Source: an uncultured Clostridia bacterium
GTDB taxonomy: Bacteria > Bacillota > Clostridia > Lachnospirales > Anaerotignaceae
DNA length: 64,000 nt
Reading direction: 5' to 3'
Assembly (NCBI GenBank): GCA_944383885.1
Contig: CALWRF010000001.1
Location: forward strand, 1-64,000
In this document: in pieces, positions 1 to 64,000 of the stretch
How the letters are laid out: every line of letters starts with the position of its first letter
Position numbering within the stretch: position 1 is the stretch's first letter
The notes under the pieces: generated by a model
Seen by the model: the letters and a program-made list of their open reading frames with translations, nothing else
Told to the model about the DNA's origin: nothing
Databases searched by the model: none
Position numbers and translations under genes: made by a program

Positions 1-1143
1 GACAAACAGAAAGCAACAGTTAAGGGCAGCCAGTTCCTTAAACCATACCTTGAGTTCTCAGGCGCTTGTGCTGGCTGTGGTGAAACACCATATCTTAAAC
101 TTATTACACAGCTCTACGGCGGCAGAATGAGAGTAGCTAACTCAGCCGGATGTACACACATCTGGGGCGGTTCTCCTGAAATCCCATACTGCACAGACGA
201 AAGAGGATTTGGTGTTGCTTGGGCAAGCGGTCTTTTTGAAGATACAGCAGAATACGGCTACGGTATGTACCTTGGTACAAAAGCAGTTCGTAAATGGTTA
301 AAAGCACAGGTTGAAGAGCTTGTTGAGAAAACAACAGACACGGAGCTTAAAGAAGCTGCTAAGGATTGGGCTGACAACTATCTTGTTGCTGATAAGACAA
401 GAGAAAGAGCAGACAGGTTTATTGCCGCTATGGAAAAAGCTGGCATTGATGAAACAATTAAACCAATCTATGACAGAAAAGACTATCTTGTAAAACAGTC
501 ACAGTGGATTGTTGGTGGCGACGGCTGGGCATACGATATCGGTTACTCAGGTCTTGACCATGTAATCGCTGCTGATGAAGATGTAAACATCATCTGCGTT
601 GATACAGAGGTTTACTCAAATACAGGCGGTCAGTCTTCAAAAGCTACACCTACAGCTGCTGTTGCGCAGTTTGCTGCTGCTGGTAAGAGAACAAAGAAGA
701 AAGACCTTGGTATGATGGCTATGAGCTATGGCTATGTTTACGTAGCACAGGTTGCTATGGGCTATGACCCACAGCAGACACTTACAGCTATTAGGGAGGC
801 TGAGGCTTACAATGGTCCATCTCTTATTATAGCTTACTCTCCATGTATCAACCACGGTATTAAGGGCGGTATGAGCAATGCTCAGCTTCATGCTAAAGCA
901 GCTGTTGAGGCTGGTTACTGGCATTGCTACAGATTCAATCCTGACCTTAAGAAAGAAGGAAAGAATCCGTTTATACTCGATTCTAAGATGCCATCTGCAA
1001 GCTTCAGAGATTTCTTAATGAGTGAGGTTCGTTATACATCGCTTTCAAGAAAATTCCCTGAAATAGCTGAGGAGCTTTTCGCTAAAGCTGAGCAGGATGC
1101 AAAAGACAGGACAGACAGCTATCTCCGTCTTCTTAAAGACTGA
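1..1143 (+). CDS. nifJ: Pyruvate:ferredoxin (flavodoxin) oxidoreductase, C-terminal part
   Basis: The gene enters from the left edge; 380 codons are visible of a family usually near 1170-1200 residues. The product oxidises pyruvate to acetyl-CoA and CO2 and reduces ferredoxin, the central carbon step of anaerobic clostridia. Visible are the GACAGCGETPY cysteine cluster near the window start, and the thiamine pyrophosphate site with GDGWAYDIG followed by EVYSNTGGQ about 45 residues later. A later cysteine lies in SPCINHG. The frame is open to a TGA and is followed by an intrinsic terminator, so this is the true C-terminus. Family identity is secure; the missing N-terminal two thirds cannot be assessed. 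Confidence 0.97.
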   Translation, partial: DKQKATVKGSQFLKPYLEFSGACAGCGETPYLKLITQLYGGRMRVANSAGCTHIWGGSPEIPYCTDERGFGVAWASGLFEDTAEYGYGMYLGTKAVRKWLKAQVEELVEKTTDTELKEAAKDWADNYLVADKTRERADRFIAAMEKAGIDETIKPIYDRKDYLVKQSQWIVGGDGWAYDIGYSGLDHVIAADEDVNIICVDTEVYSNTGGQSSKATPTAAVAQFAAAGKRTKKKDLGMMAMSYGYVYVAQVAMGYDPQQTLTAIREAEAYNGPSLIIAYSPCINHGIKGGMSNAQLHAKAAVEAGYWHCYRFNPDLKKEGKNPFILDSKMPSASFRDFLMSEVRYTSLSRKFPEIAEELFAKAEQDAKDRTDSYLRLLKD

Positions 1144-1187
1144 TTAATAACTTATTAATAACTGATTGATAACTGTTTAATAAAATT

Positions 1188-1215
1188 GGCGGTTCCGCAA
1201 GGAGCCGCCTTTTTG
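1188..1215 (+). terminator. Intrinsic terminator of the PFOR gene
   Basis: A 9-bp stem (ggcggttcc against ggagccgcc, one G-U pair) with a GCAA loop is followed by six T residues, 45 bp after the stop codon. Confidence 0.9.
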
Positions 1216-1221
1216 TGTTTA

Positions 1222-1461
1222 TTATTTGTAATTTAGGGCTTTATAAAAAAGCAGGATTGTATATAGCAGCATATCGTTATTATTAAGAGCCGTTTGTATG
1301 CCTTTATCCAATTTATCAGAAGGTATATGGCTTTTTGAACAAATATCTTTTACAAAATCTATATTCTCTATAAGCCATACCAAAGAATCACTGTATTCTT
1401 TGGGCAGAGATAGAATTTCTTTAAGCAGTTTAAGACGATTTTCTAAAATAGAGTTTTTCAT
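1222..1461 (-). CDS. Small hypothetical protein, divergent from a ribbon-helix-helix gene
   Basis: A 79-residue, Lys/Leu-rich, predicted helical protein starting MKNSILENRL, with no signal peptide or membrane segment; I do not recognise the family. It is probably real: the ATG is preceded by AGAAGGGA at good spacing, and a near-consensus promoter (TTGACG, 17 bp, TATAAT) reads toward it from 1539 to 1511 on the minus strand. That promoter overlaps two copies of an 11-bp repeat, so it is likely controlled by the divergent ribbon-helix-helix protein. The gene ends 6 bp from the PFOR terminator hairpin. A role as partner or target of the regulator is possible but unsupported. Confidence 0.6.
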   Translation of the reverse strand: MKNSILENRLKLLKEILSLPKEYSDSLVWLIENIDFVKDICSKSHIPSDKLDKGIQTALNNNDMLLYTILLFYKALNYK

Positions 1462-1510
1462 GAATGTCCCTTCTTTTATTATTTTTTAATTATAAAATAT
1501 CAACAAATTT

Positions 1511-1576
1511 ATTATATTATGCCGTCATTATGCCGTCAATAATGTTTTTGAAGTCATTTTGACGGCATAATAATGT
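1511..1576. promoter_or_regulatory. Divergent promoters with three copies of an 11-bp operator
   Basis: The 11-mer TTATGCCGTCA occurs as a perfect tandem at 1517-1527 and 1528-1538, and once inverted (TGACGGCATAA) at 1560-1570. The tandem fills the spacer and overlaps the -35 box of the leftward promoter (TTGACG 1539-1534, TATAAT 1516-1511). The inverted copy lies in the 17-bp spacer of a weaker rightward promoter (TTGAAG 1548-1553, TAATGT 1571-1576). The 11-bp period places the tandem copies on one DNA face. Binding by the neighbouring Arc-like protein is inferred. Confidence 0.75.
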
Positions 1577-1601
1577 TATAAAGGGAGGCGGCATTAAAGT
1601 G

Positions 1602-1769
1602 ATGAAAGATATTTTGAAATTTACATTAAGAACAGAAGAGGAACTTTTACGAAAATTTCAGTATATTGCTGAATTTAATGCTCGTTCAACGAATAAAGAA
1701 CTTGAATTTATAATGAAAAAACATGTTTCTGAATTTGAAGAAGAAAATGGAAAGATAGAGCTTGAATAA
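1602..1769 (+). CDS. Arc-like ribbon-helix-helix DNA-binding protein
   Basis: A 55-residue protein beginning MKDILKFTLRTEEELL. The pattern fits the Arc/MetJ ribbon-helix-helix fold: a short strand (LKFTLR), helix one (EEELLRKFQYIAEF), a turn with NARSTNKE, and helix two (LEFIMKKHV), followed by an acidic tail. Such proteins bind DNA as dimers of dimers, inserting the strand in the major groove, and usually repress their own promoter. GGGAGG lies 11-16 bp upstream of the ATG; a GTG one codon earlier is an alternative start. Three copies of an 11-bp operator-like repeat lie just upstream. Too short for many gene callers. The exact family is inferred from pattern only. Confidence 0.72.
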   Translation: MKDILKFTLRTEEELLRKFQYIAEFNARSTNKELEFIMKKHVSEFEEENGKIELE

Positions 1770-1844
1770 AACTTAGTATAATTATTTTTTATGTTTGTTG
1801 TTTTAACATATTAAATATTAAATAAAATAATAAAAATTATTTAT

Positions 1845-1872
1845 CCCGAAGCGCTGATGCTTTGGGTTTTTT
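1845..1872 (+). terminator. Intrinsic terminator after the ribbon-helix-helix gene
   Basis: Stem cccgaagc against gctttggg with six T residues. It is closely related to the terminator at 2999-3025, and both lead directly into a copy of the same non-coding repeat. Confidence 0.85.
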
Positions 1873-1885
1873 AGTTATTTTACAA

Positions 1886-2202
1886 ATGTACTTTTCTGGA
1901 AAAGTACCAAAAGCAGCGCCGATTTCGACTTGTCGGCATTTTGCTGCGCAAAACCGCTTTCAGCGCCCCTAATTCGCCGGGTGCTTAAGCGCCTGCACGA
2001 GCAAGGGTCTAAGCCGACCCCTGCACCCCCGAGAGCTGAAAATTAACGGAAATTAATTAAAAAATACATAAAAACAGATTTAAAATCTCAAACTGTTTTA
2101 CTTTGGTCTTTAAGCATGGCAAAAAGTGGGAGTGCGGTCTTTGCAACAAGGGACTTCAAAGAGATTGAGGCGGTCGCAGACCATTTTATTTCAAGCAAAA
2201 TT
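1886..2202 (+). repeat. Structured non-coding repeat, copy 1
   Basis: About 317 bp, nearly identical to 2250-2567. It starts with the palindrome gtacttttc-tg-gaaaagtac, then several short stem-loops (gccga..tcggc; ttttgc-tgc-gcaaaa; agggtc..gacccct), and ends with an AT-rich half containing a near-inverted repeat (gcggtctttgcaac in copy 2, matched by gttgcagaccg). The first half is more GC-rich than its surroundings. No credible reading frame is conserved. Confidence 0.85.
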
Positions 2203-2249
2203 ACTGATAATGAGCTTGTTCCCTCGAAAAAACTTTAAATAAAATAATG

Positions 2250-2567
2250 ATGTACTTTTCTGAAAAAGCACTAAAAGCGGCGCCGATTTCGACTTGTCGG
2301 CATTTTGCTGCGCAAAACCGCTTTCAGCGCCCCTAATTCGCCGGGTGCTTAAGCGCCTGCACGAGCAAGGGTCTAAAACCGACCCCTGCACCCCCGAGAG
2401 CTGAAAATTAATGGAAATTAATTAAAAAATACATAAAAACAGATTTAAAATCTCAAACTGTTTTACTTTGGTCTTTAAGCATGGCGAAAAGGAGGAGTGC
2501 GGTCTTTGCAACAAGGAACTTCAAAGAGATTGGGGCAGTTGCAGACCGTTTTATTTCAAGCAAAATT
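2250..2567 (+). repeat. Structured non-coding repeat, copy 2
   Basis: Second copy, offset by 364 bp from copy 1 in the same orientation, with scattered substitutions. Unlike copies 1 and 3 it is not preceded by the cccRAAgc...gctttggg terminator. Open frames crossing it have no protein-like features. Confidence 0.85.
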
Positions 2568-2699
2568 CCCGGAAGTGGTATTAATCAGCTCTCAGAAAAA
2601 GCCATATTCATCATTTGTTTAAATAAATTATGTATGATATAATTAATCATTAAACTTTTATTTCTTTTATTTCTTCATGTCTATTTGTATTATACATAA

Positions 2700-2736
2700 C
2701 AAATGTTAAGTAGTCAATAATATTACTTAACATTTG
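2700..2736. promoter_or_regulatory. Inverted-repeat operator of the Xre-type regulator
   Basis: Perfect 13-bp inverted repeat, caaatgttaagta at 2700-2712 and tacttaacatttg at 2724-2736, with an 11-bp spacer, ending 23 bp before the start codon. A TATTAT -10-like box at 2688-2693 would place the transcription start in the left arm. Autorepression by the downstream helix-turn-helix protein is inferred. Confidence 0.7.
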
Positions 2737-2759
2737 CGAAGTTTAGGAGGTTTGTATAA

Positions 2760-2993
2760 ATGTTTAAAGATTTACTTGTAAAACTTATACAAAATAAAGG
2801 CATTACTGCCTATAAGCTCTCAAAAGATACAGGAATATCCGAGGCACTTATAAGTAACTGGAAAACAGGTCGTCAGCTTCCTAAATATGACAGTATTGTT
2901 TTACTGTGTGATTATTTTGAAGTTTCTGCTGATTATCTTCTGGAAAGAACTAAAATTCCCGAAAATCCAAATGTAAAACCTAAGAATAATTAA
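2760..2993 (+). CDS. Xre/Cro-C1 family helix-turn-helix regulator
   Basis: A 77-residue single-domain transcription factor. Residues about 8-62 carry the HTH_3 fold: KGITAYKLSKDTGIS, then the recognition helix region EALISNWKTGRQLPKYDS, then LCDYFEVSADYLLER. The tail is short and polar. TAGGAGG lies 10 bp before the ATG. A perfect 13-bp inverted repeat just upstream is the likely operator. The gene is followed by a terminator and a shortened copy of the repeat that also follows the ribbon-helix-helix gene. The targets are not evident; this type of small repressor is common in mobile or accessory DNA. Confidence 0.9.
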   Translation: MFKDLLVKLIQNKGITAYKLSKDTGISEALISNWKTGRQLPKYDSIVLLCDYFEVSADYLLERTKIPENPNVKPKNN

Positions 2994-2998
2994 TTTAT

Positions 2999-3025
2999 CC
3001 CAAAGCCTTATGCTTTGGGTTTTTT
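2999..3025 (+). terminator. Intrinsic terminator after the Xre-type gene
   Basis: Perfect 8-bp stem cccaaagc against gctttggg, followed by six T residues, 5 bp after the stop codon. Confidence 0.92.
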
Positions 3026-3038
3026 AGTTGTTTTACGA

Positions 3039-3109
3039 ATGTACTTTTCTGGAAAAGCACTAAAAGCGGCACCCGCACAAGCAAGGGTATAAAACCGACT
3101 TCTGCACCT
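3039..3109 (+). repeat. Structured non-coding repeat, internally deleted copy 3
   Basis: It matches the start of copies 1 and 2 (gtacttttctggaaaagcac, then taaaagcgg) and then jumps to their gcacaagcaagggt..ctgcacc segment. The central stem-loops and the whole AT-rich second half are missing. Confidence 0.75.
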
Positions 3110-3273
3110 CATTGATATGTAAAAGTTATTGGTAATAATAAAGAAATATTTGTAAACTTTAATACAGTTATATTACCTTCATATTACAATTTAGTAACCT
3201 GTATTTTATTAATCCTACTTATGTGGTAAAATTATTTAAAACAGTAAATATTATTAAAAAGGAATGATACTGC

Positions 3274-3783
3274 TTGAAAAGAATAGCGGCTTTTAAAAAA
3301 GTAACTGCCGAAAGGTTTTTAAATGATTCTGTTGATATATGCTCTGTTTTGGAGCTTGCTAAAAACGCATACGAAAATATTAAACTTCCTAAAAGGGCTA
3401 CAAAAGGCTCTGCCGGGTACGACTTTTATGCGCCTTTTGACTTTACTCTTAAACCGGGGGAAACAATTAAGATTCCTACAGGCATAAGATGTAAAATGGA
3501 AGAAGGCTGGGTGCTTAAAATTTACCCGCGCAGCGGGCTGGGCTTTAAATACCGCCTTCAGCTTAATAATACGGTTGGGATTATAGACAGCGACTATTAC
3601 TACAGCGATAATGAAGGTCATATTATGATTAAAGTAACAAACGACAGCAACGAAAATAAAACTGTTGATGTAAAACAGGGTCAGGGTTTTGCCCAAGGCA
3701 TATTTGTGGAGTTTGGCATTACGTATGATGATGATACAACAGATGAAAGAAACGGAGGTTTCGGCAGCACAACTTCAAATTAA
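3274..3783 (+). CDS. dut: dUTP diphosphatase (trimeric dUTPase)
   Basis: A 169-residue enzyme that hydrolyses dUTP to dUMP, keeping uracil out of DNA and supplying dTMP synthesis. The five dUTPase motifs occur in order: GSAGYDFYAP, YPRSGLGFK, NTVGIIDSDYY, GQGFAQGIF and the C-terminal GGFGSTT arm. An N-terminal extension of about 35 residues precedes the core. The start is TTG at 3274, with an AAAAGGA-type site 11 bp upstream; an ATG at 3264 is in another frame. The next gene follows after 12 bp, so the two are probably co-transcribed. It could be phage-derived, but motif order and length also fit the cellular enzyme. Confidence 0.93.
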   Translation: MKRIAAFKKVTAERFLNDSVDICSVLELAKNAYENIKLPKRATKGSAGYDFYAPFDFTLKPGETIKIPTGIRCKMEEGWVLKIYPRSGLGFKYRLQLNNTVGIIDSDYYYSDNEGHIMIKVTNDSNENKTVDVKQGQGFAQGIFVEFGITYDDDTTDERNGGFGSTTSN

Positions 3784-3795
3784 GGAGGGTTTTGC

Positions 3796-5094
3796 ATGAA
3801 AAAAATTATATTGGCTTTAACACTGGCTTTGGCGCTCAGCACAAACGCTTTTGCTTATACCGAAAATTATGTATCAAACGATATTTCGGTAAAGAAAGAT
3901 ACAACACTTACAGGTTCGCAGGCGCCGGTTTTAACTTTAGACGAGTGCGGCGACTTTGAAGGGACAGGCGTTACTAATTTTTCGCTTATTTTAAACAATG
4001 CCGAGTGGCTTTACGAAGGCAGCGGAATTATTGAAAACGGTCTAAATTACACTGTTATTTCGTCAAATGAAATGATAATTACTGTTGACAGCGATGTTTA
4101 CAACGCAGCCTCAAGCAAAATAAGGATACCGCTTTATACAAAAATTACAGGAAAAGGCGTAATTTCTGTTAGAGTAAACCCTATGAGTTCCCCGGCTTCA
4201 GAAAGTGAGTTGATATTTGCTCACTGCGGATATCCTGATATGGATATTAAAGTTTCGGCAAATGACAGCTTGACCGCTTTTGATTTAAGCATTAAGGACG
4301 ATTATCCGTATCAGATAGTAGCAGGAAGAATATTTGAGCTTAATCTTGATAACGGATTTCAGTTCACAGGCGAGGCTGATTTAAGCGCAACAGGGAAATT
4401 CGGCAGCATAACCGAGTTTTCGGTGGATACAAATAAAAGAACGGCATATATTAAAATTGAGTCAACATCAGGCGCAGGCTCAGGTACAATAGAGCTTAAA
4501 AATGTTGGCATTGAGCCTACTGAAAAAAGCGTAACAGGCGATACTAAAATTTCAATTACTGCCATAAACAACAGCGACTATTCAAAGAGCACTGTTTTAG
4601 GTAAGTATACAGCAGACTCAGCAGAGCCTGACGGCAATACTGAAAATAATACAGGCACTGAAATTTCAAAGGAAAATACAGTTAAATTTAAAGTAGGCAG
4701 CGATATGTATTATGTTGGCACTATACCTTATAAGTCTGAGGCAAAGCCGTATATTAACAGCAGCGACCGTGTAATGGTTCCTGTAAGGGCGCTTTCAAAC
4801 GCTTTTGGCATTGATGATAAAAATATCAAATGGGTTGAAAATGATACTTTCAGAGGCGCTGTAATCGCTTATTCCACACAGTTAATTAAAATACCTACAG
4901 AAGGCAGCTATGCTGAAATAAACGGGGTTAAAGTGCCTTCCGACTCATCTGCCGAGATAGTTAACGACAGGCTGTATTTGCCATTAAGGAGTATTGCGTA
5001 TTTCTATGGTGTAACTGAAGAAAATATAACATGGAATGAGAACACCGGCGAGGTTACTATAAATATGCCTGCCCCAATGCCTAACAATTTGTAA
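3796..5094 (+). CDS. Secreted protein with C-terminal copper amine oxidase-like (stalk) domain
   Basis: A 432-residue exported protein. A signal peptide (KKIILALTLALALS..AFA) ends near residue 20. The middle 250 residues are beta-rich, acidic and unassigned. Residues about 295-425 match the copper amine oxidase N-terminal-like repeat common in clostridial surface proteins, with VMVPVRALSNAFG, then LYLPLRSIAYFYGV, then ITWNENTGEVTI. This is a wall- or surface-associated module and does not imply oxidase activity. GGAGGG precedes the ATG by 7 bp. It follows dut by 12 bp, a pairing with no obvious functional link. Confidence 0.8.
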   Translation: MKKIILALTLALALSTNAFAYTENYVSNDISVKKDTTLTGSQAPVLTLDECGDFEGTGVTNFSLILNNAEWLYEGSGIIENGLNYTVISSNEMIITVDSDVYNAASSKIRIPLYTKITGKGVISVRVNPMSSPASESELIFAHCGYPDMDIKVSANDSLTAFDLSIKDDYPYQIVAGRIFELNLDNGFQFTGEADLSATGKFGSITEFSVDTNKRTAYIKIESTSGAGSGTIELKNVGIEPTEKSVTGDTKISITAINNSDYSKSTVLGKYTADSAEPDGNTENNTGTEISKENTVKFKVGSDMYYVGTIPYKSEAKPYINSSDRVMVPVRALSNAFGIDDKNIKWVENDTFRGAVIAYSTQLIKIPTEGSYAEINGVKVPSDSSAEIVNDRLYLPLRSIAYFYGVTEENITWNENTGEVTINMPAPMPNNL

Positions 5095-5137
5095 AAATCA
5101 TTTTATTCCAGAAATTAAAATTGAATAATTAAGCTCA

Positions 5138-5177
5138 AACGGCGTTTTTTATTTAATATAAAAAGCGCTGTTTTTTT
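5138..5177 (+). terminator. Terminator after the stalk-domain gene
   Basis: Long imperfect stem aacggcgtttttt against aaaaagcgctgtt (G-U pairs allowed) with seven T residues. Confidence 0.7.
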
Positions 5178-5214
5178 ATTGATAAATTTTGGCTAAATAA
5201 ATTTAAAATTGCTG

Positions 5215-5273
5215 TTGACATTAATAAAAGAGAAAACTATAATAAATATACACCCACCCGGTGGGGGTGTATA
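5215..5273 (+). promoter_or_regulatory. Copper operon promoter with CsoR-type operator
   Basis: TTGACA (5215-5220), 17 bp, TATAAT (5238-5243): a full consensus sigma-A promoter. Directly downstream, 5247-5273 is a G/C-centred near-palindrome bounded by TATACACCC and GGGTGTATA, of the type bound by CsoR copper sensors. It covers the expected transcription start. The csoR gene is the last gene of the same operon, so copper-relieved autorepression is likely. Confidence 0.88.
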
Positions 5274-5356
5274 AATGCCGGCAAGGCGTATGAAATACCA
5301 TTGGGATATGAACATAAAAGCAGATTTTTAATATATATGTTGTTCGGAGGTGCGGC

Positions 5357-7936
5357 ATGAAAAAGAAATTCGATATTACGGGAATGAGTTGCAGTGCGTG
5401 CAGCGCTCATGTTGAAAAAAGCGTAAGCAAGGTAAACGGAGTTAAAAACGTAAACGTAAATCTTTTGCAAAATTCAATGACTGTTGAATACGACGAAGGT
5501 GTTACAGGTGTTGACGATATTATTAAGGCGGTTGAAAGCGGCGGCTACGGCGCGAGCCTTGCAGGAGAGAAAAAAACGGAAGAATCAAAAGCCAATATTG
5601 CCGATGAGGAAGTAAAAAACACTAAATTCAGGATAAAAGTATCTTTTTTATTTTTAATCCCGCTTTTTTACATCGCCATGGGTCACATGCTGGGGGCGCC
5701 GCTGCCGGGTATACTTGCAGACCATGAAAATGTAATGGTATACGCCCTGACACAGCTTTTCCTTACAATTCCCATTATGATTGTAAACAAAAAATATTTT
5801 ATAAACGGTTTTAAAAGCCTTTTTAATTTAGCGCCCAACATGGATACGCTTGTTGCCATAGGCTCAGGGGCGTCGTTTTTATACAGTGTAATTTCTATGT
5901 ATAAAATGGGTTATTATCTGGGGCATGGGAATATGGCGGCAGCACATAATGAAATGATGGAGCTGTATTTTGAGTCGGCTGCAATGATACTTACGCTTAT
6001 TACATTAGGCAAGTTTTTTGAAGCGCGCTCAAAGGGCAGAACAAGTGAAGCCGTAAACAAACTCCTTAATTTAGCGCCTAAAAAAGCAATAGTTATAAGA
6101 AACGGCGTTGAAACAGAAATTGACACAAGCAATATTGTTGTTGGCGACATAGTGCTTGTTAAGCCGGGAAGCTCCATACCGGCTGACGGTGTTGTTATCG
6201 AAGGTTCGTCGTTTGTTGATGAGTCAGCAATTACGGGAGAGAGCATACCTGTAGAGAAAAAAGCAGGAGACAGAGCCGTATGCGCCACAATCAACAAAAA
6301 CGGCAGTTTCAAATTTAAAGCCGATAAGGTAGGGGAAGATACTACATTAGCGCAGATTGTTCATTTAGTAGAAGAAGCCGGAGGCTCAAAAGCGCCTATA
6401 GCAAAACTTGCGGACAAAGTGGCTGGTGTGTTTGTTCCGGTTGTTATATGCATAGCGGTTGTTTCTGCCATAATTTGGCTTATAACAGGCGCTGGGGCTA
6501 ACTTTGCATTTTCAATAGGCATAGCGGTGCTTGTAATTTCATGCCCGTGCGCTCTTGGGCTTGCCACGCCTACTGCAATTATGGTAGGAACGGGAAAAGG
6601 CGCTGAAAACGGCATACTCGTAAAATCAGCCGAAAGCCTTGAAACAGCCCATACTATAAATACTGTTGTTTTGGACAAAACAGGTACGGTTACAGAAGGG
6701 CACCCTAAGGTAACAGACATTGTTTTATTCGGGAAAATAAGCGAAAGCGAATTTTTAAAGATAGCGTATTCTGCTGAAAAGACATCGGAACACCCGGTTT
6801 CAGAAGCTATAGTACAAAAGGCGGAAGAAGAAAATATTTCTTCTTATGACGTAAGCGGCTTTGAGTCTGTTTCAGGCCGCGGAGTAAAATGCACTGTTAA
6901 CTCAATTAATGTGCTTGCCGGAAATGCTGCCATGATGAACGAAAACAATATTGATATATCAAAAGCTGAAAACACGGCAAAAGAGCTTTCTTCAAAGGGC
7001 AAAACTCCGCTGTACTTTGCTTTTAACGGCAGTATAGAAGGTATTATAGCTGTAGCCGATGTTGTTAAAAAAACCAGCGCAGCGGCTGTTAAGGAATTCA
7101 AAAAAATGGGCATTGATGTTATAATGCTTACAGGCGACAACAAGCTGGCAGCAAAAGCTATAGCCGATGAGGTTGGAATTGATAATGTAATAAGCGAAGT
7201 GCTGCCTAAAGACAAGGAAGAAAAGGTAAGACTTCTTCAGGAAAAAGGAAAGAAAGTAGCTATGATAGGTGACGGCATAAACGACGCCCCGGCTCTTGTA
7301 CGTGCGGATACGGGCATAGCTATAGGCGCCGGAACTGATATTGCCATTGAGTCGGCTGATATTGTACTTGTAAAAAATGATTTAATGGACGCTGTAGGCG
7401 CTATTCAGCTCAGCAAGGCAACTATAAGGAATATTAAGGAAAACCTGTTCTGGGCTTTTATATACAATATTATAGGCATACCTTTTGCCGCAGGAGTGTT
7501 TTATCCTTTTACGGGAATTAAGCTTAACCCAATGATAGGTGCTGCGGCGATGAGTTTAAGTTCAGTATTTGTTGTTTCAAACGCTTTAAGGTTAAGGAAG
7601 TTTAAACCGTCTTTTGCTAAAAATATCAAAAAAGACGCTGAAATAAAAAATGAAACAGCGGAGTGCCCTATAGGCTGTGCCGTAAACAAAAACAATAATG
7701 AAACCAATGACGCTAAGGAGGAATTTAAAATGGAAAAGAAAATTATGATTGAAGGCATGATGTGCCAGCACTGCTCAGGAACAGTTGAAAAAGCTCTTAA
7801 CGCTATAGAAGGCGTAAGCGCGAAAGTTGACCTTGAAGGTAAATGCGCTTATGTAACACTTAATAAAGACGTAGATGATAAAACACTTACAGACGCTGTT
7901 ACAGAGGCTGGATACGAAGTAAAAGGTATAGAGTAA
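5357..7936 (+). CDS. copA: Copper-exporting P1B-type ATPase with N- and C-terminal metal-binding domains
   Basis: An 859-residue membrane pump that expels Cu(I) using ATP. Order: an HMA domain (GMSCSACSAHVE, residues 9-20), the membrane helices, actuator TGES near 292, the metal-binding CPC in a membrane helix near 395, phosphorylation site DKTGT near 440, HP near 478, GDGINDAP near 638, and the Cu-ATPase MSLSSVFVVSNALRL signature in the last helix. A polar linker then leads to a second HMA domain (GMMCQHCSGTVEKA) in the last 68 residues, which is unusual and resembles a fused CopZ chaperone. A ribosome binding site with an in-frame ATG lies inside the gene at that junction. The stop codon overlaps the csoR start. 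Confidence 0.96.
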   Translation: MKKKFDITGMSCSACSAHVEKSVSKVNGVKNVNVNLLQNSMTVEYDEGVTGVDDIIKAVESGGYGASLAGEKKTEESKANIADEEVKNTKFRIKVSFLFLIPLFYIAMGHMLGAPLPGILADHENVMVYALTQLFLTIPIMIVNKKYFINGFKSLFNLAPNMDTLVAIGSGASFLYSVISMYKMGYYLGHGNMAAAHNEMMELYFESAAMILTLITLGKFFEARSKGRTSEAVNKLLNLAPKKAIVIRNGVETEIDTSNIVVGDIVLVKPGSSIPADGVVIEGSSFVDESAITGESIPVEKKAGDRAVCATINKNGSFKFKADKVGEDTTLAQIVHLVEEAGGSKAPIAKLADKVAGVFVPVVICIAVVSAIIWLITGAGANFAFSIGIAVLVISCPCALGLATPTAIMVGTGKGAENGILVKSAESLETAHTINTVVLDKTGTVTEGHPKVTDIVLFGKISESEFLKIAYSAEKTSEHPVSEAIVQKAEEENISSYDVSGFESVSGRGVKCTVNSINVLAGNAAMMNENNIDISKAENTAKELSSKGKTPLYFAFNGSIEGIIAVADVVKKTSAAAVKEFKKMGIDVIMLTGDNKLAAKAIADEVGIDNVISEVLPKDKEEKVRLLQEKGKKVAMIGDGINDAPALVRADTGIAIGAGTDIAIESADIVLVKNDLMDAVGAIQLSKATIRNIKENLFWAFIYNIIGIPFAAGVFYPFTGIKLNPMIGAAAMSLSSVFVVSNALRLRKFKPSFAKNIKKDAEIKNETAECPIGCAVNKNNNETNDAKEEFKMEKKIMIEGMMCQHCSGTVEKALNAIEGVSAKVDLEGKCAYVTLNKDVDDKTLTDAVTEAGYEVKGIE
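7730..7936 (+). CDS. copZ: Probable nested copper chaperone made from an internal start in copA
   Basis: The last 68 codons of copA form a complete HMA domain (beta-alpha-beta-beta-alpha-beta) with the Cu(I)-binding motif GMMCQHC. In-frame with copA, the ATG at 7730 is preceded by AAGGAGG at 7715-7721 with an 8-bp spacer, as good as any site in the window. The sequence therefore predicts two products: the full pump with a tethered chaperone domain, and a free CopZ-like protein of 68 residues. The presence of the site is direct observation; its use is inferred. The alternative is a relic of a recent copA-copZ gene fusion whose old initiation site has not yet decayed. Confidence 0.65.
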   Translation: MEKKIMIEGMMCQHCSGTVEKALNAIEGVSAKVDLEGKCAYVTLNKDVDDKTLTDAVTEAGYEVKGIE

Positions 7937-8199
7937 TGAAAGCTGACCATGAAAAAGTATGCCGCCTTTTAAAAACAGCCAGAGGGCAGATAGACGGCAT
8001 ACTTAAAATGATTGATGACGACAGGTATTGTGTTGACATATCAAATCAGGTTTTGGCAACAGAAGCCATACTAAAAAAAGTAAACCGGGAAATTTTGAAA
8101 GCCCACATGAAGTGCTGTGTAAAAGACGCATTTGAAGCAGGAAATGAAGATGAAAAAGTTAACGAGTTAATTGACCTTATAGAAAAAATGTCGAAATAG
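7936..8199 (+). CDS. csoR: Copper-sensing transcriptional repressor CsoR
   Basis: An 87-residue all-helical repressor of the CsoR/RcnR family. The Cu(I) ligand set is present: Cys32 (RYCVDI), His57 and Cys61 (AHMKCC), matching the C-H-C arrangement of true copper sensors. The ATG overlaps the copA TAA by one base, so translation is coupled. The likely operator is the GC-centred palindrome at the operon promoter. Binding Cu(I) releases DNA and allows copA expression. No terminator is obvious before the hup promoter. Confidence 0.93.
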   Translation: MKADHEKVCRLLKTARGQIDGILKMIDDDRYCVDISNQVLATEAILKKVNREILKAHMKCCVKDAFEAGNEDEKVNELIDLIEKMSK

Positions 8200-8260
8200 A
8201 AAGTTTTTAGCACTTGCCAAACAGCTTTGCCAAAAAAAACGATTAAATGCTTAGTTTTTC

Positions 8261-8289
8261 TTGACAAACGGGCAATAAAATATTATAAA
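8261..8289 (+). promoter_or_regulatory. Promoter P1 of hup
   Basis: TTGACA (8261-8266), 17 bp, TATAAA (8284-8289). It would give a leader of about 140 nt before hup, containing a small stem-loop (ttgaat..attcaa). Confidence 0.75.
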
Positions 8290-8383
8290 TATTAAAGACA
8301 CTATAATTCCTAAAGGGATATGGTAACTTGACTGAAGTTGTTAAGTGCGCGTAGGTTAGTTTGAATGTAAATTCAATCTGCTT

Positions 8384-8411
8384 TTGACACGCAGAAATAG
8401 CGGTCTATTAT
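8384..8411 (+). promoter_or_regulatory. Candidate promoter P2 of hup
   Basis: TTGACA (8384-8389), 16 bp, TATTAT (8406-8411), placing a start about 17 bp before the hup ATG. That overlaps or lies very near the ribosome binding site, so this may be weak or fortuitous. Confidence 0.4.
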
Positions 8412-8434
8412 TTTTATAAGGAGGAAGTTCGTTA

Positions 8435-8710
8435 ATGAATAAATCAGAATTGATTGCTGCTGTAGTAGAGAAAACAGAGCTCAGTAAGAAAGATGCGGAA
8501 AAAGCACTTAAAGCTTTTGAGGATGTTATTACAGAGGAACTTAAAAAAGGTGAGAAGGTTCAGCTTGTAGGCTTTGGCACATTTGAGGTTACAGAAAGAG
8601 CTGAAAGAATGGGCAGAAACCCTAAAACAAAAGAAACTATGGTTATTGCAGCTTCTAAAGCACCTAAGTTTAAAGCAGGCAAAGCCCTTAAAGACGCTGT
8701 AAACGAATAA
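8435..8710 (+). CDS. hup: HU family DNA-binding protein
   Basis: A 91-residue nucleoid protein that bends and compacts DNA as a homodimer. It has the HU pattern [10 protein letters not shown]..., the dimer core [11 protein letters not shown], and the DNA-wrapping arm [12 protein letters not shown] followed by [21 protein letters not shown] precedes the ATG by 9 bp. It has its own consensus promoter, a long leader and a strong terminator, as expected of a highly expressed gene. The next gene, rqcP, is the usual neighbour in Firmicutes. Confidence 0.97.
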
Positions 8711-8721
8711 TTAATATCTTC

Positions 8722-8748
8722 GGTCCGCAATAAAGCGGACCTTTTTTT
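8722..8748 (+). terminator. Intrinsic terminator between hup and rqcP
   Basis: Perfect 7-bp stem ggtccgc against gcggacc followed by seven T residues. The rqcP ribosome binding site begins 3 bp later, so rqcP expression probably relies on read-through. Confidence 0.92.
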
Positions 8749-8762
8749 GTAGGAGGCATAAA

Positions 8763-9005
8763 ATGCGGCTTGATAAATATTTAAAGGTTTCAAGGATAAT
8801 AAAAAGAAGAACAATAGCAAACGAGGCATGTGATGCCGGCAGAGTAACTGTTAACGGCAAGGTCGCAAAGGCGTCGGTTGATGTAAAAGTAAATGATTTA
8901 ATAGAAATACGCTTTGGCAGCAATACAACAAAAGTCAGAGTTTTAAGCCTTAACGAGAACCCGCGCAAGGAAGAAGCTTCTTTAATGTATAAAAGCGAGG
9001 AGTAA
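8763..9005 (+). CDS. rqcP: S4-domain RNA-binding protein, RqcP (YabO) type
   Basis: An 80-residue protein consisting of one S4 RNA-binding domain ([17 protein letters not shown]..., [24 protein letters not shown]). RqcP/YabO proteins bind the large ribosomal subunit with RqcH and help add alanine tails to stalled nascent chains. Size and position after hup match the Firmicutes rqcP rather than the longer Hsp15. AGGAGG lies 6 bp upstream of the ATG. In many relatives yabP, yabQ and divIC follow directly; here those genes are 15 kb away at 24460. Confidence 0.88.
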
Positions 9006-9008
9006 ATA

Positions 9009-9347
9009 TTGGCTAAGTTTGAAAAAACATTCACGGGTAATTTTTCCAAAACTCTTGAAGCAATAGAAAAATCTGTTTTGGAAGGTTTTATAGGCGACCC
9101 AAGGGTTATAGATAAAAAAGAAATGTCTTTTGGAAATACAAAAGCCTGTCTTGTAATTTATGACAGCTATTTCTTCCGCTGTTCAAACAGGGTAACCCTT
9201 ACTGTTTTTGTTACTGAGGAAAAGGGCAGTATAACTGTTTATGCTGTTGGCTCAGGCGGCGGCAGGAGCGTTTATAATGAAATGAGCTGGGGAGCCGAGA
9301 AAAAGTTTGTATCAGCAGTTGAAAAGGCTTTAGATAAAATAATATAA
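9009..9347 (+). CDS. Small conserved protein, DUF6054-like
   Basis: A 112-residue soluble protein starting with TTG at 9009, 3 bp after rqcP, so co-transcribed. It has alternating strands (ACLVIYDSYFFR, RVTLTVFVTEEKGSITVYAVGSGGG) and a final helix (AEKKFVSAVEKALDKI). The overall look is a small alpha/beta protein similar to the DUF6054 family of Firmicutes; that assignment is from memory of the pattern and is tentative. No catalytic motif is visible. The ribosome binding site is weak, suggesting coupling to rqcP. Confidence 0.75.
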   Translation: MAKFEKTFTGNFSKTLEAIEKSVLEGFIGDPRVIDKKEMSFGNTKACLVIYDSYFFRCSNRVTLTVFVTEEKGSITVYAVGSGGGRSVYNEMSWGAEKKFVSAVEKALDKII

Positions 9348-9375
9348 AAAATCCACACATTATGTGTGGATTTTT
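9346..9375. terminator. Bidirectional terminator between the rqcP operon and pncB
   Basis: Perfect stem aaaaatccacaca against tgtgtggattttt; T-rich on both strands. It serves the rightward genes before it and the leftward pncB ending at 9394. Confidence 0.92.
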
Positions 9376-9393
9376 CTGCTCTTATTTAATTAA

Positions 9394-10842
9394 TTATTTT
9401 AATTCTCTTATCATTTTTTCCCTAAGAAGATAGAGTGTTTCAGAAAGGTCAACAGGCACTTCATGCGGATTTTGAAGCCTTCTGTGTTCTTCCCAAAGTG
9501 TATCCAGTTCTTTTTGAGCGTACGCCTTTATTTCCATAGTAGAAGGTGATGTGTAAACACATTTTCCATCTATAAATACCGGCACAAGAAGCTCTCTTAA
9601 TGTGTATTCTCCCGGATTTAATGTCATTGTTTTCCATGTGGCGTTATGGTCAAAAAGCGTGAGAGTCATATCTTCGCTGTAGCTTTCGCTTTCAAGGGCT
9701 ATAAGGTCGGCTTTAATTTTGCCCGTTTGTTTATCGTAAACCCTTATGGCTTTTTTAATGCCCGGAAGAGTTACTTTTGAAGGATTATTTGAAAGTTTAA
9801 TTTTAGGTATAAAATTGCCGTTAGAGTCTGTTTCAGCGGCAAGCTTGTATACTCCGCCGAATGAAGGGCAGTCATCTGATGTTATAAGCCTTGTGCCAAC
9901 ACCCCATGTGCCTATTTTGGCGCCCTGTAATTTAAGACTGGCTATAAGATTTTCATCAAGGTCGCTTGAAGCGCTTATAACAGCGTCTTTAAATCCGGCT
10001 TCATCCAGCATTTTACGTGCTTTTTTGGAAAGGTATGCAAGGTCGCCGCTGTCAAGGCGTATGCCGTAATGTTTAAGCTCAACGCCTTTTTCACGCATTT
10101 CGGTAAAGCATTTTATAGCATCCGGAACGCCTTGCGTAAGAGTGTTGTATGTGTCAACAAGAAGAGTGCAGTCGTTAGGAAACTTTGCGGCATAAGCTCT
10201 GAAAGCTTCTATCTCAGAAGGAAAGCTCATAACCCAGCTGTGGGCATGTGTGCCTTTTACCGGTATGTCAAAAAGCTTTCCGGCAAGTACATTGCTTGTG
10301 CCTGCGCAGCCGCCTATAACGGCAGCTCTTGCGCCTAATGTACCTGCGTCAGGACCTTGGGCGCGCCTTAAACCAAATTCAAGTATAGGGTCGCCCTGGG
10401 CTGCCCAAACAACCCTTGAGGCTTTTGTAGCTATAAGGCTTTGGTGGTTGATTATGTTTAATAATGCTGTTTCTACAAGCTGTGCCTGCATAATAGGCGC
10501 TTTTATCCTTAATAAAGGCTCCATGGGAAATACAACCGTGCCTTCAGGTATGGCGTAAATTTCACCTGTAAATTTAAAGCCTTTAAGGTAATCTAAAAAG
10601 TCAGCGCTAAAGGTATTAAGACTTTTAAGGTATTCAATATCGTCCTGAGAAAAATGCAGATTTTCGATATACTCAATAACCTGCTGAAGTCCAGCTGTTA
10701 TAGCGTAGCCGCTTTTTGACGGATTATTTCTGAAAAAAAGGTCGAAAACAGCCGTTTTTCCTTCTTGCGACGTTTTGTGGTAGCCCTGCATCATTGTAAG
10801 CTCGTAAAAATCCGTGAGCAGGGACAGGTCTGTTCTGTACAT
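9394..10842 (-). CDS. pncB: Nicotinate phosphoribosyltransferase
   Basis: A 482-residue cytosolic enzyme that joins nicotinate and PRPP, with ATP hydrolysis, to nicotinate mononucleotide in the NAD salvage (Preiss-Handler) pathway. Family features are MYRTDLSLLTDFYELTMMQG at the N-terminus, FGLRRAQGPD, GTHAHSW near residue 200, and LVDTYNT near 230. Length matches the long Firmicutes form. GGAAG lies upstream of the ATG. It stands alone between terminators, divergent from the ileS T-box, with about 210 bp between them. Confidence 0.95.
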   Translation of the reverse strand: MYRTDLSLLTDFYELTMMQGYHKTSQEGKTAVFDLFFRNNPSKSGYAITAGLQQVIEYIENLHFSQDDIEYLKSLNTFSADFLDYLKGFKFTGEIYAIPEGTVVFPMEPLLRIKAPIMQAQLVETALLNIINHQSLIATKASRVVWAAQGDPILEFGLRRAQGPDAGTLGARAAVIGGCAGTSNVLAGKLFDIPVKGTHAHSWVMSFPSEIEAFRAYAAKFPNDCTLLVDTYNTLTQGVPDAIKCFTEMREKGVELKHYGIRLDSGDLAYLSKKARKMLDEAGFKDAVISASSDLDENLIASLKLQGAKIGTWGVGTRLITSDDCPSFGGVYKLAAETDSNGNFIPKIKLSNNPSKVTLPGIKKAIRVYDKQTGKIKADLIALESESYSEDMTLTLFDHNATWKTMTLNPGEYTLRELLVPVFIDGKCVYTSPSTMEIKAYAQKELDTLWEEHRRLQNPHEVPVDLSETLYLLREKMIRELK

Positions 10843-11053
10843 TTTATTTACTTCCTTTCAGCCGTATATAACATATTTTGGCTATTATTTTTTATAAATA
10901 AGCGCCATAGTAATAAAAATATTAATAATGGATTTATTTTAAAGCGCTGATTAACTAAAAATTATACATCTATTTTACATGGATTACAATAAATTTGTAT
11001 GTATACATTCTTTTTAATTGGAAATGATGTATATAAAGCATTAAAAAAAGTGC

Positions 11054-11082
11054 TTTACAAAATAATTTTTATAATATATAAT
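11054..11082 (+). promoter_or_regulatory. Promoter of the ileS T-box transcript
   Basis: TTTACA (11054-11059), 17 bp, TATAAT (11077-11082), with the T-box leader beginning about 10 bp downstream. Confidence 0.75.
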
Positions 11083-11092
11083 ATTTACCGTT

Positions 11093-11360
11093 AAACACGG
11101 TGACGGGGACAGTAGGTCCCTCCAAAAGTCGAAGCGATTCGGGGATGGTGCAAGCCTGAAACAAGTAGGAGGAAACCGAATATCACCCCAAAGTGGCGGA
11201 AGTAAAAACTGTTTTTGCGGCAAGTAATTTCCGACGGCGATTTCCACGTTATAGGAAAGGCGCAGTGTTGGCTGTGCTTATTAAGTGAACGCCTTTGGCG
11301 TTAAATCAGGTGGTACCGCGGATAATCCGTCCTGTTATAATTTGCAGGACGGTTTTTTTT
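11093..11360 (+). promoter_or_regulatory. T-box riboswitch, isoleucine-specific
   Basis: The leader holds the GACGGGGACAGTAGG start typical of stem I, and an AGGAGGAAACCGAA segment running into a specifier loop with ATC (Ile) at 11182-11184. The invariant T-box AGGTGGTACCGCG is at 11308-11320. An intrinsic terminator follows (ccgtcctg 11327-11334, caggacgg 11345-11352, eight T). Uncharged tRNA-Ile would pair with ATC and the T-box to form the antiterminator and allow ileS transcription. The downstream gene agrees with the specifier. Confidence 0.96.
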
Positions 11361-11426
11361 ATTGTCTAAAGCACTTTTAACTAAGTTAATTTTTAATGGA
11401 CATATATTTTTTACGGAGGGAAAAAG

Positions 11427-14400
11427 ATGTATAACAAAGTTTCAACTAATCTCGACTTTGTTGAGAGAGAAAAAGAAGTCCTGAAATTTTGGAAAGACAA
11501 CGACATTTTTAAAAAGACATTTACTCAAAGGGAAGGCTGTCCAAAATGGACATTTTACGATGGTCCGCCTACGGCAAACGGCAGACCGCACATTGGTCAT
11601 GTTATTACAAGAAGTGTAAAGGATATTATATGCCGTTACCATGTAATGAAAGGCGAAGACGTTTTCCGCAAAGCCGGCTGGGATACACACGGGCTTCCTG
11701 TAGAGCTTGAGGTTGAGAAAATGCTTGGTCTTGACGGCAAGCCGCAGATAGAAGAATACGGTGTTGAGCCGTTTATTAAAAAATGCAAGGAAAGTGTTTG
11801 GAAATATCTTTCAGAATGGACGGAAATGAGCGACAGGCTTGGTTTCTGGGCTGATATGGAAAACCCATACATCACTTACCACAATAATTATATTGAGTCC
11901 GAATGGTGGGCATTAAAACAGATTTGGGACAAAGGTCTTCTTTACAAAGGTCATAAAATTGTGCCTTACTGCCCAAGATGCGGAACTGCACTTTCAAGCC
12001 ACGAGGTAGCGCAGGGATATAAAGATGTTAAGGAAACATCAGCAATTGCAAAGTTTAAATTAAGAGATGAAGACGCTTATGTTCTGGCATGGACAACAAC
12101 GCCTTGGACACTTCCTTCAAATGTTGGTCTTTGCATGAATCCTGCTGAGGATTACGTTAAGGTAAAAGCAAACGGCGAAACATATATTTTAGCGGAAGCT
12201 CTTGTTAAGAGCGTTCTTGGCGAGGATACGGAAGTTGAGGTTATTGAAAAGAAGAAAGGCGCTCAATACACAGGTTTAAGATATTATCCATTGTTCGACT
12301 TTATTGAAGATGACGAAACAGGATTTAAGGTTGTGGCAGACAATTATGTTACGCTTACAGAAGGTACAGGCGTTGTTCATATAGCTACCGCATTTGGTGA
12401 AGACGATGCCCGCGTAGGAAAAGACAACGGACTTCCTTTCCGCCAGTATGTAGATACACAGGGCAACTTTACAGAAGAAGTTAAGCCATGGGCAGGCGTA
12501 TTTGTAAAAGACGGCGACAAGATGGTTCTTGAGTATCTTAAAGAAAACGGAAGGCTTTTTGCCGCTATTCCTTTTGAGCACAGCTATCCTTTCTGCTGGA
12601 GATGCGATACGCCGCTTCTTTACTACGCAAGAGAAGAATGGTTTATTAAAATGACAGCCGTAAGAGACCAGCTTGTAGCAAACAACAGGTCAATTAACTG
12701 GCTGCCTGAAAACATTAAGGAAGGCCGTATGGGCAACTTCCTTGAAAACGTAATTGACTGGGGTCTTTCAAGAGAAAGATACTGGGGCACTCCGCTTCCT
12801 GTTTGGGAATGTGAATGCGGTCACAGACATGTTGTAGGAAGCATTGAGGAATTAAAGAGCATGTCAGATGACTGCCCAGATGAAATAGAGCTTCATAAAC
12901 CGTATATCGACAGAGTACACATTAAATGCCCGAAATGCGGAAAGCTTATGACAAGAGTACCTGAAGTTATTGACTGCTGGTTCGATTCAGGCGCTATGCC
13001 TTTTGCACAGTTCCACTATCCTTTTGAGAACAAAGAGCTGTTTAAGTCACGTTTCCCGGCTGACTACATTACAGAGGCTATTGACCAGACAAGAGGCTGG
13101 TTTTATTCACAGCTTGCCATATCAACTGTGCTTTTCGGACAGTCGGACTTTAAGAACTGCATAGTTATGGGGCATGTTCAAGATAAAAACGGCTTAAAGA
13201 TGAGCAAGCACAAAGGAAATGTTGTAAGCCCATGGGATATACTTGATAAACAAGGCTCAGATGCTATCCGCTGGTTCTTCTTTGTAAACAGTGCGCCATG
13301 GCTTCCTTGCCGTTTTGACGAGGAGCAGGTTAATGAAACGCAGAGAAAGTTCTTGGGCACACTTTGGAACACTTACGCGTTTTATGTGCTTTATGCCGAG
13401 ATTGACCAGTTTAACCCTATGGAGCACAAACTTGAGTATGACAAGCTTCCGGCTATAGACAAATGGATACTTTCAAAGCTTAACACGCTTATTAAGGAAA
13501 CAAGGGAAAATCTTGATAACTTCAGGATTACAGAGCCTGCAAGAGCGCTTAACAGTTTTGTAGACGAGTTAAGCAACTGGTATGTAAGAAGAAGCCGCGA
13601 AAGATTCTGGGCTAAAGGCATGGAACAGGACAAAATTAATGCCTATATGACTCTTTACACAGTACTTGTTACACTGGTAAAAGCAGCGGCGCCTTTTGTG
13701 CCTTATATGACAGAGGAAATATATCAGAACCTTGTAGTTAACTTTGATAAATCAGCTCTTGAAAGCGTTCATCTTACTTTCTATCCTGAGTGCGATGAAA
13801 GCATGATTGATAAAGAGCTTGAAAAGAATATGGATACTGTTCTTGAAATAGTAGTTAACGGCCGTGCCGCAAGAAATTCAGCCAACATCAAAAACCGCCA
13901 GCCTATAGGCGTTATGTACGTTAAATGCGCTGAGGAGCTTCCTAAAATGTATGTTGACATTATAGCCGATGAACTTAATGTTAAGGAAGTTAAATTTACA
14001 ACAAGCACAGACGGGCTTACAGGCTACAATATGAAGCCGCAGCTTAGGACTTTGGGACCTAAATACGGTAAGCTTCTTCCTAAGATTAAAGAATATCTTG
14101 CAAACGCCGACGGCAGTGAAATAGTGCCTAAGTTAAGAAACGGTGAAACAATAACATTTAATGTAGACGGTACGGAAGTAACGCTTGCAGAAAGCGATGT
14201 GCTTATTGAAGTAACAGAAAAGAGCGGATTTGTAACAGAGGCAGACTCTAAACTTGCCGTAGTGCTTGACACTAACCTTACACCGGAACTTATTGAAGAA
14301 GGTTTTGTAAGGGAAATAGTAAGCAAAGTGCAGACAATGCGTAAAGAAGCCGGATTTGAGGTTATGGACAGAATTCGTGTGGGCTGCAAAGGCAACGACA

Positions 14401-14546
14401 AGATTGCTGACATTATAACAAGAAACGAGGATTCTATTAAGAAAGATGTTCTTGCAAATGAATTCACAAGAAATACTGTAAGCGGATATGTTAAAGAATG
14501 GAATGTAAACGGCGAAACAGTAACCCTTTCTGTAGAAAAATTATAA
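11427..14546 (+). CDS. ileS: Isoleucyl-tRNA synthetase, probably type 2
   Basis: A 1039-residue class I synthetase that charges tRNA-Ile. The HIGH motif (GRPHIGHV, near residue 52) and the KMSKS-type motif (KMSKHKG, near 590) are present, as are zinc-binding pairs CPRCG near 181 and CPKCG near 499. The editing domain includes WTTTPWTLPSN. The length and KMSKHKGNV variant fit the type 2 (eukaryote-like) IleRS group, which tolerates mupirocin, rather than the about 920-residue type 1 enzyme; the type call is inference. The ATG follows ACGGAGGG, and expression is governed by the upstream T-box. Confidence 0.97.
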   Translation: MYNKVSTNLDFVEREKEVLKFWKDNDIFKKTFTQREGCPKWTFYDGPPTANGRPHIGHVITRSVKDIICRYHVMKGEDVFRKAGWDTHGLPVELEVEKMLGLDGKPQIEEYGVEPFIKKCKESVWKYLSEWTEMSDRLGFWADMENPYITYHNNYIESEWWALKQIWDKGLLYKGHKIVPYCPRCGTALSSHEVAQGYKDVKETSAIAKFKLRDEDAYVLAWTTTPWTLPSNVGLCMNPAEDYVKVKANGETYILAEALVKSVLGEDTEVEVIEKKKGAQYTGLRYYPLFDFIEDDETGFKVVADNYVTLTEGTGVVHIATAFGEDDARVGKDNGLPFRQYVDTQGNFTEEVKPWAGVFVKDGDKMVLEYLKENGRLFAAIPFEHSYPFCWRCDTPLLYYAREEWFIKMTAVRDQLVANNRSINWLPENIKEGRMGNFLENVIDWGLSRERYWGTPLPVWECECGHRHVVGSIEELKSMSDDCPDEIELHKPYIDRVHIKCPKCGKLMTRVPEVIDCWFDSGAMPFAQFHYPFENKELFKSRFPADYITEAIDQTRGWFYSQLAISTVLFGQSDFKNCIVMGHVQDKNGLKMSKHKGNVVSPWDILDKQGSDAIRWFFFVNSAPWLPCRFDEEQVNETQRKFLGTLWNTYAFYVLYAEIDQFNPMEHKLEYDKLPAIDKWILSKLNTLIKETRENLDNFRITEPARALNSFVDELSNWYVRRSRERFWAKGMEQDKINAYMTLYTVLVTLVKAAAPFVPYMTEEIYQNLVVNFDKSALESVHLTFYPECDESMIDKELEKNMDTVLEIVVNGRAARNSANIKNRQPIGVMYVKCAEELPKMYVDIIADELNVKEVKFTTSTDGLTGYNMKPQLRTLGPKYGKLLPKIKEYLANADGSEIVPKLRNGETITFNVDGTEVTLAESDVLIEVTEKSGFVTEADSKLAVVLDTNLTPELIEEGFVREIVSKVQTMRKEAGFEVMDRIRVGCKGNDKIADIITRNEDSIKKDVLANEFTRNTVSGYVKEWNVNGETVTLSVEKL

Positions 14547-14559
14547 TCTAAATTTCTTT

Positions 14560-14587
14560 CCTCCCGTTAAAAACGGGAGGATTTTTT
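14560..14587 (+). terminator. Intrinsic terminator of ileS
   Basis: Perfect 9-bp stem cctcccgtt against aacgggagg, then a T run. Confidence 0.95.
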
Positions 14588-14778
14588 CTGCACGGCAATG
14601 CAAAACCATGTCAATTTTGTAATATATTATTAAAATGACGAAAATTGTTTTTTATTTAACAGAAAAATTGAACAATAGTGATATTTATTTTTTAAAATTT
14701 ATAATGTATAATTTATTTAAAGCTGTGTGCATTTGTGCAGCGAGTAATGATTTATAATTCAAGGGGGAAATATAAAAC

Positions 14779-15612
14779 ATGAAAAAGAAAATCACAGTAC
14801 CAGAAATTATGGCTACAAAAAATTCTGACAAAAAGGTATCCATGGTAGCTTGCTACGATTTTATGTCAGCTACACTTGTTAATTTAAGCAAGGTTGACAT
14901 GATACTTGTTGGCGACTCACTTGGCATGAACATGCTTGGCATGAAGGGTACAGTCGGCGTTACAGTTGATGATATGATTTATCATATTAAAAATGTTGTA
15001 AAAGGCGCTCCTGACACATTTGTAGTAGGCGATATGCCTTTTGGCGCTTACAACGGCAATATTGACAAAGCTATTGAAAACGCAACAAGAATTTTTGCTG
15101 AAGGCGGATGCGACTGTGTTAAAATGGAAGGCGGAATGAACACTGTTCCTTACATTGAGGCAGTTGTTAAAGCTGGTATCCCTGTAATGGGTCACATTGG
15201 TCTTACACCTCAGACATCAGCTATGATGGGCGGTTTCAAAGTACAGGGCAAGAGCAGAGAAGCTGCTGACTTCCTTGTAGAAACAGCTAAAGCTGTAGAA
15301 AAAGCAGGCGCTTTCCTTATCAACCTTGAAGGCATACCTGTTGGTGTTGCTAAGAGAATTACAGAAGAACTCAAGATTCCTACAATGGGTATCGGCGCTG
15401 GCAAATACTGCGATTCTCAGGACCTTGTATGGCCTGATATTATGGGTATCAACGACTGGATTCCTAAATTTGCAAAGAAATACTGTGATTTAAGAACATA
15501 CATTGTTGATGGTCTTAACCAGTTTGCTGATGACGTAAACAGCGGCGCTTTCCCTACAAAAGAGTATTCATACAATACAGTTGTTGAAGGCTACGAAGTA
15601 GACGAAGACTGA
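14779..15612 (+). CDS. panB: 3-methyl-2-oxobutanoate hydroxymethyltransferase
   Basis: A 277-residue TIM-barrel enzyme that transfers a one-carbon unit from methylene-tetrahydrofolate to 2-oxoisovalerate, giving ketopantoate for pantothenate and CoA synthesis. Motifs: MILVGDSLGMNMLG, DMPFGAY, KMEGG, GHIGLTPQ and MGIGAG. AAGGGGG precedes the ATG. It is monocistronic: panC and panD are not adjacent. The substrate 2-oxoisovalerate comes from the valine pathway, for which ilvB, ilvN and ilvC lie at 37.6-40.6 kb. No attenuator is visible in the 190-bp upstream region. Confidence 0.96.
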   Translation: MKKKITVPEIMATKNSDKKVSMVACYDFMSATLVNLSKVDMILVGDSLGMNMLGMKGTVGVTVDDMIYHIKNVVKGAPDTFVVGDMPFGAYNGNIDKAIENATRIFAEGGCDCVKMEGGMNTVPYIEAVVKAGIPVMGHIGLTPQTSAMMGGFKVQGKSREAADFLVETAKAVEKAGAFLINLEGIPVGVAKRITEELKIPTMGIGAGKYCDSQDLVWPDIMGINDWIPKFAKKYCDLRTYIVDGLNQFADDVNSGAFPTKEYSYNTVVEGYEVDED

Positions 15613-15634
15613 TAAATTAAATCTGCACACAAAT

Positions 15635-15664
15635 AAAAGCCGTGTCTTAATGACACGGCTTTTT
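15635..15664. terminator. Bidirectional terminator between panB and the MATE gene
   Basis: Perfect 12-bp stem aaaagccgtgtc against gacacggctttt with a TTAA loop; A-rich and T-rich flanks serve both converging genes. Confidence 0.93.
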
Positions 15665-15674
15665 AAGTACATGC

Positions 15675-17054
15675 TTAATTATTTTTGTTTTCCAGTTTTT
15701 TTATTGAATTTGTTTCATAATGTATAAGTACCATTGTACATATAAAAGCTAAAATATCGGCTATAGGGGCTGCAAAGAGCATTCCTGTTACGCCGAATTT
15801 AAGTGAAAGCGCGACTACAAGGGGGCAAAGAAAAACAACATCTCTTGAAAGAGAAAGAACAGTTGACTTTACCGGTTTTCCTATTGCCTGAAGGAATATG
15901 CTGCTTGCTTTTTGTATACAGCAAAGAAGTATGCCGCCAAGAAATACTCTGAAACATAATACGGCGTATTGATTATAAAGGTCGCTTTCGCTTCCGAAAA
16001 GACGAATTATAACTTGCGGGCAAAGCTCAAACAAAAGCATGGCTATTACTCCAACGCATATATTGGCAGCAATTACATGGCGGTAAACTGAAAACACTCT
16101 TTTGTAGTTGCCTGCGCCATAGTTAAAACCGGCTATAGGCTGACCTCCAACGGCTATGCCTACGGAAAAGGCTATTACTATGCCAAATACTTTCATAACA
16201 ATGCCTATAACTGAAAGAGGTATGTCTGTGCCGTATATTGAACTGCCGCCTGTAAGAACTATCATATTGTTTGCAACGCTTATAATTATAACAATAGCCA
16301 TTTGCGTTATAAAGCTTGATATGCCGAGCTGAGAGAGATTTTGGCATATATGACGGTCTAATTTAAAGCTGTCACGGTTAAATGTAAATGATTTTGGTTT
16401 CCTGAAGTATGCGGCAGTTATAATGCAGGATACAATCTGACCTATAATTGTTGCCCACGCGGCGCCTTTAACACCCATATTAAATATAAATATAGAAACG
16501 GGATCAAGTATAAGGTTAAGTATAGCGCCTATTACTGTAGCAAACATGGAGTATCCGGGCGAACCGTCAGCTCGTATAGCTGAGTTCATGCCAGATGTAA
16601 ACACATAAAATGGTATTCCTAAAATAATTATTTGAATATAGTCTTTGGCGTAATTATAGCATGATTCTGTCGCGCCGAATATAGTAAGTATATTGTCGGT
16701 AAACAAAAGACCTATAATCATTATAATAATGCCTACTATAACAGTAAGAATAATTCCGTTGCCGATACATTTCCCTGCTGATTTGAAGTCTCCTTTTCCA
16801 AGGGAAAGACTTAAAAGCGCCGCGCTTCCATCGCCTATTAAAAGCGCGATAGCCAAAGCCACTACGGTAAAAGGGTAAACTACATTTGTAGCTGCATTAC
16901 CTAAATAACCAACGCTCTGACCTATGAATATCTGGTCGACAATGTTGTAAAGTGCGCTTACAAGCATGCTCAAAACACACGGAACAGAAAATTTCATAAT
17001 AAGTTTTCCTACTGGATCAGTTTCCAGATAGCTGCTTGTTTTTGTTTCTTCCAT
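15675..17054 (-). CDS. MATE family multidrug/toxin exporter
   Basis: A 459-residue integral membrane protein with about twelve hydrophobic helices in two homologous halves. Features include PVGKLIMKFSVPCVLSMLV at the N-terminus, DQIFIGQSVGYLGNAA, the FASGMNSAIRADGSP-like segment after helix 4, and GGQPIAGFNYGAGNYKR opening the second half. MATE proteins export cationic or amphipathic compounds using Na+ or H+ gradients. The substrate cannot be deduced. GGAGAATTAAT precedes the ATG. It stands alone, divergent from guaA across 760 bp of non-coding DNA. Confidence 0.93.
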   Translation of the reverse strand: MEETKTSSYLETDPVGKLIMKFSVPCVLSMLVSALYNIVDQIFIGQSVGYLGNAATNVVYPFTVVALAIALLIGDGSAALLSLSLGKGDFKSAGKCIGNGIILTVIVGIIIMIIGLLFTDNILTIFGATESCYNYAKDYIQIIILGIPFYVFTSGMNSAIRADGSPGYSMFATVIGAILNLILDPVSIFIFNMGVKGAAWATIIGQIVSCIITAAYFRKPKSFTFNRDSFKLDRHICQNLSQLGISSFITQMAIVIIISVANNMIVLTGGSSIYGTDIPLSVIGIVMKVFGIVIAFSVGIAVGGQPIAGFNYGAGNYKRVFSVYRHVIAANICVGVIAMLLFELCPQVIIRLFGSESDLYNQYAVLCFRVFLGGILLCCIQKASSIFLQAIGKPVKSTVLSLSRDVVFLCPLVVALSLKFGVTGMLFAAPIADILAFICTMVLIHYETNSIKKLENKNN

Positions 17055-17557
17055 ATTAATTCTCCTTTATTACTGACTCAATTGTGTTTTACGGTAAAAA
17101 AATAACGCGTGCTTTAACGGTATTACCGCCAAATAGACAACGCGCTTTTAAGCCGGACTTACATCTACAGAGCATTTATTTTTCACCATAAATTCATTAT
17201 TATATATTTTATACTAAAATATGGGGTTATGTAATAGTTATTTTTGCAGTTTTTTATTTTTTGTAAATTTTAACTATATGTATTTAAAGGATTTGATTTT
17301 GATATATATAATTTAAGTTTTTTATGTAAAACTTTTTTTGTGAAAAATGAAATGTTTTTGAACACAGCCTAACGCTTTTTATTTGTTTATGTTATTAAAC
17401 AGCAAGTAAAAAACTGGCTTCTGATTTGAAATAATACAATTGGGTTTTGTGAAATATTGTAAATTGTGTATTACTGTGTTACTATAGACTAAAGTAATTG
17501 ACTTTTAATATATTTTTTGATAGAATGTCAAAATTATAGTCGCAGACTGATAAAAAT
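17055..17557. other. Non-coding region upstream of the MATE gene
   Basis: AT-rich with no supported gene. The part next to the MATE start contains GC-richer short palindromes (cggtattaccg, and acgcgt-containing segments at 17104-17150) of unknown role. I recognise no known riboswitch. Confidence 0.5.
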
Positions 17558-17780
17558 GTTAAGTAATATAAGAAATAAGCTAAAAACTTGTTCCAGAATG
17601 CGTTAGCTTAATAAAGCTATAAATGAAGTATTGGGAAACGGCATTCATGCTTTTTACGGTTTAACGCAATCAATAATGAATATTACTTAAACAATTATTA
17701 TTATAGGGGCTGAAAAGCGTGAAGCAGTGCGTATTACAGTAAAGTTTAATACGCGTAATTAATATTATTAAAAGGCTCCT
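17558..17780 (+). promoter_or_regulatory. Structured 5-prime leader of guaA, unassigned
   Basis: Two helical modules are visible. A perfect 11-bp stem (ttaagtaatat 17559-17569 with atattacttaa 17680-17690) encloses about 110 nt with inner helices such as aagcta/tagctt and the alternative tgcgtta/taacgca. A second stem (taggggct 17703-17710 with ggctccta 17774-17781, G-U pairs) encloses the hairpin gcgtatta/taatacgc. No purine-riboswitch consensus is present. It may be a regulatory leader or a separate small RNA. Confidence 0.45.
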
Positions 17781-17814
17781 AATGCAATGTAGAATATTAA
17801 CGGAGGGCAGGGCA

Positions 17815-19353
17815 ATGAAAAATGAACTTGTAATAGTTCTTGATTTTGGCGGACAGTATAATCAGCTTATAGCGCGCCGCGTTAGGGAATGTCATGTATA
17901 CTGCGAGGTTAAGCCGTATACTATGCCTTTAGATGAGATAAAGGCTTTAAATCCAAAGGGTCTTATATTTACAGGCGGACCTAACAGTGTTTATGACGAA
18001 AAGTCTCCGCACATTACAAAAGAAATATTTGATTTGGGAATACCTGTTTTAGGTATTTGCTATGGCTGCCAGCTTATGGCTTATACTCTTGGCGGAACGG
18101 TTTGCGATGCCTCAGAAAAAAGTGAGTACGGAAAGACGGAAGTAAAGCTTAATACAGATACTGTACTCTTTAAAGGGCTTGAAGAAGACCAGATTTGCTG
18201 GATGAGTCATACAGATTATATTTCACAGGCGCCGGAAGGCTTTAAGGTAACAGCTACATCGCCGGCATGTCCGGTTGCTGCAATGGAATGCGTAGAAAGA
18301 AAGCTTTACGGCACTCAGTTCCATCCGGAAGTTAATCATACACCAAATGGCAAAGATATGCTTGCCAAATTCCTTTTTGATGTATGCGGCTGCAGCGGTG
18401 ACTGGACAATGACAGGATATATTGAGTCGCAGATTAAGAATATACGTGAAACTGTAGGCAGCGGCAAAGCTCTTTGCGCCCTTTCAGGCGGTGTTGACTC
18501 CAGTGTTGTTGCAGCTCTTATGAGCAAAGCCATAGGAAAACAGCTTACATGTGTTTTTGTAGACAACGGTCTTATGAGAAAAAACGAAGGCGACGAAGTT
18601 GAAGCTGCTTTTAAAGGTGCTTTTGATGCGAATTTTGTAAGGGCAAACGCCCAGGAAAGATTCCTCAGCAGGCTTAAAGGTGTTACAGAGCCTGAGAAAA
18701 AGAGAAAAATAATTGGTGAGGAGTTTATAAGGGTATTTGAAGGGGAAGCTAAGAAAATAGGCAAGGTGGATTTCCTTGTTCAGGGCACGATTTATCCTGA
18801 TGTTATTGAAAGCGGTCTTGGCGACAGTGCTGTTATTAAATCACACCACAATGTAGGCGGACTTCCTTCAGTTGTTGATTTTAAAGAGCTGATAGAGCCT
18901 TTAAGAATGTTGTTTAAAGATGAAGTAAGGCAGATGGGCAAGGAGCTTGGGCTTCCGGATTATCTTGTATGGAGACAGCCTTTCCCGGGACCTGGTCTTG
19001 GCATAAGAGTTATAGGTGAAGTTACAGAAGAAAAACTTGCTATTTTAAGAGAAGCTGACGCTATATTCCGCGAAGAGATAGCAAATGCGGGTCTTGACAG
19101 AAGCATAAACCAATATTTTGCAGTAATTACAGATATGCGTTCTGTAGGCGTTATGGGCGACGGCAGGACATACGATTACACTCTTGCTTTAAGAGGCGTA
19201 ACAACAAGCGACTTTATGACAGCTGACTGGGCAAGGATACCTTATGAAGTTCTTGACAAAATAAGCATTAGAATTGTTAATGAAGTTAAACACATTAACA
19301 GAATAGTGTATGATATAACAAGCAAGCCGCCGGCAACAATAGAGTGGGAGTAA
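17815..19353 (+). CDS. guaA: GMP synthase (glutamine-hydrolysing)
   Basis: A 512-residue enzyme converting XMP to GMP with ATP and glutamine, the last step of guanine nucleotide synthesis. The N-terminal class I amidotransferase has Cys in GICYGCQ near residue 82 and the His/Glu pair in QFHPEV near 170-172. The PP-loop SGGVDSS near 224 starts the ATP pyrophosphatase domain, followed by the C-terminal dimerisation domain. The start at 17815 is chosen because GGAGG sits 8 bp upstream and [14 protein letters not shown] matches family N-termini; the frame is open 11 codons further. The long structured leader suggests regulation. Confidence 0.97.
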
Positions 19354-19363
19354 AATGAAACAC

Positions 19364-19399
19364 CGCCAAAACCCAGTATTTTGCGGGTTTATGGCGTTT
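19364..19399 (+). terminator. Probable terminator of guaA
   Basis: 11-bp stem with one bulge (cgccaaaaccc against gggtttatggcg) and a short T stretch. Confidence 0.65.
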
Positions 19400-19521
19400 G
19401 TAGAAGTCTTTTGATAACAATTTAATAACATATATGAAGGTCGTTATTCTTGTAATCCAGTGGTTTATGGGTTGATGAGAGATAGACAGGCGGCTTTAAT
19501 GGCGGAAAAAATTTGTATTAT

Positions 19522-19563
19522 AAAACCCTTAGCTGTGAGCAGTATTTGCGGCTAAGGGTTTTT
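19522..19563. terminator. Strong bidirectional hairpin after guaA
   Basis: Perfect 12-bp stem aaaacccttagc (19522-19533) against gctaagggtttt (19551-19562), T- and A-flanked on either strand. It looks like a second terminator; no gene is recognised between it and guaA. Confidence 0.75.
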
Positions 19564-20010
19564 AGTGTATTAGGTAGGAGAAAACAACAGATTATTATTG
19601 CAGAGTAAAAAATTTCAGTTGCAATAAATATCCTTTGTTATAATAAATAGTCCGGCAAAAGACAAAAACAAATGAGAATTTTTTATGAACAACAATAGTT
19701 TAGCTCGTACAAAGAGGTAACGTGAGTATCATATTTGTATCTGCCAATAAAATGCAGATGCAGATAAGGTTGAAAGACAAAAATATTAAGAAATATGCCA
19801 AAGAATGGATTTTGAGATAATATAAGCTGAATGCCGTAAAAGCAATATACACATGTTAATAAATATGCTGTTAAGATATGGTGTTATAAACGCAGCGAGG
19901 CGTTAAAAATAGAAATACAATAATATTATATAAAATCAATTAAAAGAACGCCAATAAATATAAAAGAATACACAGGCACGTTTACTGTTAATAAGTAAAA
20001 AGAGGCAAAT
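19564..20010. other. Non-coding region between guaA and the 3D-domain gene
   Basis: About 450 bp of AT-rich DNA. The only open stretch of note is a 32-codon frame from GTG at 19722, which lacks protein-like composition. No known RNA was recognised. Confidence 0.5.
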
Positions 20011-20031
20011 AAAAAGCCGCTTTAGGCGGCT
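20011..20031 (-). terminator. Distal leftward hairpin after the 3D-domain gene
   Basis: Stem agccgc/gcggct with a TAAA-type loop, followed on the minus strand by five T residues. Confidence 0.7.
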
Positions 20032-20089
20032 GTAGAAATAGCTGTGCAAATGACGGCAATAAAATTTACACTTATAGAGTTAAAATAAA

Positions 20090-20111
20090 ACTACCGGTTT
20101 AGCCGGTAGTT
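20090..20111 (-). terminator. Terminator of the 3D-domain gene
   Basis: Perfect 9-bp stem (actaccggc/gccggtagt region), T-rich on the minus strand, 13 bp after the stop of the leftward gene. Confidence 0.85.
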
Positions 20112-20123
20112 ATTGATTAGTGA

Positions 20124-21149
20124 TTATTCCAATATATAAACAGTTACAGTTCTTCTTCCCCAGCCATAAGCTTCCGATATTGTATTGTAGCAAAGGTCAA
20201 TTCTGTTTCCGTTTATTGCTCCGCCTGTATCTGCGGCAACAGCTATACCGTAACCAGGTATATAAAGCTTTGTTCCAAAAGGAATTACAGATGTGTCAAC
20301 AGCAGCCACACCTTTTGAAGCTGCCATACCTGAAGCCGTAACACCTGAACATCCTGAATCGTATGGTGTATAAGCTGTGCTTACCATGTTAATTGCCTTT
20401 GTAAATGTCATACCGTCTATTGTGCCGGAAGAACTGCTTTTGGTTTCTTTAATCTCAGCTTCTTTCTTTTTAGTGCCTATTTCTATAATTTTGTCAACAG
20501 GCTCCTTAATAACTTCTCTTTCTACTTCTTCTAATTTATGCACTTTACCTTTATAGTAATACTGTTTTTTTGTAATTTGGAGAATACCGTTTTCGCCTTC
20601 TTGGGTCACTTTTTCAGTGCCTTCTTCCATGTCAGGGTTTTCAACCTTTTTTGTTTCAAAAGGAATTTCTTCTGTTGCTGTAATTATTTCGTCTGTAATA
20701 ACATGAACTTTAATAACCATATTGTTATAAAGACGGGTAGATTCTTCAACATTTTCAAGCTCATATTCGCCATCAATAAGATGGCTGTACTCATTTATAA
20801 TGTCGCCTACTGTTGTTTTATTTGTTACTATAGGTGTTGAGTCTGAGTTTACTTTTAATGTAATGTTAAAAGGTCTTTTTATAACTATTTCATCGCCGGT
20901 TTTTATTGTATCGTCAAGGTCTTTTGATACAGATGTTTTGTCATCGATTTCGATGTTTTTTTCCTCAAATACTTCTGCAACAGTATTTGAGAGGGTGGAA
21001 ACAATAGTGCTCTTATTTCCATCTGTAATAGTAATTGTTTTCATTGTAAGTTCATTTGCGGAATTTTCACCATCGTATGCTGCCGCTGTGCCTGTAAGAA
21101 CGGCTACTGCGAAAGCAACCATAATTAATATTCTAATATGCTTTGTCAT
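20124..21149 (-). CDS. yabE: Secreted YabE-like protein with DUF348, G5 and 3D domains
   Basis: A 341-residue exported cell-wall protein, probably a lytic transglycosylase-like muralytic enzyme of the Rpf/Sps (3D) group. Signal peptide: residues 1-24. Two DUF348 ubiquitin-like repeats (about 35-90 and 95-145) start TITITDGNKST and NITLKVNSDSTP. A G5 domain (about 150-225) ends in KVHKLEEVEREV. The 3D domain (about 260-341) has the three aspartates in AAVDTSVIP, VAADTGGAI and NRIDLCY. In Bacillus, yabE follows metS and yabD (tatD), and the same order is kept here on the minus strand. A 357-bp gap separates it from tatD, so it probably has its own promoter. Confidence 0.9.
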   Translation of the reverse strand: MTKHIRILIMVAFAVAVLTGTAAAYDGENSANELTMKTITITDGNKSTIVSTLSNTVAEVFEEKNIEIDDKTSVSKDLDDTIKTGDEIVIKRPFNITLKVNSDSTPIVTNKTTVGDIINEYSHLIDGEYELENVEESTRLYNNMVIKVHVITDEIITATEEIPFETKKVENPDMEEGTEKVTQEGENGILQITKKQYYYKGKVHKLEEVEREVIKEPVDKIIEIGTKKKEAEIKETKSSSSGTIDGMTFTKAINMVSTAYTPYDSGCSGVTASGMAASKGVAAVDTSVIPFGTKLYIPGYGIAVAADTGGAINGNRIDLCYNTISEAYGWGRRTVTVYILE

Positions 21150-21506
21150 TTTTCCTCCTTGGAACAGCCTTGAATTATATTGAGTGGGAATTTTGCGTTA
21201 AGGCAGTCCTCTTAGTTTATTATTGACTTTAAGATTTTTCAGAAATTATTAATAACTGATTAATCATTACGCAATTAGTATATTAACACAAATGTAACAA
21301 TTATGCAACAATTTTTTGATGGCATGAAGGTTCAGGTCGCCAAAAACCAGCAAAAAAATTAATTTTTCTGTATATTTCCTCCATATAATACACAGATTTT
21401 AGGCTTAAATTGTTAAATTTTAATTAATTTTGTAATAATAATTTTGAAATAAGTTTATATATTAAATATAAATCAAATAATAAAAAAAATATATATTTTA
21501 CAAATA
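21150..21506 (-). other. Upstream region of the 3D-domain gene
   Basis: 357 bp, AT-rich. The start is preceded by AAGGAGG on the minus strand. A possible extended -10 (TGTGTTAATAT) lies near 21285. I looked for the ydaO-type c-di-AMP riboswitch common before such genes and did not see its consensus. Confidence 0.45.
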
Positions 21507-22268
21507 TTATTTCAGTCCGAATACATTTTTGGCGTTTTGGCTTGTTACGGAATATACTTCATTAACGGGCACATGCTTAATTTCAGATATTTTTTCGGCA
21601 ACGTACTTAATCATTGTTGAGTCGTTGCGCTTTCCTCTGTTAGGTACAGGGGCAAGATAAGGGCAGTCGGTTTCAAGTACTATTTTGCTTAAAGGAAGTA
21701 TTCGCACGCAGTCTACTGTCCTTTTGGCGTTGGAATATGTTAAAACTCCGCCTATGCCTATATAATACCCAAGCTTTATATAGGCAAGAGCCATTTCCGG
21801 ACTTCCGGAATAGCAGTGTATAATACCTCTGTTAACTCCGCTTTCTTTAATAATATCAAAGCATTCCTGTGCCGCATCACGCGAATGGATTATAACAGGC
21901 ATTGAAAGCTCTTTTGCCATTTCAAGCTGGCGTTTAAACCAATAGCGCTGTTTGTCTTTATCAGTGTTGTCATAATGATAATCAAGACCTATTTCGCCTA
22001 TTGCAACTACTTTTTCATTCTTTGTAAGGTCTTTAATTTGGTTATATATATCTTCAGTCATGTTTTTTGTATTGCTTGGATGTATGCCTGAAGCTGAATA
22101 TATAAAATCATATTTTTTTCCCAGTTCAACGCCGGCTTTTGAGGCGCGGAGACTTTCTCCGGAATTAAGTATATAGTCAACTCCGTTTTCTTTCATAGAG
22201 CTTAAAAGGCTGTCTCGGTCATTATCAAACTGTTTGTCGTCATAGTGGGCATGTGAGTCGAAAATCAT
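21507..22268 (-). CDS. tatD: TatD family metal-dependent hydrolase (DNase)
   Basis: A 253-residue TIM-barrel hydrolase of the TatD/YcfH family, a metal-dependent 3-prime to 5-prime exonuclease in characterised members. Metal ligands are visible: DSHAHYD at the N-terminus, GEIGLDYHYD near residue 90, VIIHSRDA, GIIHCYSG and ETDCPYLAP, followed by the RGKRN segment. AGGAGG lies 7 bp before the ATG. It follows metG by 62 bp, the conserved metS-yabD pairing, although a terminator-like hairpin lies between them. Confidence 0.93.
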   Translation of the reverse strand: MIFDSHAHYDDKQFDNDRDSLLSSMKENGVDYILNSGESLRASKAGVELGKKYDFIYSASGIHPSNTKNMTEDIYNQIKDLTKNEKVVAIGEIGLDYHYDNTDKDKQRYWFKRQLEMAKELSMPVIIHSRDAAQECFDIIKESGVNRGIIHCYSGSPEMALAYIKLGYYIGIGGVLTYSNAKRTVDCVRILPLSKIVLETDCPYLAPVPNRGKRNDSTMIKYVAEKISEIKHVPVNEVYSVTSQNAKNVFGLK

Positions 22269-22285
22269 TTTATAACCTCCTGTAA

Positions 22286-22315
22286 TAAAAAAGCGGGCGC
22301 CGTAAGGAACCCGCC
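22286..22315 (-). terminator. Terminator-like hairpin between metG and tatD
   Basis: Stem gcgggttcc/ggcgcccgc (imperfect) followed by six T residues on the minus strand. It may attenuate tatD. Confidence 0.75.
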
Positions 22316-22329
22316 TTAATTTATAAATT

Positions 22330-24303
22330 TTATCTTACTTCGCAGCCGCTTTCAAACTGCTTGTCATCTGTTATAAGCGAAAGGTTTCCGTCTTTATCAG
22401 CAGCGCAGAGTATCATTCCGCAGGACATTTCACCCATCATTTTTCTTGGGGCAAGGTTTTCAACTATAACTACCTTTCTGCCAACCATCTCTTCAGGCGT
22501 GTAATATTTGGCTATGCCTGAAAGTATGGTGCGCACCTCGCCGCCTACTTTTACAGTGTTTTTAAGAAGTTTTTTTGAGCCTTTAACAGTTTCGCTGGCT
22601 ATAACCTCACCTGTTACAAGATGAACTTTTGCAAAATCATCTATTGTAATTTCGCTTATTGTTTTATTGTCATCTTTTTCTTCTGTTTTTTCATTTTTCG
22701 CTTTATTTGCAAGGTTTTCAGCCTGTGCGGCTTTTATAGCGGCTTCAAGTTCCACAAGCTCTTTTTTCATATCTATTCTTGGGAAAAGGGCAGGACCTTT
22801 TTCTACTTTCAGATTTTTAGGGAGAAGTCCCCAAATTCTGATGTTATCCCAGCTTGTAAGCTCTGTTCCTTCTATGTTAAGCTGCTTATGGATAGCTTTA
22901 GGGCATTTAGGCATAAATGGCTGAAGCATAATTGATATTATCCTAATGCTTTCGGCTACATTATAGAGCGCTCCGGCAAGCTTTGGCTTATCTTCTTCAT
23001 TTTTAGCAAGTATCCAAGGCTGTGTCTCATCAATATATTTGTTTGTGCGGCGGATAAGCACCCAAAGGGCAGAAAGGGCATCGCTAAAGAGCATTTTATC
23101 CATACAGCCTTCAAATTTAACTATTGTATCAGCGGCAACAGATTTAAGGTCGGCGTCAAACTCAGTTTCATTATGCTCTGACGGAAGCTGACCGCCGAAA
23201 TATTTATCAATCATTCCTACCGTTCTTGAAACAAGGTTTCCAAGGTCGTTGGCAAGGTCTGAGTTTATTCTTTGGATAAGCGCCTCATTTGTAAAGTTTC
23301 CGTCCTGACCGAAAGCTATTTCTCTTAAAAGGAAATACCTTACAGCGTCTAAGCCGTAACGGTCAATGAGGACTTTAGGGTCTACAACATTTCCTTTTGA
23401 TTTTGACATTTTTCCGCCGTCTATTACAAGCCAACCGTGACCAAATATCTGCTTTGGAAGGGGAAGATCAAGCGCCATAAGCATAGCAGGCCAGATAATG
23501 GAATGAAAACGCACTATTTCTTTTCCTACTATGTGTACATCTGCCGGCCAGTATTTTTTAAACAGCTCGTCATTATCTGAACCGTAGCCGAGTGCTGTAA
23601 TATAGTTTGAAAGGGCATCTACCCATACATATATAACATGTTTAGGGTCAAATGTTACAGGTATGCCCCAGCTGAAAGATGTACGGCTTACGCAAAGGTC
23701 TTCAAGCCCAGGTTTAAGGAAGTTTGAAATCATTTCTGTCTGCCTTGAAGGCGGCTGAATGAACTCAGGGTGGTCTTCTATATATTTAATAAGCCTGTCC
23801 TGATATTTTGAAAGCCTCAAGAAATAACTTTCTTCTTTAACTCTTTCAACATCACGGCCGCAGTCAGGGCATTTGCCGTCTACAAGCTGATGTTCCGTAA
23901 AGAAAGACTCGCAAGGCGTGCAGTACCAGCCTTCATATTCTGATTTATAAATATCGCCTTTATCATAAAGTGTTTTAAATATTTTCTGAACAGCTGCAAC
24001 ATGCTCTTTGTCAGTTGTCCTTATAAATTTATCATAAGTTATGTCAAGAGAAGCCCAAAGGTCTTTTATTCCGGCTACTACTTTATCAACATATTCTTTT
24101 GGTGTAATTCCAAGGCTTGTGGCTATTCTTTCTATTTTCTGACCATGCTCGTCAGTGCCTGTCATAAATCTAACGTCATAGCCGCGTAATCTTTTATATT
24201 TAGCCAAAGTATCGGCAGCTACAGTGCAGTATGAATGACCTATATGAAGTTTATCACTTGGATAATATATAGGCGTTGTTACATAAAAAGTTTTCTTATC
24301 CAA
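22330..24303 (-). CDS. metG: Methionyl-tRNA synthetase with C-terminal tRNA-binding domain
   Basis: A 657-residue class I synthetase that charges both elongator and initiator tRNA-Met. The HIGH motif is in KLHIGHSYCTVAAD, the zinc knuckle uses CTPC and CPDCG near residues 120-140, and KMSKSKGNVVDP is near 290. The last 100 residues are a Trbp111-like OB fold. Start choice: the frame opens upstream, but GGAGGG abuts an ATG at 24309 with no spacer and lies 6 bp before the TTG at 24303, giving MDKKTFYVTTPIYYP, which matches family N-termini. ATG at 24309 is the alternative. The gene heads the metG-tatD-yabE series. Confidence 0.95.
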   Translation of the reverse strand: MDKKTFYVTTPIYYPSDKLHIGHSYCTVAADTLAKYKRLRGYDVRFMTGTDEHGQKIERIATSLGITPKEYVDKVVAGIKDLWASLDITYDKFIRTTDKEHVAAVQKIFKTLYDKGDIYKSEYEGWYCTPCESFFTEHQLVDGKCPDCGRDVERVKEESYFLRLSKYQDRLIKYIEDHPEFIQPPSRQTEMISNFLKPGLEDLCVSRTSFSWGIPVTFDPKHVIYVWVDALSNYITALGYGSDNDELFKKYWPADVHIVGKEIVRFHSIIWPAMLMALDLPLPKQIFGHGWLVIDGGKMSKSKGNVVDPKVLIDRYGLDAVRYFLLREIAFGQDGNFTNEALIQRINSDLANDLGNLVSRTVGMIDKYFGGQLPSEHNETEFDADLKSVAADTIVKFEGCMDKMLFSDALSALWVLIRRTNKYIDETQPWILAKNEEDKPKLAGALYNVAESIRIISIMLQPFMPKCPKAIHKQLNIEGTELTSWDNIRIWGLLPKNLKVEKGPALFPRIDMKKELVELEAAIKAAQAENLANKAKNEKTEEKDDNKTISEITIDDFAKVHLVTGEVIASETVKGSKKLLKNTVKVGGEVRTILSGIAKYYTPEEMVGRKVVIVENLAPRKMMGEMSCGMILCAADKDGNLSLITDDKQFESGCEVR

Positions 24304-24459
24304 AACCATCCCTCCAAAATATATCAACTATATAATGTAACTATTATAACTGTCTTTAACCGAAAATAAAAGGAATTTTTTGCGGAACAGCTTAAAATGC
24401 GTTCTTATTTGAATCAGATGTGAATATTATTAATAAGCGGTGAAAGGCGGGATTAAAAT

Positions 24460-24738
24460 ATGGCTGACGATAAAAGAAACTATTCCAACCACAAAATAAT
24501 AATAGACGAGCGCGAGAGCATTACAGTTAATGGAGTTACGGAAGTTTTGTCTTTTGACGAGGAGGGCATAGTATGTGCCAGCACACTTGGGGTTATAATT
24601 GTTAAAGGCAACAACCTGCATATAAGCAGGCTTGATTTAGATTCCCAAGTGCTTTCGGCAGAAGGCAGCATTGATGCGGTGGAATATGCCGACGAGCCTG
24701 TTAACGGCGGCGGTATATTAAAAAGGCTTTTTAGGTAG
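24460..24738 (+). CDS. yabP: Sporulation protein YabP
   Basis: A 92-residue protein of the YabP family, required in Bacillus for engulfment-stage forespore development and expressed in the mother cell under sigma-E. The pattern NHKIIIDERESITVNGVTEV, then SFDEEGIVCASTLGVIIVKG, then a short acidic tail matches the family. AAAGGCGG precedes the ATG. It forms an operon with yabQ (5 bp apart) and divIC. Its presence is direct evidence for an endospore-forming lineage. The gene is divergent from metG. Confidence 0.93.
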   Translation: MADDKRNYSNHKIIIDERESITVNGVTEVLSFDEEGIVCASTLGVIIVKGNNLHISRLDLDSQVLSAEGSIDAVEYADEPVNGGGILKRLFR

Positions 24739-24743
24739 TTTAT

Positions 24744-25310
24744 ATGATTCTGTCATTAAGTTTTCAGGCGGAGGTTTTCGTAATATCCATTTTATGCGGA
24801 ATTATGTGTTCGGCGTTTTATGACATATTAAGGCTTTTAAGGATTTATAAAAGACACGGCGCGCTTTTAACCAGTTTAGAAGATTTAATATACTGGATTA
24901 TATGTGTTTTTTTCTTTTTTACTGTTATGCTTAATGTAAATGGAGGAGAGATACGGTTTTTTATACCATGCGGATTCTTTTCCGGTTTGGCATTTTATTA
25001 TTTTACATTAGGCAAAGCGGTTATACGTGTATCTGAAAGAATAATCAACATTGTAATATATATAATAAATCTGCTGTTTGATATAGTTGCGACGCCATTT
25101 AAACTTATATGGCTTGTGGTAAAAAAACCGATTGTCTTTTTATATAATTCATTGCTGAAGGTATTGCTTTTAAAAGTAAAATATGCAAAAATATTATGTA
25201 AGGCTGAAAAAGAAAAGTACAAAGGTTTATTTAATAAACGAAAGGGTAATGATAAATTATGTCAAGAAAAGCAGCGAAAAAAAAAGAAAAATCGTTTTCA
25301 AATATTTTAG
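24744..25310 (+). CDS. yabQ: Spore cortex membrane protein YabQ
   Basis: A 188-residue protein with several hydrophobic helices in the first 110 residues (LSLSFQAEVFVISILCGIMC, LIYWIICVFFFFTVML, FFSGLAFYYFTLG) and a lysine-rich C-terminus. YabQ is needed for spore cortex formation in Bacillus and sits in the forespore outer membrane. Its 3-prime end overlaps divIC by 52 bp in another frame. The basic tail lies within that overlap and is likely variable. The start at 24744 follows yabP by 5 bp. Confidence 0.88.
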   Translation: MILSLSFQAEVFVISILCGIMCSAFYDILRLLRIYKRHGALLTSLEDLIYWIICVFFFFTVMLNVNGGEIRFFIPCGFFSGLAFYYFTLGKAVIRVSERIINIVIYIINLLFDIVATPFKLIWLVVKKPIVFLYNSLLKVLLLKVKYAKILCKAEKEKYKGLFNKRKGNDKLCQEKQRKKKKNRFQIF

Positions 25311-25561
25311 TGCTTTGTTTTATGATTGTTTTTGTATGCGCAATTTGCGTTAACCTGTATTCACAGGCACACACAATTTATGAGCTTAAACAGGAAGAAA
25401 TAGCTCTTAATGCCCAAATAGAAGACGAGAAGAAGAAAAACTTGGAACTAAATGTAAATCAGGATTATTATACTTCTGATGCGTACATAGAAAAAGTTGC
25501 AAGGGAGCAGCTTGGTCTTGTTAAGCCCGGAGAGATTGAGTTTATTAATAAATCAAAATAA
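25259..25561 (+). CDS. divIC: Septum formation initiator DivIC/FtsB
   Basis: A 100-residue bitopic membrane protein of the division machinery: a basic cytoplasmic tail (SRKAAKKKEKSF), one membrane helix (ILVLCFMIVFVCAICVNLY, about residues 17-35), a coiled coil (IYELKQEEIALNAQIEDEKK), and the conserved terminal motif IEKVAREQLGLVKPGE. It links FtsL and DivIB at the septum. AAAGGG precedes the ATG by 12 bp. It overlaps yabQ by 52 bp, tying vegetative division to a sporulation operon, as in other Firmicutes. Confidence 0.93.
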   Translation: MSRKAAKKKEKSFSNILVLCFMIVFVCAICVNLYSQAHTIYELKQEEIALNAQIEDEKKKNLELNVNQDYYTSDAYIEKVAREQLGLVKPGEIEFINKSK

Positions 25562-25585
25562 AAATCAATTTTTTTAAAAAAGTTA

Positions 25586-25614
25586 TTGACAAATTAATAC
25601 AGCATGGCTATAAT
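25586..25614 (+). promoter_or_regulatory. Consensus promoter of the tRNA operon
   Basis: TTGACA (25586-25591), 17 bp, TATAAT (25609-25614). The first tRNA starts 16 bp after the -10 box. Confidence 0.93.
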
Positions 25615-25629
25615 AGTTATTGTTGTTGC

Positions 25630-25703
25630 GGCGGAGTAGCTCAGTTGGCTAGAGCACGCGGTTCATACCCGCGGTGTCGAGGGTTCGAATCCCCCCTCCG
25701 CTA
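25630..25703 (+). tRNA. tRNA-Met (CAT)
   Basis: Full cloverleaf: acceptor ggcggag/ctccgct, D arm gctc..gagc, anticodon stem cgcgg/ccgcg around loop ttcatac (anticodon CAT), T loop ttcgaat. The CCA end is not encoded. One A-C mismatch occurs in the T stem. The pattern looks like an elongator, since the first acceptor pair is G-U rather than the unpaired C1-A72 of initiators. Confidence 0.93.
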
Positions 25704-25711
25704 CTCTTTTT

Positions 25712-25783
25712 GGCCCGTTGGTCAAGCGGTTAAGACGCGGCCCTCTCACGGCTGAAACAAGAGTTCGATTCTCTTACGGGTCA
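25712..25783 (+). tRNA. tRNA-Glu (CTC)
   Basis: Acceptor ggcccgt/acgggtc, anticodon loop ctctcac with anticodon CTC, T loop ttcgatt. Met-Glu in tandem at this place matches the tRNA pair between divIC/yabR and spoIIE in Bacillus. The CTC anticodon is the less usual Glu isoacceptor. Confidence 0.93.
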
Positions 25784-25801
25784 TATAAAATTTAATATTT
25801 C

Positions 25802-25874
25802 GGGAGTTTAGCTCAGCTGGGAGAGCGCTTGCCTTACAAGCAAGATGTCACAGGTTCGAGCCCTGTAATTCCCA
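25802..25874 (+). tRNA. tRNA-Val (TAC)
   Basis: Acceptor gggagtt/aattccc, anticodon stem cttgc/gcaag around loop cttacaa (anticodon TAC), T loop ttcgagc. CCA is not encoded. Confidence 0.93.
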
Positions 25875-25876
25875 TT

Positions 25877-25902
25877 AAAGTTCCTAAAAGGAACTTTTTT
25901 TT
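25877..25902 (+). terminator. Terminator of the tRNA operon
   Basis: Stem aaagttcc against ggaacttt followed by a run of T residues, directly after tRNA-Val. Confidence 0.92.
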
Positions 25903-26333
25903 ATTTATAAATATAATTTGTAAATTTATGCCTGTTCAAATATAAACAAAAATAATTCGTATTTTATTTTTCATATATTGCTTTTTAAGTATTAAAGCAA
26001 TTAATAAATTTTCTAATCGGCAGTTTAATTATAATTTATCAGAACATACAATGATGTTTCTATTTTTTCCAAATTTAATTTTAGAATTATTAAACCGTTT
26101 GGTTTTAAATTTTACATATTCAGCAGCTTAAACAGTTTTTAAGCTTAGAATGCGTTTTAAGCTTCTGTAAATAAAAAATAATTTATCAGATATTTTAAGT
26201 AATTTATGATTATTGAAAATAACAGAATTAAATATTTACTTATGTAAATATTTTGTGTTTGGTATTAAAAGCAGTTTAAAACAGCAAATACACAATAAAT
26301 ATTAATGAATTATATTTTCAGTTATTAATAACA
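25903..26333. other. AT-rich intergenic region after the tRNA genes
   Basis: About 430 bp with very high A+T, stops in all frames and no recognisable signals. In Bacillus spoIIE follows the homologous tRNA genes; nothing of it is seen here. Confidence 0.6.
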
Positions 26334-26358
26334 AAAGGCGTCAAGTTATGGCGCCTTT
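26334..26358 (-). terminator. Terminator of the P1 peptidase gene
   Basis: Stem aaaggcg/cgccttt with an 11-nt loop, T-rich on the minus strand, 27 bp after the stop codon. Confidence 0.85.
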
Positions 26359-26384
26359 ATACCAAATAGAAAGTACGTTAAAAA

Positions 26385-27491
26385 TTACGGCTGTTTAAAC
26401 TGAAAATTTTCAATTGATGCCCTGCCATCAACGCCAAGAAGAGTTTCTGCGCTTTCGCCGGCGTTTACTATGGCATTTTCCATAGCATTAACTGCCATTA
26501 CCCCAAGGAGGTTCATGTTTGCGGATTCTATATCCCACGTTGTGTCACTTGTAACAACATCGCCAAGGGCTATTGTGAATATTGTGTCCCCGTCTGAAGC
26601 TGTATGGACAGGGCGTATAGCTCTTGCAAAGCCGTCATGAGCCATTTCGGCAAGTTTTTTAGCCTCAGCCTTTGTAAGTTTTGCGTTTGTTACAATGCAG
26701 CCGATAGTTGTATTTTCAACAGAGTTTGGAGCTTTATACATATCAGTCATTGTATAGGCTTCAAGGTCTATAAATGTTCCGTCTTTTGTATGAGCTCCTG
26801 CTATTATACTGCCGTTTTCGGGATCAACTATGTTTCCAGCCGCGTTAACGGCAACTATGGCTCCTACGTAAATATCGCCGTATTTGTAAGCAAAAGAGCC
26901 GAGTCCGCCCTTCATAGGCAGAATATCTGAGTTTGAGGCTAATTTGCCTACAGTTGCGCCTGTTCCGGCGCCGGTATTTCCATCTGCCCATGGTACTTTA
27001 TTAAATGCGTTGTCTGCTGCCTGATATCCCATTTCTTTATCAGGGCGGGTTTTATGGTCGCCAAATGTAAGGTCAAAAAGTATGGCTGACGGGACTATTG
27101 GCACAACTGTTGGACCTACATCAACACCTATGCCTTTTTCTTCAAGATACTGCATAACTCCGTCTGCTGCTTCTAAACCAAAGGCGCTTCCTCCGGCAAG
27201 GCATACGGCATTTATTGTTTGTGCTGTTTTTGTCGGCTCTAAAAGGTCGGTTTCCCTTGTACCTGGTGAGCCGCCGCGAACATCTACAGAAGATGTGGCG
27301 CCCTTGGGGTCCTCAACAATTATAACTGTGCAGCCGGTACCGTTTTTAGTATCCGAAACATTGCCTACAAGTATGCCGGGTATGCTTGAAAAAGGAACCT
27401 CAGCAATAGTTTGGTTTGCGTATGCCGCAGATGATGACGATGCTGCCATTGCCCCTGCTGCCAGAAGCGAAGCTAATTTTTTGCTTTTCAT
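26385..27491 (-). CDS. Exported P1 (DmpA-type) family N-terminal nucleophile peptidase
   Basis: A 368-residue member of peptidase family S58/P1 (DmpA, BapA, ThnT), enzymes that self-cleave to expose a nucleophile and then act as aminopeptidases, beta-aminopeptidases or amidases. Family segments: FSSIPGILVGNVSD, DVRGGSPGTRETDLL, CLAGGSAFGLEAADGVM, GNTGAGTGATVGK. The likely self-cleavage point is the NTT motif at 260-262 (as Asn-Thr in ThnT), giving a small C-terminal chain. Unusually, residues 1-26 look like a signal peptide (basic start, Ala-rich core, AYA-N cleavage site). AGGGAGGG precedes the ATG. The substrate is unknown. Confidence 0.88.
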   Translation of the reverse strand: MKSKKLASLLAAGAMAASSSSAAYANQTIAEVPFSSIPGILVGNVSDTKNGTGCTVIIVEDPKGATSSVDVRGGSPGTRETDLLEPTKTAQTINAVCLAGGSAFGLEAADGVMQYLEEKGIGVDVGPTVVPIVPSAILFDLTFGDHKTRPDKEMGYQAADNAFNKVPWADGNTGAGTGATVGKLASNSDILPMKGGLGSFAYKYGDIYVGAIVAVNAAGNIVDPENGSIIAGAHTKDGTFIDLEAYTMTDMYKAPNSVENTTIGCIVTNAKLTKAEAKKLAEMAHDGFARAIRPVHTASDGDTIFTIALGDVVTSDTTWDIESANMNLLGVMAVNAMENAIVNAGESAETLLGVDGRASIENFQFKQP

Positions 27492-27633
27492 AAAATCCCT
27501 CCCTTATAATTTATAAAAATAAATATTAAAATTTAATTGATAAGTACAATATAGCACACAATAAACGGCACTTTCAACAAGAAGGGATTTGAGTTATATT
27601 ATTTATATATACTTATAAAAAATTTTTGAAATG

Positions 27634-27659
27634 GGAACTCAGTCTTGTTTAAATACGTA
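27634..27659 (+). promoter_or_regulatory. ECF-type promoter, probable autoregulation of the sigma factor
   Basis: GGAAC (27634-27638), 17 bp, CGTA (27656-27659), the -35/-10 pattern of sigma-W-like ECF promoters, 52 bp before the sigma gene start. Autoregulation is inferred from pattern and position. Confidence 0.65.
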
Positions 27660-27710
27660 TATTAAGACAAATAGCGCGCGAGGAGTTTCTATTTTTATTG
27701 GAGGGGAAAA

Positions 27711-28295
27711 ATGGACAGTACTGTTTCAAAACTGGTTAAAAAAGCCAAGCGCGGGGACCCCGAGGCTTTTGGCGCTCTTATTGAAAAATATGAAAGGTTT
27801 GTTTTTAATGTTGTATATAGAATGATTGGCAATGCTGAAGACGCAAGTGATGTATCACAGGAGGCTTTTATAAAGGCGTTTAAAAAATTCTCGTATTATG
27901 ATGAAAACTGGGCATTTTCAACATGGCTTTACAGGATAGCTGTAAATGCCGCTATAGATTTTATGCGCAGCAGCAAAAAAGAAAACTGCGTTAGTTTTGA
28001 GGATTATATAGTTGATGAGGATAACCAAAACAGGGACTCCGGAATTGAGGAAAAAATAATTTCAAAAGAAGGAGTTAAAAACATAATTAGCGCTGTTAAC
28101 ATGCTTGATGATGAGTTTAAAGCAGTTATAGTCCTTAGGGATATGGAAGGAATGGATTATAAAGAAATAAGTGATATAACAGGTCTGCCAATGGGTACTG
28201 TTAAGTCAAGGCTTTCAAGGGGCAGGGGCAAACTCAGGCGGATTATGGAAAAAGCTAATATAAAACAATCAGCAGAAGGGAGGGGCAGGGCATGA
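27711..28295 (+). CDS. ECF-family RNA polymerase sigma factor
   Basis: A 194-residue sigma-70-type factor of the extracytoplasmic function group. Region 2 spans about 20-95 (ALIEKYERFVFNVVYRMIG, DVSQEAFIKAFKKFS, WLYRIAVNAAIDFMR); region 4 spans about 125-180 (LDDEFKAVIVLRDMEGMDY, GLPMGTVKSRLSRGR). Regions 1.1 and 3 are absent. GGAGGGG lies 6 bp before the ATG at 27711. It overlaps the anti-sigma gene by 4 bp (ATGA), giving coupled synthesis. The GGAAC-N17-CGTA box upstream suggests it transcribes its own operon. The inducing signal is unknown, but the partner proteins point to the envelope. Confidence 0.94.
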   Translation: MDSTVSKLVKKAKRGDPEAFGALIEKYERFVFNVVYRMIGNAEDASDVSQEAFIKAFKKFSYYDENWAFSTWLYRIAVNAAIDFMRSSKKENCVSFEDYIVDEDNQNRDSGIEEKIISKEGVKNIISAVNMLDDEFKAVIVLRDMEGMDYKEISDITGLPMGTVKSRLSRGRGKLRRIMEKANIKQSAEGRGRA

Positions 28296-29542
28296 AATGC
28301 GAAGAGGCTTTAAACATTATAGATATGTATTTGGATGAATGCACAGAAGCTTATGATGAAAAAGAATTTTTGGAGCATATTAAAACGTGCGAGAGCTGCT
28401 GTAATGCATATAACGAAATCAAGCGCATTAAAAGCGAGCTTAATAATACCGAGTATCTGCCGCTGCCTGAAAATTTCCACAGTGAACTGACAGATAAGCT
28501 TATAAAAAACAGTAAAAACAGAAAAAGAAAAACAATAGTTAAATATTCTGCTGTAGCTGCCTGTGCTGTGTTTATATTTATGACAGGTGCATATATGAAA
28601 GATTTGTACTACATGGCGTCAGAAGAAAGTTACGCGCAAAGTGCTGCTTCAGCAAATGGCGCTGAAAATATGAGCAGCGGCAAGTTAAAAAGCGCAAGTG
28701 GCGCTATGCCTCAGGATTCGTATAATCAGTCTTATGATAACAGCGCTTTTGCAGACAGTTATAACGCTGTTGAAAGTGAAGCGGCGGCGTCTTCTGCGGA
28801 AAATAGTTACAGCAGTATGAATCTGAGCGCTAAAAAGCAGGATATTTCAAGAAAAATAATAAAAACAGGTTATATTTCCTTAGATGTATTAAGCTTTGAT
28901 GAAACATCGCAGCTTGTAAAAATATTTACTGAGCAGAACGGCGGTTATATTGAACAAATCGACCAATATACTGATTACGACAGCCAGACAAATACTTATA
29001 AAGGTAAAAACGGAAATATAACTGTGCGTATTGAAAGCGCTAAATTTTCCGATGCTATGGAATATATAGAAACTTTAGGCACTGTAGTAAACCAAAGCGA
29101 GTCAGTTAATGACATTACGGACAGTTATGTTGATACCCAGAGCCGGCTTGAAGTAAAAGAGCAGGAAAAGGTGCGTCTTACGGAACTTTTAAATAATGCG
29201 GAAAATATAAGCGACATAATTACAATAGAAGGCAGGCTTACAGAGGTTATAAGCGACATAGAGTCTTATCAGGCTCAGCTTAATGCCTACGATGGTGATG
29301 CTGACTATTCCACAATAAATATAACTGTTTGGGAAAAAAGCAATGACAGCATAATACCTGCAAAAACGGATTTTACTAATAAAGCCGTTTATAATTTTAA
29401 AGACTCGGCAAGGACGCTTTTTTCCGGCTTTGAGGGGATAGTTCTTTTAATAATTAAACTTTGGGCGCCTTTAGCAGTTGTTCTGGCAGTTGCCGGAGTA
29501 TCTGTTATATTTATAAAATCAAAGAAAAATAAAAAATTATAG
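28292..29542 (+). CDS. Membrane anti-sigma factor with zinc-finger and DUF4349 domains
   Basis: A 416-residue protein. Residues 1-45 hold a ZAS-type zinc motif (His29-x3-Cys33-x2-Cys36) that would bind the sigma factor. A membrane helix lies at about 84-102. An extracellular Ser/Ala-rich linker follows to about 185, then a DUF4349 domain with a coiled-coil middle (about 190-360), and a second membrane helix near 388-410 with a basic end. Fusion of the anti-sigma module to DUF4349 suggests a direct envelope sensor. ATGA overlap with the sigma gene indicates a partner switch unit. Release mechanism (proteolysis or ligand) cannot be read from sequence. Confidence 0.85.
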   Translation: MKCEEALNIIDMYLDECTEAYDEKEFLEHIKTCESCCNAYNEIKRIKSELNNTEYLPLPENFHSELTDKLIKNSKNRKRKTIVKYSAVAACAVFIFMTGAYMKDLYYMASEESYAQSAASANGAENMSSGKLKSASGAMPQDSYNQSYDNSAFADSYNAVESEAAASSAENSYSSMNLSAKKQDISRKIIKTGYISLDVLSFDETSQLVKIFTEQNGGYIEQIDQYTDYDSQTNTYKGKNGNITVRIESAKFSDAMEYIETLGTVVNQSESVNDITDSYVDTQSRLEVKEQEKVRLTELLNNAENISDIITIEGRLTEVISDIESYQAQLNAYDGDADYSTINITVWEKSNDSIIPAKTDFTNKAVYNFKDSARTLFSGFEGIVLLIIKLWAPLAVVLAVAGVSVIFIKSKKNKKL

Positions 29543-29573
29543 TATTTAAAAGTTTTAGAAAGGAAGTGCAGCT

Positions 29574-30296
29574 ATGAAAAAAATTATTTGCGGTGCTGTA
29601 ATTGCGTCAATGTCGCTTTTATCGGCTATACCATCATTTGCTTATGACATGCCGGAAAAAACAATAGCCGTAAGCGGGCGCGGCATTGTAACGGCAGAGC
29701 CTGACACAGCGCAGATTTCTTTAAGCGTTGTAACAAGCAATAAAGATGCTGCTAAGGCGCAGGAAGAAAATAACATTATTTACAGCAAGGTATGTGAAGG
29801 TCTTAAAGCAGCAGGAATAAAGGAGGATGATATAAAAAGCACATGGTATTATGTGTATACTGAAAGGGATTACGAAAACAATAACGAAGTAACAGGCTAT
29901 AGGGTTGAGAACAGTTTTACCGTAAAAACCAATGATAAAGACAATGCTGGTAAATATGTAGACATTGCTGTTTCATCAGGCGCAACAGAGGTTAACGGCA
30001 TAAGCTTCAGCATTGAAAACCCGCAGGAGTATTATGATTTGGCTTTAAAACAGGCTTTGTTAAATGCAAGCAACAGCGCCGAAACAATTAAAGAGGCAAT
30101 AGGCGCAGATAATTTAAGTATTTACAGCATAGAAGAACAGTCAAGCCGTTTTTCTTACAGCACAACAAACGGTGTTTTTGAAGAAAAGGCTGTAGCCGAT
30201 TACAGCGCAGGTTCTTCAGCATCTATGCCGACGGAAATTACTTACGACGACATAGAAATTACGGCTAATGTAAATGCCGTATACAAGTTTAGTTAA
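29574..30296 (+). CDS. Secreted SIMPL-domain protein
   Basis: A 240-residue protein with signal peptide (KKIICGAVIASMSLLSAIPSFA, residues 2-23) and one SIMPL (DUF541) domain: TIAVSGRGIVTAEPDTAQIS, VTSNKDAAKAQEENN, GYRVENSFTV, and the terminal ITANVNAVYKF. SIMPL proteins are envelope-associated and of uncertain function. AAAGGAAG precedes the ATG. It follows the anti-sigma gene by 31 bp and closes the operon, so it is probably a target of the ECF factor. Confidence 0.88.
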   Translation: MKKIICGAVIASMSLLSAIPSFAYDMPEKTIAVSGRGIVTAEPDTAQISLSVVTSNKDAAKAQEENNIIYSKVCEGLKAAGIKEDDIKSTWYYVYTERDYENNNEVTGYRVENSFTVKTNDKDNAGKYVDIAVSSGATEVNGISFSIENPQEYYDLALKQALLNASNSAETIKEAIGADNLSIYSIEEQSSRFSYSTTNGVFEEKAVADYSAGSSASMPTEITYDDIEITANVNAVYKFS

Positions 30297-30353
30297 TGAA
30301 CGCGAATAAAATATAAATTTAGTAAGTAAATTAAAGTAAATAAATCACCCGGT

Positions 30354-30377
30354 AAAAAAACGCCTGTTATGCAAACA
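30354..30377 (+). terminator. Terminator of the sigma/SIMPL operon
   Basis: Stem cgcctgtt against aacaggcg preceded by A residues and followed by five T residues. Confidence 0.9.
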
Positions 30378-30403
30378 GGCGCTTTTTGTATTACCCGGCA
30401 TAT

Positions 30404-30427
30404 AAAAAAGCCGCTTAATGCGGCTTT
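30404..30427 (-). terminator. Terminator of ybaK
   Basis: Stem aaagccgc/gcggcttt with six T residues on the minus strand, about 105 bp after the ybaK stop. The 105 bp between holds nothing recognised. Confidence 0.8.
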
Positions 30428-30533
30428 ACAGTGTGTATTTGAATATCAGTTCAGGCAGAAAACTTATATGCCTAATACAGACATGTGGTGATTTTATAAT
30501 ATTGCGATACAGCGGCAAAATATGGAATTTAAT

Positions 30534-31013
30534 TTATTCTTCATCATTCCAGCCTTTGCAGACATCAACCCATTTTTTGGCTTTAGTAAGTGTAAAAAGC
30601 TCATCGCATGTAAGTTCTATTGCGGAATTGGAGCTGCCGCAGGCTGGAAAAACAGTGTCAAACCTTTTAAGCGAAATATCAACAAAAGACTCAACATTAT
30701 CTGGAACGCCGAAAGAGCAAACTCCGCCTACAGCATGACCGGTAAGTGCGATTGTTTCTTCCGGGGTAAGCATTTTAGCCTTCATGCCGAACTCGGCTTT
30801 AAACTTTTTGTTGTCAATTTTAGCATCTCCAGCCATACCTATAAGTATACAGGAATCATCTTTTTTAAATGCAAGGGTCTTTGTTATTCTTGCTGGTATT
30901 ACGTTAAGAGCCGCGGCAGCCAGCTCAACTGTTGCGCTTGAAACATCAAACTCCATAATACCTTTATCATAACCAAACTGAGAAAGATATTCACGGGCTT
31001 TTTCTATGGACAT
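30534..31013 (-). CDS. ybaK: YbaK/EbsC family aminoacyl-tRNA deacylase
   Basis: A 159-residue protein with the YbaK/ProX editing fold, which hydrolyses mischarged Cys-tRNA-Pro or similar species in trans. Signature segments: ARITKTLAFKKDDSCILIGMAGDAKID with the catalytic-type lysine in KTL.FK, the GHAVGGVCSFGVPD loop, and FPACGSSNSAIELTCDEL near the end. Length fits the single-domain form. AAGGAGATG precedes the ATG at close spacing. It is monocistronic. Whether it acts on Pro, Cys or another tRNA charge cannot be decided here. Confidence 0.92.
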   Translation of the reverse strand: MSIEKAREYLSQFGYDKGIMEFDVSSATVELAAAALNVIPARITKTLAFKKDDSCILIGMAGDAKIDNKKFKAEFGMKAKMLTPEETIALTGHAVGGVCSFGVPDNVESFVDISLKRFDTVFPACGSSNSAIELTCDELFTLTKAKKWVDVCKGWNDEE

Positions 31014-31342
31014 AAATACATCTCCTTATTGCTTTTTATATTAAAATACCAAATTTCAACACTTTATACAATAGAATATTTATTTATTGAGCCAGCGGCA
31101 TATTTATGTTTAAAATGACTAAACAAAATTAATGCGTATTAAAATATTTACAGTTTGACTATATATAAGCTGCATTAATTGGTTAAAAGTGATGATTTTG
31201 TGTAATTTATTAACTAAACATTAAGAAATATTTCCTAATGATTAAAAAATGAACATAAACCTTAAGAATTTTTTAATGGATTTAAGCAGTTTTATATGGT
31301 ACTCTTATATTAAGAACAGATTAAGACTGGAGGAGATAAATA
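31014..31342. promoter_or_regulatory. Divergent intergenic region, ybaK and ABC operon
   Basis: 329 bp of AT-rich DNA between divergent starts. An 18-bp near-palindrome ttaagaaatatttcctaa lies at 31221-31238 and could be an operator. No promoter with both boxes near consensus was found. TGGAGGAG ends about 9 bp before the TTG start of the ABC gene. Confidence 0.45.
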
Positions 31343-32089
31343 TTGTCTGAGGATATTATTAAGCTCAGAAACCTGAAGAAGATATACCGCATGGGCGATG
31401 AAAAAATAGCGGCAGTAAACAATGTTACACTTAATTTTGAACGCGGCACAGTAACATGTCTTTTAGGTAAATCCGGTTCAGGCAAGTCTACACTGCTTAA
31501 TTTAATTTCCGGCCTTGAAAAGCCTACAAAAGGAGAAATTATAATTAAAGGTCTTCATGTTGAGAGAATGGACGAAACCCAGTTGGCAAAATTCAGGCAG
31601 CAGTACATAGGCTTTGTTTTTCAGTCATATAACCTTTTGGGAAATCTAACGGCACTTGAAAATGTAACGCTTCCTTTAATATTTAAGCGTGTGGGAATTA
31701 AGGAACGCAAAGAAAGAGCTATGGAAATGTTAAAGGCTGTCGGGCTTGAAAAAAGGGCAAGCCATAAACCTTCCCAGCTTTCAGGCGGTCAGCAGCAGAG
31801 AGTGTCTATAGCGAGAGCTTTTGTTAATAATCCGGAAATAGTATTTGCCGATGAACCTACAGGAAACCTTGATACTAAAACTACATATCAAATGATGGAT
31901 TTAATGATGGGACTTTCCGGAAAAAATAAACAGACCCTTATTATTGTAACCCATGATATGGAAATTTCAGACTATGCCCAAAGAATAGTACATCTTTCCG
32001 ACGGAAGGATTGAGCGTATAGAGTACAACAGTGAGAGCATAAAACACAGCAATGAGCTTGGAAAAGCTCGCAGGGAGGAAGTAAAATGA
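31343..32089 (+). CDS. ABC transporter ATP-binding subunit, MacB/LolD type
   Basis: A 248-residue ATPase. Walker A GKSGSGKST near residue 41, Q-loop FVFQSYNLLGNLTALENV, signature LSGGQQQRV, Walker B EIVFADEPTGNLD, and H-loop IIVTHDME. The ENVTLPL and GNLDTK segments place it in the MacB/LolD/FtsE branch, which powers mechanotransmission-type exporters. The start is TTG at 31343. ATGA overlaps with the next gene and the MacB-type permease follows, so the three genes make one system. Confidence 0.94.
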   Translation: MSEDIIKLRNLKKIYRMGDEKIAAVNNVTLNFERGTVTCLLGKSGSGKSTLLNLISGLEKPTKGEIIIKGLHVERMDETQLAKFRQQYIGFVFQSYNLLGNLTALENVTLPLIFKRVGIKERKERAMEMLKAVGLEKRASHKPSQLSGGQQQRVSIARAFVNNPEIVFADEPTGNLDTKTTYQMMDLMMGLSGKNKQTLIIVTHDMEISDYAQRIVHLSDGRIERIEYNSESIKHSNELGKARREEVK

Positions 32090-34236
32090 TGTTTAATAAA
32101 ATTAGCTTTAAAAGACTTTCAGCATTTTTAGCTGTTTTGATTCTGGCAGTTTCGGTTTCATTAACAGCATTTGCAGCCGATGGCGATGATGATGAATATA
32201 AAGAGCCGGCAGGAATGCCTATAATTAATGTTATAAGCGGCAATGTGTATGAAATAGAGCCGGGGCAGGAAACAAACATCGCTTTAAGAGTAAGAAATAC
32301 AAGCACAAGCGTGGCAAAATCCGTTGTAGTTATTCCTACAGTGGAAAATGCCAGCGATAACCCGCTTAAAGTTACGCTTAATGCACAGTCCAGCAATATA
32401 GGCACTATTTCGGCAAATGGCGAAAGAACAATTAACCTTACTGTAGCGGCAGACAGGACGGCAGCTACAAAAACGTATGCCATAAACATTAAATTCCAGT
32501 TTTTAAATAATGACGGTATTTCTTACGACAGTACATCAACTATTTATTTTAAAATTAAAAATGCATCTGGAGTGCCTGTATTTAATTTTCAAAACTACAA
32601 ATTAAACCCGTCAACCCTTAACGCCGGCGACAGTGCCGTATTAACGTTTGAACTTTTTAACAAAGGACCGCTTAATTTGTATAACGCGGTTGTTTCACTT
32701 GAAAATCTTGACCCGGCAGGCGTAGGCGTTAACGGCACGAACCAGAAGAAATTTTCTAAAATATGGGCTGGCACAAAAGAAACGATGTCTTTTAATTTAA
32801 CAACAAACAGCGCCATGGAAGACGGAAGTTATCCGGTAACGGTTAAGGTTGTATTTAACGATGAAAATGGTACAGAGCATACATACGAGGAAAAATATTT
32901 TGTTTCAGTAGGGGCTGGAAACGGCAAAAATGCGGATTTGAGAATTGAAAACGTAAAAGAGCCAAGCGGCATATACGGCGTAAACCAGAATTTTGATTTT
33001 TCGTTAACAGTTAAGAATTACGGCGATGCGGCTGCGGAAAACATAAGGGTTTCAGCTGCCGAGTACGGCGAAGGCGGAAACATAGTGCCAAAGAGCAACA
33101 GTACGTTCTCACTTAAAGAGCTTCAGCCAGGAAAGTCGGCTGATTATAAATTTACATTTGCCCCTACAGGCAACGCTTCTTCAAGAAACTATACTGTAGA
33201 GTTTAAGCTTGAATATAAAATGGGTGGAAAGGACTACACCGTAACACAGTACGGCGGCGCTAACGTTACAAACCCTGATAAGGACGAAGAAGAAGGAGAC
33301 AAGAAAGAAAGCAAGCCAAAAATAATTGTAAGCGATTATAAGTGCGACCCTGTTATAGTAATGGCAGGTGAAAACTTCGACCTTACAATGACATTTTTAA
33401 ATACTCATATTGAAAAAGCAGTTAAAAATGTTAAAATGTACCTTACTATGGTTGAGGAAACATCATCGGAAAATGAGAAATCCGGAAACGTATTTACACC
33501 TGTAGACAGCAGCAATACATTCTATTATGATTCAATAGCGCCAAAGGGCACAGTGAGCAAAACAATGACTCTCTACACTGTACCTTCAGCTCAGCCTAAA
33601 ACTTATACCCTTACAGTTAATTTTGAGTACGAGGACGAAAGCGGAAATGAATATACGGCGACAGAGCTTTTGGGCATAAACGTAAAGCAGGTTTCACAGG
33701 TTGATACAAGCGAAGTGTTTATACCTGAAACATCTGAGATTGGAATGCCTATAAGCGTATATTTTGATATTTATAATACAGGAAAAGTTGATATAAGCAA
33801 TCTTAAAGTGAGCCTTGAAGGTGATATTACAACACAGAATAAAAGCACGTATATAGGCAACTGCTCACCTGGCGACAGTAATTATTATGAAGGCAGTTTT
33901 TCCGTTAATAACATGGGCTTAAACAACTTTAAGCTTATAATATCATACGATGACCCAAGCGGTGAACAGATTCAGCAGGTTAAGGAATATACCATAAACG
34001 GTACAGAGCCTGTTATGGATGAGAACATGGGTGGTGATATGATGATGCCGGAAGATATGGATACTCAGGAGGGTATAAGCCTGAAGGCAAAAATAGGAAT
34101 AGCTGTTGGGGCTGCCGCCGGCGTTATTATACTTATTGTTGTTTTAAAAATAATTAAGAAAAGAAAAGACGCAAAACTTATAGCTGATGATTTAGATGAC
34201 GACATGGAAGGAAAGGATGAAAATGAGCAGCTTTGA
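32086..34236 (+). CDS. Extracellular CARDB/NEW3-like repeat protein with C-terminal membrane anchor
   Basis: A 716-residue protein encoded between the ATPase and permease genes. Signal peptide: residues 1-27 (SAFLAVLILAVSVSLTAFA). The body has repeated beta-sandwich segments of about 120-150 residues with motifs such as PGQETNIALRVRNTSTS, AGDSAVLTFELFNKGP, VNQNFDFSLTVKNYG and AGENFDLTMTFLNTH, typical of CARDB/NEW3 (COG1361) modules. A membrane helix (IGIAVGAAAGVIILIVVLKI, near 667-687) precedes a charged cytoplasmic tail. Position and topology suggest the adaptor-like partner of the transporter, in place of the MacA-type protein of Gram-negatives. It overlaps both neighbours. Confidence 0.85.
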   Translation: MMFNKISFKRLSAFLAVLILAVSVSLTAFAADGDDDEYKEPAGMPIINVISGNVYEIEPGQETNIALRVRNTSTSVAKSVVVIPTVENASDNPLKVTLNAQSSNIGTISANGERTINLTVAADRTAATKTYAINIKFQFLNNDGISYDSTSTIYFKIKNASGVPVFNFQNYKLNPSTLNAGDSAVLTFELFNKGPLNLYNAVVSLENLDPAGVGVNGTNQKKFSKIWAGTKETMSFNLTTNSAMEDGSYPVTVKVVFNDENGTEHTYEEKYFVSVGAGNGKNADLRIENVKEPSGIYGVNQNFDFSLTVKNYGDAAAENIRVSAAEYGEGGNIVPKSNSTFSLKELQPGKSADYKFTFAPTGNASSRNYTVEFKLEYKMGGKDYTVTQYGGANVTNPDKDEEEGDKKESKPKIIVSDYKCDPVIVMAGENFDLTMTFLNTHIEKAVKNVKMYLTMVEETSSENEKSGNVFTPVDSSNTFYYDSIAPKGTVSKTMTLYTVPSAQPKTYTLTVNFEYEDESGNEYTATELLGINVKQVSQVDTSEVFIPETSEIGMPISVYFDIYNTGKVDISNLKVSLEGDITTQNKSTYIGNCSPGDSNYYEGSFSVNNMGLNNFKLIISYDDPSGEQIQQVKEYTINGTEPVMDENMGGDMMMPEDMDTQEGISLKAKIGIAVGAAAGVIILIVVLKIIKKRKDAKLIADDLDDDMEGKDENEQL

Positions 34237-35515
34237 TTTAATTAATATGGCTCTGCGTAATTTGTGGAAGCGTAAGCTGCGGACGTTCCTTACGGTATTG
34301 GGTGTTATAATAGGCACTGCGTCAATAGTTGTAATGATTTCTGTTGGTATAGGCATGAATGTGGGATACAGGCAGCAGATAGAAGAAATGGGCAGCCTTT
34401 ATGTAATAAATGTCAACGCGCCTTATTCATCAGACAGCAACAGTAAAGAAAAAGTGCAGATAGATACTGCAAGCTTGGAAAAATTCAGGAAAATTGAAGG
34501 TGTTGAGGCAGTTACGCCTGTTTTGCAGGAGTACTTTACATTAATAGACGGCAGATATGTTTATGACACATCTATTATGGGAATACTGCCTGAAACAATG
34601 GAGGCAATGGGACTTGATGTAAGTACAGGCAGGACTCTTCAGGAAGGCGATTCCATGGCAGTTGTGCTCAGCGCTTATGCCAAAACAGGCTTTTATAATC
34701 CAAAACTCAGCTGGCAGTACAGGTGGAACGGCTCGCAGTCCATAGAAATTGACCCATACAATGATAAATTTCAGATTACGTATGACAATAATTACGGCAC
34801 AAAACAAATGGATAAATCAATTAAGCCTAAAAAAATTCAGGTGGTAGGCGAGATGAAGGAAAACGGTCAGAACAGTTACTATACTGTTATGCCTATAGCC
34901 GATGTTGAAAAAATAGTTGCTGAAAGAGAAAAATACCAGAAGTCAAAGGGGCAGACAACAAATACAAATAAGAAAAAAGGAGTTTATAATTCTGCCATGG
35001 TTAAGGCTGATGATATTGATTCAGTAGAAAGAATACAGCAGGAATTAAAAGACATGGGCTTTGAAACATACAGTCTTGTAGATTATCTTAAACAGACACA
35101 GGAAACATCTAAAATGCTTCAGATGGTTCTTGGCGCTATAGGCGCCATATCCCTTATTGTAGCAGCCATAGGCATAGCCAACACTATGGTTATGAGTATT
35201 TACGAAAGAACAAGGGAAATAGGCGTTATGAAAGTTATAGGCGCTACAGTTTCGGATATACGCAGGCTGTTCCTGACAGAAGCCGCATTTATAGGATTTA
35301 TGGGCGGGTTAACAGGCGTTGCCATAAGTTATGGTGTTTCTAAAATAATTAATGTTGTTGGCGTTAATATGGGAAGGCAGACTCTTTCGGCTATACCAAT
35401 ATGGCTTGGTATTTTAGGAATAATATTTGCTACATTTGTAGGCGTGGCGGCTGGATTTTTCCCTGCTGTAAGAGCCACAAAACTCAGCGCTTTAGCCGCT
35501 ATTAAAACTGAATAA
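34223..35515 (+). CDS. MacB-like ABC transporter permease (FtsX domain)
   Basis: A 430-residue permease with the MacB layout: an N-terminal helix (KLRTFLTVLGVIIGTASIVV), a large extracellular domain (about 50-300), then three helices of the FtsX core (GAIGAISLIVAAIGIANTMV, LTEAAFIGFMGGLTGVAISY, GILGIIFATFVGVAAGFFPA). The conserved coupling segment SIYERTREIGVMKVIGAT lies after helix two. Start at 34223 is preferred because AGGAAAGG sits 6 bp upstream and MSSFDLINMALRNL matches the family; in-frame ATGs occur at 34196 and 34217. It overlaps the previous gene. A role in export of a peptide, lipid or antibiotic is likely but unspecified. Confidence 0.92.
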   Translation: MSSFDLINMALRNLWKRKLRTFLTVLGVIIGTASIVVMISVGIGMNVGYRQQIEEMGSLYVINVNAPYSSDSNSKEKVQIDTASLEKFRKIEGVEAVTPVLQEYFTLIDGRYVYDTSIMGILPETMEAMGLDVSTGRTLQEGDSMAVVLSAYAKTGFYNPKLSWQYRWNGSQSIEIDPYNDKFQITYDNNYGTKQMDKSIKPKKIQVVGEMKENGQNSYYTVMPIADVEKIVAEREKYQKSKGQTTNTNKKKGVYNSAMVKADDIDSVERIQQELKDMGFETYSLVDYLKQTQETSKMLQMVLGAIGAISLIVAAIGIANTMVMSIYERTREIGVMKVIGATVSDIRRLFLTEAAFIGFMGGLTGVAISYGVSKIINVVGVNMGRQTLSAIPIWLGILGIIFATFVGVAAGFFPAVRATKLSALAAIKTE

Positions 35516-35548
35516 AATTTGAATCTGCTTTAAATTTCAGGTATTTAA

Positions 35549-35599
35549 GACCGGCGGTTTTCTTTTGCCATGCGTGCTTTAGAAAAGCCGCCGGTTTTT
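35549..35599 (+). terminator. Terminator of the MacB-like operon
   Basis: Stem ccggcggttttct against agaaaagccgccgg followed by T residues. Confidence 0.88.
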
Positions 35600-35668
35600 A
35601 TTGTATTTATAAATATTCTGTAATATAATGTGGTTATATTATTATTTTTTGCGAAAAGAGGTAATAAA

Positions 35669-36868
35669 ATGAAGTATATAGTAATGCTGTGCGACGGCAT
35701 GGCAGACTACCCCGTTGATGAGTTAAACGGTAAAACACCAATGATGGTTGCCGATAAAATAAATATGGACACCCTTGTTAAAAAATCCACTGTAGGCATT
35801 GTTAAAACAGTGCCGGACAATATGAAGCCCGGAAGTGATGTAGCCAATTTATCTGCTATGGGCTACGACCCTGAAAGCTGTTATACAGGCAGGTCGCCTC
35901 TTGAGGCTATGAGCATCGGCATTGACATGGCAGATGACGACATCGCTTTCAGGTGCAATCTTGTTACGCTTTCCAATGATGAGCCTTATGAAAACAAAAC
36001 TATGACAGACTACAGCGCTCAGGAAATTACAACGCCAGAAGCCGCTGAAATAATTAAGACAATAAATGAAAAATTAAAAGACGATGAAATTGAATTTTAT
36101 GCCGGCATAAGCTACAGGCACTGCATGATTTGGCATAAAGGACCGAATGGTCTTAATCTTACACCGCCGCATGATATTTCGGATAAAAAAATTACTGACT
36201 ATTTGCCTGATAATAAAAAGCTCCTTTATTTAATGGAAAAGAGCTATGAAATACTTAAAGACCACCCGGTTAACAAAGAAAGAATAAAAAAAGGTCTTAA
36301 CCCGGCAAATTCCATTTGGCTCTGGGGCGAGGGTACAAGACCTGCTATACCTAATTTTAAAGAAAAATTTGGTCTTAACGGTGCCGCTATTTCAGCTGTA
36401 GACCTTATAAAAGGCATTGGCATAACAGCAGGACTTGACGTAATAAATGTTGAAGGCGCTACAGGCAATATTACAACAAATTTTGCTAATAAAGGCAAAG
36501 CTGCCCTTAAAGCTCTGTTAGATGGCAAGGATTATGTTTATATCCATGTTGAAGCCCCTGACGAGTGCGGACATAGAGGCGAGATAGAAAATAAAATTAA
36601 ATCCATAGAGCTTATAGACAGGGATATTATAGGTCCTCTTACAGAAGGTCTTAAAAATGCCGGAGAAGATTTTACAATACTTGTTATGCCGGACCATCCT
36701 ACGCCTATAGTTACTAAAACCCATGCGCGTGACGCTGTGCCTTTTATGATTTACAGAAGCAACGAGCCGGCAGAAGGCGTTGAAGAATTTGACGAAGAGA
36801 GCGCTAAGGAAACGGGTCTGTATGTTCCTAACGGTCCTGCGCTGGCTGAATTATTTTTAAAAAAATAA
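35669..36868 (+). CDS. apgM: Cofactor-independent phosphoglycerate mutase, ApgM type
   Basis: A 399-residue enzyme of the alkaline phosphatase superfamily interconverting 3- and 2-phosphoglycerate in glycolysis and gluconeogenesis. Features: MLCDGMADYPVDELNGKTP (first metal-binding Asp), NLSAMGYDPE, GRSPLEAMSIG, and the C-terminal metal sites in EAPDECGHRGE and MPDHPTPI. This is the archaeal-type family, shorter than the about 510-residue GpmI. Start at 35669: AAGAGG sits 7 bp upstream and MKYIVMLCDG fits; the frame opens 13 codons earlier. It is monocistronic with its own terminator. Confidence 0.94.
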   Translation: MKYIVMLCDGMADYPVDELNGKTPMMVADKINMDTLVKKSTVGIVKTVPDNMKPGSDVANLSAMGYDPESCYTGRSPLEAMSIGIDMADDDIAFRCNLVTLSNDEPYENKTMTDYSAQEITTPEAAEIIKTINEKLKDDEIEFYAGISYRHCMIWHKGPNGLNLTPPHDISDKKITDYLPDNKKLLYLMEKSYEILKDHPVNKERIKKGLNPANSIWLWGEGTRPAIPNFKEKFGLNGAAISAVDLIKGIGITAGLDVINVEGATGNITTNFANKGKAALKALLDGKDYVYIHVEAPDECGHRGEIENKIKSIELIDRDIIGPLTEGLKNAGEDFTILVMPDHPTPIVTKTHARDAVPFMIYRSNEPAEGVEEFDEESAKETGLYVPNGPALAELFLKK

Positions 36869-36885
36869 TAGAATTTATTTTATTT

Positions 36886-36921
36886 ACGGTTTCGATTTAT
36901 ATTTCGGAACCGTTTTTTTTT
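36886..36921 (+). terminator. Terminator of apgM
   Basis: Stem acggtt/aaccgt with an AT-rich loop, followed by eight T residues. From here to the ilv promoter at 37273 the DNA is extremely AT-rich and nothing else is recognised. Confidence 0.8.
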
Positions 36922-37272
36922 CACTAAAAAACAGTTTAAAAAGTTGTTTTTATATATAAAAGATGTAAGACAAATTTAAAAATAATAATATATATTTTTA
37001 AATAAAATAATAATAAATATTTATTTAAAAACATTTTAATTAAAATATAATTAAATTTTAAGTGTTTAAATTACTGTTTTAAATTTATACAGGTTGATTT
37101 ATAACTGTAAACAGTGTAAAAATTACTTTTGCGGCTGTTTATAATTGGATTTTAAACTTATGCGGTCTGACAACCTGAATGTTATATTGTTTAATTTGCA
37201 TGTGTTTTAGCGTAATAAAGTGCACTGAAATTAGAACAAATTTACAAAATAAATTAAATGTGTTTTTTTGTA

Positions 37273-37301
37273 TTGACTTTTATACATAGGGGTAATAAAA
37301 T
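37273..37301 (+). promoter_or_regulatory. Promoter of the ilv operon
   Basis: TTGACT (37273-37278), 17 bp, TAAAAT (37296-37301), about 46 bp before the leader peptide start. Confidence 0.8.
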
Positions 37302-37347
37302 AACACCAATCAAATTTTTAGTATTTTCAGTGAAGGAGGCAGATATT

Positions 37348-37494
37348 ATGTTTAGTTTAAATTGTAATTCAATAATCAATTCAAAACTTAATCTCGTGAG
37401 CCTCGTCAGCCTTATCCTAGTGGATAAGGTCCTTTGTGTTACCCAAAATAGTTATTCGCTGAATAATACGGCTGATGTAAGTGGAGGTTTATAA
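37348..37494 (+). CDS. Branched-chain amino acid leader peptide (attenuator)
   Basis: A 48-codon open frame with AAGGAGG 7-8 bp before its ATG. Codons 15-32 read LNLVSLVSLILVDKVLCV, 12 of 18 being Leu, Val or Ile. A perfect 8-bp hairpin (ccttatcc 37410-37417, ggataagg 37422-37429) lies inside this stretch and a terminator follows the stop. The gene downstream is acetolactate synthase. The layout is that of a ribosome-stalling leader: when charged Leu, Val or Ile tRNAs are scarce, the ribosome stalls in the run and an antiterminator can form. The alternative structures themselves are inferred. Confidence 0.85.
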   Translation: MFSLNCNSIINSKLNLVSLVSLILVDKVLCVTQNSYSLNNTADVSGGL

Positions 37495-37512
37495 GCTCTT
37501 AAGTAAGATTTT

Positions 37513-37548
37513 AAGCTGTGCAGTGAGTAACTGTACAGCTTTTTTTTA
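37513..37548 (+). terminator. Attenuator terminator of the ilv operon
   Basis: 11-bp stem aagctgtgcag (37513-37523) against ctgtacagctt (37531-37541), one G-U pair, then eight T residues, 27 bp before ilvB. Confidence 0.92.
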
Positions 37549-37575
37549 TAAATTTTTAGGCGGGAGGCGAAGCAG

Positions 37576-39228
37576 ATGCTGCTGACAGGTAGTGAGATTG
37601 TAATTGAAATTTTAGCTGAAGAAGGTGTTGATACAGTCTTTGGCTATCCAGGAGGTAACGTGCTAAGTTTGTACGATAAATTAGCTGAAAATAAGAAAGG
37701 CATAAAACACATACTTACAGCGCATGAGCAGGGTGCTTCACATGCCGCAGACGGATATTCAAGAGCAGGAAACAAAGTTGGCGTTTTAATAGCCACATCT
37801 GGACCTGGAGCTACAAATACTATAACTGGTTTGGCTACGGCATTTGCTGACTCAGTTCCGGTTATAGCCATAACAGGAAGCGTCCCCATAAAAAGTGTGG
37901 GAACAGACAGTTTTCAGGAAATAGATACGGCAAGCCTTACTTTGGCTGCTACAAAGCACAGTTTTTTTATAAAAGATGTTAATAAAATTGCCGATACACT
38001 GCGCCAGGCATTTTATATAGCAAAAAGCGGACGCCCGGGACCGGTGCTTGTGGATATTCCCAGTGATATACAAAAAGAAATGTGTGATTTTGAACCGATT
38101 AAAGCTGTAAATACTGACTTTGATGAACCTGAGGCAGATGAAAAAAGCCTTGATGAAGCTGTTGAAATGATAAATAATTCTGAAAAGCCTATAATTTACA
38201 GCGGCGGAGGAGTTATTAACTGCGGTGCGGCAAATATTATTAAAACAATCTGCGAAAAATCAGGAGCTTATGCGGCTTTTACAATGATGGGAATATCGGC
38301 TATGAGCAATACGCATCCAAAATATTTAGGCATGGCAGGGCTTTACGGCAGAATGGAAGCGTCAAAAGCTATTTCAAAAGCCGACTTAATTGTAGCTGCC
38401 GGAGTAAGGTTTTCCGACAGAGGTACTGGAAGCCGTGAAAAATTCGCTCAAAATGCTAAAGTAATTCATATTGACATAGACGGCGCGGAGCTTGGAAAGG
38501 TAATAAATGCCAATTTGCAAATAGGCGGTAATTTAAAAAAATCTCTTGAGTACATAGCTCTTCACATAAAAGAAAAAAAGCATGTTAAGTGGGATAAAGA
38601 AATAGAAGAATTTAAAAAAGAATTCAATGTTACGGAAACAGAAAGCTTTACACCAAAAAAGATAATAGAAGCCGTAAACGGTTTGACAAATGAATATACG
38701 CCGATTGCTACAGATGTAGGTCAGCACCAAATGTGGGTATCAAAATATTATAATTTTAAAAAACCTAAAACGCATCTTACATCAGGCGGGTTTGGAACAA
38801 TGGGTTACGGTATGGGGGCTGCCATAGGCGCTGCAGTAGCAGCAAAAATGAGGTCGGTGCTTTTTACCGGAGACGGGAGTTTCTGCATGAACTTCAACGA
38901 GGTTACAACTGCTGTGAGGAATAATATACCGGTTACGGTAATTGTCCTTAACAACGGAGGTTTGGGAATGATAAGGCAGCTCCAGGATTGTTTTTGCGAT
39001 GGAAGAAGATTTTCAACAGAACTGGAGAGAAAAACAGATTTCGCTCTTTTGGCAAAAGCTATGGGTGCAAAAGGATACAGCGTAAAAAGCATAGATGAGC
39101 TTATAAAAGCTTATAAAGACTCTGAAAAATATAACGGTCCGGCAGTAATTGACTGTTTTGTATCAGAAAAAGAAAACGCTATGCCTATGATACCGCCAAA
39201 CGGGACAATAGAAGATTTGATGAGATAA
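37576..39228 (+). CDS. ilvB: Acetolactate synthase, large (catalytic) subunit
   Basis: A 550-residue thiamine pyrophosphate enzyme that condenses two pyruvates to acetolactate, or pyruvate with 2-oxobutyrate, first common step of Val/Leu/Ile synthesis. Motifs: GVDTVFGYPGGNVLSLYD, the catalytic Glu in AHEQGASHAADGYSR near residue 50, TSGPGATN, and the TPP-binding FTGDGSFCMN with NNGGLGMIRQ about 30 residues on. GGGAGG lies 9 bp upstream of the ATG. The gene heads ilvB-ilvN-ilvC and is controlled by the upstream leader. A catabolic AlsS is less likely given these neighbours. Confidence 0.96.
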   Translation: MLLTGSEIVIEILAEEGVDTVFGYPGGNVLSLYDKLAENKKGIKHILTAHEQGASHAADGYSRAGNKVGVLIATSGPGATNTITGLATAFADSVPVIAITGSVPIKSVGTDSFQEIDTASLTLAATKHSFFIKDVNKIADTLRQAFYIAKSGRPGPVLVDIPSDIQKEMCDFEPIKAVNTDFDEPEADEKSLDEAVEMINNSEKPIIYSGGGVINCGAANIIKTICEKSGAYAAFTMMGISAMSNTHPKYLGMAGLYGRMEASKAISKADLIVAAGVRFSDRGTGSREKFAQNAKVIHIDIDGAELGKVINANLQIGGNLKKSLEYIALHIKEKKHVKWDKEIEEFKKEFNVTETESFTPKKIIEAVNGLTNEYTPIATDVGQHQMWVSKYYNFKKPKTHLTSGGFGTMGYGMGAAIGAAVAAKMRSVLFTGDGSFCMNFNEVTTAVRNNIPVTVIVLNNGGLGMIRQLQDCFCDGRRFSTELERKTDFALLAKAMGAKGYSVKSIDELIKAYKDSEKYNGPAVIDCFVSEKENAMPMIPPNGTIEDLMR

Positions 39229-39283
39229 TAAAAATTTATTAATAGAAGGATTAACATAAGCAGCAAGTATAGGGGGCTAAATT

Positions 39284-39514
39284 ATGGATACATTTAAAAT
39301 TTATTTAACAGCTAACAACGCGGGAGATTTAATTTTAAGAATAACAGCGGAGCTTCATAAAAGAGGTTTTGAGATAATGGCTTTCAACTACCAGGTTAAT
39401 TCCGAAAACACAGCCAGTATTGGCATAACAGCAGCTGGTGAAACAAATAAAAAAGAACAGATTTTAAGGCAGCTTAACAGGCTTTATGATATTAAAGAAG
39501 CAATTGCTTGTTGA
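39284..39514 (+). CDS. ilvN: Acetolactate synthase small subunit, single ACT domain
   Basis: A 76-residue protein made of one ACT domain (FKIYLTANNAGDLILRITAE, then KRGFEIMAFNYQV, then QILRQLNRLYDIKEAIA). It is far shorter than the usual about 160-residue IlvH/IlvN and resembles IlvM-length subunits, which lack the second domain. It would stimulate IlvB and mediate feedback by a branched-chain amino acid. It lies 56 bp after ilvB, preceded by AGGGGG. The small size suggests altered or weak feedback control; that is inference. Confidence 0.82.
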   Translation: MDTFKIYLTANNAGDLILRITAELHKRGFEIMAFNYQVNSENTASIGITAAGETNKKEQILRQLNRLYDIKEAIAC

Positions 39515-39615
39515 TTCAGCTTTTAATTCGGCAAATAAGCTGACGCTTAGCCGATTATATAAACTAAAGAATATATTTATTCCAATTAATTAAAAATGAA
39601 AAGGAGAAATGGAAA

Positions 39616-40635
39616 ATGGCAAAGATGTATTACGAGAAGGACTGTGATTTAAACAATTTAAACGGTAAAAAAATAGCAATTATAGGTTACGGCTCACAGG
39701 GTCATGCGCATGCCCTTAATTTAAGAGATTCAGGCTGCGATGTTATTGTAGGTCTCCGCAAAGGCGGCAAAAGCTGGCCGGTAGCTGAAAAAGACGGTTT
39801 TGAGGTAATGACTGTATCTGAGGCAGCGCAGAAAGCTGATATTATAATGATACTTATAAATGATGAAAGACAGGCTGAAGTTTATAAAAACGAGATTGCT
39901 CCATACCTTACAGAAGGCAAGGCAATAGCTTTTGCCCATGGTTTTAATATCCGCTACAAACAGATTGTTCCTCCTGCAAACGTAGACGTATTTATGGCGG
40001 CACCTAAGGGACCTGGTCACACAGTACGCTCTCTTTATAATGTAGGTAAAGGCGTTCCTTGCCTTGTAGCTGTTGAGCAGAACGCTTCAGGCAAGGCTTA
40101 CGATATTGCTTTGGCTTACATAGCTGGTATAGGCGGAGCACGTGCGGGAATTATGGAAACAACAATGCACGATGAAACAGAAACAGACCTTTTTGGTGAG
40201 CAGGCTGTCCTTTGCGGCGGTATTGTAGAGCTTATGAAATGCGGTTTTGAAACGCTTGTTGAGGCTGGATATGAGCCGGAAAATGCTTATTTTGAGTGTA
40301 TTCACGAGATGAAGCTTATTGTAGACCTTATCAACAAAGGCGGCATAGCTGCAATGAACTATTCAATTTCAGATACAGCTGAATTTGGCGAATACTGCTC
40401 AGGCTCAAGGGTACTTCCTTACGAAGAGACAAAAGCAAACATGAAGGCTGTGCTTAAAGACATACAGGACGGTACATTTGCCGGCAGATGGATTGCTGAA
40501 AATAAGAACGGACGCTGCTTCTTTAACTCAAAACGTGACATGTTAGCTAAACATCAAATGGAAGTAGTTGGAAAACAGCTTCGCGACCAGATGTTATGGA
40601 AAAATGACACAAACCTTGACAACGCTTCAAACTAA
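39616..40635 (+). CDS. ilvC: Ketol-acid reductoisomerase
   Basis: A 339-residue class I enzyme that isomerises and reduces acetolactate to dihydroxyisovalerate. Rossmann motif [21 protein letters not shown] near residue 20-40. The cofactor loop GLRKGGKSW carries Arg, Lys and Ser that favour NADPH. The Mg2+ ligands are in [14 protein letters not shown], and the C-terminal knot includes [12 protein letters not shown] and [17 protein letters not shown] precedes the ATG by 9 bp. It is third in the ilv operon; ilvD and leu genes are not adjacent. Confidence 0.97.
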
Positions 40636-40718
40636 TATTTTTTGTTTGATTGATAAAATACGTTATTGTATAATAAAGCCAAAACATGTGCTCTTAACTG
40701 CGCGGAAAGGAAAGGCTT

Positions 40719-42020
40719 ATGAATGACGAATATTTAAAACTGCTGCTCTACAGCAATATAAAAGAAGACTCGGTTTTTATGGGTATTTGCAATATTTACA
40801 AAGACTGGGAAAACGGTTTTGAAAATAAAAAAGAGCTTATACACCGTATATATACTCAGATTAAAAAACTTTTGGATATTTCAACAGAGCTGGGCTTTGA
40901 CGGAAACCTCTGGCATAATTATATAGCGTACTTAATTATGACAAACGAAAATTCTTTCTCCCTTACATGTGAAAGATTAGGTCATGGAGAAGGCAGCGTT
41001 AATATACTGGCTAAAAATGACTATAAGGTGTTTAAACGCATATTTGATTTTGATTTTAAGCCTATTGAAAATGATTTAGGCATTGACTGTTTCAGTATAA
41101 TAACAAATTATAAAGCTATATCCAAAAGGGAAAATATTTATAATAAGGCAGTAAGCCAAGTTGTAAGGAATATAAGCCAAAAAATAGAGCAGGCTGCTGA
41201 TGAAAATGATATTTTCAAAATAATTACCGATTTTTACAAAGAGTACGGCGCAGGTATTTTTGGCATTAATAAGGCTTTCAGAATTAAAAATGAAAACGGC
41301 GAGGTTAAATTTTTGGCTGTTAACAATGCCGATAAAACAAAGCTTTGCGATATTATAGGCTATGAGAGCCAAAAGCAGAAGCTTAGGGAAAATACAGAGG
41401 CTTTTGTAAATGGAAAAAGTGCAAATAATGTACTTCTTTACGGCGACAGCGGTACAGGTAAGTCCACAAGTGTTAAAGCCCTTATTAATGAGTATTACGA
41501 TAAGGGTCTTAGAATGATTGAGATTTACAAATACCAGTTCAGGGATTTGTCGCAGGTAATAGCCCAGATTAAAAACCGTAATTACAGATTTATAATTTAT
41601 ATAGACGACCTTTCATTTGAAGCTGACGAAGTTGAGTATAAATTCCTTAAAGCCGTAATAGAAGGCGGTGTTGAAACAAAGCCGGATAACATACTTATTT
41701 ATGCTACATCAAACAGACGTCATTTAATTAAGGAAACATGGAATGACAGAAACGATATGGAGTATAATGGAGAGATACACCGCTCAGACACTGTTGAGGA
41801 AAAACTTTCGCTATCCAGCAGGTTTGGCGTGCTAATAAATTATTCAAATCCAAACAGACAGGAATATTACGATATTGTAGAAGGTATAGCAAAAAGGTAT
41901 CCTGATATTAAATTAAGCAAAGAGGAGCTTTTGGCTAAAGCCAATAAGTGGGAATTGCGCCATGGCGGAATATCCGGAAGAACGGCGCAGCAGTTTATTA
42001 ATTATATAGCAGGAAAATAA
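40719..42020 (+). CDS. DUF815 family AAA-type ATPase
   Basis: A 433-residue cytosolic protein. Residues about 1-200 are a helical N-terminal domain; the DUF815 ATPase core follows, with Walker A GDSGTGKST near 240, Walker B-like FIIYIDDLSFE near 288, and the family segments LIYATSNRRHLI and LSLSSRFGVLINYSNPNR. The C-terminus (ELRHGGISGRTAQQFINYI) is typical. Function is unknown; relatives are widespread single genes in Firmicutes and Proteobacteria. GGAAAGGAAAGG precedes the ATG. It lies 83 bp after ilvC without a terminator, so it may be read from the ilv transcript. Confidence 0.9.
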   Translation: MNDEYLKLLLYSNIKEDSVFMGICNIYKDWENGFENKKELIHRIYTQIKKLLDISTELGFDGNLWHNYIAYLIMTNENSFSLTCERLGHGEGSVNILAKNDYKVFKRIFDFDFKPIENDLGIDCFSIITNYKAISKRENIYNKAVSQVVRNISQKIEQAADENDIFKIITDFYKEYGAGIFGINKAFRIKNENGEVKFLAVNNADKTKLCDIIGYESQKQKLRENTEAFVNGKSANNVLLYGDSGTGKSTSVKALINEYYDKGLRMIEIYKYQFRDLSQVIAQIKNRNYRFIIYIDDLSFEADEVEYKFLKAVIEGGVETKPDNILIYATSNRRHLIKETWNDRNDMEYNGEIHRSDTVEEKLSLSSRFGVLINYSNPNRQEYYDIVEGIAKRYPDIKLSKEELLAKANKWELRHGGISGRTAQQFINYIAGK

Positions 42021-42058
42021 ATTAATAAGGAAATAAGGATTAAATTAAGGGAATAAAA

Positions 42059-42100
42059 AATAAGCCTAAAAGTTATTTAAAACTTCAGGCTTATTTTTTT
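42059..42100. terminator. Bidirectional terminator between the DUF815 and chemoreceptor genes
   Basis: Long stem aataagcctaaaagtt against aacttcaggcttatt with A and T runs on both sides. Confidence 0.92.
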
Positions 42101-42108
42101 ATTCAAAA

Positions 42109-43905
42109 TCAGTATTTGCTTGATGAATCATTTCCGCTGTAAAGAATTGGCGAATCATCTGATGTATTGTTAGTGCTTATGTCAGAAGAATTATCATTTG
42201 CTTCTGCTGCGGCAGCTAACTTTGAGTCATTTCTTAAATGGAACTTTTTGAAAAGCTGGTCTAAGAGAGCAGCCTGGCTTGAAAGCTCTTCGCTGGCTGC
42301 GGCGCTTTCCTCAGCTGTAGCTGAATTTGTCTGAACAACTGATGATATTTGGTCGATACCGACTGTTATCTGGGAAATTGAGTTTGCCTGCTCTGAAGAA
42401 GCTGAAGATATCTTATCCACAACAGTAACAATTTCGTCTTTTTTAGTTATAACAGCATTTAAAGATTCGGCTGTTTCATGAGCTATTTTAGAGCCGTTTT
42501 CAACTGCTCTGATTGAGTTTTCAATAAGAGCTGCTGTATTTTTAGACGCTTCTGCGCTTTTGCTTGCTAAGTTTCTGACTTCATCAGCTACTACCGCAAA
42601 ACCTTTTCCGGCAGAACCTGCGCGCGCTGCTTCAACGGCTGCGTTTAAGGCAAGTATATTTGTCTGGAAAGCTATATCTTCGATAGTTTTTATAATCTTT
42701 CCTATTTCAGTGGAGCTGTTTGTAATTTCATTCATAGCTCCCATTAATTCTTCCATTTTAGCGTTGCTCTGTTCCATATCATCGCTTATGCCTTTTACTT
42801 TCTGGCTTACGTATCCGGCATTTTCTGCTGTATCTGAAACATGCTGTGATATATCGTTAATTGTAGCGGCTAATTCCTGTATAGAGCTTGCCTGTTCTGT
42901 AGCGCCCTGGCTTAAAGCCTGTGCTCCGTTTGCTACCTGCTCCGCTCCGCTTGATACTTGGTCTGAAGTTTGATTTATCTGGTACAAAATAGAGTCAAGA
43001 TTTCTGTTTATTTTTCTAATTGAAAGGAGAAGAGGTCTGAAGTCGCCTACATAGCTTTCTTCGCATGTTGTGGTAAGAGCAAAGTTGCCGTTTGCCATTT
43101 CGCCAAGAAGATATTTCTCGTCATTTATAACAGTTGAAAGGCGCTCTATAAGGTCGCTTGTTGAAGCTGTTAAATCTCCTATTTCATCTTCACTATCTGT
43201 TTCATAAACAGGTGTTGTTAAATCGCCGTTTACCAATGCGGCAAGACGTTCAGAACATTTGTTAAGAGGCAGGGAAATTTGGCGTGAGAGCATAATGCCA
43301 AAAAGCACAGCGCATACAAATGTTATTATAATAAGGAGAATACAAATAAAGATTATTAATCTTGCTGAAGATTCTATTGAATTTTGTGAATCAGTACCGG
43401 CTGCGACTTTGCTGTCCATAACAGAAATTAAAGAATTATAGACAGTGTTGTAGAGAGGGTCTAATTCGTCTACAAGCATTCTTTCGGCAGCAGCGGCGTT
43501 TGTCTGTGCTGATATTTCTTTAGAGACACTGCTGTATTGTGACCAAGCCTGCTTTGCGTTATTAAAATAATTCTTTTCATTGTCTGTAGTAATGTTTCTT
43601 TCAACAGTGTTAAACAGTTCGTCTATTTGATTTGAAGCTGTATTAAATTCTGTCTTAGCCTGCGCTTTATCAGATGAAGATGTGTAAGTTACAGAATTAT
43701 GTAAATATAAGTTCATTTCACAGAAATTAGCCATAAGTTTTCCTATGTCTTCCTGGGCAAAACCGTCAGTAACTAAAATGTTTGTGTATTTTGAGTGCAT
43801 TGACCTTGTAAGAAAAATGCACATAACACTTGAAATACTTGCTAATATGCTAACAAGTAAAAAAGAGATTATTAATTTTTTTCCAATTTTTAAGTGCTTA
43901 AACAT
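42109..43905 (-). CDS. Methyl-accepting chemotaxis protein
   Basis: A 598-residue chemoreceptor. Membrane helix 1 ([20 protein letters not shown], about 11-30), an extracellular four-helix-type sensor domain (about 32-185), helix 2 ([20 protein letters not shown], near 188), a HAMP linker, a second connector, then the long cytoplasmic coiled coil. The hairpin tip that contacts CheA/CheW reads [19 protein letters not shown] followed by [15 protein letters not shown]. Start at 43905 because GGAGG sits 8 bp before that ATG; an in-frame TTG five codons upstream lies within the ribosome binding site. The ligand is unknown. It lies 2 kb before the flagellar operon, on the opposite strand. Confidence 0.95.
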
Positions 43906-44034
43906 ATAATATACCTCCAATTTATTTTATGAGAGAAAAATGTCCTCACTTTGAAATAATCCTAAAATTCCCTCAATACTATATATCGGTTTAAAATCAG
44001 ATTCATTAAGTAAAATTTTATATTTTTTTTAAAT

Positions 44035-44074
44035 AAGCCTTATATCTGCCTTTTAATATGCAGATATAAGGCTT
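44035..44074 (-). terminator. Long perfect hairpin downstream of the integrase
   Basis: 15-bp perfect stem aagccttatatctgc (44035-44049) against gcagatataaggctt (44060-44074), 10-nt loop. On the minus strand it is followed by ATTTAAAAA, so termination of leftward integrase transcripts is possible but the T run is poor. Confidence 0.55.
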
Positions 44075-44217
44075 TAATTAAAGATTTCACATATTTGCTG
44101 CTAATTATCAGATAGACGGATTAAATTAAGTCTTTAAGTCTGAAAAAAGATATATTTTTAACAATTACGGGTTTTGCAGTTTATATTCAGGTGATTTTTA
44201 CTATGCGGAAATAACAT

Positions 44218-44238
44218 AAACAGACAATAAACAGACAT
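44218..44238. repeat. 21-bp direct repeat, left copy beside the integrase
   Basis: Contains two aaacagaca units with an 11-bp period; identical over 21 bp to 45582-45602. It lies 31 bp beyond the integrase stop. It resembles paired arm-type integrase sites. Confidence 0.8.
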
Positions 44239-44269
44239 TTCTGTTAAACAATATATTTTATATATTAAA

Positions 44270-45292
44270 TTAAATCATATTTATATTTTTTATAAGCTCG
44301 TCTATTTCTTTATGTGTATATACGTTTTCGGTAATATCGTTTGTAGAATGACCCATAATGCGTTTTATAGAAATTTTATTCATTCCGGCTGTGTCGGCAA
44401 GGCTTGCGAATGTATGGCGTCCGTCGTGGGGCAAATGCTCCATGTTCAGTTTTTTCATAAGGTTTATATAAATTCTGCGGTATGATGAATAGTTAACCTT
44501 ACAGCCGTTTTTTTCTATGATATAAACATTGTTTAAATCGCAGCGTCTTTTTATAAACGGAAGTATTTTTGAGTTTATAGGAACAGTACGGTTTTTGCCG
44601 GCTTTTGTCTTTGAACCGGCTGTTATATACAATTCTTCTAAGTTAACAGAACTTTTTTTGATGTTTAAAAGCTCCGAAGGACGTAATCCGCTGTAAATCA
44701 TAATAAGCACAGTATCGGCAAAAGGCTCTGTATTTATTGCATTAAAAAGCCTTTCTATTTCATCAGATGTAAATGCTTTATGAATATTAGAAGCTTCTTT
44801 GGGACCTATTTTAGTAAATTTTGCGTAGTTTTTTGAAATAATGTCAAGCTCTATGGCAATATCAAAAAGCTGGTTAAGAAGTGTCTGAACATGGTTTTTT
44901 GTCTGCCATTTTCTATCTATGCTGTCAATTATTTTTTGGAGATGGAATGTTTTTAAATCTTTTATTTTAGTGTTGTGTATAGGCGACAGATATTTATATG
45001 CCGCCTGGTAAATATATACTCCGCTGTTTGAAAGCGTGCTCAGTTTACGCCTTTTAAACTCACAATATAAATCTGATATTGTATAGTTTATTAAATCAAA
45101 GTCGTAAGGAGACTTGTTGTATTCCATAAGAGCCTGAAGCGCTTCCTGAGATGTTTTGTAATAGCCCAGATATTTATACTCCGGTCTTCCGTTTTCTGCT
45201 TTATATCCTGTTTGTATCCTTGCTGTAAAGGGTCTACGGCGTGAGCCTGAAAGCTTATATACACTTCCATAACCTTTTGGCAATCGTTTCAT
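44270..45292 (-). CDS. Tyrosine recombinase (phage/ICE-type integrase)
   Basis: A 340-residue site-specific recombinase. Residues 1-60 look like an arm-binding domain (GYGSVYKLSG, RPFTARIQTGY, YLGYYKTSQEALQAL), 65-165 a core-binding domain, and 175-335 the catalytic domain. Catalytic residues visible: Arg204 (YSGLRPSELL), Lys228 region (AGSKTKAGKNR), His289/Arg292 (LPHDGRHTF), His315 (IMGHS) and Tyr325 (ENVYTH). Length and arm domain fit integrases of conjugative elements. However, no excisionase, replication or transfer gene is nearby; the only neighbours are 21-bp direct repeats and the flagellar promoter. It appears intact and could act on the inverted repeats at 45648 and 45927. Confidence 0.94.
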   Translation of the reverse strand: MKRLPKGYGSVYKLSGSRRRPFTARIQTGYKAENGRPEYKYLGYYKTSQEALQALMEYNKSPYDFDLINYTISDLYCEFKRRKLSTLSNSGVYIYQAAYKYLSPIHNTKIKDLKTFHLQKIIDSIDRKWQTKNHVQTLLNQLFDIAIELDIISKNYAKFTKIGPKEASNIHKAFTSDEIERLFNAINTEPFADTVLIMIYSGLRPSELLNIKKSSVNLEELYITAGSKTKAGKNRTVPINSKILPFIKRRCDLNNVYIIEKNGCKVNYSSYRRIYINLMKKLNMEHLPHDGRHTFASLADTAGMNKISIKRIMGHSTNDITENVYTHKEIDELIKNINMI

Positions 45293-45581
45293 TTAAAGTC
45301 AGTCCTTTCAAAATTAACAGATTTAATGCACGAATATATTTTAAAAATCTTAGTATGTTTTGCTTTATAATCTACTGATAATTTGAACAAAAATGTGAAA
45401 AAAGAGCAATAAAATAAGTGATATAACTATAATATTTCTAAATTATATCAAAAAAGCAGTCTGATTACTAAGTTATTATAAGATAATTTTTACAAAAAGC
45501 TGATTTTTAAGATTGGGCAACTTCTATTAAGAATAAATTTTAAATGAAATACTTTAAAACAAAAGTATTGTTGAGAAAAAC

Positions 45582-45602
45582 AAACAGACAATAAACAGAC
45601 AT
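45582..45602. repeat. 21-bp direct repeat, right copy beside the integrase
   Basis: Identical over 21 bp and in the same orientation as 44218-44238, 290 bp upstream of the integrase start and 45 bp from the left inverted repeat at 45648. Likely a paired arm-type site (11-bp period). Confidence 0.8.
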
Positions 45603-45647
45603 ATCCAATCTAAAATGCTAAAAATATAGTATTGCGGCTGAAATTTA

Positions 45648-45664
45648 TTTTAAATAGTACTTAA
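45648..45664. repeat. Left 17-bp inverted repeat flanking the flagellar promoter
   Basis: ttttaaatagtacttaa is the exact reverse complement of 45927-45943. An asymmetric 7-bp centre (atagtac) could serve as a strand-exchange overlap. Role inferred. Confidence 0.8.
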
Positions 45665-45854
45665 TTTGCATTTTTTATATATAATAGAATTTAATATGAT
45701 TTAACATTTTTAAATGTGGATTATAAATTTTAAACTTGATTTTTTTTACTTTAAAAACACTTTTTTACAAATGTTGCTAAAATTATTTGTATATTGTTTA
45801 CAAAAAAACAAACAATAAATTTAATAAAATCGTAATTATAAAGATAACAAATTG

Positions 45855-45883
45855 TTGAATTTTTGGGGAAAAAAGGATATAAT
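45855..45883 (+). promoter_or_regulatory. Promoter of the flagellar operon
   Basis: TTGAAT (45855-45860), 17 bp, TATAAT (45878-45883), a sigma-A type promoter reading toward flgB. It lies between the two 17-bp inverted repeats, so inversion of that segment would point it at the integrase gene. Confidence 0.82.
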
Positions 45884-45920
45884 GTCTACTTAATAAGTAC
45901 TTCTATTAACAGTATAAATA

Positions 45921-45947
45921 AAGTTTTTAAGTACTATTTAAAAACTT
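45921..45947. repeat. Right inverted repeat within a 27-bp palindromic recombinase-like site
   Basis: Perfect 10-bp arms aagtttttaa and ttaaaaactt surround the 7-bp centre gtactat. Positions 45927-45943 are the inverted copy of 45648-45664. The arm-overlap-arm layout is that of tyrosine recombinase core sites. In RNA it would form a hairpin in the flgB leader. Confidence 0.8.
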
Positions 45948-45991
45948 TTAAGTTTAAACGGTTTTACCGATGTTTAGGAGGGAATTATGTA

Positions 45992-46372
45992 TTGAATTAC
46001 TTAGATAACAACATGTTTGACTTGTCAAAAAAAGTAATGGATTTTCTTTGGCAGAAGCAAACAATAACATCAAACAATATAGCCAATGCAGAAACTCCCG
46101 GATATAAGGCAAAATACATAACTTTTGAGGATGAGCTGCGAAGAAGGCTTGATTCACAGTACGGCAGAACTGCCGGTGAAATTAAAAGAAGCATAGCTTC
46201 TGCAAAGCCTGAAATCCATGAAACAGAAAACGAGTCATCAAGAATGGACGGGAATAATGTTAATGTTGATGTTGAAAGCATGGAGCTTGCAAAAACCGCG
46301 CTTCAATATCAATTTATGGTTAAAGCGTTTAATGATGACATTACAAGGCTGAGCACTGTAATTAGAGGCTGA
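45992..46372 (+). CDS. flgB: Flagellar basal-body rod protein FlgB
   Basis: A 126-residue proximal rod subunit exported by the flagellar secretion system. Family pattern: FLWQKQTITSNNIANAETPGYKAK near the N-terminus and LAKTALQYQFMVKAFN...LSTVIRG at the C-terminus. The start is TTG at 45992, with AGGAGGG 9 bp upstream. The frame is open to 45863, but the promoter -10 box lies inside that part, so upstream starts are excluded. An ATG-TAT-TGA mini-frame sits between the ribosome binding site and overlaps the TTG. First gene of the flagellar operon; flgC follows after 14 bp. Confidence 0.94.
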   Translation: MNYLDNNMFDLSKKVMDFLWQKQTITSNNIANAETPGYKAKYITFEDELRRRLDSQYGRTAGEIKRSIASAKPEIHETENESSRMDGNNVNVDVESMELAKTALQYQFMVKAFNDDITRLSTVIRG

Positions 46373-46386
46373 AAGGAGCTGTAATT

Positions 46387-46833
46387 ATGAGTTTTTTAAA
46401 TGCGCTTAACATAAGTGCTTCCGGCATGACTGCCGAAAGAATGCGCCTTGACATAGCGGCAGAGAACATAGCCAATTTAAACACCACAAGGACAGAAAAC
46501 GGCGGACCTTACAGAAGGAAAATGGTTGTGTTTGAGTCTATTGAAGACAACAGTTTTGCAAATGCCTTTCGCTCAGAGCTGTCAAGGCAGAACAGGGCTT
46601 CTTCAGGCGGTGTAAGGGTGGCTGAAATTGTTGAGGACCCAAGTGATTTCCGTATGGTTTACAACCCTGAACATCCTGACGCCGACCAAAACGGGTATGT
46701 TCAGATGCCTAATGTCGATTTACTTAAAGAAACAATTGACAGTATGGCTGCAAGTAGGGCGTATGATGCTAATCTTACGGCTTTTAACACAATTAAGACA
46801 ATGGCTTCAAAAGCCCTTGAAATAGGAAAATAG
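46387..46833 (+). CDS. flgC: Flagellar basal-body rod protein FlgC
   Basis: A 148-residue proximal rod subunit. N-terminal SFLNALNISASGMTAERMRL with the NIANLNTTRTENGGPYRRK motif, and C-terminal SMAASRAYDANLTAFNTIKTM, fit FlgC closely. AAAGGAG lies 7 bp upstream of the ATG. Both termini would form the coiled-coil rod core together with FlgB. In operon with flgB and fliE. Confidence 0.96.
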   Translation: MSFLNALNISASGMTAERMRLDIAAENIANLNTTRTENGGPYRRKMVVFESIEDNSFANAFRSELSRQNRASSGGVRVAEIVEDPSDFRMVYNPEHPDADQNGYVQMPNVDLLKETIDSMAASRAYDANLTAFNTIKTMASKALEIGK

Positions 46834-46873
46834 TTTTAGTTAACAATCTTATTAAATTTAAGGAGAACAACGT

Positions 46874-47170
46874 ATGTTTATATCACAAATTAACGAGATT
46901 GCTTCAAACCCATTTTTTAATGATTCCCAAAAAACTGCAAACAACAATAATCTAATATTTGAAAATGTTTTTAAAAGCGCTTTAGAGAATGTTTCTACAA
47001 ATGAAAAAGGACTTGCACAAGCTGAGTATCTTCTCTCTACAGGGCAGATAGAAGATGCGCATACTGTACCAGCAGCATCTGCCATGGCACAGCTTTCAGT
47101 TGATTTCTTGGTTCAGCTCCGAAACAAAGCTTTAGACTCATATAACGAACTAATGAGAATAAGTTTATAA
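46874..47170 (+). CDS. fliE: Flagellar hook-basal body protein FliE
   Basis: A 98-residue protein that joins the MS ring to the rod and is the first substrate of the export gate. The N-terminal half is short and polar; the second half has the family helix (ALENVSTNEKGLAQAEYLLS, HTVPAASAMAQLSVDFLVQLRNKALDSYNELMRI). AAGGAG precedes the ATG. The order flgB-flgC-fliE-fliF matches Bacillus. Confidence 0.94.
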   Translation: MFISQINEIASNPFFNDSQKTANNNNLIFENVFKSALENVSTNEKGLAQAEYLLSTGQIEDAHTVPAASAMAQLSVDFLVQLRNKALDSYNELMRISL

Positions 47171-47219
47171 TCTGGCGTTTTTTTAATGCTTAATTTATAG
47201 ACTCAAAGAGGGATATATT

Positions 47220-48848
47220 TTGAATGAACGAGTTATTTCAATATTAACAAAATTAAAGGAAACAACTAAAAATTTAAACGCCAAGACAAAAAAATTAATA
47301 ATTATAGGAGTAATCGCTTCGGTAGCTTTATCTGTAGGAGTTGCGTTTTGGCTTAACAACAGACCTTATGTAACCCTTTTTTCCGGACTTAGCACTGAAG
47401 AAGCCAGCGAGATTATGGGAAAGCTTCAGGAGGATGGAGTTGACTATCAATATGAATCCCTTTCATCTGGAAGCACAATACTTGTCCCTGAAAGCGAAGG
47501 CGAACAGCTCAAGGCAGAGCTTGTTTACGAAGGCTACCCGAAAAGCGGGTTTACATACGATGTTTTTACCAATAATGTGGATTTAACTACTTCGGAGTCT
47601 GAAAAACAGTATTATCAGCGTTTAGAGCTTCAGGAAAGAATGGGAGCGACAATCTCCACATTTTTCCCGAATATAAAAGACGCAAAAGTGACAATAGCTT
47701 TTGGAGAAGAAAGCAGGTATGTACTTGATACAGGAAATTCATCAAAGGCTACAGCTTCGGTTGCTGTTACGACAAAAGACGGTTCTGACATATCAGATGA
47801 TGATGTTAGGGCTATGCAGAGGCTTGTATCAAGAAGCATTCCCCAGCTTGAGTTTGAAAGTGTTGCTGTTATATGCAACGGAAAAGATGTTTCATCTACT
47901 GAAGAATTGTCGCGCGGAAGCGCTAATGAGCTTAAATTACAGATAGAAGAAGCTTACGACAACAAAATTAAAAATAAAGTACTTGAGATTCTGCTGCCTA
48001 TATATGGTCAGGACCATGTTAAGGTTTCAGTTAAAAGCGAGGTTGACATAAATAAGAAATTAAGGGAGCTTACCAACTATTCAGCAGAAGATGAAAATAA
48101 TACAGGCGTAAAATCTTCTGAAACAGCCCATCAGGAAGTTGGAAGAGACGGTCAAGCCGCTGGAGGCGTGCCGGGGACTGAAACAAACGCAGACATTCCG
48201 GTTTATACAAGAATCCAGCAGGACGGAACAGAAAATTATATTTTAAGCGATGGAAGCGTTGAGTACCTTGTTGACCAAGTAAAAGAACAGCAGCAGATTG
48301 ACTCCGGAGATTTATCTGATTTATCAATAGCGGTTATTATTGATACTGATAATCTCAGCAATCAGACAAGAACGCAGCTTGTTTCCCTTGTTGCCAAAGC
48401 TGCTGGAATAAGCACTCAGGACAGCGAGGAAAAGATTGAATTAGTAGGCATTCCTTTCCAAAACGACGAAACTCCGGCACCTTCAGATACTAATCTGCCT
48501 GACAGAGAACAAATTACGCGCCTGCTTACTATAGGCGGAATTGCTGTAGGATGTTTATTAATATTCCTTATTATACTGCTCTTTATTATTAAGCGCATAA
48601 GAAAGAGAATGCGCAGGAAAAAGAACAGCAGAAATGTTGAAGAAAGCCCTGTTATTTATAATACCGCGCGTACTGCTCCGGCTGAAAAAGAGGAAGAACA
48701 TGATGATATATCAGACTTAATTAACATTAAGAATGAGCGAAGCATGGAACTTAAAAACAAAATCAGGGAAATAACAGAGGAAAATCCTGAAATTTCGGCG
48801 CAGACACTTAAATCATGGCTGAGAGGAGGAGAGAAGAATGGAAAGTAA
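47220..48848 (+). CDS. fliF: Flagellar MS-ring protein FliF
   Basis: A 542-residue membrane protein that forms the MS ring. N-terminal membrane helix (LIIIGVIASVALSVGVAFWL, about 25-44), ring-building motifs RPYVTLFSGLSTEEASEIM and the YPKSGFTYDVF segment, and a disordered loop with EDENNTGVKSS. The C-terminal helix (IGGIAVGCLLIFLIILLFII) lies near 440-460, and a cytoplasmic FliG-binding tail ends in SAQTLKSWLRGG. The start is TTG at 47220; the nearby ATG at 47224 is out of frame. It overlaps fliG by 11 bp. Confidence 0.96.
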   Translation: MNERVISILTKLKETTKNLNAKTKKLIIIGVIASVALSVGVAFWLNNRPYVTLFSGLSTEEASEIMGKLQEDGVDYQYESLSSGSTILVPESEGEQLKAELVYEGYPKSGFTYDVFTNNVDLTTSESEKQYYQRLELQERMGATISTFFPNIKDAKVTIAFGEESRYVLDTGNSSKATASVAVTTKDGSDISDDDVRAMQRLVSRSIPQLEFESVAVICNGKDVSSTEELSRGSANELKLQIEEAYDNKIKNKVLEILLPIYGQDHVKVSVKSEVDINKKLRELTNYSAEDENNTGVKSSETAHQEVGRDGQAAGGVPGTETNADIPVYTRIQQDGTENYILSDGSVEYLVDQVKEQQQIDSGDLSDLSIAVIIDTDNLSNQTRTQLVSLVAKAAGISTQDSEEKIELVGIPFQNDETPAPSDTNLPDREQITRLLTIGGIAVGCLLIFLIILLFIIKRIRKRMRRKKNSRNVEESPVIYNTARTAPAEKEEEHDDISDLINIKNERSMELKNKIREITEENPEISAQTLKSWLRGGEKNGK

Positions 48849-49845
48849 GGAACTGACTCCTGAACAAAAAGCAGCGGCAGTTATTATATCCATGGGAACT
48901 GACAAAGCTTCCCAGATATATAAATACTTGAGTGAGGAAGATATTGAATCCCTTACAGTTGAAATTGCTAAAATGCGCCATCTCTCGCCTGAAGAAACAG
49001 AGTCTGTGCTGGATGACTTTTATAAAGAGTGCATGACACAAAAAGTAGTTACGGAAGGCGGGCTGGAGTACGCCCGTACCGTACTTGAAAAAGCTTTTGG
49101 TCAGCAGACGGCAACAACGCTCCTTGAAAAAGTTGCTAAGTCGTTAAAGACAATGCCGTTTTCATTTATCAGAAAGCTCAACAGCAAGAACCTTTTTTCA
49201 ATACTGCAGCATGAAAGACCGCAGACAATAGCCCTTGTGCTTTCTTACGCAAACCCTGACCAAGCGGCGGACGTTATTATATCGCTGCCTAAAAATAAAA
49301 AGCTAAGGGTGGTAGAGGCTATTGCCAAAATGGAAAGTGCTTCGCCTGAGGCTATTAAAATAGTTGAGGGGCAGATAGAAAAGAAGTTTTCTGCCGTTCT
49401 TACTACAGATTATACTCAAGCCGGCGGTATAGATTACATTGCCGATGTTATTAATTACATGGATAGAGGCAATGAAAAATACATATTTGATGAACTTTCA
49501 ACGAGGGACGCTAAGCTTACCGACGAAATCAGAAAGAGAATGTTTGTATTTGAAGATATTGTTACAATGGACAACCGTTCAATTCAGCGTTTCCTGCGTG
49601 AATGCGACCCTAAGGATATTGTCCTTGCACTTAAACAGGCTAATCCTGAGGTTGCAAACCTTATATTCTCAAATGTTTCATCGCGTATGGCTGAGACAAT
49701 TAAGTCCGATTTGGAAGTTACAGTAAATGTAAGAATCCGCGATGTCGAAGAAGCACAGCAGAGAATAGTAAATATTATAAGGTCTCTTGAAGAACAGGGA
49801 GAGCTTGTTATAACAAAGGGCGGAAAGGATGATATTATTGCCTAA
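48838..49845 (+). CDS. fliG: Flagellar motor switch protein FliG
   Basis: A 335-residue rotor protein that couples stator ion flow to rotation. N-terminal LTPEQKAAAVIISMGTDKAS binds FliF; the middle has HERPQTIALVLSYANPDQAAD (EHPQ-type motif, here HERPQ); the C-terminal torque helix region reads DRSIQRFLREC-like residues with conserved charges, here MDNRSIQRFLRECD. GAGGAGAG precedes the ATG. It overlaps fliF and fliH. Confidence 0.97.
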   Translation: MESKELTPEQKAAAVIISMGTDKASQIYKYLSEEDIESLTVEIAKMRHLSPEETESVLDDFYKECMTQKVVTEGGLEYARTVLEKAFGQQTATTLLEKVAKSLKTMPFSFIRKLNSKNLFSILQHERPQTIALVLSYANPDQAADVIISLPKNKKLRVVEAIAKMESASPEAIKIVEGQIEKKFSAVLTTDYTQAGGIDYIADVINYMDRGNEKYIFDELSTRDAKLTDEIRKRMFVFEDIVTMDNRSIQRFLRECDPKDIVLALKQANPEVANLIFSNVSSRMAETIKSDLEVTVNVRIRDVEEAQQRIVNIIRSLEEQGELVITKGGKDDIIA

Positions 49846-50653
49846 TCTGCTTAAATTAAACCAGCAGCAGAACCGAATTAAACAATATGAGTTTAACGAG
49901 GAACTGCCGGAAGTAAAGCCTGTTATTGCTGAAGAGGAAGAAAGCTCGCCTGAGGTTGAAAGCACAGAGGCAGAGCCTGAAAAAAACGATGTTCATAAAA
50001 AAAGGAACACTGCTGAGGAAGAAAGCAAAGCCAGAGAAAAAGCACAGGAAATTATAGATAGTGCTAAATTACAGGCTGAGGAAATATTAAAGAAAGCCAA
50101 GCAGGAAGCGCAGGAAATAAAAGAAGACGCTTTGAGAAACGGCAGGCTGGAAGGTTATAAAGCCGGCGTTGAAAAAGGTCGTGAAGAGGCATACAAAGAA
50201 ATTAAGGATACAGAAGGCATAAAAAGCATAGAGTATCTTAATGAAATAAAAAGCGTAATAAATTCTTTATCCGATGAAAAAGAAAAAATACTGGCACAGT
50301 ATAAAATGAGCTTAGTGGACATAGCTATTACTGTGGCTGAAAAGGTAATACAGGTTAGCCTTAAAACAAGCGGTGAAATTATTGAAAGAATGATTGTATC
50401 TGCTACAGAAAGGCTTGCTTCCAAAGAATGGGTTAAGATTTACATATCAAAAACTGATGCCGAAATGATGATAGAAGGCGGCTTGGACATAATTCATACT
50501 TTGTCTAACCTGTCAGATAACATAAAAGTAATTCCGATGGAAAAAGAAAATCAAGGCACATGTATTATTGAATTTCCAGATGAAATTCTTGACGCAAGCG
50601 CAAATACACAAGTTGAAAATATCAGAGAAATTATCAGTAATTCAGCTATATAA
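49838..50653 (+). CDS. fliH: Flagellar assembly protein FliH
   Basis: A 271-residue regulator of the export ATPase FliI. The N-terminal third is acidic and low-complexity, the middle a Glu/Lys/Ala coiled coil (AREKAQEIIDSAKLQAEEI, KKAKQEAQEIKEDAL), and the C-terminal domain matches FliH/YscL (VDIAITVAEKVIQVSLKTS, CIIEFPDEILDASANTQ). Start choice: GGAAAGG abuts an ATG at 49829 with no spacer but lies 9 bp before the in-frame TTG at 49838, so TTG is preferred. It overlaps fliG. Confidence 0.9.
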   Translation: MPNLLKLNQQQNRIKQYEFNEELPEVKPVIAEEEESSPEVESTEAEPEKNDVHKKRNTAEEESKAREKAQEIIDSAKLQAEEILKKAKQEAQEIKEDALRNGRLEGYKAGVEKGREEAYKEIKDTEGIKSIEYLNEIKSVINSLSDEKEKILAQYKMSLVDIAITVAEKVIQVSLKTSGEIIERMIVSATERLASKEWVKIYISKTDAEMMIEGGLDIIHTLSNLSDNIKVIPMEKENQGTCIIEFPDEILDASANTQVENIREIISNSAI

Positions 50654-50680
50654 CGGGGAGGAATTTCTACGTTTAGCAGT

Positions 50681-51973
50681 GTGATTGATTTAATTAAGCG
50701 GTCTGAAACAATTAGCCATATAGGTAAAATAGAGAACATAGTAGGTATGATGGTTGAGGCTTCAGGCGGAAACTGCGGCATTGGCGATATAAGCGCCATA
50801 TACAGCCAAGACGCTAAAGGGCAGGTATTAAGCGAGGTAATAGGCTTTAAAGACGACAAAATACTGCTTATGCCATACGAAAGCACAAACGGCATAACGG
50901 CAGGCAGTTTTGTAAGGAACACTAAACAAAGGCTTAAAATACCTGTAGGCGATTTTTTAAGAGGTCGTATTATAAATGCTTTAGGTCAGCCTATTGACGG
51001 TCTTGACGAGTTTGACCCAAAAGAGTTTTACCCTGTTGACGATACATATATTAACCCGCTGGAAAGACCGCCTATAACAGAAAAAATGAGCTTTGGCGTA
51101 AAAGCCATAGATGGAATGCTTACTATAGGAAAAGGTCAAAGAGTAGGCATATTCGCAGGAAGCGGTGTAGGAAAAAGCACCCTTTTAGGAATGATAGCTA
51201 AAAATGTAAAGGCTGATATAAACGTAATTGCCCTTGTGGGCGAGCGTGGCAGAGAAGTTTTGGAATTTGTTCAAAAAGACTTAGGCGAAGAAGGTCTTGC
51301 GCGGTCTGTTCTGGTAGTTGCGACAAGCGACCAGTCGCCAATGCTTAGAATGAAGTGCCCAATAGTGGCAACGGCTATTGCTGAATATTTTAAAAACCAG
51401 GGCAACGATGTTCTGCTTATGATGGACTCACTTACAAGATTTGCCATGGCTCAAAGGGAGATAGGTCTTGCTGTTGGTGAGCCGCCTATCGCAAGGGGAT
51501 ATACCCCGTCTATTTATTCTAAATTTCCTAAGCTTTTGGAAAGAAGCGGAAATTTTAAAGAAGGTTCTATTACAGGCATTTATACCGTTTTGGTTGAAGG
51601 CGATGATACAAATGAACCTATAGCCGATACTGTAAGAGGTATTTTGGACGGACACATTGTCCTTTCAAGGAAACTGGCTAACTCTAACCATTTTCCCGCA
51701 ATAGATATTAATGCCAGCATATCTCGTCTTATGTCAACAGTTGCTTCAAAAGAGCATAAAGAACTGGCATCTAAAATAAGAGATATACTGAGTATTTACA
51801 GCAAAAACGAGGACTTAATTTCAATAGGCGCTTATAAAGCCGGGACTAACGGTCCTTTGGACTATGCTGTTTCTAAAATAGATAAAGTAAATGAGTTTTT
51901 AACTCAAGATATTAATGAAGCTTTTTCTTTTGAAGAGACGTTAAATAAAATGAGGGAAATTTTAAATGATTAA
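50681..51973 (+). CDS. fliI: Flagellum-specific export ATPase FliI
   Basis: A 430-residue F1-beta-like ATPase powering flagellar export. Walker A GSGVGKST near residue 162, the GERGREVLEF segment, Walker B-like VLLMMDSLTRFAMAQRE, and VLVEGDDTNEPIAD are all typical. The start needs care: GTG at 50681 is the first standard start, but the strong GGGGAGG site is 19 bp upstream of it. An ACG codon at 50669, in-frame, is 7 bp from that site, giving four extra residues. The annotation uses GTG. Confidence 0.95.
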   Translation: MIDLIKRSETISHIGKIENIVGMMVEASGGNCGIGDISAIYSQDAKGQVLSEVIGFKDDKILLMPYESTNGITAGSFVRNTKQRLKIPVGDFLRGRIINALGQPIDGLDEFDPKEFYPVDDTYINPLERPPITEKMSFGVKAIDGMLTIGKGQRVGIFAGSGVGKSTLLGMIAKNVKADINVIALVGERGREVLEFVQKDLGEEGLARSVLVVATSDQSPMLRMKCPIVATAIAEYFKNQGNDVLLMMDSLTRFAMAQREIGLAVGEPPIARGYTPSIYSKFPKLLERSGNFKEGSITGIYTVLVEGDDTNEPIADTVRGILDGHIVLSRKLANSNHFPAIDINASISRLMSTVASKEHKELASKIRDILSIYSKNEDLISIGAYKAGTNGPLDYAVSKIDKVNEFLTQDINEAFSFEETLNKMREILND

Positions 51974-51994
51974 ATTATTACGTGGTGATGACTT

Positions 51995-52444
51995 ATGAAA
52001 AAATTTTCTTTTCGTTTAGAGCCTGTTTTAAAGTACAAAAGCGACATGCTGGAAATTTTAAAAAACGACCATGCAGAATCAGTTAAAAAAGTTAATGAGC
52101 AAAACAGAGTTGTAGAGAAGCTTAAAAATGAAGAACAGATTTCTGTTTTAAATTTTGATTCAAAAAAAGCAAATGGCATTACTATTGCCGAGGCGGAGCT
52201 TTATGAAAAATATATAATAAGGCAAAACCAGCTTATAAAAGAAGAAACATCTAAGCTTAACCAGCTGAAAAAAATTGAAGCTGAGAAAAGAGAAAAAATG
52301 GTTGAAGCAAAAAAAGAAATGCTTTCTATTGAAAAACTCAAAGATATTAAAATAAATGAATACAGGAAAGAAGAACAAAAAGAAAACGAATTGTTTATTG
52401 AGGAATTTATATCAAGCATGAAGTTTAAGACAGAAAAACTTTAA
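51995..52444 (+). CDS. fliJ: Flagellar FliJ-like chaperone
   Basis: A 149-residue protein that is nearly all coiled coil and very Lys/Glu-rich (KKFSFRLEPVLKYKSDM, LIKEETSKLNQLKKIEAEKR). The opening KFSFRLEPVLKYK is characteristic of FliJ, the stalk-like partner of FliI that also escorts export chaperones. Position directly after fliI supports this. The ribosome binding site is weak (GGTGATG). Confidence 0.88.
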   Translation: MKKFSFRLEPVLKYKSDMLEILKNDHAESVKKVNEQNRVVEKLKNEEQISVLNFDSKKANGITIAEAELYEKYIIRQNQLIKEETSKLNQLKKIEAEKREKMVEAKKEMLSIEKLKDIKINEYRKEEQKENELFIEEFISSMKFKTEKL

Positions 52445-52494
52445 GTTTGGTATTTAATTCAATAAATAAAAATTTTAAAAGGAGGTGAACAGGA

Positions 52495-53736
52495 GTGGCG
52501 TCAGGAAATATGGCAGTTAACATAAATATTTCAAAAATTATGCCGGATTCTTCGTCCGCAGCAAAAGCTGTTGATGATAAAGCCGCAGGTCAGAGCAGTT
52601 TTAAAGACACAATTAAAAATGAAAGCGATAAGCTCAACAAAAAAACAGACAGCAATGCTGATGGTTCAGGAAAAACTGATAAAGCAGATAAAACAGATGG
52701 CAAGGACAAACTTAATGACAGTGCCGGAAATGATAAGCCAAATGAGACAGCCCAAAACATTGGCATATCACAGGTACAGCTTGTTTATGGAAGTTTTTTA
52801 ATTAATAATAAAGATTTTTCAGTATTTTCCAATGAAAATACATATATTACATCAGTTGCGCCGCAGCAGGCTGACGAGGTTAAAAGTGTTTTAAATGTGC
52901 CTTATGCTCAGGCAAAAGCAGCAGGTACAGCACAGATTTTAAATTCCCAAAGCGCTGTTGCTGCAAACACAGAAATTAATAAAGAGGCTTCGCAGTTTGA
53001 TTTGAATAATATTAATTCTGCAATAAAAAAAGCGGATTCAGGCAGCATCACCGCTGATTTAAGCAAAATGCCGGCTGACGGAAACTTACAGAACTTATCT
53101 AATAAGCCGCAGGATACCGCTTTAAATGAAATTTCATCAGGCACAGTATTAAGGAATTTGAATGCATACAGTGAGCAGGTTACAGATACAATCAAAAATA
53201 CAGTAATTGAGCAGTATTCAAAAAATGACAATGATAATGAAAAGAACATTGTTACCGGTTTTGAATCAGCGCTTCAAACAGTACAAAGAACGCCGAAAGG
53301 CGATGTTTTGCAATTTAAAGTTGCCGACGCTCTGCCTTTAAACAGCAGCGAGGCTATGGATAAATTGGCAGATAAAATTATTGTCCATGGCAGCAACGAG
53401 TTTGATTTGCTTCTGGAGCCTGAAAATTTAGGCAAAATCCATGTTAAGCTTGTTTTTGAAAATGGCGAAACAAAGGTTTCAATCCTATGTTCAACACAAA
53501 AAGCTTTGGAAGCTTTAAACGGCAGTACTGATAAATTAGCCGCTATTTTGGAAAACAGAACAGGCAATACAACATTTGTTCAGGTTAACCAAAGCGAGGA
53601 ACAGGCATACCGCCAAGATTACCAGCAGCAAAAAGGCGGCGAACACAATTATCAAGGCGATGAAAGAAAGGATAAACGTCAAAAGAACGAAAAATCATCT
53701 GACTTTTTGGAGCAAATGCGTTTAGGTCTTGTTTAA
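52495..53736 (+). CDS. fliK: Flagellar hook-length control protein FliK
   Basis: A 413-residue secreted ruler protein. The first 270 residues are disordered and rich in Lys, Asp, Ser and Asn. The C-terminal domain (about 290-375) is Flg_hook-like: EFDLLLEPENLGKIHVKLVFENGETKVSILCSTQKAL. The start is GTG at 52495, preceded by GGAGGTGA (52481-52488) with a 6-bp spacer, the best ribosome binding site in the operon. The FliK C-domain switches export specificity at FlhB once the hook is complete. Confidence 0.92.
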   Translation: MASGNMAVNINISKIMPDSSSAAKAVDDKAAGQSSFKDTIKNESDKLNKKTDSNADGSGKTDKADKTDGKDKLNDSAGNDKPNETAQNIGISQVQLVYGSFLINNKDFSVFSNENTYITSVAPQQADEVKSVLNVPYAQAKAAGTAQILNSQSAVAANTEINKEASQFDLNNINSAIKKADSGSITADLSKMPADGNLQNLSNKPQDTALNEISSGTVLRNLNAYSEQVTDTIKNTVIEQYSKNDNDNEKNIVTGFESALQTVQRTPKGDVLQFKVADALPLNSSEAMDKLADKIIVHGSNEFDLLLEPENLGKIHVKLVFENGETKVSILCSTQKALEALNGSTDKLAAILENRTGNTTFVQVNQSEEQAYRQDYQQQKGGEHNYQGDERKDKRQKNEKSSDFLEQMRLGLV

Positions 53737-53759
53737 TATTTAAGAAAGGAGCGGTTAAT

Positions 53760-54245
53760 TTGGCTAATGAATATGTAAATTCAATAGCCCGCACTTCTTC
53801 GGCATACAGCCAAAGTTCAAGTACGGCTAAAAGCAGGGATACATCCGGTACTTTGACAATGGACAGCTTCCTTTTGCTTATGGCAAAACAGCTACAAAAC
53901 CAAGACCCTATGAATCCAACAAGCCAAGACAACTATATGATGCAGCTTGCCCAAATGGCGGTTGTTGAGGCTATGACAAGCATGACGCAGGTTTCTGTAA
54001 GCACTTATGCTTCCTCAATGGTTGGCAAAGAAGTTACTGTTGCGGACTATGACTCAAAGGGAAATATAACAACAGTAACCGGTACAGTTACCGGCATCGC
54101 TCTTTACTACGATGAGCCGGTTATATTCATAGGCGATAAAGGTTATACAATGTCACAGTTAATGTCAGTAGGCAAGGTGCCAGAAGGCTCTGATAGTTCT
54201 GGCGCAGAAAACAGCGGACAGACAGATGAAACAAGCATAATTTGA
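53760..54245 (+). CDS. flgD: Flagellar hook capping protein FlgD
   Basis: A 161-residue scaffold that caps the growing hook. The conserved N-terminal segment is clear (MDSFLLLMAKQLQNQDPMNP, then NYMMQLAQMAVVEAMTSM). The rest is shorter than in enteric FlgD and has a SH3-like strand region (MVGKEVTVADYDSKGNITTV). The start is TTG at 53760 with AAAGGAG upstream. It precedes the TIGR02530-like gene, as in Bacillus and clostridia. Confidence 0.93.
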   Translation: MANEYVNSIARTSSAYSQSSSTAKSRDTSGTLTMDSFLLLMAKQLQNQDPMNPTSQDNYMMQLAQMAVVEAMTSMTQVSVSTYASSMVGKEVTVADYDSKGNITTVTGTVTGIALYYDEPVIFIGDKGYTMSQLMSVGKVPEGSDSSGAENSGQTDETSII

Positions 54246-54288
54246 TAAATGCGAAAGCGGTTTTTTAAACTGAGTTTGGAGGTGGGCG

Positions 54289-54678
54289 ATGGTTGGAAAT
54301 ATTAATGATTTAAAAATACGCCAAATACAGGCGCCGGAATTTTTGCCGGTAAAAAATGAGGTTAAAGACCAAAACAGCAAGCAGAGTTTTTCGGACATAT
54401 TAAATGAAAAGCTGAAAAAATCCGAATCATTGCAGTTTTCCAAACATTCAAAAGAAAGAATACAGCAGCGCGGCATAAATGTTACCGACTCGTTAATAGA
54501 GCAGCTGAACACGGCGGCTGACAACGCAAGGGTTAAAGGAGCCAAAGATGTTGTTATGATAGGTCGTGAGGCGGCGTTTATAGTTAACATACCTAATAAT
54601 GTTGTTGTTACTGCCATAAACGGCAGTGAAATGAAAAATAATATATTTACAAATATCGACAGTGCTGTACTTTTATAA
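54289..54678 (+). CDS. Flagellar operon protein, TIGR02530-like
   Basis: A 129-residue soluble protein with the core SFSDILNEKLKKSESLQFSK, HSKERIQQRGINVTDSL and NVVVTAINGSEMKNNIFTNI. This pattern, and the place between flgD and flgE, fit the TIGR02530 family found in flagellar operons of Firmicutes and spirochaetes. Its job is not established. GGAGGTG lies 6 bp before the ATG. Confidence 0.87.
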   Translation: MVGNINDLKIRQIQAPEFLPVKNEVKDQNSKQSFSDILNEKLKKSESLQFSKHSKERIQQRGINVTDSLIEQLNTAADNARVKGAKDVVMIGREAAFIVNIPNNVVVTAINGSEMKNNIFTNIDSAVLL

Positions 54679-54706
54679 ACTGGACCCAAAAGGGAGGTTT
54701 TGAGTT

Positions 54707-54763
54707 ATGTCTGAAGTACATAACTTATGTGCAGCTTTTGAGGAGGACGTAAAGAAATGTTAA
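54707..54763 (+). CDS. Candidate 18-residue small ORF overlapping the flgE start
   Basis: ATG at 54707 with GGGAGG 9 bp upstream encodes MSEVHNLCAAFEEDVKKC, and its TAA (54761-54763) overlaps the flgE ATG at 54757 by 7 bp. The flgE ribosome binding site (GAGGAGG) lies inside it. It may couple flgE translation or encode a microprotein with two cysteines. No homology is claimed. Confidence 0.5.
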   Translation: MSEVHNLCAAFEEDVKKC

Positions 54764-55746
54764 AATCAATGTTTTCTGGAGTTTCGGGTCTTCGTGCGCA
54801 CCAGAACAAAATGGATGTTATAGGCAATAATATAGCCAATGTTAATACAGTTGGGTTTAAATCTGGAAGAACAACATTTAAGGATTCTATTTATCAAAAC
54901 TTATACGGCTCAAGCGATGGAAACAATGTTTATGGCGGTTCTAACCCAAGCCAGATTGGTTATGGCAGCCAGGTTTCAGCAATCAGCGTTGATTTTTCTA
55001 CAGGCAGCTATGAGCCTACAGGTATAGGTACTGACTGTATGATTGACGGAAACGGATTTTTTATTGTAGGACCTAAGCTTAGCGAAGATGAAATGGACGA
55101 AGGCGTAAGCAATGAAGTTGATGACAACCAGCTTTCACAGTTTTATTTAACAAGGGTTGGTGAGTTTACAATTGACGGTGACGGATATCTTGTAGACGCC
55201 AATAAAAATGTTGTTTACGGTTTTGTCCCTGATACAGCGGCTATAGGCACAGGGGATATTACTGACGGTATGGATACAATAGGCGATGGAGACAATACTA
55301 CTTATTCAACTCTTAAACCTATAAGGCTTCCTGTTACTACAGATGACGCTACTGAGCTGCCTGACATTACATACGATGATGAAGAAAGGCTTAACCTTTC
55401 AAGCATAAGCATAGACTCAAACGGTGTTATAAGCGGTACGGCACCTAATGGAAATACATATAAATTCGGCATTATAGCTGTATGCAATGTAACTAACCCA
55501 AATGCTTTGCAGAATACCGGTAATTCATACTACAAGGCGGTAAGCAATACAGGTTCGTTGCAGGCTTTCCAGCCGGGAGAAGGAACAACAGGAATTTTAA
55601 GAACAAGCTGTCTTGAAATGTCAAATGTTGATTTAGCTACTGAGTTTTCAAACATGATTACAACTCAAAGAGGATTCCAGGCATGCTCTAAAATGATAAC
55701 TGTTTCTGATGAAATGCTTGAGGAATTAGTCAACATGAAGCGTTAA
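54757..55746 (+). CDS. flgE: Flagellar hook protein FlgE
   Basis: A 329-residue hook subunit. N-terminal MLKSMFSGVSGLRAHQNKMD with NNIANVNTVGFKSGR, and C-terminal SNVDLATEFSNMITTQRGFQACSKMI followed by DEMLEELVNMKR, are the D0 helices of the hook. The central region is variable and Asp/Gly/Thr-rich. GAGGAGG precedes the ATG by 10 bp inside a small upstream frame. A strong hairpin follows the stop codon. Confidence 0.95.
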   Translation: MLKSMFSGVSGLRAHQNKMDVIGNNIANVNTVGFKSGRTTFKDSIYQNLYGSSDGNNVYGGSNPSQIGYGSQVSAISVDFSTGSYEPTGIGTDCMIDGNGFFIVGPKLSEDEMDEGVSNEVDDNQLSQFYLTRVGEFTIDGDGYLVDANKNVVYGFVPDTAAIGTGDITDGMDTIGDGDNTTYSTLKPIRLPVTTDDATELPDITYDDEERLNLSSISIDSNGVISGTAPNGNTYKFGIIAVCNVTNPNALQNTGNSYYKAVSNTGSLQAFQPGEGTTGILRTSCLEMSNVDLATEFSNMITTQRGFQACSKMITVSDEMLEELVNMKR

Positions 55747-55758
55747 ATTGTATGCATT

Positions 55759-55791
55759 GGCTGGGAGAAAGTAAAAAGCTATCTCCCAGCC
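55759..55791 (+). other. Strong intra-operon hairpin between flgE and swrD
   Basis: Perfect 10-bp stem ggctgggaga (55759-55768) against tctcccagcc (55782-55791), without a following T run. It is therefore not a standard terminator. It may stabilise the 3-prime end of upstream mRNA or mark a processing point. Confidence 0.75.
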
Positions 55792-55828
55792 GTATATTGA
55801 ATTTTAACTTATTTATGAAGGTGATTTA

Positions 55829-56038
55829 ATGATTAAGCTTACAAAATTAAGCAATGAACAGTTTGTTATTAATGATTCTCAAATAGAATGCATTGAGTCT
55901 ATACCAGATACAAAAGTAATTATGATGAACAGGGAATTTTTTCTTGTAAGAGAAACACCAGATGAGATTATTAAGAGAATAATAGATTTTAAATCTCGTA
56001 TAAACTATGAGACTAATAAAATGGCATCTAATAATTAA
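55829..56038 (+). CDS. swrD: SwrD/FlbD family flagellar protein
   Basis: A 69-residue protein beginning MIKLTKLSNEQFVINDSQIE with CIESIPDTKVIMMNREFFLVRETPDEIIKRI. This matches FlbD/YlzI (SwrD), which in Bacillus raises motor torque for swarming. GAAGGTG precedes the ATG. It stands between flgE and motA, the usual place in clostridia. Confidence 0.93.
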   Translation: MIKLTKLSNEQFVINDSQIECIESIPDTKVIMMNREFFLVRETPDEIIKRIIDFKSRINYETNKMASNN

Positions 56039-56064
56039 AATGACTAAAGAGGGCGTGACTTTAT

Positions 56065-56898
56065 ATGGATATTACGACCATTGTTGGTATTATAGCCGGG
56101 TTAATACTTATATGTTTCGGAGTTGTTTTTGATCCGTCGGACACTTCCATTTTTGTTTTCGGCAACTTAATGAATTTTGTTGATATACCGAGTGTATTTA
56201 TTGTACTTGGCGGTACAATAGCAGCGGTTGTTGCTTCATATCCGGCAAGCACTTTAAAGCAGATTCCAAAACATATAAAGATTTTGTTATCTGGCAGTAA
56301 GTATAACCCTATGGAATATATAGATTTGCTTGTTGAGTTCTCGCAGGTAGCGCGTAAAAACGGTCTTTTGACACTTGAGGAAATGGCAAACAGACAGACT
56401 GACCCGTTTTTTAAGCAGAGCATTATGCTTATTGTAGATGCTACTGACCCGGAAAAAGTTAAATCAATGCTTAATAATGATTTGGATTACTTAGCTGAAA
56501 GACATGCGGATTCTGTAAGCATATATGAAAAGGCTTCTTCTGTCGCACCGGCTTTTGGTATGATTGGTACTTTAATTGGTCTTGTTAATATGCTTAAAAA
56601 CATGAACTTAGACGGCTCTACAGGAGCATCGTCCCTTGGCTCGGATATGTCAGTTGCCCTTATAACTACTTTTTACGGCTGTATACTTGCTAACCTTATT
56701 TTTTCACCTATAGCTAAAAAACTTAGTATAAGAAATGATGAAGAATATCTTTGCAAACAGATTATAATTGAAGGCGTTTTATCCATTCAGTCTGGTGAAA
56801 ACCCTAAATTTATGAAAGAGAAACTTATTTCTTATCTTTCTCAAAGAGAAAGGGAGATGGCACTTGGCGGCTCAGGCGGTAATAAAAAAGGCAGATAA
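56065..56898 (+). CDS. motA: Flagellar stator protein MotA
   Basis: A 277-residue membrane protein with four helices (TIVGIIAGLILICFGVVF at residues 4-21, a second helix near 45, and a pair near 155-215). The cytoplasmic loop carries charged residues for FliG contact (RKNGLLTLEEMANRQTDPFF). The PAFGMIGTLIGLVNMLKNM motif around helix three is diagnostic. With MotB it forms the ion channel that drives rotation. GAGGGCG precedes the ATG. Confidence 0.95.
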   Translation: MDITTIVGIIAGLILICFGVVFDPSDTSIFVFGNLMNFVDIPSVFIVLGGTIAAVVASYPASTLKQIPKHIKILLSGSKYNPMEYIDLLVEFSQVARKNGLLTLEEMANRQTDPFFKQSIMLIVDATDPEKVKSMLNNDLDYLAERHADSVSIYEKASSVAPAFGMIGTLIGLVNMLKNMNLDGSTGASSLGSDMSVALITTFYGCILANLIFSPIAKKLSIRNDEEYLCKQIIIEGVLSIQSGENPKFMKEKLISYLSQREREMALGGSGGNKKGR

Positions 56899-56957
56899 TA
56901 AAGTATCGGGGAATTATATTTAATTCATTTATATTTTACAAAAACGGATGTGCAATT

Positions 56958-57737
56958 ATGGCTATGAAAAAGAAAAAAAGCGGCAACGGCGGAGCTAATT
57001 GGATGGATACTTATGGCGATATGGTTACATTATTGCTGTGCTTTTTTGTACTGCTTTACTCAATGTCCAGTATAGACAGTGAAAAATGGGAGCTTTTGGT
57101 TAAAAGCTTTAACCCGGATGCAACTGAATTGTCGCAGATAGTTACAACACAAGAGAAAAACGATTATGAATACCCTGTTAAGGGCGGCATGGATTTACCT
57201 GAAAACGCCGATGGATTTGATCAGTTATATTACGCGCTTTCACAGTATATAAGCAATAACAACCTTGAAAGCAGTATTGAACTTTCAAAAGGCGATGGTT
57301 TTACATTTATTACATTCAGGGACAACGTATTTTTTGACGGCGACAGCTATGTCCTTAAAGACGAAGGCAAGGCTGTACTTGATGAGTTCTGCAACGCAAT
57401 TGAAACAGCGGTGGATTCTATAGAGGAAATACAGATATTGGGACATACATCTCAAGCAAGCCCGGATGTCCCTAACGAGCCTGTAAGCGACAGGTTTTTG
57501 TCTTCAAACAGAGCTACAGAAGTACTGCTTTATATACAGGAAAAGAATATTATAGACCCGGCTAAGCTTGTTTCATGCGGTTATGGACAGTTCAGGCCTA
57601 TAAGTTCTTTTGACACGCGAGAATCACGCGCTAAAAACAGGCGTGTTGAAATTTTGGTAACTAAAACAGACAGTGTTGTTAAAAGTCTTGATGAATACTA
57701 CAAAGAAGTTTACGGCACGGAAACTGGAGAAAATTAA
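56958..57737 (+). CDS. motB: Flagellar stator protein MotB
   Basis: A 259-residue stator subunit. Basic start (KKKKSGNGG), a membrane helix with the ion-binding aspartate Asp21 (GDMVTLLLCFFVLLYSMSS), then an OmpA-type peptidoglycan-binding domain (about 120-245) with ILGHTSQASPDVPNEPVSDR and SRAKNRRVEILVTK. It anchors MotA to the wall. The ribosome binding site is poor (CGGATG), so it is probably coupled to motA. It is followed directly by fliM; no fliL lies between. Confidence 0.95.
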   Translation: MAMKKKKSGNGGANWMDTYGDMVTLLLCFFVLLYSMSSIDSEKWELLVKSFNPDATELSQIVTTQEKNDYEYPVKGGMDLPENADGFDQLYYALSQYISNNNLESSIELSKGDGFTFITFRDNVFFDGDSYVLKDEGKAVLDEFCNAIETAVDSIEEIQILGHTSQASPDVPNEPVSDRFLSSNRATEVLLYIQEKNIIDPAKLVSCGYGQFRPISSFDTRESRAKNRRVEILVTKTDSVVKSLDEYYKEVYGTETGEN

Positions 57738-57766
57738 TAAATGCTGAAGGGAGGGAAAGCTGAAAT

Positions 57767-58768
57767 ATGTCCGAGGTACTGTCACAAAGCCAGATAGATG
57801 AGCTTATAAACTCAATGAGAAGCGGCGAAACTAAAAATGAGCCGGAGAAGAAAGAGAAAAAGTATAAAAAATATGATTTCTACAGCCCTAAGAAATTTAC
57901 CAAGGATAAATTAAAGCTTTTATCCGGCATATATGAAAATTACGCCAGGTTATGCTCTTCAAGGATTAATAATCTTGTCCGTATTGCCAGCACTGTAAAT
58001 GTTCTTGAGGTAGAGGAGCAAAGATACTATGAATTCAGCAATGCGTTAAATGACAACGACATGCTGACTTTAATTAATGTTACACTGCCTAACGGCATGG
58101 TATATGGTCCGGTTATACTGCACTGCACAAACCAGCTTATTTTATGCATGATAGACAGAATGATAGGCGGTACTGGAGAAGACGCTAAGGATATGCCGGA
58201 TTCATACGTTTGTACCGATATAGAGATTTCGCTCTACCGCAATATTGCTAAGTATCTTGTCGCCATTATGGGCGATGGATGGGCTGACTATATAGACTTG
58301 AATTTTACATTGGATAAAATTGAAACCAACCCCGGAATGATGCAGAAAATAGGCAGGGATGAAACTACCGTAATAGTTGTTATGGAAGCGGAAATAGGCG
58401 ATATTGTGGGAAAAATCAATATATGTCTGCCAAGTAATTTCCTGCTCGGTGTTTTCCATACATTTGAGGAAAAACCGGAAAAGAAGAATCCTGAGGATGA
58501 AACCACAAAAGATATTTTTGAGGGAATTAAAACAACGCCTATGGAAATTAGTGCTGAACTTGGTAAATCGACAATTTTGCTCAAGGATTTATTTACACTC
58601 CAAGTTGGGGATGTAATTAACTTAAATAAACCTAAAGACTCGGATGTCTTCATTTATATAGAAGGTGAGCCGTGGTTTAAAGGTGAATTAGGTAAATACA
58701 ATAAAAACATGGCGGTTAAAATTAACGAGGTTTATGATAAAAATTTAGTTTCGTCCAAAGGAGAATAG
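57767..58768 (+). CDS. fliM: Flagellar motor switch protein FliM
   Basis: A 333-residue C-ring protein. The N-terminal CheY-binding peptide SEVLSQSQIDELINSMRSGE is present, the middle domain is CheC-like (YARLCSSRINNLVRIASTV, LILCMIDRMIGGTG), and the C-terminal SpoA domain includes LGKSTILLKDLFTLQVGDVI. GGGAGGG precedes the ATG. The complete CheY-docking peptide and the cheY gene three genes on show intact chemotactic control of the motor. Confidence 0.96.
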   Translation: MSEVLSQSQIDELINSMRSGETKNEPEKKEKKYKKYDFYSPKKFTKDKLKLLSGIYENYARLCSSRINNLVRIASTVNVLEVEEQRYYEFSNALNDNDMLTLINVTLPNGMVYGPVILHCTNQLILCMIDRMIGGTGEDAKDMPDSYVCTDIEISLYRNIAKYLVAIMGDGWADYIDLNFTLDKIETNPGMMQKIGRDETTVIVVMEAEIGDIVGKINICLPSNFLLGVFHTFEEKPEKKNPEDETTKDIFEGIKTTPMEISAELGKSTILLKDLFTLQVGDVINLNKPKDSDVFIYIEGEPWFKGELGKYNKNMAVKINEVYDKNLVSSKGE

Positions 58769-58774
58769 GAACAC

Positions 58775-60094
58775 ATGAATTCAAAGATTTTTAGCTCTAT
58801 GGAAATAGACGCAATTGGCGAGATATTAAATATCAGTTTAGGCGCCTCAGCTACGGCAGTTTCTACAATGCTTGGCAAAAGAGTGGATATTACTACGCCT
58901 GATGTGGAAGTTGTTTCATACGATGAGTTTGAATATTCTGATATGGAACCTGCCATAGCTGTTGAAATTACATATATTTCAGGTCTTAGCGGAAGCAATA
59001 TTATGCTTCTTAAAAGGCAGGACGTAAGAATGATTGTTGGGCTCCTTATGGGAATTGAAATTCCCGATGAGGAATTTGAGCTTAACGAAATGAATACCAG
59101 CGCTATATGCGAGGTTATGAACCAGATGATGGGCGCTTCTTCCACCGCTCTTTCGGAGTTTTTAGGCGAGGTTGTAAATATTTCAACACCGGTGTCTTAT
59201 GAAATAAAGGATGTCGACAGCTTTAAGAAAAAATGCTTCGGTGACGAGGACGAAATGGTTGTCGTTAACTTTAAACTTAATATAGAAAATATTGTAGAGA
59301 GCCGGTTTATGAATCTTATGCCTATAAAATTAGCTAAAAAGCTTATTTCGGCATTTGGCATGGGATTTGGTCTTGAAAACTTTGGTGAAGAAGAAAACAG
59401 CAATGAGCAAGCCAAGGAAGAAGTAAAACAGACAGCAAAGGAAGAAATTAAAGAAGAAAAACCGCAGTCATCCTCGAAAGTGCTTTCACAAGAAGAAATA
59501 GAAAAACTGCTTAACAGCAATTTAACTCAGGATGACAGCCAGTCAACGGCAAGTAAAGAAAAAACAGTACCGCCTGCGGCAGCTGAAAGCGCTGCAAATA
59601 CAGCTGCACCTCAGGCACAAGCAGCAGCATCTTATACTCAGCCTGAGCAGACTGCATGGCAGAATCAGCAGATGGTTCAGGGATATGGCGCGCCTGCGGC
59701 GTATCCGGGACAGATGCCGGGGCAGGGAATGAATATGAACCAGTTCTACGCACAGCCTGAGCAGAAGATGATTAACACACAGCCTTTAAACCCAAGACAG
59801 TTTTCAATGACGGAATCTCTGGGTGAAGAGCAGGCTGAAAACTTAGCTTTAATTATGGATGTGCCTTTGGAAATATCAGTTGAAATAGGCAGGACAAAAA
59901 AAGTAATTAAAGATATACTGGAGCTTACAACTGGCTCTCTTGTTGTGCTTGATAAGCTTGCAGGCGATCAAGTTGATATATATGCCAACGGACAATGCAT
60001 AGCTAAAGGCGATGTAGTTGTTGTTGATGATAATTTTGGCGTAAGAATTACCGAAATTGTTAAAAAAGATGAATTTTTAAAAGGCAAACAATAA
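58775..60094 (+). CDS. fliY: Flagellar motor switch phosphatase FliY
   Basis: A 439-residue protein joining CheC-type phosphatase modules to a FliN domain. Two phosphatase helices are visible (MEIDAIGEILNISLGASATA near 10-30, and MNTSAICEVMNQMMGASSTA near 105-125). An acidic stretch contains a second FliM-like docking motif (KVLSQEEIEKLLNSN), followed by a Gln/Ala/Pro-rich linker and a C-terminal SpoA/FliN domain (VPLEISVEIGRTKKVIKDIL, then VDIYANGQCIAKGDVVVVDD). It dephosphorylates CheY-P at the switch. Second in the fliM-fliY-cheY block. Confidence 0.95.
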   Translation: MNSKIFSSMEIDAIGEILNISLGASATAVSTMLGKRVDITTPDVEVVSYDEFEYSDMEPAIAVEITYISGLSGSNIMLLKRQDVRMIVGLLMGIEIPDEEFELNEMNTSAICEVMNQMMGASSTALSEFLGEVVNISTPVSYEIKDVDSFKKKCFGDEDEMVVVNFKLNIENIVESRFMNLMPIKLAKKLISAFGMGFGLENFGEEENSNEQAKEEVKQTAKEEIKEEKPQSSSKVLSQEEIEKLLNSNLTQDDSQSTASKEKTVPPAAAESAANTAAPQAQAAASYTQPEQTAWQNQQMVQGYGAPAAYPGQMPGQGMNMNQFYAQPEQKMINTQPLNPRQFSMTESLGEEQAENLALIMDVPLEISVEIGRTKKVIKDILELTTGSLVVLDKLAGDQVDIYANGQCIAKGDVVVVDDNFGVRITEIVKKDEFLKGKQ

Positions 60095-60122
60095 AACCTA
60101 ATAAAAGGAAGGAAGATAACAA

Positions 60123-60482
60123 ATGGCAAAGATTATGTTGGTTGACGATGCGGCTTTTATGAGAATGATGGAGAAGGATGCTTTAGTTAAAAACGGCTAT
60201 ACTGATATATATGAGGCTACAGACGGAGCCGAAGCTGTTGAAAAATATGACGAGTTAAAACCGGACCTTGTAATTATGGATATTACAATGCCTAACATGG
60301 ACGGTTTAGAGGCGCTTAAAGCTATTAAGGCAAAAGATGCCAATGCGCTTGTTGTTATGTGTTCAGCTATGGGTCAGGAAGCTATGGTTATAGACGCATT
60401 AAAATCAGGGGCTAAAGACTTTATAGTTAAGCCTTTTAAACCAGACAGGTTAATAAAAACTGTTTCAACTTTAATTGGTTAA
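60123..60482 (+). CDS. cheY: Chemotaxis response regulator CheY
   Basis: A 119-residue single receiver domain. Acidic pocket Asp8/Asp9, phospho-acceptor Asp53 (VIMDITMPNMDG), the conserved Thr/Ser position in VVMCSAMGQ, and Lys in IVKPFKPDR. It binds FliM/FliY when phosphorylated. GGAAGGAAG lies upstream of the ATG. No cheA is seen in the window; it is probably further right. Confidence 0.96.
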   Translation: MAKIMLVDDAAFMRMMEKDALVKNGYTDIYEATDGAEAVEKYDELKPDLVIMDITMPNMDGLEALKAIKAKDANALVVMCSAMGQEAMVIDALKSGAKDFIVKPFKPDRLIKTVSTLIG

Positions 60483-60511
60483 AACTGCTGTTTAAGGGAA
60501 GTGTTTGAAAT

Positions 60512-60859
60512 TTGGGTGATATTTTAACATTAGCGGGTCTGATTCTTACTGTAGGTGTAATACTTATATTAGCCTATATCTGTTCAAAATATATAGGTCG
60601 CTCAATGGTTGGGTACAAAAGTTCGCATAACATGAAAGTAGTTGACAGTATGGCGCTTGGACCAGATAAAAGCCTTATTATTGCTAAAGTTTTAGATAAA
60701 TATTTCCTTTTGGGCGTTTCTTCCGGAAGCATTAGTATGTTAAAGGAAATGCCGATTGAGGAATTAGGGGCGTTAGCGCAGAATGAAAATAAAGACAATT
60801 TAGGCATACCCCAGTTTAAGAGTGTTTTTTCTGACATACTGTCAAAAATGAAACGCTGA
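60512..60859 (+). CDS. fliO: Flagellar biosynthesis protein FliO (FliZ)
   Basis: A 115-residue protein with one membrane helix (LTLAGLILTVGVILILAYIC, about 5-24) and a cytoplasmic beta-rich domain (SHNMKVVDSMALGPDKSLIIAKV, YFLLGVSSGSISML) matching FliO/FliZ, which helps FliP assemble in the export gate. The start is TTG at 60512. It lies between cheY and fliP as in Bacillus. Confidence 0.9.
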   Translation: MGDILTLAGLILTVGVILILAYICSKYIGRSMVGYKSSHNMKVVDSMALGPDKSLIIAKVLDKYFLLGVSSGSISMLKEMPIEELGALAQNENKDNLGIPQFKSVFSDILSKMKR

Positions 60860-60879
60860 TTTGTATTGGAGAAAGTTAT

Positions 60880-61536
60880 ATGAATGACGCAATAGTTAAT
60901 ATTAATGGAAGTAATGTACAGACATTAGAGCTGTTTTTCCTGCTTACGGTTATGATGCTTCTGCCGTCAATAATTATTATGATGACGTCCTTTACGCGAA
61001 TAATTATTGTGCTGTCTTTTACAAGGACGGCAATAGGCACTCAGCAGACACCGCCTAATATGGTTTTAGTTGGAATTGCCCTGTTTCTAACGCTTTTTAT
61101 TATGTCGCCTGTATTAGACGAAATTAATGAGCAGGCGTATATACCTTATAAAAACGAAGAGATAACTCAGGAGGAAGCGCTTGAGAGGGCTTCTGTGCCA
61201 TTAAGGTCATTTATGCTTAGACAGACCGAAACGGAATCCCTTAACATGTACCTTGATTTTGCAGGAGAGGAAATGCCGGAAAACTTAGACGAGCTGCCTA
61301 TGCGTGTAGTAATACCGGCGTTTATGACAAGTGAGTTAAAGCGTGGTTTTATAATAGGATTTTTGCTGTTTATACCGTTTTTGCTCATTGATATGGTAGT
61401 ATCAAGCGCTTTAATGTCTATGGGTATGATTATGCTGCCGCCCGCTACAATTTCTCTGCCGTTTAAACTGCTGTTGTTTGTTACAGTCGATGGCTGGCAG
61501 CTGTTGTTTAATACATTGGTAAAGGGCTTTAGCTGA
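60880..61536 (+). CDS. fliP: Flagellar export gate protein FliP
   Basis: A 218-residue membrane protein with four helices and the FliP signature (MTSFTRIIIVLSFTRTAIG, QTPPNMVLVGIALFLTLFIM, LKRGFIIGFLLFIPFLLIDM, MLPPATISLPFKLLLFV). It lacks the cleavable signal peptide of enteric FliP. With FliQ and FliR it forms the helical export channel. GGAGAAAG precedes the ATG. Confidence 0.96.
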   Translation: MNDAIVNINGSNVQTLELFFLLTVMMLLPSIIIMMTSFTRIIIVLSFTRTAIGTQQTPPNMVLVGIALFLTLFIMSPVLDEINEQAYIPYKNEEITQEEALERASVPLRSFMLRQTETESLNMYLDFAGEEMPENLDELPMRVVIPAFMTSELKRGFIIGFLLFIPFLLIDMVVSSALMSMGMIMLPPATISLPFKLLLFVTVDGWQLLFNTLVKGFS

Positions 61537-61551
61537 TGGGAGGAGTGTTAA

Positions 61552-61812
61552 TTGGATAACTCTCAGGTTCTTGATATTATGCGCGCAGCCCTGATGGTTG
61601 GTGTTAAGCTATGTGCTCCTACGCTTTTAATAAGTATGGTTGTAGGCATACTTATATCCATAGTTCAGGCTGCAACACAGATTCATGAACAGACTATAAC
61701 ATTTGTTCCTAAACTCATTGCAATAACGGCAGTGCTGCTTATAACCGGTTCTTGGATGCTTACGGTGTTGCAGGAGTTTACAAGGGAATTATTTATTATT
61801 ATGCAGGGATAG
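61552..61812 (+). CDS. fliQ: Flagellar export gate protein FliQ
   Basis: An 86-residue protein of two membrane helices (ALMVGVKLCAPTLLISMVVG and LIAITAVLLITGSWMLTVLQ) with the conserved QAATQIHEQTITFVPK loop between them. The start is TTG at 61552 after GGGAGGAG. Component of the FliPQR channel. Confidence 0.96.
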   Translation: MDNSQVLDIMRAALMVGVKLCAPTLLISMVVGILISIVQAATQIHEQTITFVPKLIAITAVLLITGSWMLTVLQEFTRELFIIMQG

Positions 61813-61835
61813 ATTGATTGTAAAGGGCATTTTAT

Positions 61836-62600
61836 ATGTTTGGAATGAATAATATTTTGCTGTTTTCACTTATCGCAATGCGTGTAAGTGGGTTTATACT
61901 TTTTAACCCTATATTAGGCAGGCAGAATATACCGGCTGTTGTTAAAACCGGAATAATACTGGCTCTGAGTTTTATTATTATTTCTTATAAGCCGTATGAA
62001 ACAGTTACGGCGGCAAATACGGTTGAGTATGCTGTTTTGCTTATAAAGGAGCTTGGCTGCGGCTTTGCTATAGGAATAGTAACTAATATGTTTCTTTATG
62101 TCATTATTCTTTCCGGCGAAGTTATGGATTTGCAGATAGGTCTGTCAATGTCTAAAATATACGATGCGCAAAGCAATATTTCATTATCACTTACTGCCAC
62201 ATTTTTTAATCTTTTGTTTATGCTTCTTTTCTTTACATCTAACGCGCATTTGGCATTGATACGGCTTTTTATAAATTCAGGCGATATAGTGCCTTATGGA
62301 AGCATTGTTTTTGACAATGTGCTGAGTTCAGCTGTACTTACTGTGTTCTGCGACTGTACTGTTTTTGCCATAAAGTTTGCAATGCCTGTTATGGCTTCTG
62401 AAATACTGGCTGAAGTAGGCGTCGGCATTATGATGAAGGCTATTCCGCAGATAGATGTATTTTCCGTAAATATTCAGGCAAAAGTGCTTCTGGGCATTGT
62501 GCTGCTTTTTGTAATGTTTACGCCTATGTCTGAATTTATTGAGAATTTGATAGAATTAATGTTCCAGCGTATACAGGAAGTGCTGTCTCTTATGGTTTAA
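61836..62600 (+). CDS. fliR: Flagellar export gate protein FliR
   Basis: A 254-residue membrane protein with several helices and FliR features (GFILFNPILGRQNIPAVVKT, IKELGCGFAIGIVTNMFLYV, MDLQIGLSMSKIYD, PVMASEILAEVGVGIMMKAI). One copy would cap the FliP5FliQ4FliR1 assembly. The ribosome binding site is weak (AAAGGGC). Confidence 0.95.
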   Translation: MFGMNNILLFSLIAMRVSGFILFNPILGRQNIPAVVKTGIILALSFIIISYKPYETVTAANTVEYAVLLIKELGCGFAIGIVTNMFLYVIILSGEVMDLQIGLSMSKIYDAQSNISLSLTATFFNLLFMLLFFTSNAHLALIRLFINSGDIVPYGSIVFDNVLSSAVLTVFCDCTVFAIKFAMPVMASEILAEVGVGIMMKAIPQIDVFSVNIQAKVLLGIVLLFVMFTPMSEFIENLIELMFQRIQEVLSLMV

Positions 62601-62614
62601 AGGGGGGATAGTTT

Positions 62615-63673
62615 GTGGCCGGAGAATCAAAGACCGAAAAGGCCACGGACAAAAAGCGGCGTGACGAACGTAAAAAGGGAAATATATTCTTAAGCAATGA
62701 CATAATTACACTTGTATCGCTTATGGGTGCTTTTTTCTTAATGAAGCTATATTTTCCAAGTGTTTACGTATGGATTAAGCAGTATTTTACTGAGTACATT
62801 AATTATGCCGGGACAAGAATGGAAATTACAAATGATGTAGTTTTTGATATGGCTATTGATTTTGTTATTGCTTTTATAAAAACAGCAATGCCTGTTATGC
62901 TGGTGTCTATGGCTCTTATTATAATATCTACTGTTTTTCAGACTAAACTGCTTTTTACAACAGAAAGTCTTATGCCTAAATTCAGCCGGCTCAGCCCTCT
63001 TGAAGGCATAAGGCGAATTTTTTCGGTTAGAAGCATTGTTGAAGTTTTTAAAGGACTTATAAAGATTATTATTTTATTCGTAATTTTATATAACTTTGTT
63101 AAAAAGCATATTCTTAACTTTCCGGAATTGATGTCCGTTGATTTAATATCATCATGCGCTTTTATGCTTGAGATGATAATGGATATGGTAATTAATATAG
63201 GCATAGCTTTTACGGTTATCTCTGTTTTTGATTATTTCTACCAGTGGTGGGAATATGAAAGGCAAATGAGAATGACTAAAGAAGAAGTTAAAGAGGAATA
63301 TAAGCAGATGGAAGGCGACCCGAAAGTTAAGGGCAAAATTAAAGAAACACAAAGGAAAATGGCTATGTCAAGAATGATGCAGGCAGTGCCTGATGCCGAT
63401 GTAGTTGTTAAAAACCCTACACACTTTGCCGTAGCCCTTAAATATGATTTGAATAAGAACAGCGCGCCTATTGTTGTGGCAAAAGGTCAGGACGAGCTTG
63501 CCCTTAGGATTATACAGGTTGCCGAAGACAACGATGTGTATGTTGTTGAAAACAGACCTTTGGCAAGGGCGCTGTATGCCTCTGTTGATGTAAACCAGGA
63601 AATACCAGCCGATTATTACGGAGCTATTGCCGAAATACTTGTTTATGTATATAAACTTAAAAAGAAATTGTGA
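62615..63673 (+). CDS. flhB: Flagellar export switch protein FlhB
   Basis: A 352-residue protein with a basic cytoplasmic start (ESKTEKATDKKRRDERKKGN), four membrane helices (about 30-210), and a cytoplasmic domain with the self-cleaving NPTH motif near residue 267 (VVVKNPTHFAVALKYD). Cleavage between Asn and Pro switches export from hook to filament proteins, prompted by FliK. The start is GTG at 62615 after AGGGGGG. Confidence 0.96.
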   Translation: MAGESKTEKATDKKRRDERKKGNIFLSNDIITLVSLMGAFFLMKLYFPSVYVWIKQYFTEYINYAGTRMEITNDVVFDMAIDFVIAFIKTAMPVMLVSMALIIISTVFQTKLLFTTESLMPKFSRLSPLEGIRRIFSVRSIVEVFKGLIKIIILFVILYNFVKKHILNFPELMSVDLISSCAFMLEMIMDMVINIGIAFTVISVFDYFYQWWEYERQMRMTKEEVKEEYKQMEGDPKVKGKIKETQRKMAMSRMMQAVPDADVVVKNPTHFAVALKYDLNKNSAPIVVAKGQDELALRIIQVAEDNDVYVVENRPLARALYASVDVNQEIPADYYGAIAEILVYVYKLKKKL

Positions 63674-63700
63674 CTTTGACTTTAAAATGGAGAATCAGGA

Positions 63701-64000
63701 ATGAAAAGTTTATTTAATAATGCCATTTCATTATTTGTTATAGTTATTGTTCTTTTAATATTCATACCTTTGAATCCGTTTGTAATAGATATATTCTTTA
63801 TACTTAATATATCATTATCGTTTATTATTCTTCTTATAACAATGAATATTAAGGAACCTCTTGAATTTTCTATTTTTCCTTCACTGCTTTTGATAACTAC
63901 ATTATTCAGGCTTGGACTTAACATATCATCAACAAGGCTTATACTTACCCGTCAGGGTGAAGCCGGACAGGTGATAAAGGCTTTTGGTACATTTGTTCTT
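63701..64000 (+). CDS. flhA: Flagellar export gate protein FlhA, N-terminal part
   Basis: The first 100 codons are visible and run off the right edge; the full protein is usually about 680-700 residues. Membrane helices begin at LFVIVIVLLIFIPLNPFVID, followed by ILNISLSFIILLITMNI, and the family motif LFRLGLNISSTRLIL is clear. It forms the nonameric export gate ring. ATGGAGAATCAGGA precedes the ATG at 63701. Confidence 0.95.
   Translation, partial: MKSLFNNAISLFVIVIVLLIFIPLNPFVIDIFFILNISLSFIILLITMNIKEPLEFSIFPSLLLITTLFRLGLNISSTRLILTRQGEAGQVIKAFGTFVL

Follow-up and report, generated by a model that had tools for sequence, protein, structure and literature searches.

A candidate invertible flgB promoter in two related Clostridia, probably served by a domesticated phage-type integrase

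The flg switch of Clostridioides difficile (Cdi4, served by RecV) resembles the locus described here in that an inverted-repeat segment lies directly upstream of flgB, that a tyrosine recombinase is involved and that the host belongs to the Clostridia (PMC5386303). The C. difficile element has a length of 154 bp and 21-bp imperfect repeats, follows the promoter, lies in the 5' UTR with the Cd1 riboswitch on one side and flgB on the other, and acts after initiation through Rho (PMC5386303, PMC7446863). A sequence-only reading of our locus had already stated that the C. difficile element lies after the promoter rather than containing it, which agrees with the published description (PMC5386303). 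At the locus analysed here the promoter is located between the repeats, and the arrangement of C. difficile, with the switch between promoter and flgB in the 5' UTR, was not found. In C. difficile, RecV also serves cwpV.

The fimS element of E. coli has 9-bp repeats, and its recombinases lack an arm-binding domain. The invertible segment of fimS comprises 314 bp (PMC9993118). Among tyrosine recombinases, those that carry arm-binding domains are associated with mobile elements, and their usual reaction is integration or excision and not inversion (Smyshlyaev 2021, PMC8138268).

The window is a stretch of 64,000 nucleotides from an uncultured Clostridia bacterium (contig CALWRF010000001.1, positions 1 to 64,000), and positions without a contig name refer to it. 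It was compared to a sister species of the same genus, the uncultured Clostridia bacterium CALWEX01 (G003).

Repeats, putative core sites and promoter upstream of flgB

45648-45664, minus strand: left inverted repeat with the putative left core recombination site (15-bp core 45650-45664, plus strand TTAA-ATAGTAC-TTAA)
45665-45926, no strand: putative invertible segment, 262 bp between both cores, here in the ON orientation
45855-45883, plus strand: TTGAAT-17-TATAAT, the sigma-A-type promoter for the flgB operon, located within the segment; TTGAAT-17-TATACT in the sister species
45920-45948, no strand: nearly perfect palindrome that encloses the right core, with perfect arms of 11 bp and an asymmetric centre of 7 bp; weaker in the sister species
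45927-45943, plus strand: right inverted repeat with the putative right core recombination site (core 45927-45941, TTAA-GTACTAT-TTAA)
45992-46372, plus strand: flgB, first gene of the flagellar operon (flgB, flgC, fliE, fliF and further genes), TTG start

The perfect 17-bp inverted repeat reported by the sequence-only reading, with 262 bp between its copies, was found again at the same positions and with the same spacing. The repeat reads TTAA-GTACTAT-TTAAAA, and its 7-bp centre is the same in both copies, in opposite orientation. Inversion by a tyrosine recombinase requires such an identical centre in inverted orientation. The palindrome that had been described around the right site was also present and has a 7-bp centre, but its perfect arms comprise 11 bp and not 10 bp (14 bp with one mismatch).

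The 698-bp intergenic region consists of 80% A+T, and inverted repeats of 12-13 bp were frequent in its shuffled versions, as expected if the repeat arose by chance or forms an RNA structure in such an AT-rich sequence. A perfect inverted repeat of at least 17 bp occurred in 2 of 2000 dinucleotide-preserving shuffles of this region, in line with the earlier estimate of well below one percent. Since the repeat is also kept in a second species and its anatomy matches that of att sites (see below), an origin by chance or as RNA structure is barely credible. The exact 17-mer has two copies in the 2.4-Mb genome, both at the flg locus, and matches with three mismatches were at background level in the genome search. 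One copy with a single mismatch on contig C40 was taken as chance, because it sits at the end of a coding gene.

TTGAAT-17-TATAAT was the best plus-strand promoter-like site in front of flgB, so that the earlier description of a good sigma-A promoter enclosed by the repeats was correct. As in invertons, the inverted repeats bracket a promoter adjoining the gene that it would control. No promoter-like site facing the recombinase gene was found between the start of this gene and the left repeat, and the inverted promoter could therefore be its main promoter. The segment has the same orientation (ON) in both genomes with the locus, and no inverted copy was seen, which for n=2 is expected half the time. 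After inversion, the left junction would read TTTTAAATAGTACTTAA|AAACTTTATTTATACTG and the right junction TATAAAAAATGCAAA|TTAAGTACTATTTAAAA.

Two further features lie within the segment:

45786-45804, no strand: palindrome TTTGTA-N7-TACAAA, candidate site for an accessory protein
45779-45835, no strand: 57-bp run, 100% identical in the sister species, the longest conserved run of the intergenic region

The palindrome, which was noticed after the fact, has its centre at 45795, with the segment midpoint at 45795.5. It lies within 0.5 bp of the midpoint in both genomes, at the same position in the sister species, and it is the single exact match to TTTGTA-N7-TACAAA in each of the two 2.4-Mb genomes (G000, G003). 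A site at the midpoint stays in place on inversion and would thus suit an accessory protein or the recombinase itself. With its arm-N7-arm layout, the palindrome is similar to the core site of a recombinase. The core motif also has degenerate copies near both repeats, at 45519-45556 (ACTTCTATTAA...) and at 45886-45914 (AAATACTTTAAA); they are poorly conserved in the sister species and are possible extra weak recombinase sites.

The AT-rich near-palindromes surrounding the promoter, the palindrome at the midpoint and the degenerate motifs nearby would also fit repeats that function as operators, with a regulator binding both copies, looping the DNA and controlling flgB. We regard this as very improbable: operators do not account for an exact 17-mer that occurs nowhere else in the genome, for a centre that is asymmetric and inverted between the copies, or for the match of the sequence to the att cores of relatives of the adjacent recombinase.

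The recombinase and conservation of the locus

44270-45292, minus strand: tyrosine recombinase of 340 aa with a Phage_integrase domain (PF00589) and intact catalytic residues, related to phage-element integrases

The intact tyrosine recombinase gene that had been noted 355 bp to the left proved to be full length. The residues R204, K, H289, R292, H315 and Y325 were aligned in all homologues, in agreement with the RKHRH...Y pattern. The dN/dS value versus the sister species was 0.067 (NG86), similar to that of the flagellar neighbours. Judged from these alignments, the recombinase, catalytic residues included, is under strong purifying selection.

Among the sequences compared, the best matches of the recombinase were phage-type integrases. 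Its nearest relatives, with about 60% identity, are the integrases that phage-like elements of these two genomes encode. An arm-binding domain, more typical of integrative elements, had been raised as a caveat against a switch. Such a domain fits the arm sites described below and the phage-integrase relatives, but a Pfam match to the N-terminal domain (Arm-DNA-bind_4) was obtained only below the cut-off and in a relative, and the structure model of the recombinase (mean pLDDT 51) was too poor to show an arm domain. The flg recombinase is an integrase of the phage type and probably an arm-binding one.

The sister species has the same arrangement, with 89% identity for the recombinase, 86% for flgB and 79% for the intergenic DNA. 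The longest identical intergenic runs have lengths of 57 bp (45779-45835), 31 bp (at the left repeat), another 31 bp (directly upstream of the recombinase) and 19 bp (at the right repeat). The left repeat is conserved at 17 of 17 positions and the right one at 16 of 17, both cores are identical, and the core-to-core spacing is 277 bp in both species despite one alignment gap on each side. An alignment of the locus from related genomes, which had been proposed as a check, thus showed repeats and spacing kept along with the recombinase.

In other relatives the MCP gene and flgB face apart and are separated by 697-920 bp, and the recombinase is missing there. This recombinase-free intergenic DNA contained neither a core match nor a perfect inverted repeat of more than 12 bp. 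Together with the joint conservation in the sister species, this argues for a joint arrival of the recombinase and its sites in a single lineage, which has kept them. No close copy at flgB was found in the other 56 family genomes searched. In the 58 family genomes, one genome-contig scan and one viral-contig scan, the sister species gave the only further flgB-linked copy, and the arrangement was thus found in two species only.

Att cores and arm sites of related phage-like elements

The closest relatives of the recombinase belong to three integrated phage-like elements, which have direct-repeat att cores of the type TTAA-N7-TTAA(AA):

E1: integrase at C38:17916-18920; attR in C38 and attL on contig C25, both sharing TTAATCAATACTTAAAA; homologous empty site in C8 of the sister species
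E2: contig C87 of the sister species (L164:963-8888), about 8 kb; element ends share GTTAACATTTACTTAA
E3: C38 69220-79509, with its integrase at 74565; both ends have TTTAAATATTTCTTAAA in common

These relatives integrate mobile elements at direct-repeat cores. The flg repeat has the same TTAA arms and the same length of the 7-bp centre as the cores of E1-E3, with a centre sequence of its own, and the centres also differ among the three elements. The cores at the ends of E3 are the only TTAA-N7-TTAA sites in 19.9 kb, and an unbiased genome search with the flg 17-mer retrieved one E3 end as the best match after the one chance match at a coding end. For the relatives from G007, G020 and Oceanobacillus, the stretches examined revealed no such att core.

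Some observations on these contigs concern mobile elements in their own right. The E2 integrase contains an in-frame stop codon and is split. Another att end of the same type, TTGA-TTTTTTC-TTAAA with an arm site 84 bp away, is located at L124:1496-1610 (G000 contig C26); it adjoins a radical SAM gene and a pyruvate phosphate dikinase-like gene, and no integrase was seen beside it. On contig C38 of the genome that contains the window, small hydrophobic ORFs (MSTYEEFMILLTFVSVVISILNLTHKK and MSTYESLSLMIAFASLVVLILRTKK; L062:2495-2740 and L063:2336-2599) lie within 25-31 bp inverted repeats upstream of two prophage integrases. Parallel switches beside these integrases were rejected, because the repeats bracket the small ORFs and their centres differ. 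The ORFs resemble toxins of type I toxin-antitoxin systems.

Around the flg recombinase the following sites were found:

45587-45601, plus strand: arm-type site GACAATAAACAGACA at a distance of 48 bp to the left core, within a wider repeat (45577-45605)
44223-44237, plus strand: second arm-type site GACAATAAACAGACA, within a wider repeat (44213-44241) and immediately beyond the 3' end of the recombinase gene; perfectly conserved in the sister species
44123-44137, no strand: possible decayed second att core, AAATTAAGTCTTTAA, exactly 85 bp from the arm at 44223; weak

The flg locus contains arm-type sites in the form of 11-bp tandem repeats. The motif GACAATAANNNGACA has exactly four copies in the genome. 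Two of them flank the flg recombinase, one on either side, and the others lie at two att sites of the elements; the count is partly circular, as the arm pattern was built from those four sites. The attL on C25 and the far end of E2 (G003 C87:8811) matched the arm motif independently, with one mismatch. The att sites of E1 and E2, the two elements checked, have the geometry arm-47/48 bp-core-85 bp-arm. At the left flg core, the arm is located at exactly 48 bp in both species, though the 48 bp between them have diverged. No arm site was present at 48 or 85 bp from the right flg core. The orientation of the overlap relative to the 48-bp arm in E1 and E2 is opposite to that at the left flg core. 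Since the att anatomy of a phage-type integrase is present at the locus, the caveat on arm binding turned into support.

The order arm(+)-integrase-arm(+)-48 bp-core is also the exact layout of the end of an integrated element. The locus could thus be a degenerate mini-prophage, in which recombinase, arms and left core would be the remnant of an element and the right core a leftover or secondary site, with no current inversion and with the recombinase kept for another role, e.g., repressing the promoter by binding. The possible decayed core 85 bp from the other arm and the adjacency of MCP and flgB in relatives without the recombinase are consistent with such a remnant. However, a prophage would give direct and not inverted copies of the core. 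Both inverted cores are conserved in the sister species at fixed spacing, while the supposed outer core is not: the TTAA half-site at 44123 does not have the form TTAA-N7-TTAA and is not conserved in the sister species. Moreover, the recombinase with its catalytic residues is under strong purifying selection while the other element genes are gone. We consider a mini-prophage unlikely.

Proposed switch and comparison with known systems

We favour, with good confidence, the view that the locus is a phase-variable flagellar promoter and that the dedicated invertase of this flgB promoter is a domesticated integrase of the phage type, probably an arm-binding one. Two related gut-type Clostridia would then probably turn motility on and off by means of an enzyme that was taken over from a phage-like element. 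The promoter switch proposed by the sequence-only reading was strengthened by the conservation of the sites with the recombinase, by the match to att cores and by the arm site at the same 48-bp distance. The occurrence in two species only, the right core without an arm site, the usual role of arm-bearing integrases in integration or excision, the opposite orientation of the overlap in E1 and E2 and the single orientation of the segment speak against a switch.

From the sequence we infer that these sites are substrates of the recombinase, that the segment inverts in cells and that its inversion affects flagella and the expression of the recombinase. The integrase (44270-45292) would bind the two identical inverted cores (TTAA-7 bp-TTAA, overlap GTACTAT) and invert the 262 bp between them. 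In the present orientation, the sigma-A promoter would read into flgB (flagella ON); after inversion it would point away from flgB and toward the recombinase gene (flagella OFF), possibly with increased expression of the recombinase. Such a recombinase-on feedback by the inverted promoter is plausible. The enzyme and the left site would descend from an integrated phage-like element, with the left core keeping the arm-48 bp-core half of the att site and the right site being a bare core. The arm site is located outside the segment, so inversion would regenerate the same arrangement and flipping need not depend on a directionality factor.

More tentatively, the locus may represent a fully domesticated, self-regulated invertase, in which the ON orientation drives flgB, the OFF orientation drives the recombinase, and the midpoint palindrome organises the synapse equally both ways. 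If so, cells losing motility would make the enzyme that can restore it, and a self-regulated invertase with a midpoint palindrome would be a new architecture among inversion switches.

Several known systems share parts of this design. In E. coli, the fimS segment, which is similar in length to the flg segment, likewise carries a promoter and is inverted by the tyrosine recombinases FimB and FimE, whose genes are close by, but it controls a fimbrial operon and these genes lie out of the path of the inverted promoter. The Hin system of Salmonella also uses an invertible promoter for flagellar genes and a recombinase related to phage enzymes (PMC8987985), yet Hin is a serine recombinase encoded inside the segment, depends on a Fis enhancer and switches the flagellin type, not the whole operon. 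The arm-binding integrases of phages and ICEs (complex tyrosine recombinases) share the sequence family, the 7-bp overlap core and the arm sites; unlike there, no element is left here and the cores are inverted and not direct, which implies inversion instead of integration and excision. Gut invertons (Jiang 2019; PhaseFinder) likewise have a promoter between inverted repeats near a recombinase gene, but they are defined by reads in both orientations, while the flg locus was seen in a single orientation in two assembled genomes. A survey of gut communities makes no mention of a flagellar inverton (PMC11892184), and the literature found, of which coverage was partial, describes no case in which such an integrase became a flagellar switch.

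In contrast to C. difficile, the promoter is located within the segment here, the recombinase gene is adjacent, and core and arm sites are of the phage att type. Comparing repeats with the att cores of the mobile relatives of a recombinase offers a way to assign an inverton to its recombinase. The locus would also provide a concrete route by which the integrase of a mobile element could become a switch of host genes, and the same genomes still carry att sites of the ancestral type to which it can be compared. By analogy, the flg locus would correspond to the flg switch of C. difficile but be built differently, as an independently evolved flagellar ON/OFF switch in Clostridia, apparently formed by the capture of a phage integrase and half of its attachment site.
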